From: an uncultured Desulfobacteraceae bacterium
GTDB taxonomy: Bacteria; Desulfobacterota; Desulfobacteria; Desulfobacterales; Desulfobacteraceae
Direction of reading: 5' to 3'
Assembly: GCA_913041495.1 (NCBI GenBank)
Contig: CAJWHT010000023.1
Span: 1 to 43,598 of the forward strand
DNA: 43,598 nt
In this document: positions 1 through 43,598 of the stretch, one piece after another
How positions within the stretch are numbered: position 1 is the stretch's first letter
Layout of the letters: each line of letters starts with the position of its first letter
The notes under the pieces: model-generated
Databases searched by the model: none
What the model saw: the letters and a program-made list of their open reading frames with translations, nothing else
Told to the model about the DNA's origin: nothing
Translations under genes and position numbers: made by a program

Positions 1-2789
1 GCATTCCCGTATCCGCAGTCCGGCTTTCCGCTGTTCTTGAAAACCGAAGCGTCACACTTGGCCCGTCGCAGATTCACCTGGAAACCGGGGTCGTTTCTCT
101 TGATGGAACGATAGATTTTAAGGATATGTTTCCAGACGGCTTTACAGGCCCGGCCAAAGGGCCGGAAACCATAAAATACGACCTGGGTGCCCGCCAGGAC
201 ACCCTGACCCTTTCCAGTCTCGGGCTGTCGGCAGATACGCTGGCGGGCAACCTTATTGTCAACGCCCGGCTCACCGGCAAAGGGGTTATCCCGGGAGATA
301 TCTCTGCCCGGATGACAACGGATATGAAGGCAACGAAACTGACGTCTCCCTACCTGGACGCCCCCCAGGATATCAGCCTCCGGACCCGGACGGAGATCAC
401 AGGCGACCACCTGCGCCTCACCGAACTCACACTGAATGGCCCTGGGGTCTCAGGATCGGGAGAGGGGCGTCTGGACATGCCCGGGTTCAAGCCCGAAAGT
501 ATCACCGCATCGGGCCGCTTGCGGTTCGACATCCCGGATTTGTCAGTACCGGCATCCGTCTTCGGCCAAGCGGCCGAAGGGAGTGCCCGGGCCGTATTAA
601 CAGCCCATGGGCCCCTGCTGTCCCCTGAGTTCTCACTGGACCTTGAAACGGAAGAGATACAGGTCCGCGGCATCCGGTGGGATGCTCTGGCCGCCGGGAT
701 GCGCCTGAAAGACAGGGTCGTCCATATCAACCGGATGATTGCGGAACAACACAAAGGCAGCCTCCGTGCAGAAGGCACGATCAGCGCCGCCCCCCCCTAT
801 GACCTGGATCTTACCGCCACCCTGGCAAACCTGGATCTGGCCCATCTGCTGCCGGGTATGGACATCCATGGCGAATTGTCAGGAAATGTATCGGCATCCG
901 GCAATGCGGGCCAACCGATCCTCGCATCAGAGCTTTCCGTCGGTGGGGCCGGGATTCAGGACATTTCCCTGGGAGACCTCGCCACCGCCATCCGTTTTTC
1001 AGAAGATGTCCTCACCCTTACCCGTGCGGAACTGCGGCAGGGTAACAACCGAGTATCCGCCATAGGATCGCTCAGGGTGACGGACCAACTCATGGATATC
1101 CGGATAACGGCTCCGGCAATAGATCTTACGTCCCTTGGTTTTGCGACGGCCGCAGGCATTTCAGAGGGCAGTCTTTCCGTTGATCTGGCAGCAGAAGGGC
1201 CAGTGGCCGCACCGGCGATCAAGGGGAAAATTTCCGCCGCAGATACCCGCCTGTCGGGGGCGCCGGAACTGGCCGGTAACGTTGAGGCCGATTTCCGGAT
1301 CAGCGGTCCCATCACAGACCCGTCACAACTCAATGCTGAAGTCAGGGTCAGCCGTGGTTCCCTGCACCACCAGGGCCAGCCGCTGATCCGAATCAGCGAC
1401 GCCCGGGCCTCCCTGGCTGAAGGCCGGATCAACATCCCCAGTGTTCCGGTGCATGTGCTCAAACAGGGCACACTGACCCTGTCCGCCCGGGGCGGCCTGG
1501 ACGGCCGCTTGACGGCAGATGCGTCGGGCCAACTTCCCATTGCATTGGTAACATCCTTTGCCGAAGGCGTTTCAAGGGCAGATGGGGATGTTAACGTATC
1601 CCTGACGGCCCGGGGAAATATCCGTGCCCCGGAACTTGCGGGCACCCTGGACTTTGCCGGAATGACACTGGGACTGGATATTCTTGAAGAGCCAATTCAG
1701 GACATCACCGGCCGCATCCGCCTATCCCCGGAAACCGTCCATATCGATCCCATAACAGGCCGGCTGGCCGAGGGCCGGTTTCAATTAGCCGGACAGGTCT
1801 CTCTGACTGAAGGCGCGGTTCAAGACGTGGCAATTACCCTGGATGCCCGCCAGTTGCCGATAGACATCCCCCAGACCCTGTCCCTTGTCCTCAACAGCCG
1901 CGTGACCCTCACCGGTACGCCCGGACGGGCGGATCTTTCGGGACAGGTGGAGATCCTGGAAGGCAGGTATTACAAAGACGTAGACCTCAACCTGGTGGAC
2001 CTTGCCACCCGGAAAACACGGAAAATCCAGCCGGACGTCCGGGGCCAGGGACCTGACTTTTTAAAATGCATTTCCCTGAACATCAACGTCAAACGCCGGG
2101 AACCGCTGCTTGTGGACAACAACCTGGCGTATCTGAGTATCAGCCCGGACCTGACCCTCAGGGGGACCGCCCGGTCACCGGCACTGGCCGGGCGTGCCGT
2201 TGTGGACGAGGGCACCATCACTTTTCAGCGGGCCGTTTTCCAGGTGACCCGCGGTACCGTTGATTTTGTAAATCCGTATAAAATTGCGCCTGAAATTGAC
2301 GTGACGGCGGAGACAACCATCCGTTCCTGGACCATCACCCTTACGGTATCGGGGACACCGGATGACCTGCATCTTGCCTTTTCATCGGACCCCTCGGAAT
2401 CAGATGCCGACATTCTTTCCCTCATCGCATTGGGAAAGACCACCCGGGAAGTGGGAAGGGGGGAAGGCACAGGACAGCTCGTTTCCGCGGGAAAAGCTGC
2501 AAAAATGGTGACCGGGCCGCTGGGGGAGAAACTCCAGGAAGCCACTGGCCTGGATGAGGTGGATATCAGCATGGATGACACCGACGGGGCCGCTGGGGTG
2601 CATGTCTCCCTTGGGGCGGATCTCTCACGCCAGCTGAGCATTGCCTACGGCGTGGATATCCGGGACGGGGAAACCGTCCAGAAGGTAACCACCTATTATA
2701 AACTACTGGAACATCTGCTGATGAGCGGTTACCAGGACACCGGCGGCAGATTCGGCGGAGAACTGAAATACCGGATGGAGTTTCGCTGA
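1..2789 (+). CDS. tamB: TamB-like translocation/assembly module protein, C-terminal part (5' end outside window)
   Basis: The reading frame is open from base 3 with no start before the first ATG at 126, so the gene begins upstream of the window and only its last ~929 codons are here. The visible protein is a long run of repetitive beta-rich segments with glycine/aspartate turns. It ends in a TamB/DUF490-type C-terminus (roughly the last 250 residues, with the segments GTITFQRAVFQVTRGTVDF and SDPSESDADILSLIALGK). TamB proteins are inner-membrane-anchored, span the periplasm and work with an Omp85 partner in outer-membrane protein assembly or phospholipid transport. The next gene, one base downstream, encodes such an Omp85 protein, which supports a TamA/TamB-like pair. 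The assignment is from motif recognition and context. Confidence 0.88.
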   Translation, partial: IPVSAVRLSAVLENRSVTLGPSQIHLETGVVSLDGTIDFKDMFPDGFTGPAKGPETIKYDLGARQDTLTLSSLGLSADTLAGNLIVNARLTGKGVIPGDISARMTTDMKATKLTSPYLDAPQDISLRTRTEITGDHLRLTELTLNGPGVSGSGEGRLDMPGFKPESITASGRLRFDIPDLSVPASVFGQAAEGSARAVLTAHGPLLSPEFSLDLETEEIQVRGIRWDALAAGMRLKDRVVHINRMIAEQHKGSLRAEGTISAAPPYDLDLTATLANLDLAHLLPGMDIHGELSGNVSASGNAGQPILASELSVGGAGIQDISLGDLATAIRFSEDVLTLTRAELRQGNNRVSAIGSLRVTDQLMDIRITAPAIDLTSLGFATAAGISEGSLSVDLAAEGPVAAPAIKGKISAADTRLSGAPELAGNVEADFRISGPITDPSQLNAEVRVSRGSLHHQGQPLIRISDARASLAEGRINIPSVPVHVLKQGTLTLSARGGLDGRLTADASGQLPIALVTSFAEGVSRADGDVNVSLTARGNIRAPELAGTLDFAGMTLGLDILEEPIQDITGRIRLSPETVHIDPITGRLAEGRFQLAGQVSLTEGAVQDVAITLDARQLPIDIPQTLSLVLNSRVTLTGTPGRADLSGQVEILEGRYYKDVDLNLVDLATRKTRKIQPDVRGQGPDFLKCISLNINVKRREPLLVDNNLAYLSISPDLTLRGTARSPALAGRAVVDEGTITFQRAVFQVTRGTVDFVNPYKIAPEIDVTAETTIRSWTITLTVSGTPDDLHLAFSSDPSESDADILSLIALGKTTREVGRGEGTGQLVSAGKAAKMVTGPLGEKLQEATGLDEVDISMDDTDGAAGVHVSLGADLSRQLSIAYGVDIRDGETVQKVTTYYKLLEHLLMSGYQDTGGRFGGELKYRMEFR

Positions 2790-2790
2790 T

Positions 2791-5559
2791 ATGAAAAAGC
2801 CCTTATTCCTCCTTCTGGCTCTCGGGTGGCTATTCTTTGCCGCACTGCCACAGCCGTGGGCCGCAGAAACGATCTCAGAAATCCGCATATCCATTCTTTC
2901 GGCTCGGGGCAAGGCGGACATGTGGGACACGGTTGCCCGGAACCTGATTCCGGTCAAGCAAGGAGACCCCTATAACCTGGAAAGCATTGCATCCGCCATC
3001 ACGGCCCTGAGGGACTCCCGTCTGTTTGAATCCATCCACGTCCCTGATCCCATAAAAAATGAGGACGGCGTTGTCCTGGCCTTTGAACTGACGCCCTTTG
3101 GCCGGATAAAGGATATCCGAATAAAAAATGCCTTCCCGCTGTTCCAGCGCGAGGTGCTCAACGTCATGAACATCAATGTCGGGGATGCCTATCAGGCGCA
3201 ACAGGTTGACGCACAGGCCGAACGGGTTCAAAAGCTCTTCCGCCGCCAGGGATTTACCAACGCCGCGGTCAGGATCTCATCCCGGCAAGACCCCGGGGAC
3301 GGTCTCTATACCGTTCATGTGGATATCGAAAAAGGCCCCTATCAGCAAATCAGGCAGATCCGCTTCAACGGTAACACCCATATATCCGATGCCAGGCTCA
3401 GGCTGTGTGCCAAATCCTGGAGAACAACCCTTCTGCCGGGTGCGGCAAGCCGCTTTGTCACCAAAAAACTGAAGGAAGACGTAAAAGCGATGACCGCTCT
3501 TTACCGGAAAAAGGGGTTTGCCGATGTACGGATCACGTCAAAAGCGTTGCCCTATGAAGACGGCAATCTCGTGGATCTGGTGTATACCATCCATGAAGGG
3601 CCGCGGTACAAAGTGGTGTTCCGTGGCAACACCGCCCTGTCGGACCAGGCCCTGGGCAAGGCACTCACCCTGGAAAAAGACGGAAACCAGAATAACTTCG
3701 CCCTGAAACGAAGCCTTCGGAATATAAAAAAACGCTATACTGAGGAGGGGTATCCGGATGCCCGGATCACAGAATCATCCGATGATGACGGTGCTAACGG
3801 CGACCGCCTTGTCACCATAAAAATTAAAGAAGGCCCAAAATACAGGGTGGCTGCCCTCCATATTTCCGGCAACCGGACCCTGCAGGAAAAAAAGATCCGG
3901 GAAAACATTCTCACCACCGGCAACGGCGGCATTTTCAATGAGGACATACTGGCCGACGACCTGAAAGCTGTGACCCGGCTTTATCATAAGGAAGGGTTTC
4001 CCAACGTCCGGGTGGACAGGCAGCTTGGCTTCAGTACCGCCGAAGACGGGGCCGTCAAACAGGCGGAAATTACGATACGCATCCAAGAGGGAGAAAGGGT
4101 ACGGGTGTCAGGCATAGATATCAACGGACTTGCGGCCCTGAACCGGGAAACCGTTTTAGCCGGCCTCTCCCTGACACCGGGGGCCTGGTTTGACAGGACC
4201 CGGCTTGAAACGGACGCAGCCACCTTGGAACAGACCATCGCAGAGGCCGGATATCCCCATGCGGATGTGAGGTCGGACACGGTCTTATCCCCGGACAAGG
4301 CAGGGGTCCGGATCACCTACCACGTCACCCAGGGTCCTGAAGTCCGGGTGGGGCGAATTTTTTATGCCGGCAATCTGAGACTGCGAAAATCCGTCCTGGC
4401 AGATGAGATGGAAATTGCCGAAGGAGAACCGTTTTCCCTGTCAAAACTGGTTGCCAGCCGCAGAAATATCCAGGGGCTGAACGCCGTGGATACGGCCCGG
4501 GTCAGAAGCATCGGCCTCAAGTCCGGAGAGGCGGAAGTGGACCTCATTGTGGAAATTTCCGAAAAAAAGCCCTATTTTGTGGAAGCCGGCACCGGATATG
4601 ATACCGAACGCCACTTCCATGTGAATGCCGGCATCGGTGACAGAAACCTTTTGGGACAAAACCTGAACACCGACTTTCGGGCGGAGTTGAGCCAGATCGG
4701 CTACAAGGCCGACCTGTCCCTCACCGAACCCCGGTTTCTCTCCACCCGGTTCATTTCCAATACCCGTATGTTTACCGAAGAGCGGGAGGAGTTCAACAAA
4801 GATTTCGGCATCGAGACTTATGGCCTGTCCCAGGACTTTCTGCGGTCCTTCCGTGACAACACACTGAGGGTGAACTTCGGTCTTTCCTATGAGTTCCGCG
4901 ACCAGTATCTCACCGAAGAAAGGGACCTCACCGATGATGAGGCCTCTGATTACGGTATCCGGCACATCGGTATGATCAGCACCGGCCTGATCTGCAAGAC
5001 GACGGACTCCTATGTCCGCCCGAGAAAGGGGGTCTGGTCATCTGCCAACCTGGATATTTCCAAAGGGATTGACGATACCCTTGATGACTTCATCAAGATC
5101 CGCCTGGAAGCCCGGTATTACTATCCGGCCACGGAAAAACTGACCCTTGCGGTCCGGGCCCAATCCGGGTATCTCCAGCCTTACGGCACCAATACCCGCA
5201 TCCCTGAGGACCAGCTTTTTTTCCTTGGCGGCACCTCCACGGTGCGCGGCTTTGACGAAAATATGCTCAGGTTCGACGATGAAGACAATGCCGTGGGGGG
5301 CAGAGCCATGACGCTGGCCTCCCTGGAAGCCCGGTACGATATAGGCAAACGCCTTGAGGCAGCCCTGTTTTACGATACCGGTGCCGTCCGTAAGTCCCAG
5401 GGCCGGAGCGGATCGGATGCCCTCCGGTCCAGTGTGGGAACCGGATTAAGATACCAGACCCCGGTGGGCCCCATCGGCATCCTCTACGGATGGAAGCTGG
5501 ATCCCGAACCCGGTGAAAGCCGGGGCAGTTTCCATTTCTCCATGGGGTATACCTTCTGA
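2791..5559 (+). CDS. tamA: Omp85-family outer-membrane protein (TamA/BamA-like) with seven POTRA domains
   Basis: The protein has 922 residues. A signal peptide (about residues 1-24, ending PWAAE) is followed by seven consecutive POTRA-like units, each closing with an EGP/KGP/EKKP-type turn: about 27-103, 104-183, 184-271, 272-349, 350-435, 436-516 and 517-594. The rest (about 595-922) is the 16-strand barrel, with the Omp85 loop-6 motif VRGF near residue 818 and a C-terminal phenylalanine (MGYTF). E. coli TamA has three POTRAs and BamA five, so seven is unusual. The start lies one base after the tamB stop, implying co-transcription. The symbol tamA rests on this adjacency; a BamA paralogue is the alternative. 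Confidence 0.9.
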   Translation: MKKPLFLLLALGWLFFAALPQPWAAETISEIRISILSARGKADMWDTVARNLIPVKQGDPYNLESIASAITALRDSRLFESIHVPDPIKNEDGVVLAFELTPFGRIKDIRIKNAFPLFQREVLNVMNINVGDAYQAQQVDAQAERVQKLFRRQGFTNAAVRISSRQDPGDGLYTVHVDIEKGPYQQIRQIRFNGNTHISDARLRLCAKSWRTTLLPGAASRFVTKKLKEDVKAMTALYRKKGFADVRITSKALPYEDGNLVDLVYTIHEGPRYKVVFRGNTALSDQALGKALTLEKDGNQNNFALKRSLRNIKKRYTEEGYPDARITESSDDDGANGDRLVTIKIKEGPKYRVAALHISGNRTLQEKKIRENILTTGNGGIFNEDILADDLKAVTRLYHKEGFPNVRVDRQLGFSTAEDGAVKQAEITIRIQEGERVRVSGIDINGLAALNRETVLAGLSLTPGAWFDRTRLETDAATLEQTIAEAGYPHADVRSDTVLSPDKAGVRITYHVTQGPEVRVGRIFYAGNLRLRKSVLADEMEIAEGEPFSLSKLVASRRNIQGLNAVDTARVRSIGLKSGEAEVDLIVEISEKKPYFVEAGTGYDTERHFHVNAGIGDRNLLGQNLNTDFRAELSQIGYKADLSLTEPRFLSTRFISNTRMFTEEREEFNKDFGIETYGLSQDFLRSFRDNTLRVNFGLSYEFRDQYLTEERDLTDDEASDYGIRHIGMISTGLICKTTDSYVRPRKGVWSSANLDISKGIDDTLDDFIKIRLEARYYYPATEKLTLAVRAQSGYLQPYGTNTRIPEDQLFFLGGTSTVRGFDENMLRFDDEDNAVGGRAMTLASLEARYDIGKRLEAALFYDTGAVRKSQGRSGSDALRSSVGTGLRYQTPVGPIGILYGWKLDPEPGESRGSFHFSMGYTF

Positions 5560-5852
5560 CCCGGCCGGGCCATTACGCCCCACCCCGTCCCAGGCGCCCC
5601 CATTAATCCGGGTCATTTTGACCCACCCCGCAACGCCCTCAACGCCCCTGAAGCTCGGCCAAAAACCCGCAGATCCTTGCCCCGCAAAGTCCTGATAAAT
5701 AATCAATTTCTGTGGCACACTTTGTGTAAACAAAGAAAATTCAAGTTTAAAAATGATGAAAAACCAATGTTTTACAGATAGCCGTGGTTTTTTATGGTTT
5801 CGGCGGAGTCACCGGGGCCTTGCGAGATTAACTTAATTTAAAGGAGCGTGTC
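5560..5852. other. Intergenic region upstream of the symporter gene
   Basis: This gap is GC-rich in its first half and AT-rich in its second. It holds a short dyad, GGGTC at 5610-5614 with GACCC at 5620-5624, which lacks a T-run and so is not a convincing terminator. TGGCAC at 5713-5718 resembles a sigma-54 -24 element, but the -12 element is poor. A good Shine-Dalgarno (AAAGGAG) precedes the symporter ATG. No gene is visible. Confidence 0.5.
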
Positions 5853-7211
5853 ATGGAATTTTTAACTGCATTTGAAACATTAATCGGTAAAGTCGGTGCG
5901 TTTGCATGGGGTCCCCCCATGCTGATCCTTCTGGTGGGTACCGGGTTCTGGCTGACCTTTGCCCTGAGAGGCATCCAGTTCACCCAGCTTTTCCACTCCC
6001 TCTACCTGGCCCTGGTCAAACGGAAGGAAGACACGGACGAACCCGGTGATATCACACATTTCCAGGCATTGATGACGGCACTCTCCGCAACGGTGGGCAC
6101 GGGTAACATCGCCGGTGTGGCCACGGCCATTGCCGCAGGCGGCCCGGGCGCCCTTTTCTGGATGTGGATCACCGGCCTTGTGGGCATGGCCACCAAATAT
6201 GCCGAAGCCGTACTGGCCGTTAAATACAGGGTCACCGATGAAAACGGCGAAATGAGCGGCGGCCCCATGTACTATATCTCCAAGGGCCTCAACATGCCCT
6301 GGCTGGGTACTGTGTTTGCCGTATTTGCAGCCATTGCCGCCTTCGGCATCGGTAACATGGTTCAGTCCAACTCCGTGGCGGATGCCGTGGAAGCCACCTT
6401 CAACGTCCCCACCTTTGCCACCGGTTTATTGCTCATGGCATTCACCGGCTTCGTGGTTCTCGGCGGCATTAAGAAGATCGGCAAGGTCACCGGCGTTCTC
6501 GTTCCCATCATGATCGTCTTTTACATGGCCGGCGCACTGATCATCATCCTCATGAACATCAGCGGCGTCCCCGGGGCGCTTGCCTTCATCGTTGAGCAGG
6601 CCTTCACCCCCACTGCCGCCACCGGCGGTTTTGCCGGCGCCGGCGTGATGATGGCCATCCGGATGGGTGTTGCCAGGGGTGTTTTCTCCAACGAATCCGG
6701 CCTGGGCTCCGCCCCCATCGCCGCCGCCGCCGCCCAGACCAAAAGCCCGGTTTCCCAGGCCCTGGTATCCATGACCCAGACCTTTATCGACACCATCGTG
6801 GTCTGCACCATGACCGGCCTGGTCCTCATCCTCACCGGCGCCTGGAGCTCCGGCCATACCGGCGCGGAACTTACCACCGTCGCCTTCCAAGCCGGCATCC
6901 CCGGCGGTGCCTACATCGTCACCATCGGCCTGATCCTCTTTGCCTACTCCACCATCCTGGGCTGGTGCTACTACGGTGAAAAATCCATCGAATATCTTTT
7001 CGGCAGAGTCGCCGTCATGCCCTACCGCATCGTTTTCGTTATCTTCGTAGGCGTGGGTGCCGTGGCCAAGCTGGGTCTGGTCTGGAACCTGTCAGATACC
7101 TTCAACGGCCTGATGGCCATTCCCAACCTCATCGGCCTGCTGCTCCTGACCCCCGTGATCGTCAAGGAGACCAACGCCTATTTCAAAAATAAGATGACCA
7201 AGATGGAATAA
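5853..7211 (+). CDS. AGCS-family sodium:alanine/glycine symporter
   Basis: The protein has 452 residues, the usual length for the alanine/glycine:cation symporter (AGCS) family, with about ten or eleven hydrophobic membrane segments. Family hallmarks are present: [19 protein letters not shown] near residue 86, the [15 protein letters not shown] segment after it, and [17 protein letters not shown] near residue 275. These proteins import small neutral amino acids with sodium across the inner membrane; the exact substrate cannot be read from sequence. AAAGGAG lies just upstream of the ATG. Codon use is strongly biased to GCC, ATC, GGC and ACC, more than in neighbouring genes, suggesting high expression. 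The gene is monocistronic, ending in a strong terminator. Confidence 0.93.
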
Positions 7212-7236
7212 GTCCATCTACAGTCGCTGAATGATC

Positions 7237-7277
7237 AAAGGCCCCCGGTCCCATAGCGAGAACGGGGGCCTTTTTTG
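7237..7277 (+). terminator. Rho-independent terminator of the symporter gene
   Basis: An 11-bp perfect stem pairs AAAGGCCCCCG (7237-7247) with CGGGGGCCTTT (7263-7273), with a 15-base loop, and the T-run continues to 7276. It lies 26 bases after the symporter stop. The gene on the other side is on the minus strand and converges on it. Confidence 0.9.
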
Positions 7278-7326
7278 GTTACGGTACCGCCGTATATGTC
7301 GGTGGGATAATCAATGCGAAACACCA

Positions 7327-7761
7327 TCAGAGTTTTTTTATCAGGAGGCGGTATTGACCGAAGGGATGGGCGGACAAATCGATATTAAATGTTGTGTGCT
7401 CCGCATCCAGGGATATCCATCCCTGGCCGCTGCCCAGCCGGGTCAATATGACACCCTCCCCGGAAACTGTGAATCCCGGGCGGCCGGAGATGGGAAAAAA
7501 CTTGATAAGAAAGGTATCTCCGGCGGCACCAGTCAGCCGGAGGGTGGTGATATGCTCTCCGCCGACGATCCCATTGATCCGGCAAAGCTGCGGCGGGCCT
7601 GAAAAATCGAGGCATAAAAGGCTGCGGCTGGTGTCATTACGGCGACACCGCACCTGCGTCATACGATCCGTTTGAATAAGATCAGATGCGGATGCTGCCG
7701 GCCCAACGGGTATACATATCAGCCAAAGGGCCAGCCAGACCTTCACTTTCAATAGAGACAT
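7327..7761 (-). CDS. Small secreted protein of unknown function, last gene of the metal-ABC operon
   Basis: The protein has 144 residues if translation starts at the ATG at 7761. A TTG seven codons upstream (7782) is also in frame. The N-terminus is a clear signal peptide: lysines, a hydrophobic core (VWLALWLICIPVG) and an alanine/serine-rich cleavage region. The mature part is a short beta-rich domain containing two to three cysteines (VRCRR, LLCLDFSG, QLCRING). No family was recognised. It follows the permease gene by about 25 bases on the same strand, so it is probably an exported accessory of the metal transport operon. The Shine-Dalgarno is weak. Confidence 0.65.
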   Translation of the reverse strand: MSLLKVKVWLALWLICIPVGPAASASDLIQTDRMTQVRCRRNDTSRSLLCLDFSGPPQLCRINGIVGGEHITTLRLTGAAGDTFLIKFFPISGRPGFTVSGEGVILTRLGSGQGWISLDAEHTTFNIDLSAHPFGQYRLLIKKL

Positions 7762-7785
7762 TGTAAAAAAACGCCCGGGCAAAAA

Positions 7786-9042
7786 TCAGGGTATCGCCTT
7801 GCCGTGGGGGTCCTGTGAGGGCCGCCCCAGCTTTTCATCCAGGTATTCCACGGTATCCCCCTTATCCAAATGCTCAAGTTTATGGGCCGTGGAGTGTACA
7901 TCCCCGTCCGGGGTGCCGATGCTCTCCAGGTATGTTTCCCAGAGGCGATGGGCCCTCAGAACTTTTCGCGCCTCGTTTTCCCCTTTTTCCGTCAGGGTGA
8001 AGCCTTTGGCAGCCTCGGACAGCAAACCGTCCTGGACCATTCGGGTCACCACCTTATTCAGGCTCTTTGCAGAGTCTACGTAGCGGCGGATGGCGTCTTC
8101 AGGGGCGGGGCCTTCATACCGGAGCACCGTGGTCAGCACATCTTCCACCGTCTGCTGGGGAACCAAAGAGCGCATGCGCAGCCAGCGGGACAGCAGGCCG
8201 TATTTGGGGGCAACGGTCAGCACCACCAGGAACTGCAGGGTGCAGAACAGCATAATGGCCCCGCCGCCGGCCGAATCCAGCCAGACACAGAGGTAAAGCC
8301 CTCCCACCACTGAGGTCACACCGAAAAGGGCTGCCAGCGCCATCATCTTGTCCAGGCGGTCGCTGAGCAGATAGGCCGTGGCTGCAGGGGTGATGAGCAG
8401 CCCCACCACGAGGATCACCCCCACCATGCTGACGGCGGAGACCACCACCAGGGAAACGCAGGTGGTGAGCAGATAGTCCAGAAGCACAACGGGCAATCCG
8501 ATGGACGCAGCCATCACCGGGTCAAATGTGGCCAGCTGGAAATGCCGGAAAAAAAAGATCAGTATGGTCAGAACGATGGCCGCCACAAAGACGGAGACCC
8601 AGAGGTCGGTATCCGCCACCCCCAGAATATCCCCCATGATGAAATGCATCAGGTCGATATGGATATAGTGCCGGAAAATGGAAACCGCCACCACGCCCAG
8701 GGCGAAAACCCCGGTGTACATGATACCGATGGCCGTATCTTCCTTTACCCTGGAAATCCGGGAGACGAAAGATATCAGGGCCACGGTGGTTATAGCGGCC
8801 AGAAGTGATCCCAGCAGCATCCCCGGGGCATGGGCCTCCAGCCCGAAAAAGAGTTTCATCACCAGGTAGCCGCCGGCCACGCCTGCGATCATGGCATGGG
8901 ACAGGGCGTCTCCCAGAAACGCCATGCGCCTCAGCACCACCAGGCAGCCCACCACACCGGCCACCACGGCCACCACGGAGCCCCCGATCAGGGCCTTTTG
9001 AAAATAGGTTTCCGTCAGAGGGGTTAAAAACAGTTCAACCAT
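7786..9042 (-). CDS. Metal ABC transporter permease fused to a DtxR/MntR-like domain
   Basis: The protein has 418 residues. Residues ~1-275 are an ABC-3 (ZnuB/MntB/TroC) permease with about eight to nine membrane helices, including the loop GDALSHAMIAGVAGGYLV. Residues ~295-365 form a winged-helix domain (start VEDVLTTVLRYEG, wing FTLTEKGENEA). Residues ~366-418 match the DtxR/MntR metal-binding/dimerisation helices (HRLWETYLESIG, then HSTAHKLEHL). Such permease-regulator fusions are known in the family. The start was set at ATG 9042 because AAGGAG sits seven bases upstream and overlap with the ATPase gene is then only 8 bases; a longer frame reaching 9141 is unlikely. It forms the membrane channel for a divalent metal; the tail may sense cytoplasmic metal. 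Confidence 0.9.
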   Translation of the reverse strand: MVELFLTPLTETYFQKALIGGSVVAVVAGVVGCLVVLRRMAFLGDALSHAMIAGVAGGYLVMKLFFGLEAHAPGMLLGSLLAAITTVALISFVSRISRVKEDTAIGIMYTGVFALGVVAVSIFRHYIHIDLMHFIMGDILGVADTDLWVSVFVAAIVLTILIFFFRHFQLATFDPVMAASIGLPVVLLDYLLTTCVSLVVVSAVSMVGVILVVGLLITPAATAYLLSDRLDKMMALAALFGVTSVVGGLYLCVWLDSAGGGAIMLFCTLQFLVVLTVAPKYGLLSRWLRMRSLVPQQTVEDVLTTVLRYEGPAPEDAIRRYVDSAKSLNKVVTRMVQDGLLSEAAKGFTLTEKGENEARKVLRAHRLWETYLESIGTPDGDVHSTAHKLEHLDKGDTVEYLDEKLGRPSQDPHGKAIP

Positions 9043-9802
9043 CGGCATTCTCCTTTTCCAGCACATCCCTGAAAATCCGCAGGCGTCCTTCGTACACCTG
9101 ACTGAGCAGGTCTTCCTGGAGCACCGCGGCAGGCACACCATAGGCGTACAGCCGCTGCTTGATCAGCAGGAGTTTATCAAAGTATTCCGCAGCCGTGGAC
9201 AGGTCATGGTGAACCACCACCAGGGTCTTGCCCGCCTTCTTCGCCCGTTCCAGCACCTCAAGAATGGCACGCTCCGTGGCGGCGTCCACACCGGCAAAAG
9301 GCTCGTCCAGCAGGAGGATATCACTGCCCTGAGCTAAGGCCCTGGCCATAAAGACCCGCTGCTGCTGCCCGCCGGAAAGCTCACCGATCTGGCGGTGGGC
9401 AAAATCGGCCATCCGTACCATGTCCAGTGCTCCCATGGCCGCGTCCCAAGCCTCTTTTCCCGGCGTGGCATACCAGGGGATCTGCTGGTACCGGCCCATC
9501 AGGGCCACCTCGCGGACAGTGATGGGAAAATCCCAGTCCACGGCGCCGCGCTGGGGTACGTAAGCCACCCGGCCCTTGGCTTTCTGGGCCGGGATGCCGT
9601 CGATGCGCACGGTGCCCAGATCCGGTTTCACAAATCCCAGAACCGCCTTGATAAATGTGGATTTACCCGCCCCGTTGGGTCCGATGATACCCACCAGTTG
9701 GTCGGTTTCAATATTCACGCTGACATCCAGCAGGGCCGGGCGGGCGTTATAACTGACGGTCAGATGTTCCACCTCTACGGCAAAGGGGTGATCATTGCCC
9801 AT
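9035..9802 (-). CDS. Metal ABC transporter ATPase (ZnuC/MntA/TroB-like)
   Basis: The protein has 255 residues. It carries a Walker A motif (GPNGAGKST), a Q-loop (AYVPQR), the ABC signature (LSGGQQQR), a Walker B motif (ILLLDEPFAGVD) and the H-loop histidine (VVHHDL). The sequence VDWDFPITVREVALMGR after the Q-loop is typical of the zinc/manganese/iron ABC subfamily. The ATG at 9802 was chosen over the longer frame to 9895 because it overlaps the upstream gene by only 11 bases, has GGAAG upstream, and the conserved domain starts immediately after it. The protein powers import with the permease encoded next. Confidence 0.93.
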   Translation of the reverse strand: MGNDHPFAVEVEHLTVSYNARPALLDVSVNIETDQLVGIIGPNGAGKSTFIKAVLGFVKPDLGTVRIDGIPAQKAKGRVAYVPQRGAVDWDFPITVREVALMGRYQQIPWYATPGKEAWDAAMGALDMVRMADFAHRQIGELSGGQQQRVFMARALAQGSDILLLDEPFAGVDAATERAILEVLERAKKAGKTLVVVHHDLSTAAEYFDKLLLIKQRLYAYGVPAAVLQEDLLSQVYEGRLRIFRDVLEKENADG

Positions 9803-10295
9803 GGTCGTCTTCCTTATGGTCTGTGAGTTCAAAACTGACGGTGCCGGAAACCAGGGCCCCGCGGCCGCCCCAGACGGTGCGGTCAACAATGACAAATCCC
9901 CGGTCCGTCACCCTCACCCTCAGGGCGTGGTCCATATGGCTCTCGGATGCGGGGGGGCTGGCTTTGACAAAAATCTCGTTCATCCCGGCATGCAACCCGG
10001 TAAGGCCGTCAATACGCAGTTGCTGCCCCCGGGCAAACCTCTCCTGGGAAAAGGGAACGGCGTCCCCGTTCAAGGCCAGGGTCACAGCGGCATCATCCGC
10101 CCCCGTATCCAGGGCAAAGGGGTCCTTTTCCATGGAAAATGTAGGGGTGACTTCCAGCACGAATTCCCCCGCCACCGTTTCCACTGTCCGTGGCTGGGAA
10201 GGCCCCTCCGGCAGGCCCCGGTCCCGCTGCCAGGTATACATCCACATCCCGCCCACCATAATGATCCAAATTAAGAGACTCAGTAAAAAACGCAT
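9792..10295 (-). CDS. Membrane-anchored periplasmic protein of unknown function in metal-ABC operon
   Basis: The protein has 167 residues: one N-terminal membrane helix (LLSLLIWIIMVGGMWMYTW) and a periplasmic beta-rich domain. It ends in an acid/histidine-rich tail (ELTDHKEDDHGQ) that could bind divalent metal. No family was recognised. The gene lies between the binding-protein gene (11 bases away) and the ATPase gene (11-base overlap), so it is almost certainly translated as part of the transporter operon and may hand metal to, or assemble with, the transporter. That role is inference from position and the His/Asp tail. Confidence 0.78.
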   Translation of the reverse strand: MRFLLSLLIWIIMVGGMWMYTWQRDRGLPEGPSQPRTVETVAGEFVLEVTPTFSMEKDPFALDTGADDAAVTLALNGDAVPFSQERFARGQQLRIDGLTGLHAGMNEIFVKASPPASESHMDHALRVRVTDRGFVIVDRTVWGGRGALVSGTVSFELTDHKEDDHGQ

Positions 10296-10306
10296 CCAAT
10301 ACCGCC

Positions 10307-11245
10307 TTATTTTAACGCGTTGACGATGAGCAGGGTGTTTTCCCGCATCATGCCGATATAGGTTTCACCGGCAGATCCTTCCGGTCCCATGGAATCGGAG
10401 TAGAGTTCCCCTCCGATCTTCACGCCGGTTTCCTTGGCGATTTCCCGGATCTGCTTGGGATTGATAGTGGTTTCTACAAAGATGGCAGGGGCACCCGACG
10501 CCTTGATGGATGCCACCACCTTCCGGCGGCGTTCCGGGGTAATACCCGCCCCGACTTCAGCCCCTGTGGACCAGCCCACCGGTGCAATGGACAAAAAATC
10601 GTTGTTTTCGTTGAACTTGTATTCCCGGCAGAAATAGTTGAAGGCGTCGTGGGTGGTAACCAGGATTCGCCGGTGGGTGGGGATCTGGTTGAGCTGTTCC
10701 CGGATCCAGGCATCCAGTACCCGGAGCTGCTGGAGAAAGAGCTTGGCCCTGGCCTGATACAGCCATTTGTTGTCCGGGTCCAACCTGACGATTCCCTTAA
10801 CGATGTTGTTCACATAAACGGCGGCATTGGCCGGAGAAAACCAGGCATGGGGATCGGTGATGGCCTGTCCCTCATTTTCAATTTCAAGGGGCCGGATGCC
10901 GTCGGTAACCGTCACCAACGGCTTTTTGGCATCTTTGGCCAAGGTGGCCATCCAGCTTTTACCTTCCAGATGCAGACCGTTTTCAAAGCAGAGATCGGCC
11001 CCCAGAACGATCTGCACGTCGTTGGGGGTCACATTGTAGGTGTGGGGGTCGGCTCCCGGTGCCAAAATGCTTTTAACGATGACCTGATCTCCTGCAATCT
11101 GCCGGGCAAAGTCTGCGATCTGGGTGGTGGAGGCCACGATGACCGACGTTTTACCGGATGATGCCCCGGCCGGAAGACTGATGCAAAGAGAAAGGACAAG
11201 CAACACCAGGATCTGGCCCGGCACATTCTTGAAAGGGTTTCGCAT
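10307..11245 (-). CDS. Metal ABC transporter substrate-binding protein (TroA/ZnuA-like)
   Basis: The protein has 312 residues, with a signal peptide over about 1-29. Cluster 9 (A-I) binding-protein motifs are clear: DPHTYNVTPNDV (His68), DPHAWFSP (His133), HDAFNYF (His199) and YSDSMGPEG (Asp284). The His-His-His-Asp set is like that of TroA and zinc-type proteins; manganese-type PsaA proteins have Glu at the third position. There is no His-rich loop of the kind seen in many ZnuA proteins. Zinc, iron or manganese all remain possible. A strong Shine-Dalgarno (AAAGGAG) precedes the ATG. This is the first gene of the five-gene minus-strand operon ending at 7327. Confidence 0.92.
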   Translation of the reverse strand: MRNPFKNVPGQILVLLVLSLCISLPAGASSGKTSVIVASTTQIADFARQIAGDQVIVKSILAPGADPHTYNVTPNDVQIVLGADLCFENGLHLEGKSWMATLAKDAKKPLVTVTDGIRPLEIENEGQAITDPHAWFSPANAAVYVNNIVKGIVRLDPDNKWLYQARAKLFLQQLRVLDAWIREQLNQIPTHRRILVTTHDAFNYFCREYKFNENNDFLSIAPVGWSTGAEVGAGITPERRRKVVASIKASGAPAIFVETTINPKQIREIAKETGVKIGGELYSDSMGPEGSAGETYIGMMRENTLLIVNALK

Positions 11246-11279
11246 AGTGTTTCTCCTTTATTATTGAGATATGAGAAAA

Positions 11280-11307
11280 CTAGTAATTCTGTATTCGTAA
11301 GTTTCAA
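11280..11307 (-). promoter_or_regulatory. Candidate sigma-70 promoter of the metal-ABC operon
   Basis: On the minus strand a TTGAAA -35 box (plus positions 11302-11307) is followed after 16 bases by TACTAG (11280-11285), in an AT-rich stretch just upstream of the binding-protein gene. The -10 box is weak. No recognisable Fur, Zur or MntR box was found by eye. Confidence 0.3.
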
Positions 11308-11350
11308 GAAAAAATAATGGTATAACCGATGATCACTTTTTCGTTTCACC

Positions 11351-11878
11351 TCAGCAGCAGGCCAGGAGGTCCTCGATATCCGGGTGTTCCCCGGCGCTGC
11401 GTTCCGCAAAATAGTACAGCAGCTTTTCCTCGGGGGAGATCACCGCAGCCCCGCCGAGCTGAAGGGTATTTCCCTGAACCGCCCCCTGCCTATGCCCGGA
11501 TTTCAGTGCAACAAGCCCCCGGAAAAGGACTCCGGGACGCAGTAGCCCTGAAATGCCGTTGGAAAACCCCAGAAGATCGTAGGCCTTTCGGCCGGGATCG
11601 GTAAAAAGAAGGCCTTTGTAACCGGTTGCCGCTCTAAAGGAGTCAAAATGTCTGGGGGAGCCGCTGCCGATCACCACCAGATTCAGGCCCCGCGCCTCAA
11701 AGGCATTCTGGTGTTGTGCCAGGTCAGCCACCTGCTGACGGCAGAACAGTCAGCCGAAGTGGCGGACAAACACCAGCACGGCGGTCCTGTCCAGCCACAA
11801 GCTGCCAAGGGGAACATCGCCGCCGTTTTCATCCACCACCATGGTCCCGCCCAGTTCATCTATCGGTACATCCTTCAT
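11351..11878 (-). CDS. Peroxiredoxin-like selenoprotein (AhpC/TSA-type thioredoxin fold, UxxC active site; UGA at codon 43)
   Basis: Reading from ATG 11878 (GGGAG six bases upstream) the frame is open except for one TGA at plus positions 11750-11752, codon 43. It sits in FVRHFG-U-LFC-RQQ, where thioredoxin-fold peroxiredoxin-like 2 proteins carry the redox CxxC. Downstream the frame continues with typical family sequence (VADLAQHQNAFE, VVIGSGSP, GLLFTDPGRKAYDLLGF, SPEEKLLYYFAERSAGEHPD) to a stop at 11351, giving 175 residues. A hairpin right after the TGA has SECIS features. The most likely reading is selenocysteine insertion, giving a UxxC redox enzyme of the cytoplasm. A caller treating TGA as stop would report only the downstream 126 codons. 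A pseudogene is the alternative, but conservation on both sides argues against it. Confidence 0.85.
11717..11752 (-). promoter_or_regulatory. Candidate bacterial SECIS element following the UGA codon
   Basis: On the minus strand, six bases after the TGA (11752-11750), TGCC (11743-11740) and GTCAGC (11739-11734) pair with GCTGAC (11728-11723) and GGCA (11720-11717). There is a two-base CT bulge and a five-base apical loop, AGGTG. The loop contains GGU, the feature SelB recognises in the E. coli fdhF SECIS. The loop GG lies 17 bases after the UGA, compared with 18 in fdhF (from memory of that sequence). Confidence 0.72.
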
Positions 11879-11979
11879 ATCGGTCTCCCGTTCCTTAATT
11901 TGCCTTTCCGGCACCCTGATCCGTTTGAAATATTTCTTGTGTCCGGCATGGTATCCCAGAGTGATGATGAAAATAAGTT

Positions 11980-12007
11980 ATCATACCGGAAATCCCGGTT
12001 TAATCAA
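11980..12007 (-). promoter_or_regulatory. Candidate promoter of the selenoprotein gene
   Basis: On the minus strand TTGATT (plus 12002-12007) is followed after 16 bases by TATGAT (11980-11985), a good sigma-70 pattern. It lies just after the end of the GNAT gene and would give a leader of about 95 bases. The spacer contains a short CCGGGATTTCCGG dyad. Confidence 0.5.
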
Positions 12008-12032
12008 GGCAACGAAGGGATGAAAAAAATCT

Positions 12033-12524
12033 TTAGATCCTGATTTCATAAAATTTCGTATCAACGGACATAACGGGAAACGTCCCCGGCAGCGCTGTCT
12101 TATCAATTTCCAAAAACCCGTTTTTTTCGTAAAACCTGTGGGCCGCGAGAAATTTCGATGTCGTCCCCAGAAAGATCCGCCCAAGGTCTTTTTCCCCGGC
12201 CCATGATAAAAGGGTCCGTAACAGGAGACCGGATGTCCCGGTGCCATTGCCCCTGAATCCTTTATCAACAAACATCTTCCGCAGGGCAGCCTTGCCGCCG
12301 CCGATGTCCAGCAGCGCCACGGTGCCGACGATGCGGCCGCCACTTTCCGCCACCCAAAAATTCCCCCGGTTTGCCTGGTAGAATCCCGGAATATCCATCA
12401 AATCGGGCTGATCCGCCGCTGTGATGGGAATATTGAACTCCTCGGTTTGAATCCCCACGATCAAAGGGATCAACTCAACTTCATCCCCCGGTGCGAACGG
12501 TCGGATCTTTATGTCAGGCCTCAT
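12033..12524 (-). CDS. GNAT-family N-acetyltransferase
   Basis: The protein has 163 residues with the GNAT fold order: an N-terminal IRPFAPGDEVELIPL strand-helix, the central strand FWVAESGGRIVGTVALLDI, and the acetyl-CoA loop near residues 85-97 (LRKMFVDKGFRGNGTGTSGLLL, a Q/RxxGxG/A-like R-G-N-G-T-G). The C-terminal motif AAHRFYEKNGF is also present. The acceptor cannot be predicted. ATG at 12524 has AAGGAG upstream; the TTG one codon earlier is less likely. The gene appears monocistronic. Confidence 0.85.
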   Translation of the reverse strand: MRPDIKIRPFAPGDEVELIPLIVGIQTEEFNIPITAADQPDLMDIPGFYQANRGNFWVAESGGRIVGTVALLDIGGGKAALRKMFVDKGFRGNGTGTSGLLLRTLLSWAGEKDLGRIFLGTTSKFLAAHRFYEKNGFLEIDKTALPGTFPVMSVDTKFYEIRI

Positions 12525-12648
12525 CAATTATCTCTCCTTCATGTCCCATATGCAGTCACCCGGTTCCGCCCAAGATCTTTGGCCCCGATATTTCTGGATA
12601 GTGTAATACAGGATCACAGGATCTCAAAAGAAGAATTTCAAACCAAGC

Positions 12649-12677
12649 TTGTTTTACCGGGATACCTGGTGTAATTT
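12649..12677 (+). promoter_or_regulatory. Candidate promoter of the TauE/SafE-family gene
   Basis: TTGTTT (12649-12654), a 17-base spacer and TAATTT (12672-12677) precede the exporter ATG at 12726 by about 50 bases. The match to sigma-70 consensus is moderate and was judged by eye. Confidence 0.35.
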
Positions 12678-12725
12678 GCAGCTTCCGAATTGAACACGGC
12701 GGATGTGAGGGTTGAAAGGAAATCC

Positions 12726-13463
12726 ATGGACTGGGAATTATTGTTTGCAGCGGTTGCCGTTGCCGGCGCCAGCGTCATACGGGGCTACACCGGCTTCGGA
12801 TTCGCCATGGTCTGCGCCCTCTGCCTGGCCCTGGTTTTTCCACCGGCCACAGTCACCCCCGTCATTCTCTGCCTGGATATCCTCGGCAGTCTCTGGCTTT
12901 TCTTAAAGGCGTACCACCTGGTGGACTGGCGGGGATTGTCCGGAATCATTCTGGGGGCGGCAGTGACCCTGCCGCTGGGAACCATGGCCCTGGTCCATGT
13001 GCCGGTGACCCCTGTCCGGATATTTATCTCGCTCATTATCCTTAGTGCCGCCATCGCCCTGCTTGGCCAGAAGACGATGCGGTCGAACACAGGCCCCTGG
13101 GCCACCGCCGCCGTGGGCATGGGCGCCGGTTTTTTATCCGGCCTGGCCGCATTGGGCGGTCCCCCCGTCATCCTGTTCTACTATTCTTCCGACCGCCCGG
13201 TAGACGTATCCAGGGCCTCCATGATCGCCTTTTTCCTGGTGGTGGATATCCTGGCAATCTCCGCCTGCGTTGCCGGGGGGCTGGTGTCCGAAAGGGTCAT
13301 CCAATTGTCACTGTGGATGGCGGTCCCCCTGATCCTGGGCATCTGGCTGGGCAATGCCCTGTTTCAAAAGTTTCGGAATGAAGCGGCCTTCCGGCGGCAG
13401 GTCATTTGGCTGCTGATCGGACTCTCCGTGGTGTCCCTGGGCAAATCCATTATTTGGGGTTAG
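12726..13463 (+). CDS. TauE/SafE-family (TSUP) membrane transporter
   Basis: The protein has 245 residues with about eight hydrophobic segments arranged as two repeats, as in the TauE/SafE/TSUP family. Both halves contain the glycine-rich motif region: ASVIRGYTGFGFAMV in the first and GAGFLSGLAALGGPPVILFY in the second. Family members are proposed to export sulfite, sulfoacetate or related small anions across the inner membrane; the substrate here is unknown. The ATG at 12726 is preceded by AAAGGAA and matches the family N-terminus. An in-frame upstream alternative at 12690 lacks a good ribosome site. Confidence 0.88.
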   Translation: MDWELLFAAVAVAGASVIRGYTGFGFAMVCALCLALVFPPATVTPVILCLDILGSLWLFLKAYHLVDWRGLSGIILGAAVTLPLGTMALVHVPVTPVRIFISLIILSAAIALLGQKTMRSNTGPWATAAVGMGAGFLSGLAALGGPPVILFYYSSDRPVDVSRASMIAFFLVVDILAISACVAGGLVSERVIQLSLWMAVPLILGIWLGNALFQKFRNEAAFRRQVIWLLIGLSVVSLGKSIIWG

Positions 13464-13532
13464 CTTTTCTTGAGCCGCGGGCAGTAAATATGATATGGAT
13501 AACAATTCATCTGACCAATAGTGGAAGACATC

Positions 13533-14630
13533 ATGTCTGAGTATAAACAGGTATTCAATTTAGGCACCTATCTTAAATTTGCGCTGGCAGAATTCACGCA
13601 GATAAAAATATATATCCTGGCCTCGGTGATCGGTTTCATCATCTGTTTCTTCACCGATCATTACAGTACCGTTCCCTTCATTGTTCCCCTGATTGTCCAG
13701 GTGCTTTCCAGGTCCGGTGTCAAATACCGGCAGCGTCATCTCAGCGCCCTGGTGGAACTGCCGGCCCAAACCGAGGCACCGGTATTCATCATGAACCGGA
13801 ACGGGGAGATTCTTTTGTCCGTAGGAAAAACCCAGGATCTTTTCACGGAATACCGGATTACCCGGATTCAACAGTTGATCGGGCCGGGCCTGCTGGCACC
13901 GGTGATAGAGATGGCTGAAAACGGTAAAAGCGGCGATACCCACGCCCCAAGTGTTGAAGCCTTTTCAGATATCACTTTAAAATGGTACGATATCAAGGCC
14001 AAAGCCATGGCCTCCAAAGAAAGCACAGGGAAGATACTGGTCTGGTTCCAGGACATCACCCTGAGGAAAATCTTTGACTTCAGACTCCAGGACCTTGTCC
14101 GCTACTCCGGCACCCTGCTTTATACCCTGGAAAATATCGTGGATTCCGGAGATGCATTTCAAACCCTGTCGGCCTTCCTGCTCAAGGATTACGACGCCGT
14201 ATTCATCACCCGGACAGACGAAGATAAAAATCTGGTGGGGTCCGTGTTCAAAACCACGGATGACCGGGTGGAAACATCCGGTGTTATCATGATTCCCAAA
14301 GAATCATTGGCCCCCATCAACATGTCCCGCAAGAAAGCGGAAATTATCTCGGACGACATTGAGGGATACGACTCCCAGGAGGCGTTTCTGCAGAAAAATC
14401 CCCTGGACCCCCGTGTGCTGGATTTTATCGGGACCCCCATCCGCAACTTCATCACCTACAACGAGGCCGACCTGTCCATCATCGCCTTTAACTTTAAATC
14501 CAAGATCACCGCCTATGAAAAACGGTTCTTTGAATTCCTGGTGAACAATTACCGGACCATGGTGATGCTGGTGGATCTTGAAAAGAAACGAAAAGACCGG
14601 CCGGCCCGTCACATGGGTCAAGATACTTGA
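13533..14630 (+). CDS. Membrane-anchored PAS/GAF-like signalling protein of unknown output
   Basis: The protein has 365 residues from the ATG at 13533 (GGAAG five bases upstream; a GTG at 13521 is also in frame). Two hydrophobic segments (about 26-42 and 44-62) anchor it to the inner membrane. Residues ~75-180 look like a PAS domain (PVFIMNRNGEILLSVGKT to KILVWFQDITLRK). Residues ~190-355 may be a GAF-like sensor region (LEDIVDSGDAFQTLSAF-type helix, then ITYNEADLSIIAFNF and a final helix). No kinase, GGDEF or phosphatase domain follows, so it may act through protein-protein contact. The domain calls are tentative. Confidence 0.78.
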   Translation: MSEYKQVFNLGTYLKFALAEFTQIKIYILASVIGFIICFFTDHYSTVPFIVPLIVQVLSRSGVKYRQRHLSALVELPAQTEAPVFIMNRNGEILLSVGKTQDLFTEYRITRIQQLIGPGLLAPVIEMAENGKSGDTHAPSVEAFSDITLKWYDIKAKAMASKESTGKILVWFQDITLRKIFDFRLQDLVRYSGTLLYTLENIVDSGDAFQTLSAFLLKDYDAVFITRTDEDKNLVGSVFKTTDDRVETSGVIMIPKESLAPINMSRKKAEIISDDIEGYDSQEAFLQKNPLDPRVLDFIGTPIRNFITYNEADLSIIAFNFKSKITAYEKRFFEFLVNNYRTMVMLVDLEKKRKDRPARHMGQDT

Positions 14631-14705
14631 CCTTTTTTCCGGATAATGCAACAACTTCCCCATTAATTACCGGGATGGAAGCCCGTGGTCCGGGCGAATA
14701 TAAAG

Positions 14706-15194
14706 ATGCAAGCGCTGAATCTAAAGTCAATGAACGAACCGACTGAAATGATCACCTGCCCCACCTGCGGCACAAGGATAGCAATATCTGAACCGCCGCC
14801 CGCCCCTCTGCCCGATATCGCGGACAGCCCCCATGACCACCCACTGGAATGGCTGGCCGGCCCGGACCGGGACATGACCTGGTACGAAGCGTGCCAGTGG
14901 ATTGCATCGCTTCAGGACCAGGATCAAAATCACATTGAAAATCAGGGACAGAACCGGAGCTGGCGGATGCCCACGGATCACGAACTTGTAAAAATTTTGC
15001 CACGGATTAACCGGGATCTTTCCACCTCGGGCTGGTGGATCTGGTCAGCGGATCAGGACGGCCCCCTGTCGGCAAGAGGTCTGGATGTCAGACGGGGCGA
15101 AGTCTGCACCGGCGGACGGGAGCTGGGCAGCGGGGCAAGGGTTTATGCCGTCCGCTCAACCCCACCCGATCACAACACCCGTAAAGGAGAATAA
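14706..15194 (+). CDS. Zinc-ribbon protein with a DUF1566/Lcl-like domain
   Basis: The protein has about 162 residues. An N-terminal CPTCGTRI motif resembles half of a zinc ribbon. A proline-rich linker is followed by a DUF1566-like region: DMTWYEACQWIASL, SWRMPTDHELVKILP, then GWWIWSAD and a C-terminal VYAVRS strand. Such domains are common in Desulfobacterota proteins without a defined function. The start is uncertain: a GTG at 14685 and ATGs at 14706 and 14730 are all in frame, and none has a good Shine-Dalgarno. The stop overlaps the ATG of the following TetR gene by one base (TAATG), so the two are translationally coupled. Confidence 0.72.
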   Translation: MQALNLKSMNEPTEMITCPTCGTRIAISEPPPAPLPDIADSPHDHPLEWLAGPDRDMTWYEACQWIASLQDQDQNHIENQGQNRSWRMPTDHELVKILPRINRDLSTSGWWIWSADQDGPLSARGLDVRRGEVCTGGRELGSGARVYAVRSTPPDHNTRKGE

Positions 15195-15763
15195 TGTCAG
15201 CACCCCTAAACAAAAAGGAAGCCAAACGCATCGCCACCCGGAAACGTATTCTGGATACGGCAATCTATCTCTTTGCCCGTCTGGGATACCACAAGACCAC
15301 GATCCAGGATATTGCCTACCACATCGGCATGACCACCGGGGCGGTGTTTCACCACTACAGCTCAAAAACGGACATCCTTGACGAGGTATTGGAGGTGCTG
15401 AACCAGAGCTTTGACCCCTACATCGAATATCTTGAGACCACGGATCACACGGATTACGATGCCATGGTGACCGGAATCAACGAAATTTTCCTTGACCGCT
15501 TCAACCACCAGCCCTCCACCATAATTGCCCTGTCTTCTCTCACCGCAGAGTTCAGCGGGATCCGCGGCCCCATCATCTCCAAATGCCAGGCGATTTACGA
15601 CCGGTTCGTTGATGCCTTTGAAGCCGCTATGGAGAAGTTCGCCCCGGACAAGCGCAACCGGGCCCGGGCCATCTGCTTTATCTCCGGCCTCCAGGGTGTT
15701 GCCCTCCAGGCCCTGCTCCGGGATGGGGAGATGAGCATTGAGGAGTTGCTGGCCGGATTCTGA
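15194..15763 (+). CDS. TetR/AcrR-family transcriptional regulator
   Basis: The protein has 189 residues. The N-terminal helix-turn-helix is canonical: RKRILDTAIYLFARLGYHKT, TIQDIAYHIGMTTGAVFHHY and the SSKTDILDEVLE helix. The rest is the all-helical ligand-binding and dimerisation domain typical of TetR proteins. AAGGAG precedes the ATG, which overlaps the stop of the upstream zinc-ribbon gene. The target is unknown; overlap suggests it may regulate its own two-gene operon. It converges with uvrA, with nine bases between the stops. Confidence 0.92.
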   Translation: MSAPLNKKEAKRIATRKRILDTAIYLFARLGYHKTTIQDIAYHIGMTTGAVFHHYSSKTDILDEVLEVLNQSFDPYIEYLETTDHTDYDAMVTGINEIFLDRFNHQPSTIIALSSLTAEFSGIRGPIISKCQAIYDRFVDAFEAAMEKFAPDKRNRARAICFISGLQGVALQALLRDGEMSIEELLAGF

Positions 15764-15772
15764 TCCCGATGC

Positions 15773-18721
15773 CTACAGCATGTCCCGAAGATACCGGCCG
15801 GTATGGCTGCGGTCATCTTTGGCCACCTTTTCCGGTGCCCCTGCCGCCACCACTTCACCGCCGCTGCTGCCCCCTTCGGGTCCGATATCGATAACCCAGT
15901 CCGCGGTTTTCACCACATCCAGGTTATGTTCGATGATCACCACGGTGTTTCCGGCGTCCGTGAGGCGCTGGAGTACGTTCAGGAGCATCCGCACATCCTG
16001 GAAATGAAGGCCGGTGGTGGGTTCGTCCAGAATATACAGGGTTTCTCCGGTATCCCGCTTGGCCAGTTCCCGGGCCAGCTTGATACGCTGGGCTTCACCG
16101 CCGGAAAGGGTGGTGGCGGCCTGCCCCAGCTTGATGTAGGAAAGGCCCACATCCACCAGGGTGTCCAGGATATGGGTGATCTTGGGATGGCTCTCGAAAA
16201 GCTCCCGGGCCTGGATCACCGACAGATCCAGGACATCGGCAATGGAATGATCCTTGTAGCGGATCTCCAGGGTTGCCTTGTTAAAGCGTTTGCCCTTGCA
16301 GACTTCACAGGGCACGAAGACATCGGCCAGAAAGTGCATCTCCACCTTGATATAGCCGTCCCCCTTGCAGGCTTCGCAGCGTCCCCCCTTGACGTTAAAT
16401 GAATAGCGCCCCTTTTTGTACCCCCGGGCCTGGGATTCGGGCAGCATGGCGAAAAAATCCCGGATATGATCAAAAACCTTGGTATAGGTGGCCGGGTTGG
16501 AACGGGGGGTCCGGCCGATGGGTTTCTGGTCGATGTTGATCACCTTGTTGATGTGGGAGAGCCCGGTAATTTCCTTGTGCTTGCCCACGCTCATCTGGGA
16601 CCCGTTCAGCGTTACGGCCAGGGCCGGATACAGGATCTGGTTGATCAAAGTGGATTTACCCGCTCCGGAAACCCCGGTGACCGCGGAGAGCAGGCCCACC
16701 GGAATCTTTGCTGTGAGATTTTTAAGGTTGTTTTCCGTGGCCTTTTTGATGGTGATCCACTTGTTTCCCTTGGACTTGGGGGTCCGGCGCTGTTCAGGCA
16801 CTTCTATGGTTTCCCTGCCGGTTAAAAACTTGCCTGTGACGGACGCCGGATTATTCCGGATCTCCTCCGGGGTGCCCTGGGCCACGATCTGCCCGCCCAG
16901 ATGGCCGGCTCCCGGACCGATATCCACGATCCAGTCGGATTCCTCCATGGTTTCCTGGTCATGCTCAACGATGAGCAGGGTGTTACCGATGTCCCGCAGG
17001 TGCTTCAGGGTAGACAGCAGCTTGATGTTGTCCCGCTGGTGGAGGCCGATGGAGGGTTCATCCAGGATGTACAGCACCCCCGTAAGTTCCGAACCCACCT
17101 GGGAGGCCAGGCGAATCCGCTGGGATTCCCCGCCGGACAAAGTGGGGCCGGAACGGTCCAGGGAGAGGTAGTCCAGGCCGACATTGACCAGGAACCCCAG
17201 GCGGTCGGAGATTTCCTTCAGCAGTTCATCTGCGATGAGCCGTTTGTTTCCCGTGAGATTCAGCCCCGTTGAAAAGGCATAGGCATCCTTGACGGTCATC
17301 TCCGTGACATCAATGATGGACCGGCCGTCTATTTTTACGTGGAGGATCTCTTCTCTCAGCCGGCGCCCCTTGCAGGCCGGGCAGGTGGCTGCGGTCATGA
17401 AATTTGAGTAATACCGTTTCTGGTGTTCGGACTGGGTATTCTGGTACCGCCGCATCAGGGTATGAATCAGGCCTTCATGGGTCCGGGTGAACTCCCCCTG
17501 GATCTTGGCGGAGTTCCAGTTGACGGTCATCTGTTTTGTACGGGACCCGTAAAGCAGCAGATCCCGGTCTTTTTTCGGTAGATCCTTCCAGGGTTTGTCA
17601 AAATTAATGCCCCATTGTTCTTCCATGGCCTTAAGCTGACTGGCCCCCCAAGAGTTGTCGTTCCGGAACCTTGGCTTTTTGATGAAATAATTCTTCCAGG
17701 GGACAACGGCACCGTCACGGATGCTAAGGGAGGGATCGGGCACCACCTTTTCCGGATCCATGGCCAGCAGGGTGCCAATACCGTTGCAGTCCGGGCACAT
17801 GCCCAAAGGGGAGTTAAAGGAAAAAATCTGCGGGGTGAGTTCGGGGTAGGCAATGCCGCAGCAGGACCTGGCCTCACTCATCTTCAGGTCTTCCCGTCCC
17901 ATCATATGGACGATGAGCTGACCATTTCCCAGTTTCAGTGCGGCTTCCACGGAATCGGTGAGCCGCTCCTCGAACTTGCCGCCCCCCTTTACCACCAGAC
18001 GGTCGATGACCACCTCGATGTGGTGCTTTTTATTTTTGGCCAGGCTCTGGACATTTTCCAGATCCTGGACAACACCGTCCACGCGGACCCGGGCATAGCC
18101 TTCTTTTTTGAGTTCCTCCAGCCGCTCCCGGTGCTCCCCTTTGCGGTTTTCCACGATGGGGGCCAGGATCAGGATCTTGGAGCCCCGGGGCAGGTCCATA
18201 ATCTGGGTGACCATGGCCTGGGCATGCCCCCGGCCGACTTTGCTCCCGCACTTGTAGCAGTACTGGGTGCCCACCCGGGCAAATAGTACCCGGAGATAGT
18301 CGTAGATTTCCGTAATGGTGCCCACGGTGGACCTGGGGTTTTTGGAGGCCGCCTTCTGTTCGATGGCAATGGTGGGGGAAAGCCCCCGGATGGTATCGTA
18401 CCTGGGCTTCTCCATCTGCCCGATAAACTGCCGGGCATAGGAGGACAGGGATTCCACATACCGCCGCTGGCCCTCGGCAAAGATGGTGTCAAAGGCCAGG
18501 CTGGACTTGCCTGATCCGGAAACCCCGGTCACCACCACCAGGCGTTTCTTGGGAATTTCCACATCTATATTTTTAAGGTTATGCTCTTTGGCCCCCCGGA
18601 CAATAATCCGGTCCAGCTCTTTGGTCCGGCTCTGATCCGGCAGGGGACTTAAGGGTACCAGGGGGGTGTCGTCTTCCAGTATATCATTTATATCGGCGGC
18701 AGCGCCAGGCGTGTGTTTCAT
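15773..18721 (-). CDS. uvrA: Excinuclease ABC subunit A
   Basis: About 982 residues, slightly longer than the usual ~940 because of an acidic N-terminal extension of ~35 residues. It is the damage-recognition ATPase of nucleotide-excision repair. Two ABC units are visible: Walker A GVSGSGKSS and GVSGAGKST, signatures LSGGESQRIRLA and LSGGEAQRIKLA, Walker B ILDEPSIGLHQRD and ILDEPTTGLHFQD. The C-terminal zinc finger is intact (CEACKGDGY with CEVCKGKR). The first zinc site is degenerate, reading SCCG rather than CxxCG before SFNSPLGMCPDC. Starts at 18727 and 18721 are both possible; the second has better spacing to AGGA. It is transcribed alone. Confidence 0.97.
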   Translation of the reverse strand: MKHTPGAAADINDILEDDTPLVPLSPLPDQSRTKELDRIIVRGAKEHNLKNIDVEIPKKRLVVVTGVSGSGKSSLAFDTIFAEGQRRYVESLSSYARQFIGQMEKPRYDTIRGLSPTIAIEQKAASKNPRSTVGTITEIYDYLRVLFARVGTQYCYKCGSKVGRGHAQAMVTQIMDLPRGSKILILAPIVENRKGEHRERLEELKKEGYARVRVDGVVQDLENVQSLAKNKKHHIEVVIDRLVVKGGGKFEERLTDSVEAALKLGNGQLIVHMMGREDLKMSEARSCCGIAYPELTPQIFSFNSPLGMCPDCNGIGTLLAMDPEKVVPDPSLSIRDGAVVPWKNYFIKKPRFRNDNSWGASQLKAMEEQWGINFDKPWKDLPKKDRDLLLYGSRTKQMTVNWNSAKIQGEFTRTHEGLIHTLMRRYQNTQSEHQKRYYSNFMTAATCPACKGRRLREEILHVKIDGRSIIDVTEMTVKDAYAFSTGLNLTGNKRLIADELLKEISDRLGFLVNVGLDYLSLDRSGPTLSGGESQRIRLASQVGSELTGVLYILDEPSIGLHQRDNIKLLSTLKHLRDIGNTLLIVEHDQETMEESDWIVDIGPGAGHLGGQIVAQGTPEEIRNNPASVTGKFLTGRETIEVPEQRRTPKSKGNKWITIKKATENNLKNLTAKIPVGLLSAVTGVSGAGKSTLINQILYPALAVTLNGSQMSVGKHKEITGLSHINKVINIDQKPIGRTPRSNPATYTKVFDHIRDFFAMLPESQARGYKKGRYSFNVKGGRCEACKGDGYIKVEMHFLADVFVPCEVCKGKRFNKATLEIRYKDHSIADVLDLSVIQARELFESHPKITHILDTLVDVGLSYIKLGQAATTLSGGEAQRIKLARELAKRDTGETLYILDEPTTGLHFQDVRMLLNVLQRLTDAGNTVVIIEHNLDVVKTADWVIDIGPEGGSSGGEVVAAGAPEKVAKDDRSHTGRYLRDML

Positions 18722-18841
18722 GGTCATCCTAATGGGGTCAGGTCGTTAACATATCACCCCACAACCATAATCACCCGGGGGCAAAAGTAAAGATTTGAAA
18801 CTGGTGAGGCCTCGGTTCATTTTGTCTCTTCCGCCATTATC

Positions 18842-18858
18842 ATTTGCCAAAAGCAAAT
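18842..18858. repeat. Short inverted repeat in the uvrA/phosphatase divergent promoter region
   Basis: ATTTGC (18842-18847) and GCAAAT (18853-18858) form a perfect 6-bp dyad separated by CAAAA, in the AT-rich gap between divergent uvrA and the acid phosphatase gene. It could be an operator. No LexA box (CTGT-N8-ACAG type) was seen by eye. Confidence 0.35.
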
Positions 18859-18917
18859 CTTAGCTTTAGGCTGAAAAAATCATATTTTCCAAAACAACCT
18901 TAGATACAGAGGGCACC

Positions 18918-19754
18918 ATGAAACCAATTAAAGGACGTTTACTGATTACGGCATTAATTGTCTTTTCATTTGCATTGACAGTCCCCGCCAGGGCGGAAGA
19001 CTTTACAACGGTTGACCTGAACGCGGAACAGGTCCTTGCCCTGTCATGGGTTCAAAACTCGGCCGAATTCAAAGCCCTTGCCTTCCAGGCCTTCAACATC
19101 GCAAGGCTTCGATGGGATATGGATAAAGGGGGAGGCAAAAAATGCGTGGTGGTGGATGTGGATGAAACCATCATTGACAACAGTGCATTCAATGCGGGCT
19201 TCATCGGCAAAGATTTCGGCTACGGCAGCTCCCGGTGGAAAGAGTGGTGCAGCGCTGAATCAGCCATTGCCATCCCCGGGGCCGGGGCCTTCCTGAATCA
19301 TGTGGCCGATACCGGCGGAGAGATCTTTTATGTCACCAACAGGAAAGCCCAGCCGGAGAAAGGCTTGGACCTCACGGAAGTGACCATGAACAATTTAAAA
19401 AAACTCGGATTTCCCCAGGTGGATAAAAAACACATGATGTTTCGCACGGGGTCTTCCATGAAAGGCGAAAGACGCACACGCATAACCGATATGGGGTATA
19501 GAATCGTTTTGTTGATGGGTGACAACCTTGCAGACTTCGATGATGCCTTTGACGCGGAGACCATGCAGGAAAGGGATGCGGCGGTGAAGTCCAACCGGGA
19601 CAAATTCGGAGACCGGTTTATTGTATTGCCCAACCCCATTTACGGGAACTGGGAAGGGGCCATCTACGGCGGTGGGGACTGGTATAAGAAATCACCGAAA
19701 GAAAAATCAGATTTAAGAATTAAAACCCTGAGAAAATTTCAATTTTCCAAATGA
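18918..19754 (+). CDS. Secreted HAD-family class C acid phosphatase / 5'-nucleotidase (e(P4)-like)
   Basis: The protein has 278 residues with a signal peptide (about 1-26, ending PARAED). The HAD motif I is VVDVDETIID (nucleophile Asp near residue 79), followed by the SRWKEWCS segment and motif II FYVTNRK. Motif III/IV is LLMGDNLADFDDAF, and the GNWEGAIYGG C-terminal motif is typical of class C acid phosphatases. These hydrolyse phosphomonoesters, including nucleotides, in the periplasm. Unlike Haemophilus e(P4) there is no lipobox cysteine, so the protein is probably soluble or otherwise retained. The gene appears to have its own promoter. Confidence 0.92.
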   Translation: MKPIKGRLLITALIVFSFALTVPARAEDFTTVDLNAEQVLALSWVQNSAEFKALAFQAFNIARLRWDMDKGGGKKCVVVDVDETIIDNSAFNAGFIGKDFGYGSSRWKEWCSAESAIAIPGAGAFLNHVADTGGEIFYVTNRKAQPEKGLDLTEVTMNNLKKLGFPQVDKKHMMFRTGSSMKGERRTRITDMGYRIVLLMGDNLADFDDAFDAETMQERDAAVKSNRDKFGDRFIVLPNPIYGNWEGAIYGGGDWYKKSPKEKSDLRIKTLRKFQFSK

Positions 19755-19840
19755 TTTTTCTCCTCAAGGTTTTCCGCGCCGGTTGGTGATTCCGCTGCGG
19801 ATATGATATGATTTCCCGAACATTTAACCCAAAGGAAGCC

Positions 19841-20767
19841 ATGTCAAAATATACATCACCCTGGAAAAGCCCCGGGAAAAAAAGCCAGCAACGTTCCTCC
19901 TCCAGGCAGTCCCACCCCTTTTTGGCCCAGGACCCCAAAGCTGTGGTGGGCCAGTACCACGACCTTGCCGTGGAGAACCATTCGGATTACGGCGTCTACC
20001 TGAGTTTCGGCCGGGACCGGGTGCTGCTGCCCAACAAATACGTGCCCGAAGGCCTTGGGGTGGGAGAAGAGATCCGGGTCTTCGTGTACACGGATTCCGA
20101 AGACCGGCCCGTGGCCACCACCCTCAAACCCGCCGGGGTGGTGGGGGATATCGTGGCCCTGAAAGTCAGGGATACGGCCGCGTTTGGTATTTTCATGGAC
20201 TGGGGTCTTGAAAAGGACCTGCTGGTGCCCCGCAGCGAGCAGGAAACCCGGATGGAGCCGGGGGAAATCCATCTGGTTAAAATCTGCCTGGATACCTCCT
20301 CCCACAGGATTTACGGGTCCACTTTAATGAAAAATTTCTGTACGGATACCCCCCAGGACCTTGAACCGGGGCAGTCCGTGGATATTCTCATCCTCCGCAC
20401 CAGTCCCATAGGCTATACCGCCGTCATCAACCGGGCATGCACGGGCATGCTATACAGGAACGAAACCTTCGAAGATCTGGCCATCGGGGATCAACGCCGG
20501 GGCTACGTCACCCAGATCCGGAAAGACGGTAAAATCGACCTCACCCTGAAACGCCCGGGGTATGCCTCGGTGGAAGGTTCGGCCCTTAAAATCCTGGAAA
20601 CCCTGGAGGCCGCCGGTGGATTCATCCCCTGCCATGACAAGAGCAGCCCGGATGACATTCAGGCCGCCTTTTCCATGAGCAAAAAAGAATTCAAACGGGC
20701 CGTGGGCAGCCTCTACAAACAGGGGCGCATCACCCTGCACAAAAATGAAGGGATCCGGCTGAAGTAG
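19841..20767 (+). CDS. S1-domain RNA-binding protein (CvfB-like)
   Basis: The protein has 308 residues. After a basic, disordered N-terminus there are successive S1-like barrels: about 40-95 (LAVENHSDYGVYLSFGRDRVLLP), 100-165 (VRDTAAFGIFMDWGLEKDLLVP) and 180-240 (SPIGYTAVINRACTGMLYRNE). A C-terminal winged helix follows (DDIQAAFSMSKKEFKRAVGSLYKQGRI). This order matches CvfB/YitL family proteins, which bind RNA and affect virulence or stress genes in Firmicutes; the role here is unknown. The ATG at 19841 was preferred to 19808 because AAAGGAAG lies just upstream. Confidence 0.9.
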   Translation: MSKYTSPWKSPGKKSQQRSSSRQSHPFLAQDPKAVVGQYHDLAVENHSDYGVYLSFGRDRVLLPNKYVPEGLGVGEEIRVFVYTDSEDRPVATTLKPAGVVGDIVALKVRDTAAFGIFMDWGLEKDLLVPRSEQETRMEPGEIHLVKICLDTSSHRIYGSTLMKNFCTDTPQDLEPGQSVDILILRTSPIGYTAVINRACTGMLYRNETFEDLAIGDQRRGYVTQIRKDGKIDLTLKRPGYASVEGSALKILETLEAAGGFIPCHDKSSPDDIQAAFSMSKKEFKRAVGSLYKQGRITLHKNEGIRLK

Positions 20768-20814
20768 ATTGTTACCACTGGCTTGTAATTATGTCCGGCT
20801 CCAGAGAAATCTCC

Positions 20815-20844
20815 TTGCGGCGGGAACGGATTTTCCGCTATACT
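20815..20844 (+). promoter_or_regulatory. Candidate promoter and overlapping dyad upstream of the MarR gene
   Basis: TTGCGG (20815-20820), an 18-base spacer and TATACT (20839-20844) form a plausible sigma-70 promoter about 40 bases before the marR ATG. The spacer contains the dyad GCGGGAA/TTTCCGC with one mismatch, which could serve as an operator for autoregulation. Confidence 0.4.
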
Positions 20845-20885
20845 GACCGCCATTTAACATTAGAAGACATAAAGGCAGGCCCGGT

Positions 20886-21407
20886 ATGGAAGAAAATATC
20901 AGTATGCAGATCATGATGCGGTTGCGTCAGATCATCCAGGAGATGTCCCGGCACTCCAAGCAGCTCCAGGAAAAGTACAAGATCACCCTGCCCCAGCTCA
21001 TCTGCCTGAAAGAAGTGGCCAGCCACGGTCCCATAGCCATCGGCGCCCTGACCAAAATTGTCTTTATCAACAACAGCACGGTCACCGGTATCATCGACCG
21101 CCTGGAAAAACGGGACCTTGTCCGCAGGGTCAGGATCAGCCAGGACCGCCGTCAGGTGCACGTGGAAATCACCGAAGAAGGGTTGAAGTTCGTTGAAGAT
21201 GCCCCCACCCCCATCCACCACCAGTTTATCGATAAGCTGGAGCGGATGAAAAAAGAAGATGTCTCCATGATCCTCTGGGGCCTTGAATTACTGGTGGATA
21301 TGCTGGGGAATCCCGATACGTCGGCAGCACCAAGTATGCCCCCAAAACATGTGATGCACCCGCAGGAGGGCCTTGTGGATCCCAACGGAGAAATTTACAG
21401 GCCCTAA
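20886..21407 (+). CDS. MarR-family transcriptional regulator
   Basis: The protein has 173 residues. The winged helix-turn-helix is clear: ITLPQLICLKEVASHGP, IAIGALTKIVFINNSTVTGIIDRLEKRDLV, then the wing RRVRISQDRRQVHVEITEEG. Terminal helices form the dimer interface, and a ~30-residue proline-rich C-terminal extension is unusual for the family. It lies directly upstream of the SAM-methyltransferase/MttB-like operon and its dyad-rich leader, so it is the obvious candidate regulator of that operon. That is inference from position. The ligand is unknown. Confidence 0.92.
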   Translation: MEENISMQIMMRLRQIIQEMSRHSKQLQEKYKITLPQLICLKEVASHGPIAIGALTKIVFINNSTVTGIIDRLEKRDLVRRVRISQDRRQVHVEITEEGLKFVEDAPTPIHHQFIDKLERMKKEDVSMILWGLELLVDMLGNPDTSAAPSMPPKHVMHPQEGLVDPNGEIYRP

Positions 21408-21409
21408 TT

Positions 21410-21431
21410 TGAGGTTTTCCTCAGCATTTTT
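21410..21431 (+). terminator. Weak intrinsic terminator after the MarR gene
   Basis: TGAGG (21410-21414) pairs with CCTCA (21419-21423) across a TTTT loop, followed by GCA and five T residues ending at 21431. The stem has only five pairs, so termination would be partial. Confidence 0.4.
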
Positions 21432-21506
21432 CACCCCCGCATCAAAAACACCCTAAAACCAATACTACCACTGGATTAGAAAATCTTTAGATTTCAATTT
21501 CATATA

Positions 21507-21521
21507 CTAACATATCGTTAG
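21507..21521. promoter_or_regulatory. Candidate operator dyad CTAAC-N5-GTTAG
   Basis: A perfect 5-bp inverted repeat with a five-base centre lies about 25 bases upstream of the predicted -35 box. Its size fits MarR-type operators. No second copy was seen in the marR promoter, so the match to MarR is speculative. Confidence 0.4.
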
Positions 21522-21546
21522 AATTTCCTGACCTCAAAATTCGGCC

Positions 21547-21575
21547 TTGACATGTACCCTACCCGGTGGTACTTT
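21547..21575 (+). promoter_or_regulatory. Sigma-70 promoter with internal dyad for the methyltransferase operon
   Basis: A consensus TTGACA -35 box (21547-21552) is followed after 17 bases by TACTTT (21570-21575). The spacer contains the inverted repeat GTACC (21554-21558) / GGTAC (21568-21572), which overlaps the -10 box. A protein bound there would block transcription, as expected for a MarR repressor. Confidence 0.6.
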
Positions 21576-21590
21576 TGCATCAGAATATTT

Positions 21591-21613
21591 TGTATAGAAA
21601 ATATTTCTGTACA
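21591..21613. promoter_or_regulatory. 23-bp near-perfect dyad downstream of the promoter
   Basis: The half-sites TGTATAGAAA (21591-21600) and TTTCTGTACA (21604-21613) flank a three-base centre; all ten pairs match except one (T/G). It lies at about +10 to +30 relative to the predicted start, so it is either a roadblock operator or an RNA hairpin. It is AT-rich and lacks a T-run, so it is not a terminator. Confidence 0.55.
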
Positions 21614-21635
21614 TAAATGTTATGCTAACACTTCT

Positions 21636-21737
21636 TTAATGCCAATTTAATATCTGCGGCACCGGCGTCCTGCCGGTATGCCTGGCAGCAGATATTCTCC
21701 AGTCCGGAGTCCTCGTCCGGATTTCCAGGGGCATTAA
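21636..21737 (+). ncRNA. Candidate structured leader RNA (multi-branch fold) of the methyltransferase operon
   Basis: Four stems nest without conflict. P1 is TTAATGCC (21636-21643) with GGCATTAA (21730-21737). P2 is AATATCTGC (21649-21657) with GCAGATATT (21688-21696), enclosing hairpin P2b, ACCGGC (21661-21666) with GCCGGT (21672-21677), loop GTCCT. P3 is TCCGGA (21703-21708) with TCCGGA (21716-21721), loop GTCCTCG. P1 closes a three-way junction and ends 10 bases before the Shine-Dalgarno. An alternative hairpin, CTCC (21697-21700) with GGAG (21706-21709), would compete with P3. The two loops share GTCCT. It matches no riboswitch class I can name; the cobalamin class looks unlikely because of its small size and the absence of a B12 box. 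Confidence 0.6.
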
Positions 21738-21760
21738 CTAATAATTTAAGGAGAAAAGAT

Positions 21761-22522
21761 ATGAAACCATTTTCATTTGTTTTACCAAAGGTGGATAAAG
21801 CGGATCAGGGCAAGGAAAAAATCATTGTAACTTACAAGGGCAAGACCAGGGAACTGGTCACCCACGATTACCCGGAAATATATAAGATCCCGGGGCTTTA
21901 TGAGAACCTCTTCTACGATACCCTGGACTGCCAGTCTCCCAAGGTGGTCTGCGGCCTGTTAGGGGATGCCTTATCCCAGACCGACGACGCCCCGGATAAA
22001 CTGGTGGCTCTGGATGTGGGGGCCGGTAACGGGATGGTGGGGGAGGAACTCCTGGAAATCGGCGCCCAAAAGGTACTCGGCGTAGACATCATACCGGAAG
22101 CGGCGGAAGCGGCAGAACGGGACCGTCCCGGTGTATACGACGCGTATTACGTGGAAGACCTGACAGAACTGCCGGAAAAGGTGGAGGATGAAATCACCTG
22201 TGAAGGCCCCAACTGCCTGTCCATCGTGGCCGCCCTGGGCTTTGACGACATTCCACCCGATGCCTTTGCCACCGGATATAACCTGATCTCCGACGACGGC
22301 TGGATTGCCTTCAATATCAAAGATGAATTCCTTCAGAAAAACCACCCGTCAGGGTTTGCCTCACTGATCGACCGGATGGTAGACGAGGATATCATGGATA
22401 TAATTGACAAAAAACGCTACCAGCACCGGCTCTGTCTTGACGGCACCCCCCTGAACTACTATGCGGTGGTTGGAAAAAAACAGGCGGATATTTCAGACCG
22501 GATGCTCCGGGAATTTCAATAG
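21761..22522 (+). CDS. Class I SAM-dependent methyltransferase-like protein
   Basis: The protein has 253 residues. Near residues 80-105 is the Rossmann motif I of SAM methyltransferases (LDVGAGNGMVGEELLEIGA, then VLGVDI with the acidic residue ending strand 2). It is followed by DAYYVEDLTELPE and a motif IV-like CLSIVAALGFDDIP. The N-terminal ~75 residues (YKGKTRELVTHDYPEIYKIPGLYE) resemble a substrate-binding cap. The acceptor is unknown. It is the first gene of a two-gene operon: 11 bases separate it from the MttB-like gene. A SAM enzyme paired with a corrinoid methyltransferase homologue is unusual. AAGGAG precedes the ATG. Confidence 0.85.
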   Translation: MKPFSFVLPKVDKADQGKEKIIVTYKGKTRELVTHDYPEIYKIPGLYENLFYDTLDCQSPKVVCGLLGDALSQTDDAPDKLVALDVGAGNGMVGEELLEIGAQKVLGVDIIPEAAEAAERDRPGVYDAYYVEDLTELPEKVEDEITCEGPNCLSIVAALGFDDIPPDAFATGYNLISDDGWIAFNIKDEFLQKNHPSGFASLIDRMVDEDIMDIIDKKRYQHRLCLDGTPLNYYAVVGKKQADISDRMLREFQ

Positions 22523-22533
22523 GGAGGACAGCA

Positions 22534-23952
22534 ATGATAGAGAATATAGAAACCTTTCAGCCGCGAATGACGGTATTCACGAAAGAACAGACCATGGCCA
22601 TCCACGGGGCCGCCCTTTCCATTCTTGAGAAAACCGGATTCAAGATGGAGCATGAGGGGGTTCTGGAAATGCTGCTGGACAACGGCTGCACCCTGGAGAC
22701 CAATGGCCGGGTGACCATGCCCGAAAACCTGGTGGAAGACGCCATCCTCTCCGCACCGAAACGGTTTGATGTCTATGATCAGACCGGCGACTTGACCATG
22801 CCCCTGGAAGGGGAGAACTTTTTCTTCGGTACCGGATCGGATACCATCTTCACCCGCGATCTTGAGACCAACGAACGGCGGCGCACCCGCCTTTCCGACA
22901 CCGGCAATTTTGCCCGGCTTGTGGATGCCCTGGATCATCTGGATTTTTCCATGTCCATGGGCAACCCGGAGGATGTGGACATTGAAGATATCTACGTGCG
23001 GGTCTTTGAAGAAATGGTGGAGAATTCAAACAAACCCATCTGCTTTATTGCGGACAGCGGCAAGGATATCCGGCAGATCCACAAGATTGCCTGCGAGGTC
23101 GTGGGCGGCGAAGCGGAATTGAGGAAAAAACCCTTCCTGTTCAACTACTCGGAGGCCATCAGCCCCATGCTCTATCCTGAAAATGTCATGGACAAGCTGG
23201 TCTTCTGTGCTGAAAAAGAGATCCCCATCTGCCTGCCCTCGGGCTGTAACGCCGGCGGCGGCGGACCGGTCACCCTGGCAGGGGCCATGGCCCAGGGGAT
23301 CGCGGAAAACCTGATCGGCCTGGTGATCCACCAGCTGGCCAATAAGGGTGCCCCCTTCCTGTTCGCTCCCAACGTCTCGGTGCTGGATATGAAGCACACC
23401 GTGGTATCATACGGGGCCACGGAATGGAGCCTGACCCAGGCGGCCTTTGCCGACATGCGGGACCAGCTTTACAATATCCCCATCTGGTCCTTTGCCGGCT
23501 CCACGGATGCCAAAGAAATCGACGCCCAGGCCGGCGCCGAAGCCATGCTGTCCATCATTACTTCCCTGCTTTCTCGGTGCAACGTCATCCACGACGTGGG
23601 ATACATGGAATCCGGCCATACATCGAGTCTTGAACTCCTGACCCTGGCGGACGAACTCATCGCCATGGCCAAGTATTTTGCCCGGGGTATCCCCATTAAT
23701 CAGCAGACCCTGGCCCTGGATGTCATCGACCGGATCGCAAAGGCCGACAACAATGCCATTTTTCTAAGCGACCCCCATACCTTTGCCCATTTCCGCCAGG
23801 CCCATCTCCTGCCGGAACTCATGGACAGGGCCCGGTTCGAAACCTGGGAAAAGGAAGGCAGCCAGGACATGTTCGATCGCTGTAATGAAAAGGCAAAGCA
23901 CCTGCTTGCCACCCATAAGGTGGAAAAAACACGGCCCTCTAAAGCAGCCTGA
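22534..23952 (+). CDS. MttB-family (trimethylamine methyltransferase-like) protein, non-pyrrolysine
   Basis: The protein has 472 residues with the MttB-family TIM-barrel pattern: TMAIHGAALSILEKTGFKME at the N-terminus, FFFGTGSDTIFTRDLET, CLPSGCNAGGGGPVTLAGA, and the late motif STDAKEIDAQAGAEAM (about residue 330). Classical MttB carries pyrrolysine at an in-frame amber codon; here the frame has none, so it belongs to the wider COG5598 group. Characterised members demethylate quaternary amines such as glycine betaine, proline betaine or carnitine using a corrinoid protein. No corrinoid-protein gene lies in this operon, so it may share the one at 30732-31364. GGGAGG precedes the ATG. Confidence 0.88.
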   Translation: MIENIETFQPRMTVFTKEQTMAIHGAALSILEKTGFKMEHEGVLEMLLDNGCTLETNGRVTMPENLVEDAILSAPKRFDVYDQTGDLTMPLEGENFFFGTGSDTIFTRDLETNERRRTRLSDTGNFARLVDALDHLDFSMSMGNPEDVDIEDIYVRVFEEMVENSNKPICFIADSGKDIRQIHKIACEVVGGEAELRKKPFLFNYSEAISPMLYPENVMDKLVFCAEKEIPICLPSGCNAGGGGPVTLAGAMAQGIAENLIGLVIHQLANKGAPFLFAPNVSVLDMKHTVVSYGATEWSLTQAAFADMRDQLYNIPIWSFAGSTDAKEIDAQAGAEAMLSIITSLLSRCNVIHDVGYMESGHTSSLELLTLADELIAMAKYFARGIPINQQTLALDVIDRIAKADNNAIFLSDPHTFAHFRQAHLLPELMDRARFETWEKEGSQDMFDRCNEKAKHLLATHKVEKTRPSKAA

Positions 23953-23960
23953 TCCCTGAT

Positions 23961-23976
23961 TGTTCAGGCCTGAACA
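23961..23976. repeat. 16-bp perfect palindrome between convergent genes
   Basis: TGTTCAGGCCTGAACA spans the stop codon of the GATase/SIS gene and lies nine bases after the MttB-like stop. As RNA it can form a six-pair stem with a GGCC loop, with a seven-T run about ten bases further on the plus strand. It may contribute to termination of both operons. Confidence 0.4.
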
Positions 23977-26900
23977 CCTCGGTCCTTTTTTTCAGCCGCC
24001 TTAAGATTGCCGTAGGCCATGGCCGTTCCCACAAGGTTCACCGCCACCGGCATCAGGAAATCTGGCCATACCACGGGGTTGCCTGCCGTATCCGGAAGCC
24101 CGGGAACCAGAATCAGGTGTCCCAGGGGGTATTTTTTCAGGTTACCCAGACGGGCATCCCGTGTAAAGCCCTGCTGGGTGATGACGACGGTTCTGGCATA
24201 CCGGCTGCCGAAGGTGGCCAGTTCATCCAGGGCGGAATCAAACTGGGGGGCGCTGGTGGCATCAATGGTCACCAGGCAGTCCTCCCTTCTGTCGTAATGG
24301 GGATTGAGCACCGGCAGGTACCATTGGTCATCCATGAGAAAGGGAAGCACGGCATCGGCACGGCAGGGCATGGAGGATTCGCTTAAAAAATCATCCGCTG
24401 TGGCACCGCCCAGAAAACGCGTCTCCCAGGCCCGGATATCCGCCTCGGTGTACCGGGCCAGCATGGTACCCCGGGGCTCGATCTTCACAAATTTTTCCGG
24501 CACCCTGGGGTCCACCAAGACCAGGTGATGATAGGCGGAAACCCCGAACGGCTCGCATTCCACACCCGCGGGTGCGCGTCCCTCCGCCGCCGTCTGCCAG
24601 GCGGTGCAATTCCCCCTGAACCCTGAAACAAACAATTGCTTTTCATACCCCTGATTTTCCACCACGGCCCGGGAAATCTGGCCGAGCAGCTCACGGCTGC
24701 CCAGCATCTGATCCAGCATAGGCGCCATCAGCCTGAAATGGTTCACCAGCCGTTCCGACCGGTCCGGGTACAGTGTGGCCATGATCCGGCAGAAGAATAG
24801 GGTCAATGCGGCATAGATGTGCTCATGGGGACAGGCGTTTACCCTGCCGGAAAGAAAGCCAGCACCGCAGGATGCGATAAAGGCATCATACCCCCTGTCA
24901 GAATCCCCCGGCCCGATCCACAGCAGGTGATCCCCGGCATTGTCCACAATCACAGACAGCCGGTCCCCGGCAACCGGTTCAGAGGCCACCGTCACCACCA
25001 GGCAGTCCTCCGTACTGGCCCCTTTCAATTTTTCAGGAAATTCCACCTGGAGGGGAATGTCCAGCAGGGGTTCCCACACCCGGATGAAATTCCGGCAGGC
25101 CGCCTCGGCCTGGCGGTCCATGGGAACAAAGATCATCCCCCCGTCTTCGGCCAGATGCTCAAATATCAGCCGGGCAAGCCGGTGGACATCCAGCGGGTTT
25201 CCGGATTCAAACAGTTCGGCATAGGGATCCGGCTGCGTCAGTATCTGCCCGAGACGGACCAGGTCCTGATAATAGGCCGCGGCGGCAGGCGTGTCCGCCT
25301 CCCTGATCCAGACCTTGTCTTCCGAATACTGCGATGCCACAGGCGCCGGCAGGTCCAGGGCCGATTCTGCCGCCTCAAGCTCATCCAGGATATCCGCCGC
25401 AGTTCTGTCCCCGCCCCCTTTTGTTCTGCCCGCAGTGACTGATTTGGCCATATTCCGAGGCATTTCCCCGGCCATCCGCCCATGGGCAAGGCCGTAGTAG
25501 AACCCCAGCAGAAACATAAACGGCAGGTCCACAAAGGGTTGAAAATAATCCGGCAGATCAGGCAGAAAAACCGCCCTGTTAGCCAGGGATTCGATTTCCC
25601 CCTGCTCCCGGTTGAAGGCGCAGGCGGCCACAAAGGGCCGGCCGGCGGCTTTAAGGGCGGTCATGACGCCCATGGCCTCACCGATGCGTTTACGGTTGGT
25701 GGCGTTTACCAGAATGAATTCATCCCCGCCCATGGGTGTATCAATGAACTCTTCCACCTCGGAATAATCCAGGGCATTGCCCATGGATGCCCATGCGTTG
25801 ACCTCCAGGTTCAGCACACCGGTTTTTGCCGCGCCGATATCGTGAAACGCATCCATGATATAATGGCGCCGGGTATTCTGGTAGGCCAGGGCGGAATCAC
25901 GGCAAAAGGCATCCACGGCACCATCAGCCAAAAGGGCCGCCAGTTTGTCCGGAATCTGGCGCATCTCTCCGGTCAGCGCCACTGTGTTACCGGTCCCATT
26001 CTGGTTGCCCCCGGCAAGCCAGATGCAGAACAGATCCAATGTCATCAGCATGCACACCGCACTCTTCAAGGGGGCAACCGTGACCTCTTCGCCGCTGTAC
26101 ACCGGGATCACGCCGGCACTTTTCCGCACCACAAGGGCCAGGTCTGAGAAGGGTTTTTCCGTAATTCCCACCATGAGGACGTTGCGTTTGAGCATCCGCG
26201 CAGCCGCATCAATCATATCCGAGGTGGTGCCGGACCAGGACATCATGACCACCAGGTCCCGGTCCGGATTGATGAAGGTCCTGCCGATTTCAAGGGGGGT
26301 GGCGGCAATGATATTCACACCGGAAAAGAACTGCTCCATGGTCTTTTCCACAATTTCGGCCAGGGTGTAGGTAAACCCGGTTCCCACCAGAATGATCCGG
26401 TTCAACTCTGCCAGATTGCCGCCGAACCGCCGTTCGATCATCCGGCGGCGGATGGCGAAGGACGGAAGGCCGTCCCGGGTATCCACCACCCTGTCCAGGG
26501 TATCCCGGAGAAGCCCCGGGATTTCCCGCAGGTGTTCCTCGTAAAAGGTGAGGCCGAAATCCTTGTGAAAAGCCAGGGGGGTCAGTAGGGTCTGTTCCGG
26601 CCGGATATCACTGCGGCGTTTCCCGGAAAAATCCCGGATGCTCAACTCCCGCATCACATCGGTCTCCACCGCTTTGGTCCGGATCGTTGCAAAAAGCCGG
26701 GGACCGTCCAGGGCGTAGACGTCCACACGGAATGGGGCCAGCAGTTTCATCTTCTCCCGGCGGAACCAGTCATCCCCGGTTTGCGGGGAATCCCCATCAT
26801 CAGCCTCAATATCAAAAAAATCCGGTTCCACGATCACCGATTTTTTAGAATAGGTCTGCATCAGTTTGCGCAGTTTTCGTGCCGTAGACTGAATAAGGGA

Positions 26901-28532
26901 CTGGGAGAAAAGTCCCAGGGCGGCGTTGATGTCCGAAACCACCATAAAGTCGTCCGTGTCCAACCGCTTGACGATATACACCGGCCGTTTGTGGGCGGCC
27001 AGGAAAAGCCGGTCCGGAGAAATACGGCTGATACCGGATACCGCAAACTGACCGCCGTCCGGAATCATGGCCTCCATTGCCCGGATAAAGGCCATTTCAT
27101 CCAGCTCGTGGATACTCCTGCCGGTGAGGTTTTTAAATACGGTATAATCGATGGACTGGCTGGAGATGGACAATTCCTCCAACCCCAGGCGGTGCTGCTC
27201 CTCAATGGCAAGATACCGCCGGCTTTCCCAGTATGCCGTATCAAAGTAAAGTCCCCAGAGCATGGCGAACAACTCTGTGGAATTATCCGTGCGCAGCCGA
27301 TACCCCGCCACCTGGGTCAGGTATTCCGTGATCCGGCTCTCCACCCCGGAATCGAACTGCCCGTTGAGCACCACGGACCGCTTCTGGTTCCGGTCCGTAA
27401 AAGGGTGGGCGTTGCGAACCGAAATGGCGGACTGAATGGCCCAGCGGCCCTGGCCGATAACCGGCTGGCTCATGAAGCGGAGCAGCGACGGATGGGTGGG
27501 ACCGGGGACATGTCCCCTGGGTTGAAATCCGTTGGTCTCACCGGCCTGTTTCATATACACCCCGGTCTGAAAACAGGCCATGACCGATGCGGCGGCAATG
27601 CCGTAAACGTTGGCGGCCTTTTCCGCAGCGAACAGCGTCTGCCACTTTGGCGGCCGGGCCGTGTTCCGTATCTCCCAGAAACTGTGGAAAATCTGTTGGA
27701 TGCGGTCTGCGGTGTCCCGGGTATGGGAGGCCAGCATACAGGATTCCAGGTAACGGAAAAGTACGGTGACCCCGTCTGTGGTGAAGTCCGGGGGAAGGAT
27801 CACCCGCACCCGGCGCAGAATCCTCCAGGCGTATTTGCGGGCGTAAGGATGTTTCTGTCCGGAGGTTTGGTGAATCCGCCGGGGCCGGTTTCCGGCCTCG
27901 TCATAGGCAAAGCGGTTGAAAATCTGCCGGAACTCCTGGACCAGGTCCGCCAGCGGCAGATTTTGCTCCCGGGTGTCGGGAAGCACGGCTGCCTCGGCTT
28001 CATATCCTTTGAGTATCAGCTTTTCCACCACGGACAAAGGCAGGTCGAAATCTTCCACCATCCGGTGAATGGCCGATTTCAATGCCTTTGGCGAATCAAT
28101 GGAGAAGGTCTCCTGAATCCGTGGATTTCCAGGGGATCCGGGCTGAAGCTCCCGGATGTTTACCGTATCCGTCAGGACGGACCAGCTCGGGTAATCCGGG
28201 TTTTCCGGTACCGCAAATCCTTCAAAGGCCAGCAAGGCAGCCTGGCGGTCTGCAACAAATGCCCCGTGATCATCTGTCCCGTCTGCTGTAAAACGCGTCA
28301 GGGCGGATGCCGCCCTGATTTCCGTTTCATCAAACACCGGCTCCACCAGCAACCGGTCGATGAGATTTTCCACCGATCCCAGTTCCCGCCGGATTCTTAA
28401 GGGCTCCAGGTCATTGCCCAGCAACCCGATACCGGTGCTGTCCGGCGCCCGGTAAATGATGGCCCACATCCCCGTCAAAATCCGGGTCAGACGGTTTTCC
28501 GCATCTCCATAGTATACAACGATCCCGCACAT
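23964..28532 (-). CDS. Giant glutamine amidotransferase class II / SIS-domain protein (GlmS-like architecture)
   Basis: The protein has 1522 residues, against ~610 for GlmS. It starts MCGIVVYYG, giving the Ntn nucleophile Cys after Met removal. The other glutaminase motifs appear only at ~355-425 (GRWAIQ, NAHPF near 374, VVLNGQF near 388, TDNSTELF near 417), so ~300 residues are inserted in the GATase fold. SIS1 is at ~705-850 (VGTGFTYTLAE; MSWSGTT near 764) and SIS2 at ~890-1035, ending PRNMAKSVT, the GlmS C-terminal signature. Residues ~1060-1522 look like a further degenerate SIS pair. GlmS-type enzymes transfer glutamine ammonia to a sugar phosphate; the substrate here is unknown. It is the last gene of a five-gene operon (40 bases after the PrpD gene). 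GGGAG precedes the ATG. Confidence 0.88.
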   Translation of the reverse strand: MCGIVVYYGDAENRLTRILTGMWAIIYRAPDSTGIGLLGNDLEPLRIRRELGSVENLIDRLLVEPVFDETEIRAASALTRFTADGTDDHGAFVADRQAALLAFEGFAVPENPDYPSWSVLTDTVNIRELQPGSPGNPRIQETFSIDSPKALKSAIHRMVEDFDLPLSVVEKLILKGYEAEAAVLPDTREQNLPLADLVQEFRQIFNRFAYDEAGNRPRRIHQTSGQKHPYARKYAWRILRRVRVILPPDFTTDGVTVLFRYLESCMLASHTRDTADRIQQIFHSFWEIRNTARPPKWQTLFAAEKAANVYGIAAASVMACFQTGVYMKQAGETNGFQPRGHVPGPTHPSLLRFMSQPVIGQGRWAIQSAISVRNAHPFTDRNQKRSVVLNGQFDSGVESRITEYLTQVAGYRLRTDNSTELFAMLWGLYFDTAYWESRRYLAIEEQHRLGLEELSISSQSIDYTVFKNLTGRSIHELDEMAFIRAMEAMIPDGGQFAVSGISRISPDRLFLAAHKRPVYIVKRLDTDDFMVVSDINAALGLFSQSLIQSTARKLRKLMQTYSKKSVIVEPDFFDIEADDGDSPQTGDDWFRREKMKLLAPFRVDVYALDGPRLFATIRTKAVETDVMRELSIRDFSGKRRSDIRPEQTLLTPLAFHKDFGLTFYEEHLREIPGLLRDTLDRVVDTRDGLPSFAIRRRMIERRFGGNLAELNRIILVGTGFTYTLAEIVEKTMEQFFSGVNIIAATPLEIGRTFINPDRDLVVMMSWSGTTSDMIDAAARMLKRNVLMVGITEKPFSDLALVVRKSAGVIPVYSGEEVTVAPLKSAVCMLMTLDLFCIWLAGGNQNGTGNTVALTGEMRQIPDKLAALLADGAVDAFCRDSALAYQNTRRHYIMDAFHDIGAAKTGVLNLEVNAWASMGNALDYSEVEEFIDTPMGGDEFILVNATNRKRIGEAMGVMTALKAAGRPFVAACAFNREQGEIESLANRAVFLPDLPDYFQPFVDLPFMFLLGFYYGLAHGRMAGEMPRNMAKSVTAGRTKGGGDRTAADILDELEAAESALDLPAPVASQYSEDKVWIREADTPAAAAYYQDLVRLGQILTQPDPYAELFESGNPLDVHRLARLIFEHLAEDGGMIFVPMDRQAEAACRNFIRVWEPLLDIPLQVEFPEKLKGASTEDCLVVTVASEPVAGDRLSVIVDNAGDHLLWIGPGDSDRGYDAFIASCGAGFLSGRVNACPHEHIYAALTLFFCRIMATLYPDRSERLVNHFRLMAPMLDQMLGSRELLGQISRAVVENQGYEKQLFVSGFRGNCTAWQTAAEGRAPAGVECEPFGVSAYHHLVLVDPRVPEKFVKIEPRGTMLARYTEADIRAWETRFLGGATADDFLSESSMPCRADAVLPFLMDDQWYLPVLNPHYDRREDCLVTIDATSAPQFDSALDELATFGSRYARTVVITQQGFTRDARLGNLKKYPLGHLILVPGLPDTAGNPVVWPDFLMPVAVNLVGTAMAYGNLKAAEKKDRGVQA

Positions 28533-28572
28533 AGACTCACTCCCCGTTTAGCCACCCTTGGTACCGGCCGGT

Positions 28573-29889
28573 TTATTTTATGCATAGGCTGAAAAACCGC
28601 TCCAGGTCTTCGGCCCGGTCGAAATCGAATACGAGGTTCTTCAGGCCTTGGGCCTTCTCCTTTCCCAGAACCGGCCCTGTAAGCCAGAGAAATTTCTCGG
28701 CCAGCTCCCCGTCATCCGGCGGGCAGTCCGCACCCCAGCGGGCGCCCATGATGCCGGAGTTGTGGACATCCCCGCCCCGGGTGGTGATCTCCACCTCAGA
28801 CTCGGCCCGGGCCGGAAAATTCTCCTGGAACCGGGGCTGCGCCACAATGGAGACCTTGTCCATCATCCTCCGGATATCAATGTCCATCAGCCTGGGGGGC
28901 AGGTTCTGCCCCGGCCCCACCTCACCGTCCAGCAGGGCGGCGGCAATGGGAAAGGCGATGTTGTACTGGGCCTCTTCCGTATTTTCCGGATAGGCGGTAC
29001 TCAGTGCGGCGGACTCTTCAAAGGTATAGACCCGTATGGTCTCAATATCTTCGGGGAGAATACCCTTTTCCCGCATCAGTTTCAATACGCCGTCCACCCC
29101 GGGCTGGGCCCAGCGGCAGGCAGAGTAGGGTTTGAAGTAGAGGTTGAGAATCTCCCAGTCCTTGCCCAGAGAGGCCACCCAGCCGTCTTCGGGGGTGTCG
29201 TCAAAAATGGGATTAATACCGGTGAATCCTTTCTGTGCCATGACAACGGACATCACCGCCACCATGCAGCCCCACCCGATGCTGTCCTTTCCCATGCCCG
29301 GCACCTCAATGCATTTCATCATGGGGGCGATGGGGGCATGATACTCGGCTGCCCCCAGGGCATGGCCAAGGGTGCCGGCATCCAGCCCCATAAGCTTTCC
29401 GGCAGCGGCCGCCCCGCTGATGGCCCCCCAGGACCCGGAGGAGTGATAGGTCTCATAGGTGGCGTGTCGGATCAGGCCTGCCCGGGTACCGATTTCATAG
29501 CCCACGGCCAGGGCGGAAAGCATGGCTTTACCGCTGCATCCGGACATCTGGGCCGCGGTCAGTACCGGCGGCAGGACACAGGCGCCGGGATGCCCCATGG
29601 TGGGGCGGTAACCGTCGTCTATGTCCAGGGCATTGCCGGCAAAGCCGTTGGCAAGGGTCGCCCCGGAGGCTGACACCCGGGTGCCGGACACCAGAATCCG
29701 GGCCTGGTCACCCGGGAACTGCTCTGCGGCCATGGCTTCCATCAATCCGCCAACGGGGGTATTGTGCCCGGCAATAAGGGCTCCCAGGGCATCCAGAAGG
29801 CAACGCCGGGTCTGATGCTGTACCCGCTCCGGCAGGTCTTCCCATCTGGTGTTCAGTATAAAATCTATGGCATGCTTGTTATAATTCAC
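28573..29889 (-). CDS. MmgE/PrpD-family protein
   Basis: The protein has 438 residues from a GTG at 29889, chosen because GGAGG lies nine bases upstream; a longer TTG-started frame to 29922 has no ribosome site. MmgE/PrpD features include an N-terminal helical domain with RRCLLDALGALIAGHNTPVGG, the segment NGFAGNALDIDDGYRPTMGHPGACVLP near residue 100, GSWGAISGAAAAGKLMGLD, and the later KPYSACRWAQPGVDGVL. Known members are 2-methylcitrate dehydratase, iminodisuccinate epimerase and cis-aconitate decarboxylase. The group is functionally diverse, so only dehydratase, isomerase or decarboxylase chemistry on a small carboxylic acid can be suggested. It lies between the solute-binding and GATase/SIS genes in one operon. 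Confidence 0.9.
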   Translation of the reverse strand: MNYNKHAIDFILNTRWEDLPERVQHQTRRCLLDALGALIAGHNTPVGGLMEAMAAEQFPGDQARILVSGTRVSASGATLANGFAGNALDIDDGYRPTMGHPGACVLPPVLTAAQMSGCSGKAMLSALAVGYEIGTRAGLIRHATYETYHSSGSWGAISGAAAAGKLMGLDAGTLGHALGAAEYHAPIAPMMKCIEVPGMGKDSIGWGCMVAVMSVVMAQKGFTGINPIFDDTPEDGWVASLGKDWEILNLYFKPYSACRWAQPGVDGVLKLMREKGILPEDIETIRVYTFEESAALSTAYPENTEEAQYNIAFPIAAALLDGEVGPGQNLPPRLMDIDIRRMMDKVSIVAQPRFQENFPARAESEVEITTRGGDVHNSGIMGARWGADCPPDDGELAEKFLWLTGPVLGKEKAQGLKNLVFDFDRAEDLERFFSLCIK

Positions 29890-29937
29890 AGGTGCTGTCC
29901 TCCAACCGTAACCATGTTGCAATGAGCCGGGCCCCAG

Positions 29938-30693
29938 CTATTGAGACAGCCCGTAAGACCTCAGAATATCCGCATATTCACCCGTTGACTTTATTGTCTC
30001 TAACGCAGTGTCAAATGCATGGATCAGCTTTACCGCCTCCCCATCAGTGCGATCGGCAATAAGGTGGAGCTTTGATACGCTCAAGGACTTGCCAAGCACG
30101 CCGATACGGGAAACATGATCAGGAAAATCCTTTTTCAGGGTTGCCCGGCCCACAAGCTCATTCTGGGGGAAAAAGTCAATTCGGCCCGCAATCAGTTTTT
30201 TCCATGCACCCGCAGGATCTGAGTTCATATCTGCATGAATACCGGCCTTTTTGAACTTTTCTTCATAAAAATATCCAAGAAGTCCCCCCATCTTGACATC
30301 TTTGAAGTCTTCCAGAACAGTCCAGTTATCAAGTTTAGGGGTGCCATAGTAAAAGAACCGGGTTTCAGACGTAGCGATGGGCGCCGAGTATACATATTTT
30401 TTCAATCGCTCTTCCGTTTTTGAATACGGAAAGGCAGCCCATGCCTTTCCGGAAACGATGCTGTGCTCACACCGCTTCCAGGGGACAAATTTTATGTCAA
30501 CGTTCATGTGCATCTTCCTGGCTGCTGCAGAGACAATCTCCGAGCACATCCCTTTTCCCTCCATTTGTTCAGAAGTAAAAGGTGCCCACTCCCCTGTCAC
30601 AAGATTCAGTGTGCCGCCGAATGCATTCGACAGAGAAACAAGGGCCAGTATCGCTGAAAAAAAACATATCCGTTTAAAAGATATTTGCTTCAT
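29938..30693 (-). CDS. Family-3 extracellular solute-binding protein, orphan
   Basis: The protein has 251 residues with a signal peptide (about 1-25). The mature part follows the SBP_bac_3 pattern: LNLVTGEWAPFTSEQMEGKGMCSEIV, FVPWKRCEHSIVSGKAWAAFPY, and the C-terminal helix ETIKSTGEYADILRSYG. It would bind a small solute in the periplasm, but no ABC permease or ATPase gene is nearby. It might serve a distant transporter or act as a sensor. The ATG at 30693 has AAAGGAAA upstream; the longer frame to 30720 is less likely. Base composition is visibly more AT-rich than the rest of the operon, hinting at separate acquisition. Confidence 0.88.
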   Translation of the reverse strand: MKQISFKRICFFSAILALVSLSNAFGGTLNLVTGEWAPFTSEQMEGKGMCSEIVSAAARKMHMNVDIKFVPWKRCEHSIVSGKAWAAFPYSKTEERLKKYVYSAPIATSETRFFYYGTPKLDNWTVLEDFKDVKMGGLLGYFYEEKFKKAGIHADMNSDPAGAWKKLIAGRIDFFPQNELVGRATLKKDFPDHVSRIGVLGKSLSVSKLHLIADRTDGEAVKLIHAFDTALETIKSTGEYADILRSYGLSQ

Positions 30694-30731
30694 CTCTGTT
30701 TCCTTTGGGAGTATTCCCATAAACGATTGGT

Positions 30732-31364
30732 TTAACTGATAAGTGATTTGGCCTGCTTGGCCGCGGAACCCGCATCCGGTGCAAAAGCATCGGCGCCGAT
30801 CTCTTCGGCGAATCCCTGGGTAACCGGCGCCCCGCCCACCATAATTTTGACCTTGTCCCGAAGCCCGCTTTCCACGATTGCATCCACGGTTTGTTTCATC
30901 ATGGGCATGGTGGTGGTGAGCAGGGCGGACAGGCAGAGAATGTTGGCATCTTGTTCCTTGACGGCCGCCACAAATGCTTCGGGGGTGATATCCACCCCCA
31001 GGTTGTGAACGGCGAGGCCGGCACTTTCCATCATCATGGCTACCAGGTTTTTTCCGATGTCGTGGAGGTCGCCCTGGACCGTGCCGATCACCACCCGGCC
31101 CCTGTCGGAACCGCCCTCATCCCCCAGCAGGGGTTTGAGGATATCCACCCCGGTGGACATGGACTGGGCGGCCATGAGCACCTCGGGGATGAACATCTCC
31201 CCGTTTTCCATGCGCTCCCCGACAATGTCCATGGCGGCGATGAGGCCTTGGTTAAGAATATCGGCCGGGGCAGCGCCCGCGTCCAGGGCCCGGGAGATCA
31301 AACCGGGCAAACGGCTGTCGTCCAGGCCCACGAGGCACTCCCGAATCTCGCTGAAGTCTGTCAT
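30732..31364 (-). CDS. Corrinoid protein (MttC/MtbC-like) for methyl transfer
   Basis: The protein has 210 residues, the standard length of methyltransferase corrinoid proteins. The N-terminal helical cap (about 1-85) includes the segment LNQGLIAAMDIVGERMENGEMFIPEVLMAAQSM, given here in parts: AMDIVGERMENGEMFIPEV and MAAQSM. The Rossmann B12-binding domain has the DxHxxG motif DLHDIGKN (histidine near residue 102), LGVDITPEAFV, and SALLTTTMPMM. The histidine is the lower cobalt ligand. The protein accepts a methyl group from an MttB-type enzyme and passes it on to tetrahydrofolate or another carrier. It follows the MttB-family gene by 11 bases. No activating ATPase (RamA-like) gene is in the window. 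Confidence 0.94.
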   Translation of the reverse strand: MTDFSEIRECLVGLDDSRLPGLISRALDAGAAPADILNQGLIAAMDIVGERMENGEMFIPEVLMAAQSMSTGVDILKPLLGDEGGSDRGRVVIGTVQGDLHDIGKNLVAMMMESAGLAVHNLGVDITPEAFVAAVKEQDANILCLSALLTTTMPMMKQTVDAIVESGLRDKVKIMVGGAPVTQGFAEEIGADAFAPDAGSAAKQAKSLIS

Positions 31365-31375
31365 CTGCGGTCTCC

Positions 31376-32830
31376 TTATGCAGGCAGGATGATATTGAAG
31401 CGGTCCCGGATGGCCTGGTCCACCTCTTCGGTAATGTAGGATTTTTGGTTGGCCAAAAGTTTTTTAGCGATGTTCAGGGCCCGCTGACGGGCATCCAGGG
31501 AACCTTCGGCTTCCCACCGGTCACGGCTCTTTCTGTCCGTCACCCCGTTGGAATTGTAATATTCGCTGCGGATATGGGACATGGTGTGGGGGGCGGTCAT
31601 AAAGTTGCCGCCGGGGCCGACGGAATCGATGACTTCCAGGGCCAGATGTTCTTCGTCCACCTCGATGCCTTTGAGGACCTTGCAGGCATTTCCGATTATT
31701 TCATCGTCAATGACAAACTGCTCGTGGGCCACGGCCAGCATGGATTCCAGCATACCGGCGGCATGATGGATATAGTTGGAACCGCCCATGGCGTTGAGCA
31801 CGGCGGTAAACGCCTTTTCGTAACCGGCCTGGGCATCGGGCAGTTTGGCGTCGGAGAGGCATGAGGAGTTGTAGTTAGGTACTTTTATATATTCGGAAAG
31901 CTGGTGAATGGCCGCATTCATCATACCGCACTCCACGGCACCGCCGCAATAACCCATGGTGGCCAGGTTTGCCATGCCCGGGATACCGCCGTACAGCAGG
32001 GGGGCACCGGGGTTGGTGAGCTGGCATATAGTGACGCCGGCCAGTTCTTCGGCGTGGAGCTGGGCCAGGGTGCCGGCCATGGTCAACGGCGAGGTGGAAC
32101 CCGCCATAGGCGCGGAGGACAGGGCCACCGGAATCCGGTTACGGATGGCCTCCTGCATGATCAGGGTGGACTGGGTGCACAGTTTCAGGGGGCTGATGGC
32201 AAAGGAGGTGATCACGGAGATAAAGGGGCGTTCCTGAAGCTTTTCCTTGGAACCGGCGATCATGGAAGCCATCTCGATGACCTTGTGAAGGCCGGCCTCG
32301 TCGTTCACGCCGGACATCACATGCTTGCCCGACCCTCTCAGGCAGGTATAGAACATATTGATGTCGTAGTCTTTCTCGTCAATATCCGTGGGGATACAGG
32401 GACGGACCAGGAAATGGATGTTGTCCAGCTGATCCACCAGGCGGGATACGTCATGGAGGTCCTGGAGCGTGGTGGCACGGACCTCGCCGGTGTCCGGATC
32501 AAGGATCTTTATGGTGCCGCCGCCGGTGCCCATGTGCACCCGGTTTTCAGTAAGGTTGAGATCGTTCTTGGGATCACGGCCGCAGAGGACGACCTGCTCC
32601 GGTGCTTTGGCAACGGAAGCCTCGATCAGGTCCCTGGGAATGCAGATCCGTTTTTCATCCCGGTTGACCCGGGCACCGGCAGCCTCCAGCATATTTGCCG
32701 TGGCTTCCAGCCCGGTTTCATAGGTAATCCCTGTGGTCTCAAGTATCTGCAGTGCCGCACCGTGGATGGTTTTCACCTGGTCCTGGGTGAGGGGCTGGTA
32801 TTGTCCGCCCTGTAACCCCATTAAGTTCAT
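31376..32830 (-). CDS. MttB-family corrinoid methyltransferase, non-pyrrolysine
   Basis: The protein has 484 residues. Motifs of the trimethylamine methyltransferase family include VKTIHGAALQILETTGI, HMGTGGGTIKILDPDTGEVR, ALSSAPMAGSTSPLTMAGT and the late SDAKLPDAQAGYEKAF near residue 330, shared with the paralogue at 22534-23952. No in-frame amber codon is present, so it is not a pyrrolysine enzyme. With the adjacent corrinoid protein it should demethylate an N-methylated compound, most likely a quaternary amine; which one cannot be read from sequence. It is the first gene of the operon 32830 to 23964, with AAGGAG upstream. Confidence 0.93.
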   Translation of the reverse strand: MNLMGLQGGQYQPLTQDQVKTIHGAALQILETTGITYETGLEATANMLEAAGARVNRDEKRICIPRDLIEASVAKAPEQVVLCGRDPKNDLNLTENRVHMGTGGGTIKILDPDTGEVRATTLQDLHDVSRLVDQLDNIHFLVRPCIPTDIDEKDYDINMFYTCLRGSGKHVMSGVNDEAGLHKVIEMASMIAGSKEKLQERPFISVITSFAISPLKLCTQSTLIMQEAIRNRIPVALSSAPMAGSTSPLTMAGTLAQLHAEELAGVTICQLTNPGAPLLYGGIPGMANLATMGYCGGAVECGMMNAAIHQLSEYIKVPNYNSSCLSDAKLPDAQAGYEKAFTAVLNAMGGSNYIHHAAGMLESMLAVAHEQFVIDDEIIGNACKVLKGIEVDEEHLALEVIDSVGPGGNFMTAPHTMSHIRSEYYNSNGVTDRKSRDRWEAEGSLDARQRALNIAKKLLANQKSYITEEVDQAIRDRFNIILPA

Positions 32831-33054
32831 GACGATCTCCTTATATTTTAATTAAAAACCTGTTATTCGATCTGGAATTCTAAATGGCACGGCATGAAAC
32901 GCATGTCAAGCAAAATGTAACAAAACTTATCAAATTATTCAAAACGAAAGGTTTTGGCGCGAAATGGTGTTGAGTTTTGTTTCAAAAACCGAGTGGTATA
33001 TCCATAGCCATATATGGTAAAGTATAGATAAAAACGTCGAATTAAGGAAGCGTT
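32831..33054. promoter_or_regulatory. Divergent promoter region between the MttB operon and the amidohydrolase gene
   Basis: This AT-rich gap holds a minus-strand TTGACA (plus 32904-32909) with only a weak -10 (ATTTAG-like) 17-18 bases further. Overlapping it are repeats of GCATG (GGCATGAAACGCATG, 32891-32905). A CCATATATGG palindrome (33008-33017) lies about 40 bases before the amidohydrolase ATG and could be an operator for the plus-strand gene. Both genes have good Shine-Dalgarno sequences. Confidence 0.4.
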
Positions 33055-34224
33055 ATGGATCACCACAGACTGATCGAAGGGGCACGGCGCTTGTTACCCT
33101 GGCTGGTTGACACACGGCGGGACTTTCATGCCCATCCTGAAACATCCCTGTCCGAAACCCGGACCTGCGAAAAGATATGCACCCATCTGGACCGGATGGG
33201 CATTCCCCACAGTATTCATGCCGGCACCGGAGTTGTGGGGCAGATCCGGGTTCCGGGGGCGGACAAAACCGTTGCCCTCAGGGCGGATATCGACGCCCTG
33301 CCCATGTCCGACCGGAAAACCGTCCCTTACAAATCCACCCACGCGGGCATCATGCATGCCTGCGGCCACGACGTCCACACCACGGTTCTGCTGGGAGCGG
33401 CCCGTCTGCTGTCTGAGATGGCGGATCTTTCACGCAACGTCACCCTGATTTTCCAACCGGCCGAAGAAACCTGCGAAGGGGCCAAGGCCCTGATCGCAGC
33501 GGGGGCGCTCGACGATCCCCGGCCGGATGCCATCTTTGCCCTCCATGTCGCCCCCAGGTTCCGGGCCGGTCAAATCGGCATCAAGGCCGGCACCTATGCC
33601 GCATCATCAGATGCCTTCGACATACGGATCACCGGCCGGTCCAGCCACGGCGCCCGGCCCTATCAGGGTATCGACGCCATCGTTGTGGCCGCCCAGCTTA
33701 TCACCGCGGTCCAGAGCATTGTCAGCCGGAACATCAGCGCCCACGACAGGGCCGTTCTCAGCCTGGGACGGATCACCGGCGGCACCAAGCGCAACATCAT
33801 CGCAAGGGATGTTCTTATCGAAGGCACGTTGCGTACCCTTTCCAAAGACGTGCGGGACACCATTATCAAGCGGCTCAAGGAGATAGTAGCACAACTTCCT
33901 AAATCATTCGGAGCCGATGGCGAACTCACCGTTCGCCCCGGTGCCTGCCTGCTGCAAAACGATGCCGGTATGATTGATCTTATCCGCCGGAACGGCGAAC
34001 GTCTTCTGGGTGCCGGCAACGTCGTCCATGAGCCGAACCCCAGCATGGGGGTGGAGGATTTCGCCTTTTACCTGAAAGATATTCCCGGGGCCATCTATTC
34101 TCTGGGGACCCGGGGAGACACTGAGGACACGGCCCACCCGGTCCACACCAACCGCTTTGACGTGGATGAAACCGCCATGGTATTCGGTACGGCCCTCCAG
34201 GTCATGAATGTACTTACGGCCTGA
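33055..34224 (+). CDS. M20-family amidohydrolase (hippurate/IAA-amino-acid hydrolase-like)
   Basis: The protein has 389 residues, the usual M20D length. Metal-site motifs are present: the metal-binding MHACGHDVHT near residue 100, the catalytic/metal FQPAEET near 132, FALHVAP near 160, and the C-terminal MGVEDFAFYL near 345. The lid/dimerisation domain is in the middle (TGRSSHGARPYQGIDAI). These cytoplasmic zinc/manganese enzymes hydrolyse N-acyl or N-carbamoyl amino acids and related amides. It diverges from the MttB operon, so it could release an amine or amino acid that the methyl-transfer pathway then uses; this is inferred from position only. AAGGAAG precedes the ATG. Confidence 0.93.
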   Translation: MDHHRLIEGARRLLPWLVDTRRDFHAHPETSLSETRTCEKICTHLDRMGIPHSIHAGTGVVGQIRVPGADKTVALRADIDALPMSDRKTVPYKSTHAGIMHACGHDVHTTVLLGAARLLSEMADLSRNVTLIFQPAEETCEGAKALIAAGALDDPRPDAIFALHVAPRFRAGQIGIKAGTYAASSDAFDIRITGRSSHGARPYQGIDAIVVAAQLITAVQSIVSRNISAHDRAVLSLGRITGGTKRNIIARDVLIEGTLRTLSKDVRDTIIKRLKEIVAQLPKSFGADGELTVRPGACLLQNDAGMIDLIRRNGERLLGAGNVVHEPNPSMGVEDFAFYLKDIPGAIYSLGTRGDTEDTAHPVHTNRFDVDETAMVFGTALQVMNVLTA

Positions 34225-34240
34225 CCATTACGGGCCACTA

Positions 34241-34272
34241 AAAAAGGCAGGGTCCGATGGACCCTGCCGTAA
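34241..34272. terminator. Bidirectional intrinsic terminator between convergent genes
   Basis: A perfect 10-bp stem pairs GGCAGGGTCC (34246-34255) with GGACCCTGCC (34259-34268) across a three-base loop. On the minus strand it is followed by six T residues, making it a strong terminator for the PEP-CTERM gene. On the plus strand the following GTAAATTTT is weaker but usable. Confidence 0.85.
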
Positions 34273-34293
34273 ATTTTCAATATTCGCCCTTAC

Positions 34294-34977
34294 TTAAAAT
34301 CTTTTTCTTAAGACACCTGCCAGCCCTATAATACCCAGACCGAACAATGCCATGGTGCCTGGCTCTGGAACGGTTTGAGCCGAAACCCGGATCAGCATGT
34401 CGTCATGGTTGTCGTCCTGACCCGCCCCGCCGTCATCAAACCAGAGATAAATACCGGCTTCAAGGGATTCCGTGCCAAGCAGCGTACTTTCGCCAAGGGA
34501 TATGCTTTGGGTAAATTCCGTGATAAAAAAATTGGGGTCATCGGACTGATCGCCGGCATCATCCGGGTTCGATCCATTGGTTGCATATCCGTTTTGACCG
34601 GCCTGGGCAGCGAACCTGAAGTTAAAGGCGTCGGCCTCAAACACCGTGGAATAAGACGATCCCCACGCGCTCCCGTTATTGGTAAACAATGTGGACCAAT
34701 TGCCGTCATTATCGGCATCTGCCTCAAAATAATTATTCCAACCGGCTTCTTCACCGATGAACTCAAAGGTAACCAGCGCGTTCTGTTCAAGCATCAGGTT
34801 TGCGCCGTACCAGCCCTCAGTACTGATACCGCGTCCCAGCAGATCGTTCACCTGACTGCCGCCCGGAATAGATCCTTGCGACGCAGTTGTCAGATCAATA
34901 ACCAGGGGGCTGGCCCATACCGTACTTCCCATACCGATAAGAACACTTACCACGAATGTTACAAATATCCGCTTCAT
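34294..34977 (-). CDS. PEP-CTERM sorting-domain protein
   Basis: The protein has 227 residues. A signal peptide (about 1-23, ending VWASP) is followed by a beta-rich extracellular domain with many Asn, Asp, Gly and aromatic residues (for example NNYFEADADNDGNW) and a C-terminal PEP-CTERM tripartite signal. That signal is VPEPGTMALFGLGIIGLAG followed by the basic tail VLRKRF. Such proteins are processed by exosortase and are tied to exopolysaccharide and biofilm; no exosortase gene is in the window. The ATG at 34977 has GGAGG five bases upstream; a frame start at 34995 is less likely. Confidence 0.92.
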   Translation of the reverse strand: MKRIFVTFVVSVLIGMGSTVWASPLVIDLTTASQGSIPGGSQVNDLLGRGISTEGWYGANLMLEQNALVTFEFIGEEAGWNNYFEADADNDGNWSTLFTNNGSAWGSSYSTVFEADAFNFRFAAQAGQNGYATNGSNPDDAGDQSDDPNFFITEFTQSISLGESTLLGTESLEAGIYLWFDDGGAGQDDNHDDMLIRVSAQTVPEPGTMALFGLGIIGLAGVLRKRF

Positions 34978-35340
34978 CACATCCTCCATGAGCATTGCAT
35001 ATGCAACCAGGCTGTCTCAAAGTTGAGACCCTGTGGCTTTCCGTCCCTGCCTCGAGATAGGTTTGGCCGAATTCAAAATTGAACACCTGCTTAACGATAA
35101 ATTATCCAGATACCTTATCTGCCTTTACGCGAAAAAACAAGGAAATACATACATTCTGGCTCTTATACAAGAGAACCGGGAATCCGAGGTATGAAGCAAT
35201 CCTGTCTCTTCTATATATTTCTTTATCCATTTTTTTATGGACCTTCGCTGCAAATCCGGGTAGAATGCCCCTACGATCAAAATAATCTTAACCTCTCTGC
35301 CCAGTGGCCGGGGCAATTTCAGAACGGCCGGAGGTCATAA
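34978..35340. promoter_or_regulatory. 363-base divergent intergenic region with three dyads
   Basis: Between the PEP-CTERM gene and the response-regulator gene there is no convincing gene. It contains a 12-bp palindrome TTGCATATGCAA (34995-35006), the dyad GTCTCAA-AG-TTGAGAC (35014-35029) and the palindrome TTCAA-AA-TTGAA (35072-35083). The last two share the core TCAAANTTGA. GGAGG precedes the response-regulator ATG. No good sigma-54 or sigma-70 promoter stands out. Confidence 0.5.
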
Positions 35341-35982
35341 ATGGATAAACCTTATCGTATTCTTATTGTTGACGATGATAAATTAAACATTCAGATACTC
35401 ACCGAACTCCTTCATCAAGAGTATCAGATCATCGCTGCAAAATCCGGCCCCCAGGCCCTGAAAGCGGCTGCCGGGCCGAACCCTCCGGACCTAATCCTCA
35501 TGGACATCATCATGCCTGATATGGACGGGTATGAGGTATGTAAACACCTGAAGGACAATGAGAAGACCCAACATATCCCCGTAATTTTTGTAACGGCAAT
35601 TTCCGAAGCCATGGACAAGGCCAAGGCCTTTGACATGGGGGGGGTGGATTATGTCACCAAGCCCTTTACCCCGTCTGCCGTGAAGGCACGGATCAGGACC
35701 CATATCCAACTCAACGTGACCATGCGGAAACTGGAAGAGGCCCTGGCCAAAGTAAAAAAACTGACCGGACTTCTGCCCATCTGCGTGAACTGCAAAAAGA
35801 TCCGGGACGATAAGGGATATTGGAACCGGGTGGAATCCTATCTCCAGAAGAATACGGAAGCCACCTTCAGCCACGGACTCTGCCCGGACTGCAACGACGA
35901 ACTCTACGGCGATAAAAAGTGGTACCAGCGGATGAAAAAGGAAAAAGAGCTGGAGAAGGAAAAAAGCCGGAACCAGGCCTGA
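35341..35982 (+). CDS. Response regulator with a C-terminal Cys/His (zinc-like) domain
   Basis: The protein has 213 residues. Residues 1-125 are a receiver domain: acidic DDD near 11-13, phospho-acceptor Asp in LILMDIIMPDMDGYEV near 57, Thr in FVTAISE, and Lys in YVTKPFTP. A short coiled coil leads to a C-terminal module of ~60 residues, LLPICVNCKKIRDDKGYW then ATFSHGLCPDCNDELYG. Its CxxC and HxxCxxC pattern suggests zinc binding. This module is common at the ends of Desulfobacterota signalling proteins; its role is unknown. No histidine kinase is adjacent. It precedes a diguanylate cyclase gene on the same strand by 155 bases. Confidence 0.92.
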   Translation: MDKPYRILIVDDDKLNIQILTELLHQEYQIIAAKSGPQALKAAAGPNPPDLILMDIIMPDMDGYEVCKHLKDNEKTQHIPVIFVTAISEAMDKAKAFDMGGVDYVTKPFTPSAVKARIRTHIQLNVTMRKLEEALAKVKKLTGLLPICVNCKKIRDDKGYWNRVESYLQKNTEATFSHGLCPDCNDELYGDKKWYQRMKKEKELEKEKSRNQA

Positions 35983-35986
35983 TATA

Positions 35987-36054
35987 TCACCTGCCTTCGG
36001 CCGGCCTGGCGTTGCGCCCCTGCCCCGGGTTGTATTTTTATACCCGGCAGGTGA
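35987..36054. repeat. Competing inverted repeats between the response regulator and the cyclase genes
   Basis: TCACCTGCC (35987-35995) is complementary to GGCAGGTGA (36046-36054), enclosing CCGGGT (36025-36030) with ACCCGG (36042-36047). The two stems share bases 36046-36047, so as RNA they compete partly. There is no T-run after either. It could be an mRNA processing or attenuation structure, or a REP-like element. Confidence 0.45.
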
Positions 36055-36137
36055 CTTATTACGACAAATCGTATAAAATCACTGCACAACAACAACTTTA
36101 ATCCCCGTCAAAAGGGTATTGTCAACTGGAGTGCCGT

Positions 36138-39100
36138 GTGAATCACCTGCTGAAATCATGCCTCATATTTGTCATCCTCTGCCTGAGTTCATTGGGCCAT
36201 GCATCACAAGTTTCTCCAGCGGATCTCACTGCGGAGGAGAAAGCCTTTCTCCGGTTGCATCCGGTCATCACCCTGGGATCTGACGCAAACTGGTCTCCCT
36301 ATGTCATAAAAAACGCCGACGGCACCGTCACCGGCTATGACAAGGATGTGCTTGATCTTGTCAATGAGCGGACCGGGGCGAATTTTCAGCTTGTCGCAGG
36401 CACCTGGAAACAGATGCTGGACAGGGCCACAAGCCGTGACATTGACGGCCTGAGCACCAGTGCCGTCCACAAGTCCCGGGAAGCGGAGTTTAACTTTTCA
36501 AACATCTATATCTCCACCCAAAGACTTTTGGCAGTATCCACCACCAATCCCCAAAACATCACCTCCGTGGATGATCTGGCAGGCAAACGAATCGGCTACC
36601 AGGAAAAGAATCTTTTCGATAAAAAACTGGTATCCCGGTTCACCTCATCCACCATTGTCCCCCTGGCATCCCTTGAAGAAATCCTGCAGCATCTGATCAC
36701 CGGGAAAATCGATGCCACCGTGGGCAGCCACGCACTGATCTATCTTGCCAGCAGCAGGGGGCTGCCCTACGTTAAAATTGCAGATTACATCCCCGACAGC
36801 CGGCTTGATCTTGTGTTCAGCATCCGGAAAGACTGGCCCCTGGCCGTTTCCATCCTCAACAAAGGCCTTGCGGCCATTGAAGAGGAAAAATCCGCGCTCC
36901 GGAAAAAATGGTTTTTTGCCCCGGCCCCGGCCCCGTCCGAAGACACATATGCGCCCCTAAATTTAAGCAAAGAAGAACAGGACTGGCTTGCGGCCAAACC
37001 CTATCTGTCGGTGATGAGCCTTCAAAACTTCCATCCCTTCAACTTCCGGAAACACGACATCCCCATGGGATACAGCATTGATATGGTCAAGCGCTTCGGC
37101 AAGATGCTGGACAAGGAGATCCGGTTTATAAAAAAACCCTGGAACGCTCAACTGGAGATGCTCAAACAAGGAAAACTGGACCTCATTCCCCATCTGGCCG
37201 TCACCGAGGAACGCAAGGCATTTGCCGAGTACACCGATTTCATCCACCTGACCTTCATGATCGGCTTTGCGGTTCACAAGGACCGGGAGATCAATTCCAT
37301 GGCCGATCTCACAGGTAAACCCTTAGCTGTTGTAAACGGCTACTACCTGCACAGGCACCTGGAAAAAAATTTCCCGGAGATCCCCCTTCTGCCGGTAAAA
37401 TCCACGGAAGAAGCGATTGACGCCGTGGCCCGCGGCAATGCCTTCGCCGTTGTGGATAATATCCCGACCCTCAATTATTTTATCCAGGAAAAATGGCTGG
37501 GAAATCTCAAAATCGCCAGTGTCAGCGATTTCGGACTACCCCTGGAGACCCGTCTGCCCATGGGGGTCACCAAAGGGAACACCCATTTGATATCCATACT
37601 CGAAAAGGCGAATGCCGCGGTACCCATCGACCAGGTGACAACCCTGCGGCGCACCTGGATGCTGCCGGATCACAACCGGACCATTGCCCTTTCCCGGGAG
37701 GAAAAGGCATACCTGCGCAAGAAAAAGCGTATCACCATGTGCATTGACCCGAACTGGATGCCTTTTGAAGCCAATGAAAAGGGCAGGCATACCGGTATGA
37801 CGGCGGATTACATTCAACTCATGCAGCAGGCCATCGGCATCCCCATTGAATTTATCCCCACCACCACATGGACGGAGTCCATTGAGATGGGAATGGCCCG
37901 AAAGTGCGACATTTTCGCCCTGGTGATGGAGACCCCGGAACGAAGGTCCTACCTGGATTTCACAACCCCCTACTTTAAGACCCCCCTTGTCATTGCCACC
38001 CAGCTGCACGTCTCCCGGATATCGGATATCCGGGATGTGGCAGACCGGAGGATCGGCATTGCAAAAGGCTACGCCTACGGTGAACTGCTCCGCAAAAAAT
38101 ATCCGGATATGCAACTCATCGATACGGACAGTGTGACCGACGGCTTGAACCGGGTGGAAAAAGGTACCCTGTTCGGATTTATCGGCACCCACGCCGCCCT
38201 GGGGTATCATATCCAGAAAACCTATTTCGGCCAGCTTAAAATCGCGGGGAAATTCAACGAAATCTGGGAGCTGGGTGTGGGCACCCGGAACGACGAGCCC
38301 CTGCTCAAATCCGTATTCAACAAAGCCATCGCCGCCATTCCGGAGGAAGAACACCGCCGGATACTCAACCAGTGGATTGTCGTGGGCAGCGGTGACACCA
38401 GCGACAACACGCTAAGTAAAAGCGATAAAACCTTTATCAAGGCCCACCCGGTCATCCGGTTCCGGGTCAGTCCCAACCGGCCGCCCTTTGAAATGATCCG
38501 GGACGGCAAGGCGGCCGGACTGGCCGTGGATTATATCAACGCCATTGCAGAACGCACCGGTTTCACCCCCCGGTATGTCGCAAGCGACAAACCCATCAGC
38601 GATGCCTATGAGACCATCGCAAATGACAGGACCGAATTCGATACCTTGGCCTTTTCCGTCAAAAGCAAGGAGCGGGAGAAGCGGTTTGCCTACGGCGATG
38701 CATTTATGTCCTATCCCATGATGATCATTGCCCATAAGGACTCCCCTTATATCGGCAAGACAGCGGATCTGAACAACAAACGGGTGGCAGTGGAAAAAGG
38801 GTTTTTAACCAACACGTGGCTTAACCGGGACTACCCGAAAATCCGCATCGTTCCGGTAAACGACACGAAGGCCGCCCTGACGATGGTCAACGAAGGGCAG
38901 GTAGATGCCTACGTGGGCAACATCGCCGTTGCCAATTATATGATGACCCACGGCAACCTGAGGCACCTGAAAATCGTTGCCCCTTCCGATTACGGCAATG
39001 TCCAGTACAGGTTTATCGCCCCGAAAGAGTGGCCGGAACTGATCTCCATTTTAAACAAGGGCTACCGGTCACTGTCACCGGAGTTTCACACCCTGACCCA

Positions 39101-39788
39101 GCAAAAATGGTTTTCCGTCCAGATGGTGGAACGGGTGGATTACCGCCTGCTCTGGCAGGGGGCTGCTGCAGCCGGACTCATTGTCGCCTGGATACTCTGG
39201 TGGAACCGGAAGCTCTTTGCCCAGAAGGAAAAAACGGAAAAAGCCCTGACCCAACTCCAGGCCGCCCAGGTTGAGTTGGAGGAAAAAAACCAGATGCTGG
39301 AAAACCTGTCGGTAACAGACCAGCTCACAGGGCTTTACAACCGGTTGAAACTGGATGCGGTCCTGGAGGAGGAATTCCAGCGGTCAAAACGCTACGGAAA
39401 CGTATTCGGGGTGATCATGACCGACATCGACCATTTTAAACGGGTGAACGACACCTACGGTCACCAGGCCGGAGACATGGTGCTGACCGGGTTTGCCGCC
39501 CTGCTCAAAAACAACGTGAGAACGGTGGATACCGTAGGCCGCTGGGGCGGGGAGGAATTTCTCATCATCTGTCCTGAAACCGACCGGGACGGCCTGGTTC
39601 ACGTGGCTGAAAATCTTCGCAGGGTCATTGCCGACCACACCTTTGAAACCGTGGAGCAAATCACCGCAAGCTTCGGTGCAACGCTTTACGGCGGACAGCC
39701 CACGGTTGATGCCATGGTCTCCCGGGCAGACGAGGCCCTGTATGTATCCAAGGAGAATGGAAGAAACAAGGTGACCCTAAAAACCTAA
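36138..39788 (+). CDS. Membrane diguanylate cyclase with four tandem periplasmic solute-binding domains
   Basis: The protein has 1216 residues from a GTG at 36138 with GGAG upstream. A signal peptide/anchor (about 1-23) is followed by four SBP_bac_3-type domains, each opening with a similar helix and strand. They begin near residues 30 (TAEEKAFLRLHPVITLGSD), 275 (SKEEQDWLAAKPYLSVMS), 520 (SREEKAYLRKKKRITMCID) and 757 (SKSDKTFIKAHPVIRFRVS). A membrane helix (about 1005-1024) and short coiled coil lead to a GGDEF domain (about 1055-1216) with active-site GGEEF near 1137. The inhibitory RxxD site is five residues before it (RTVD). It should make cyclic di-GMP in response to periplasmic ligands, probably amino acids or similar. 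Confidence 0.94.
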   Translation: MNHLLKSCLIFVILCLSSLGHASQVSPADLTAEEKAFLRLHPVITLGSDANWSPYVIKNADGTVTGYDKDVLDLVNERTGANFQLVAGTWKQMLDRATSRDIDGLSTSAVHKSREAEFNFSNIYISTQRLLAVSTTNPQNITSVDDLAGKRIGYQEKNLFDKKLVSRFTSSTIVPLASLEEILQHLITGKIDATVGSHALIYLASSRGLPYVKIADYIPDSRLDLVFSIRKDWPLAVSILNKGLAAIEEEKSALRKKWFFAPAPAPSEDTYAPLNLSKEEQDWLAAKPYLSVMSLQNFHPFNFRKHDIPMGYSIDMVKRFGKMLDKEIRFIKKPWNAQLEMLKQGKLDLIPHLAVTEERKAFAEYTDFIHLTFMIGFAVHKDREINSMADLTGKPLAVVNGYYLHRHLEKNFPEIPLLPVKSTEEAIDAVARGNAFAVVDNIPTLNYFIQEKWLGNLKIASVSDFGLPLETRLPMGVTKGNTHLISILEKANAAVPIDQVTTLRRTWMLPDHNRTIALSREEKAYLRKKKRITMCIDPNWMPFEANEKGRHTGMTADYIQLMQQAIGIPIEFIPTTTWTESIEMGMARKCDIFALVMETPERRSYLDFTTPYFKTPLVIATQLHVSRISDIRDVADRRIGIAKGYAYGELLRKKYPDMQLIDTDSVTDGLNRVEKGTLFGFIGTHAALGYHIQKTYFGQLKIAGKFNEIWELGVGTRNDEPLLKSVFNKAIAAIPEEEHRRILNQWIVVGSGDTSDNTLSKSDKTFIKAHPVIRFRVSPNRPPFEMIRDGKAAGLAVDYINAIAERTGFTPRYVASDKPISDAYETIANDRTEFDTLAFSVKSKEREKRFAYGDAFMSYPMMIIAHKDSPYIGKTADLNNKRVAVEKGFLTNTWLNRDYPKIRIVPVNDTKAALTMVNEGQVDAYVGNIAVANYMMTHGNLRHLKIVAPSDYGNVQYRFIAPKEWPELISILNKGYRSLSPEFHTLTQQKWFSVQMVERVDYRLLWQGAAAAGLIVAWILWWNRKLFAQKEKTEKALTQLQAAQVELEEKNQMLENLSVTDQLTGLYNRLKLDAVLEEEFQRSKRYGNVFGVIMTDIDHFKRVNDTYGHQAGDMVLTGFAALLKNNVRTVDTVGRWGGEEFLIICPETDRDGLVHVAENLRRVIADHTFETVEQITASFGATLYGGQPTVDAMVSRADEALYVSKENGRNKVTLKT

Positions 39789-39792
39789 AGCC

Positions 39793-40401
39793 TTATCTGA
39801 CAAGAATCTCCACACGGCGGTTATCAGGTTCCCTGACCCCGTCTTCGGTCTTTACTAAAGGCTCGCGCTCTCCGCGTCCTACGGCACGGATAAAGGAGGC
39901 CCGAAGCCCGCGTTCCATGAGCAATTTTTTTATCTTTTCAGCCCGTTTCAAAGAGAGTTGATCGTTATACTCAAGGGGACCGAACCGGTCGGTATGCCCT
40001 GTGATTTCAACTTCACAGATGCCCCCGCGCTTATCCACCTCAGCAAACAGCAGTACCAGTACCCCCTCGGATTCGGGGGACAGGCGGGTACTGTCACTCC
40101 TGAATTTCAGACGAAATGCCGCCGGCGGCTCAGGCTGGGCAGACAGGGCCAGGGCAAATGTTTGTGCAAGTTCCTTCTCTGACACGTCTGTTTTTTTTGC
40201 CCGCCCCCGGGAATCAACACCGGCGGCTGAAAGATGCCGGTCAAGCACCACCTGTTTTTCGCCGTCGTCGATACTCAGCACACCGGTGGTGCCGTCGTCT
40301 TCACTCACCAGGACGATCAGTTCCTGCTTGGTGGAACAGGAGATGGAAGTAAACAGCAACACGCCTGCAAAAAGGGATATACATAATTTCAGATAGTGCA
40401 T
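39793..40401 (-). CDS. OmpA-family peptidoglycan-binding lipoprotein
   Basis: The protein has 202 residues. The N-terminus has a lipobox (LFTSISC, cysteine near 22). The C-terminal OmpA domain (about 95-202) shows FRSDSTRLSPESEGVL, the motif TGHTDRFGPLEYNDQLSLKRA, and VGRGEREPL with NRRVEI at the end. It would anchor the outer membrane to peptidoglycan. Between lies a ~65-residue region of unknown type. It follows the FecR-domain gene by 23 bases on the same strand, so the two are probably one operon. It converges with the cyclase gene, four bases apart. Confidence 0.92.
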   Translation of the reverse strand: MHYLKLCISLFAGVLLFTSISCSTKQELIVLVSEDDGTTGVLSIDDGEKQVVLDRHLSAAGVDSRGRAKKTDVSEKELAQTFALALSAQPEPPAAFRLKFRSDSTRLSPESEGVLVLLFAEVDKRGGICEVEITGHTDRFGPLEYNDQLSLKRAEKIKKLLMERGLRASFIRAVGRGEREPLVKTEDGVREPDNRRVEILVR

Positions 40402-40424
40402 GGGTACGCTCCAAAAGGGATAGA

Positions 40425-40880
40425 TTAATCAGAATCCGACACTTTGACCATGAATTTGGTACCCCGGACACTGATCATCGAGGTCCGTGTCCTGACCTTC
40501 ATGGCATCGGGTGAAAATTTGGCGATTTTACCGCTGACCACCACCAGGGTGCCCCTTTTAACCGTGGTGACAAACCGGCCTTCCTGTGTGGTGGGGTTAA
40601 AGTTGAACCGGGACAACTCCACCTGACTGTCCGCCCCCAGAGAGAACCTGGAATTATCGATAAAGGTGATGCCCACCTTGCTGTCCGCCCCTGTGAGAAC
40701 CGTATCTTCCCTGTGGAGCAATTCGCCGGGGACGGCGGCAATCTTTTTATCGCCCCTGAGTATATGAACTGAGTTGCTCAATTTTTTAATCTGGCCGATC
40801 TCGGCTGCCACTGCCGTCTGTGCAATCACAGCCACCATCATCAAACAAAAGGTCAGGCATAAGGCCACGGGATGTTTCAT
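40425..40880 (-). CDS. Secreted FecR-domain protein
   Basis: The protein has 151 residues from the ATG at 40880; the longer frame to 40967 adds an unsupported leader. A signal peptide (about 1-25, ending TAVAAE) is followed by one FecR domain: VHILRGDKKIAAVPGELLHREDTVLTGADSKVGITF, here seen as the pieces LHREDTVLTGADSKVGITF and DNSRFSLGADSQVEL, then GTLVVVSGKIAKFSPDAMKVRT and MISVRGTKF. No transmembrane region or sigma-factor partner is present, so it is not a classical FecR anti-sigma. Single FecR domains of this kind accompany OmpA-like proteins and two-component sensors in Desulfobacterota. Its function is unknown. Confidence 0.9.
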   Translation of the reverse strand: MKHPVALCLTFCLMMVAVIAQTAVAAEIGQIKKLSNSVHILRGDKKIAAVPGELLHREDTVLTGADSKVGITFIDNSRFSLGADSQVELSRFNFNPTTQEGRFVTTVKRGTLVVVSGKIAKFSPDAMKVRTRTSMISVRGTKFMVKVSDSD

Positions 40881-40987
40881 TTGCGAACACCTCTCAAATT
40901 TAGGACAACTGTTGTAAACGATTGAAGGTTGATATAAATGTTTAAAGCAAAATTCAATTACCGTCAATACTGATAAGGATTATTCGC
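40881..40987. promoter_or_regulatory. Divergent promoter region between the FecR/OmpA pair and the sensor gene
   Basis: This 107-base AT-rich gap separates divergent starts. No clear -35/-10 pair or dyad was found by eye. It would have to hold both promoters. Confidence 0.3.
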
Positions 40988-43598
40988 GTGAACGGATCTG
41001 TCCCCCCGGGAAAGGCCACAGGATACCTGGCAGTCATCCATCTGCTCCTGGCGATACTTGCCGCGGTCTGCACCGCAGATGACACCCTGCCCCAAGTGAC
41101 GGGGAAACCATTTTCAAACACTTATCCGCCCATTGTCTATAAAGGCCAGAACCAGGTGTACGACGTGGTCAAAGACCATCGCGGCGTCCTGTTTGCCGGA
41201 AACAACGTCAACGGCGTCCTTGAATATGACGGAATCACCTGGCGCACCATTGCCCTGTCCAACAACAACACCGCCTACAGCCTTTCGGTGAGCAAAAGCG
41301 GCCAGGTGTTTGTGGCCGGTGCCGGGGAAATCGGCTTTCTGTCCCAGGTGAACGGAAAGACCATCTACCAGTCACTGCTGCCCCATCTGCCCGAACCATA
41401 CAGGAAATTCGGGCGCGCCCAGGTGAAATGCATCGCCGACCGGACATATTTCAATACGGGCACCGCCATTTTTCTCTGGGAGAACAATGGCTTTTTCGCC
41501 ATAGAAAACCCTTCAGGATCCGGGTTTGATGATCTCTTTGCCGCCAACGGCGCCATCTACACCAGTGACCGGGACGGGACCATATTCATGATACGGGACC
41601 GGACGGCGGAACCGGTTTTCCGGGAGCAGCCCGAGGTTTTCGGCGGCTATATATTCAAAAACGAATACGATATGCCCAGCATCAACCTCATTCTCCCCCT
41701 TGATCCGGATACCATTCTCATCGGGACCTACTTCCGGGGGTTTCTCACCTTTGACGGACGGCAGCTTGCCCCCTTTGAAACCGAAGCCGATGCCTTTTTG
41801 ATCGGCAATATGGGATACAGCGGCACCCGTCTGAACAACGGAGAATTCGCCGTCAGCACCGTGGACCGGGGGGTGATCGTCATCGACCGCGGGGGCCGTC
41901 TCAAGGCCTGGTTTCGACAGGATAACGGCCTCACCGAAAATATCGTCTACGGCGTTTTCCAGGACACCCACAACGGGCTGTGGATTGCCACGGACTTCGG
42001 GCTCAACCAGATGCTATATCCCTCCCCCTTCACCCGCTATGACCGGGAGTCCGGCCTGGCCGGCCAGGTCAGGAAAACTGCGGAACTCAACGGCACCCTC
42101 TATGTGGCCACCTCCCGGGGGGCATTTAAGAGCCGTTCCCCCGCCTCCGCCCTTGGCCTTGAATTTGAGCGCATCACCGGGATCCACCCGTCGGAAACAG
42201 GGGCGGTGGCCCCCTTTGGCAACACCGTTCTTTTCGGCAGCATCTTCGGCCTGTTCCAGGTGACGCCAATGGCATCTGAAACCCCGGTGCTTGCGGTTCC
42301 ATGGCTGAAGGACAGGGACTGCCGGTTCATCGAAGTGTCCCGGAAATGTCCCGGTATCGTCTATGCCGGCACGGCCTATGACGGCATTCACATTCTGCGC
42401 TTCCGGGAAAACCAATGGACCCGGGAAGGGCATATTCCCCTGAACGATGCGGTTTTCTTCGGCGCCGAAGACAAGGACGGCAGGCTGTGGGTCACAGGAA
42501 TGAACTCCGGGATGTACCGGATCGACTTCTCAACCGGCGGATTTGAACAGCCCGGGGTAAAAAACTATTACACGAACCAGGGACTGCCGGAAGGATACTA
42601 TGCCGCCAGCATTGTTGACCGGGATATCTTCTTGTACAGTGATGAGGTATTCCTCTCATACAACAGGGAGGCAGACAGGTTTGTTCCGGACACCCGTTTC
42701 TTTGACGACCCCACTCACACAGGTATCCTGGACCAGACCCCGGACGGCTCGGTCTGGTTCACCAAAGGACGGCCAAGACGGCTTGGCCTTGCCGTAAAAC
42801 AACAGAAAAAAGATGGCGTCTACCATCGTCTGGCCGCCCCCTTCCAGCGATTTAATAATTTTCAAATCAGAAATGTCGGATACGACGGGAACAACCGCAC
42901 CTATTTAGGTGCGGACCAGTCACTTCTGGTCTACGATGCGGGTATCCCCTTTCCTTCCGGGGCGCCGTTCACCACCCTGATTCGAAAAATTACGGTCAAC
43001 GGCACCCCGGTATTCGGTCCCGGGGCACCGGATACGTCCCCCGGTGCCACACTTCGTCTCAAACACACGGAAAACGCGCTTCGTTTCGACTACGCAGGGC
43101 TTTTTACCGATGTCTCTTTCGGCAACCGGTACGCCGTTCAGTTAGAAGGGCTGGAGTCCGGTTTTTCCCAATGGGGCGATGCCGCTTACAAGGAGTACAC
43201 CAATCTTGAGCCCGGGCAATACCGGTTCCTGGTCAAGTCCCGGAACCTTTACGGCACCCGGAGCGATACCGCGGCCATCGCCTTTAAGATTCTGCCGCCC
43301 TGGTGGGAAACCTGGTGGTTCTACCTTGCCGAAATATCCCTGCTGCTGCTCCTGATACTGGCCTCTTTCCTGCTGAACCGGTCCGGAGAAGTATCCAGGT
43401 TCACAAAGGTGGTCACCTTCGTCACCCTGGTGGTGGTGTTTGAATCCATCATGTTTGTGGCGGAACCCTTTGCCGAAGCCTTCGGCGGCGGCGTGGGTCT
43501 CGGGCACGGTGGGGTCGCGATAGGCGATGACGCGGGGCGCGACCTGCGCCAGCGCCAGCGCCGCGGCCTAGATGCGTGCGTCGCTATTGTGGAGAAAA
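40988..43598 (+). CDS. Periplasmic beta-propeller / Y_Y_Y-domain sensor protein, partial (C-terminus lost at window end)
   Basis: The frame runs from a GTG at 40988 to the window end with no stop, ~870 codons. A signal peptide (about 10-31, LAVIHLLLAILAAVCTADD) is followed by ~680 residues of propeller-like repeats as in two-component regulator propeller proteins (GLWIATDFGLNQM, GVLFAGNNVNGVLEYDG). A triple-tyrosine Y_Y_Y domain follows near 690-760 (FGNRYAVQLEGLESGFSQW, LEPGQYRFLVKSRN). Then come a Trp-rich motif (PPWWETWWFYLAE) and two membrane helices. The missing output domain could be a kinase, GGDEF or phosphatase domain. Alternative starts exist. The last ~110 bases are compositionally foreign (see below), so the true end is not in this window. 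Confidence 0.85.
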   Translation, partial: MNGSVPPGKATGYLAVIHLLLAILAAVCTADDTLPQVTGKPFSNTYPPIVYKGQNQVYDVVKDHRGVLFAGNNVNGVLEYDGITWRTIALSNNNTAYSLSVSKSGQVFVAGAGEIGFLSQVNGKTIYQSLLPHLPEPYRKFGRAQVKCIADRTYFNTGTAIFLWENNGFFAIENPSGSGFDDLFAANGAIYTSDRDGTIFMIRDRTAEPVFREQPEVFGGYIFKNEYDMPSINLILPLDPDTILIGTYFRGFLTFDGRQLAPFETEADAFLIGNMGYSGTRLNNGEFAVSTVDRGVIVIDRGGRLKAWFRQDNGLTENIVYGVFQDTHNGLWIATDFGLNQMLYPSPFTRYDRESGLAGQVRKTAELNGTLYVATSRGAFKSRSPASALGLEFERITGIHPSETGAVAPFGNTVLFGSIFGLFQVTPMASETPVLAVPWLKDRDCRFIEVSRKCPGIVYAGTAYDGIHILRFRENQWTREGHIPLNDAVFFGAEDKDGRLWVTGMNSGMYRIDFSTGGFEQPGVKNYYTNQGLPEGYYAASIVDRDIFLYSDEVFLSYNREADRFVPDTRFFDDPTHTGILDQTPDGSVWFTKGRPRRLGLAVKQQKKDGVYHRLAAPFQRFNNFQIRNVGYDGNNRTYLGADQSLLVYDAGIPFPSGAPFTTLIRKITVNGTPVFGPGAPDTSPGATLRLKHTENALRFDYAGLFTDVSFGNRYAVQLEGLESGFSQWGDAAYKEYTNLEPGQYRFLVKSRNLYGTRSDTAAIAFKILPPWWETWWFYLAEISLLLLLILASFLLNRSGEVSRFTKVVTFVTLVVVFESIMFVAEPFAEAFGGGVGLGHGGVAIGDDAGRDLRQRQRRGLDACVAIVEK
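43478..43598. other. Probable chimeric contig end
   Basis: From about 43480 the sequence turns extremely GC-rich with GCG/CGC codons, unlike the CCGG/GCC style of the rest. Read on the minus strand it gives a protein-like run (ALAQVAPRVIAYRDPTVPET), typical of a high-GC bacterium. In the plus frame the sensor protein becomes low-complexity Gly/Arg. The junction probably lies in the GC-rich stretch around 43475-43495. Confidence 0.6.

Follow-up and report, generated by a model that had tools for sequence, protein, structure and literature searches.

A peroxiredoxin-like gene with an in-frame UGA in an uncultured Desulfobacteraceae bacterium, probably encoding a SelL-related selenoprotein

Reading frame and conservation of codon 43

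A 43,598-nucleotide stretch of DNA from an uncultured Desulfobacteraceae bacterium (contig CAJWHT010000023.1; the whole stretch is called the window here) holds a peroxiredoxin-like frame that is broken by a single TGA. Is this TGA a selenocysteine (Sec) codon, a mutation or sequencing error, or simply the sign of a shorter gene? Our analysis points, with a probability of about 94%, to a selenoprotein of the PRXL2/SelL-related, peroxiredoxin-like kind, in which UGA 43 is translated as Sec by means of SelB and a hairpin. The frame extends on the minus strand from an ATG (11878-11876) to a stop codon (11353-11351), and the TGA at codon 43 (11752-11750), in the context FVRHFG-U-LFCRQQV, is its sole interruption. 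The coordinates 11351-11878, the codon number and the FVRHFG-U-LFC context had been given correctly in the original prediction, as had a ribosome site in front of the true ATG; the minus strand is added here. The features are as follows.

11351..11878, minus strand: probable SelL-related/PRXL2-like redox selenoprotein gene, 175 codons plus stop; open frame with one TGA, full-length alignment of relatives
11750..11752, minus strand: probable Sec codon 43, in-frame UGA; TGA in 17/17 close loci (window included) and 89/109 wide-set loci
11741..11743, minus strand: Cys46, second position of UxxC; C in 50, A in 35 and S in 4 of the 89 TGA loci
11723..11739, minus strand: SECIS hairpin, 6-pair stem GUCAGC/GCUGAC, loop AGGUG; loop start 16 nt past the UGA
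11885..11888, minus strand: likely ribosome-binding site GGAG, 6 nt 5' of the ATG, from sequence
11351..11731, minus strand: truncated table 11 ORF, GTG start, 126 aa; GTG in 6/17 loci, not conserved

Translation with table 11 yields only the 126-codon ORF from the GTG at codon 50 (11731), in agreement with the claim that standard annotation would start some 50 codons late; such plain annotation would shorten the gene and lose its active site. Profile scores rise when the TGA is read through: from 74.7 to 124.0 bits (Cys substituted for Sec) for NCBIfam NF040769, “SelL-related redox protein” (cut-off, 120), and from 16 to 38 bits for Pfam AhpC-TSA (cut-off, 26). Pfam AhpC-TSA_2 (PF13911; gathering cut-off, 27) gives 60.4 bits for the read-through protein and still 59.5 bits for the short ORF. 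The latter match, and the table 11 call itself, are what speaks for a 126-residue protein with the upstream part left untranslated. However, such a product would be without the active-site residue and the initial strands of the fold, its NF040769 score is 74.7 rather than 124.0 bits, the part upstream of its GTG aligns in 15 of 17 rows (window included), and the GTG sits inside the SECIS loop, in a column where the other loci have GTT (7 loci), GTA (2 loci) or GTC (2 loci). We regard this reading as very improbable. A scan for promoters and terminators returned one promoter-like site (0.7 in shuffles) and no terminator.

Relatives bear on the selenoprotein reading directly. A scan of the family gave matches in 23 of 86 genomes, of which 15 (the window's included) have long copies with one TGA, the others being weak or partial; the gene is thus patchy, with a long copy in 15/86 family genomes. 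Five named loci were also found (Desulfobacula, Desulfospira joergensenii, Desulfobacter, Desulfogranum marinum, and a Desulfocapsaceae metagenome-assembled genome). After removal of L021, L022, and L023 as repeats of L027, L029, and L031, the close set consists of 17 loci, namely, the window and 16 non-redundant relatives with 41 to 55% identity to the window protein. All 17 have TGA at the Sec column, one of them (L037) in a UxxS motif. As had been claimed, family-like sequence lies on both sides of the TGA: the proteins are similar before and after it, and the upstream part is alignable in 15 rows, including the window's. The other two, L038 and L039, are unalignable upstream of residue 29, where they were cut from the alignment; their 5' ends may be broken. 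Codon choice just after the TGA is fixed as well, with Arg+4 as CGT, Gln+5 and Gln+6 as CAG, and Ala+8 as GCT in 17/17 loci each, in contrast to Arg-4, for which five codons are used, and Val+7, for which all four are used. Because the TGA column is uniform, similarity is found on both sides of it, and the codons just after it are invariant, the read-through frame is, as judged from the aligned sequences, not a product of chance.

The same data bear on the reading of the gene as a pseudogene with a nonsense mutation, or of the TGA as a sequencing error for TGC or TGT. Broken-looking related copies do exist (L038, L039, L040/L048, and L099), but the window and 16/16 close relatives, from separate assemblies, share the TGA, which refutes this reading; dN is below dS after the TGA in 12/12 pairs of relatives (the pairs share rows), and the SECIS element is conserved. 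Before the TGA, dN is below dS in 9 of the 12 pairs, two others having no computable dS and one being reversed (L036/L039, in which the 5' end of L039 is unlike). We consider a pseudogene or an error almost certainly wrong. Two further candidates were rejected. (i) UGA as a Trp codon: the homologous position is occupied by Cys, and the same gene is also terminated by TGA. (ii) A second Sec at codon 176, the terminal TGA that follows Cys-Cys: relatives end at most about 12 residues away, with TAA, TAG or TGA, and no conserved Cys lies beyond.

For a wider view, a phylum scan with P0001 (15 of 395 genomes at E 1e-8) and a class scan with profile A1 (99 of 389 genomes) were performed, and sixty further stretches were then taken in. 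In the class scan at most eight candidates per genome were scored, and some paralogues may be missing. Among the resulting 109 distinct loci (window included; six hit rows without a letter at the Sec column were excluded from the count), the Sec column holds TGA in 89, Cys in 19 (12 TGC and 7 TGT), and TAA in one (L099). Because the search profile carried Cys at this column and stops were read as X, the wide-set search favoured Cys. The expectation that homologues have Cys or Sec at residue 43 is thus borne out in 108/109 loci, the remaining one being a broken copy, and the recurrence of this TGA across many genomes that were assembled separately disposes of a sequencing error. Twelve class-scan places outside the 109 have one in-frame TGA each, and one of them also has a TAA; in G492:C7 (model positions 64-142), the TGA cannot be the Sec codon. 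No plasmid or viral relatives were found at the limits used.

Individual copies deserve mention. L099 (G705:C66), with its TAA, has unlike sequence just upstream and is apparently broken, and the same genome holds a TGA copy, L135. L040/L048 (G067:C60) has matches to residues 3-42 and 124-173 only, as though its central part, Sec codon included, had been deleted. On G563:C30, a UxxC copy and a UxxA copy (L082 and L096) lie about 3 kb apart on opposite strands.

A hairpin within the coding sequence, and the selenium genes

In our proposal, SelB and Sec-tRNA(UCA) would decode the UGA at codon 43, aided by a hairpin inside the coding sequence 10 bases downstream. In the close loci, this hairpin has a 6-pair stem and an AGGUN loop that begins 16 nt past the UGA. 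The four invariant codons lie over it, and the third base of Val+7 is the free last base of its loop. In the 65 Sec loci of the RHFG type (62 distinct rows), 94.4% of the hairpin cells are paired, versus 28.9% when these columns are taken from the 19 Cys loci. Two-sided changes occur in 36 cells, versus 15.7 in shuffles, and covariation is 0.280, versus 0.146; none of 500 shuffles was as high in either measure. Pair 15-29, for instance, is U-A in 32 rows and G-C in 28, and pair 17-27 is A-U in 52 and G-C in 6. The number of pairs changed on both sides and the pair types, two of the five measures, were no better than shuffles, 263 of 500 of which reach them. When the hairpin was slid along the alignment, covariation was at most 0.139; a slide of -3 paired 79.6% of cells, with one two-sided cell.

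In 24 loci of the UPF type (L046 included), the hairpin stands in another register, with an AGUU loop 25 nt past the UGA. It is 90.5% paired, with 9 two-sided cells, versus 2.3 in shuffles (5/500 reach this value). The Cys control in this register is 42.1% paired and itself exceeds most shuffles on pairing (1/500) and covariation (8/500), so relatedness alone can go that far. Minimum-energy folds of 51 bases contained at least 4 of the 5 inner pairs of the first hairpin in 52/65 RHFG-type loci and at least 5 of the 7 pairs of the second in 21/24 UPF-type loci, and neither hairpin in any of the 19 Cys loci.

The window's hairpin has an energy of -14.1. Against dinucleotide shuffles it is not unusual (z -1.08; 29/200 fold as well); against synonymous-codon shuffles, z is -2.46. 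The mean z values in synonymous shuffles are modest, at -1.47 for UxxC (50 loci), -1.82 for UxxA (35 loci), -1.24 for UxxS (4 loci), and -0.71 for Cys (19 loci). The window hairpin agrees with the bacterial SECIS model as given in a 2026 review, i.e., a loop of 3-9, a stem of 4-16, a G in the first two loop positions, a spacing of 16-37 nt, and an energy of -7.5 or lower (PMC13188914).

The sel genes, whose presence had been proposed as a check, were found in the window's own genome. It encodes selA (527.6 bits), two copies of selD (367.8 and 353.8 bits), and a tRNA-Sec (selC; 74.6 bits, anticodon tca), while selB exists as two unjoined pieces at contig ends. One, covering profile positions 1-268, is near the end of C20; the other (306-580) lies where C313 begins and, as a fragment, scores 42.6 bits, below the cut-off. 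Both selD genes of this genome (L010 and L011, on C31 and C39) have one in-frame TGA and may themselves encode selenoproteins. Within the family, selA is present in 15/15 holders of a long copy and also in 80/86 genomes overall, so that co-occurrence of the gene with selA says little there. Outside the family, selA was found in 63 of 68 holders of a TGA copy, a survey that leaves aside G519 and the holders of the uncounted class-scan places. It was not found in the other five (G528, G583, G741, G549, and G154), four of which are at least 90% complete.

Family, predicted fold and proposed action

The read-through protein is near the edge of NF040769 (124.0 bits against the cut-off of 120), and in a whole-genome search with the stop read through it scored 114.9 bits, below the cut-off. 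Six of ten relatives tested fall below it, too: the Sec forms L037 (117.5), L083 (108.1), L088 (106.3), L091 (85.3), and L054 (106.7), and the Cys form L151 (92.0). L028, L104, L140, and L060 are above it. In the 395 phylum genomes, 7/8 places above the cut-off, and 17/25 places at E 1e-15, have one TGA somewhere in the frame. If these in-frame TGAs are Sec codons, NF040769 is largely a Sec family in this phylum.

A structure model built from six sequences has a pLDDT of 81.2 and a pTM of 0.78, with residues 109-138 poor, and places Sec43 between a strand (33-37) and a helix (44-54). The best PDB matches are human prostamide/PGF synthase, PRXL2B (9us9), and its C44S/C47S mutant (9usa), followed by Bcp/PrxQ and ResA. 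In the sequence alignment with 9us9, C44 lies over U43 and C47 over C46. Human PRXL2B resembles the window protein in fold (TM by query length, 0.72-0.76) and in its active site (RRFGCVVC versus RHFGULFC); it differs in having Cys instead of Sec, in sharing only 23-25% identity, and in being eukaryotic. SelL we take to be akin to PRXL2. Classical peroxiredoxins carry PxxxTxxC around the peroxidatic residue, whereas the window protein has VFVRHFGU.

The product would thus be a small, thioredoxin-fold, peroxiredoxin-like enzyme of the PRXL2/SelL-related family. By analogy with peroxiredoxin-like enzymes, Sec43, at the start of the helix, would be the attacking residue, its selenolate probably reducing a peroxide or disulfide. 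Sec43 would then form a selenenyl-sulfide with Cys46 as the resolving residue, and a thioredoxin-like or small-thiol donor would reset the enzyme. In sister proteins without Cys46, the reductant would have to resolve Sec directly. It is also possible, though less likely than not, that the UGA is recoded but the enzyme acts mainly as a thiol-disulfide oxidoreductase or on lipid endoperoxides. The prostamide/PGF synthase match points that way, as do the ResA-type oxidoreductases among the matches and the next gene downstream in Desulfospira (L022:2519-3952), in whose product a polyketide-cyclase-like domain is fused to a short-chain dehydrogenase. On the other hand, Bcp/PrxQ peroxidases also match the model, and conserved neighbours that would favour one substrate are lacking: a search of the relatives' flanks, mostly 0.5-2 kb a side, for seven proteins encoded next to the gene in the window gave no match (E 1e-6).

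The same search gave no support to an operon with the downstream metal transporter, which was considered and rejected (0/7 window neighbours in the flanks). The transporter set itself (7789-11245, minus strand) consists of a ZnuA-type binding protein, an ATPase, and an ABC-3 permease fused to an iron-dependent repressor C-terminal domain.

The gene is already known in kind, given its NF040769 score and a Sec-containing AhpC-TSA_2 protein in reviews. The latter (pfam13911/cd02970), from the Olavius algarvensis delta symbiont, has the motif UxxS (PMC9312934 and PMC13188914); compared by description only, it belongs to the same Pfam family as the window protein and likewise begins its motif with Sec, and it differs in having UxxS, found here in 4/89 loci, instead of UxxC. 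These two papers were the only ones to mention pfam13911 or cd02970 among the matches listed. SelL is described as a Prx-like selenoprotein (PMC2398784) with two Sec residues, two residues apart (PMC3316567). Its UxxU (diselenide) contrasts with the UxxC and single Sec of the window protein, which is therefore not SelL proper. In the marine metagenome study, Prx-like 1, 2 and 3 selenoproteins have Sec in the UxxC of a Prx-like protein, as in the window, and are placed in other Pfam families, pfam00578, pfam04592, and pfam08534 (PMC2398784). The phrase “SelL-related redox protein” was absent from the main texts of the literature searched.

Partner residue and phylogeny of the Sec and Cys forms

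The Sec proteins fall into three sets by motif: RHFG-U-xx-C (the window's), RHFG-U-xx-A/S, and U-PF-C. The gene had been predicted to encode a UxxC enzyme; the Sec part of this stands and is fixed, whereas the partner Cys does not hold as a family rule, since Ala or Ser replaces it in 39 of 89 TGA loci. Cys after Sec is absent in 24/34 UxxA proteins (24/33 in the RHFG set and 0/1 in the U-PF set), and Cys before Sec occurs in 5/33 RHFG-set UxxA proteins, a count that varies with the choice of start. A conserved C-terminal resolving Cys was considered and rejected as not general: Cys at +132 from Sec is found in 17/64 RHFG-set proteins (8/27 UxxC, the window among them, 2/4 UxxS, and 7/33 UxxA).

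A tree of 107 rows was inferred by a quick method, without bootstrap and with an arbitrary root, L155 and L046 being left out as short and two active-site columns being named for removal; 40 of its 104 inner branches are weak. The 19 Cys proteins cluster together with an SH-aLRT of 100, and the branch that carries them is long (1.36). Sec versus Cys takes one change on this tree, and the partner position takes at least nine among the Sec rows. Because the root is arbitrary and branches are weak, the tree does not give the direction of the Cys/Sec change.

The survey points to a Sec-dependent subfamily in Desulfobacteria with a covariation-supported SECIS element and an optional resolving Cys. 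Whether it is a deep, large subfamily of sulfate reducers, in which Sec is not seen exchanged for Cys, the partner is changeable, many enzymes have a single Sec with no further Cys behind it, and SECIS elements occur in two registers, we judge to be evenly balanced. If true, the subfamily would offer a natural test of the reasons for retaining Sec but not the resolving Cys. As a set, it could serve to study the role of Sec in peroxiredoxin-like enzymes that have no partner thiol. The subfamily's scale, the optional nature of its resolving Cys, and the existence of two SECIS registers were not found in the literature searched (main texts, with few subscription papers).

Two other elements were observed in the window. 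An Rfam PYLIS_3 match (31759-31858, minus strand; 53.9 bits) lies within an ORF of 484 codons (31376-32830, minus strand) that we presume, from the name of the Rfam family, to be MttB-like. Because this ORF has no in-frame TAG, it looks like a homologue without pyrrolysine. A c-di-GMP-I riboswitch aptamer is located at 34999-35077 on the minus strand (45.8 bits).
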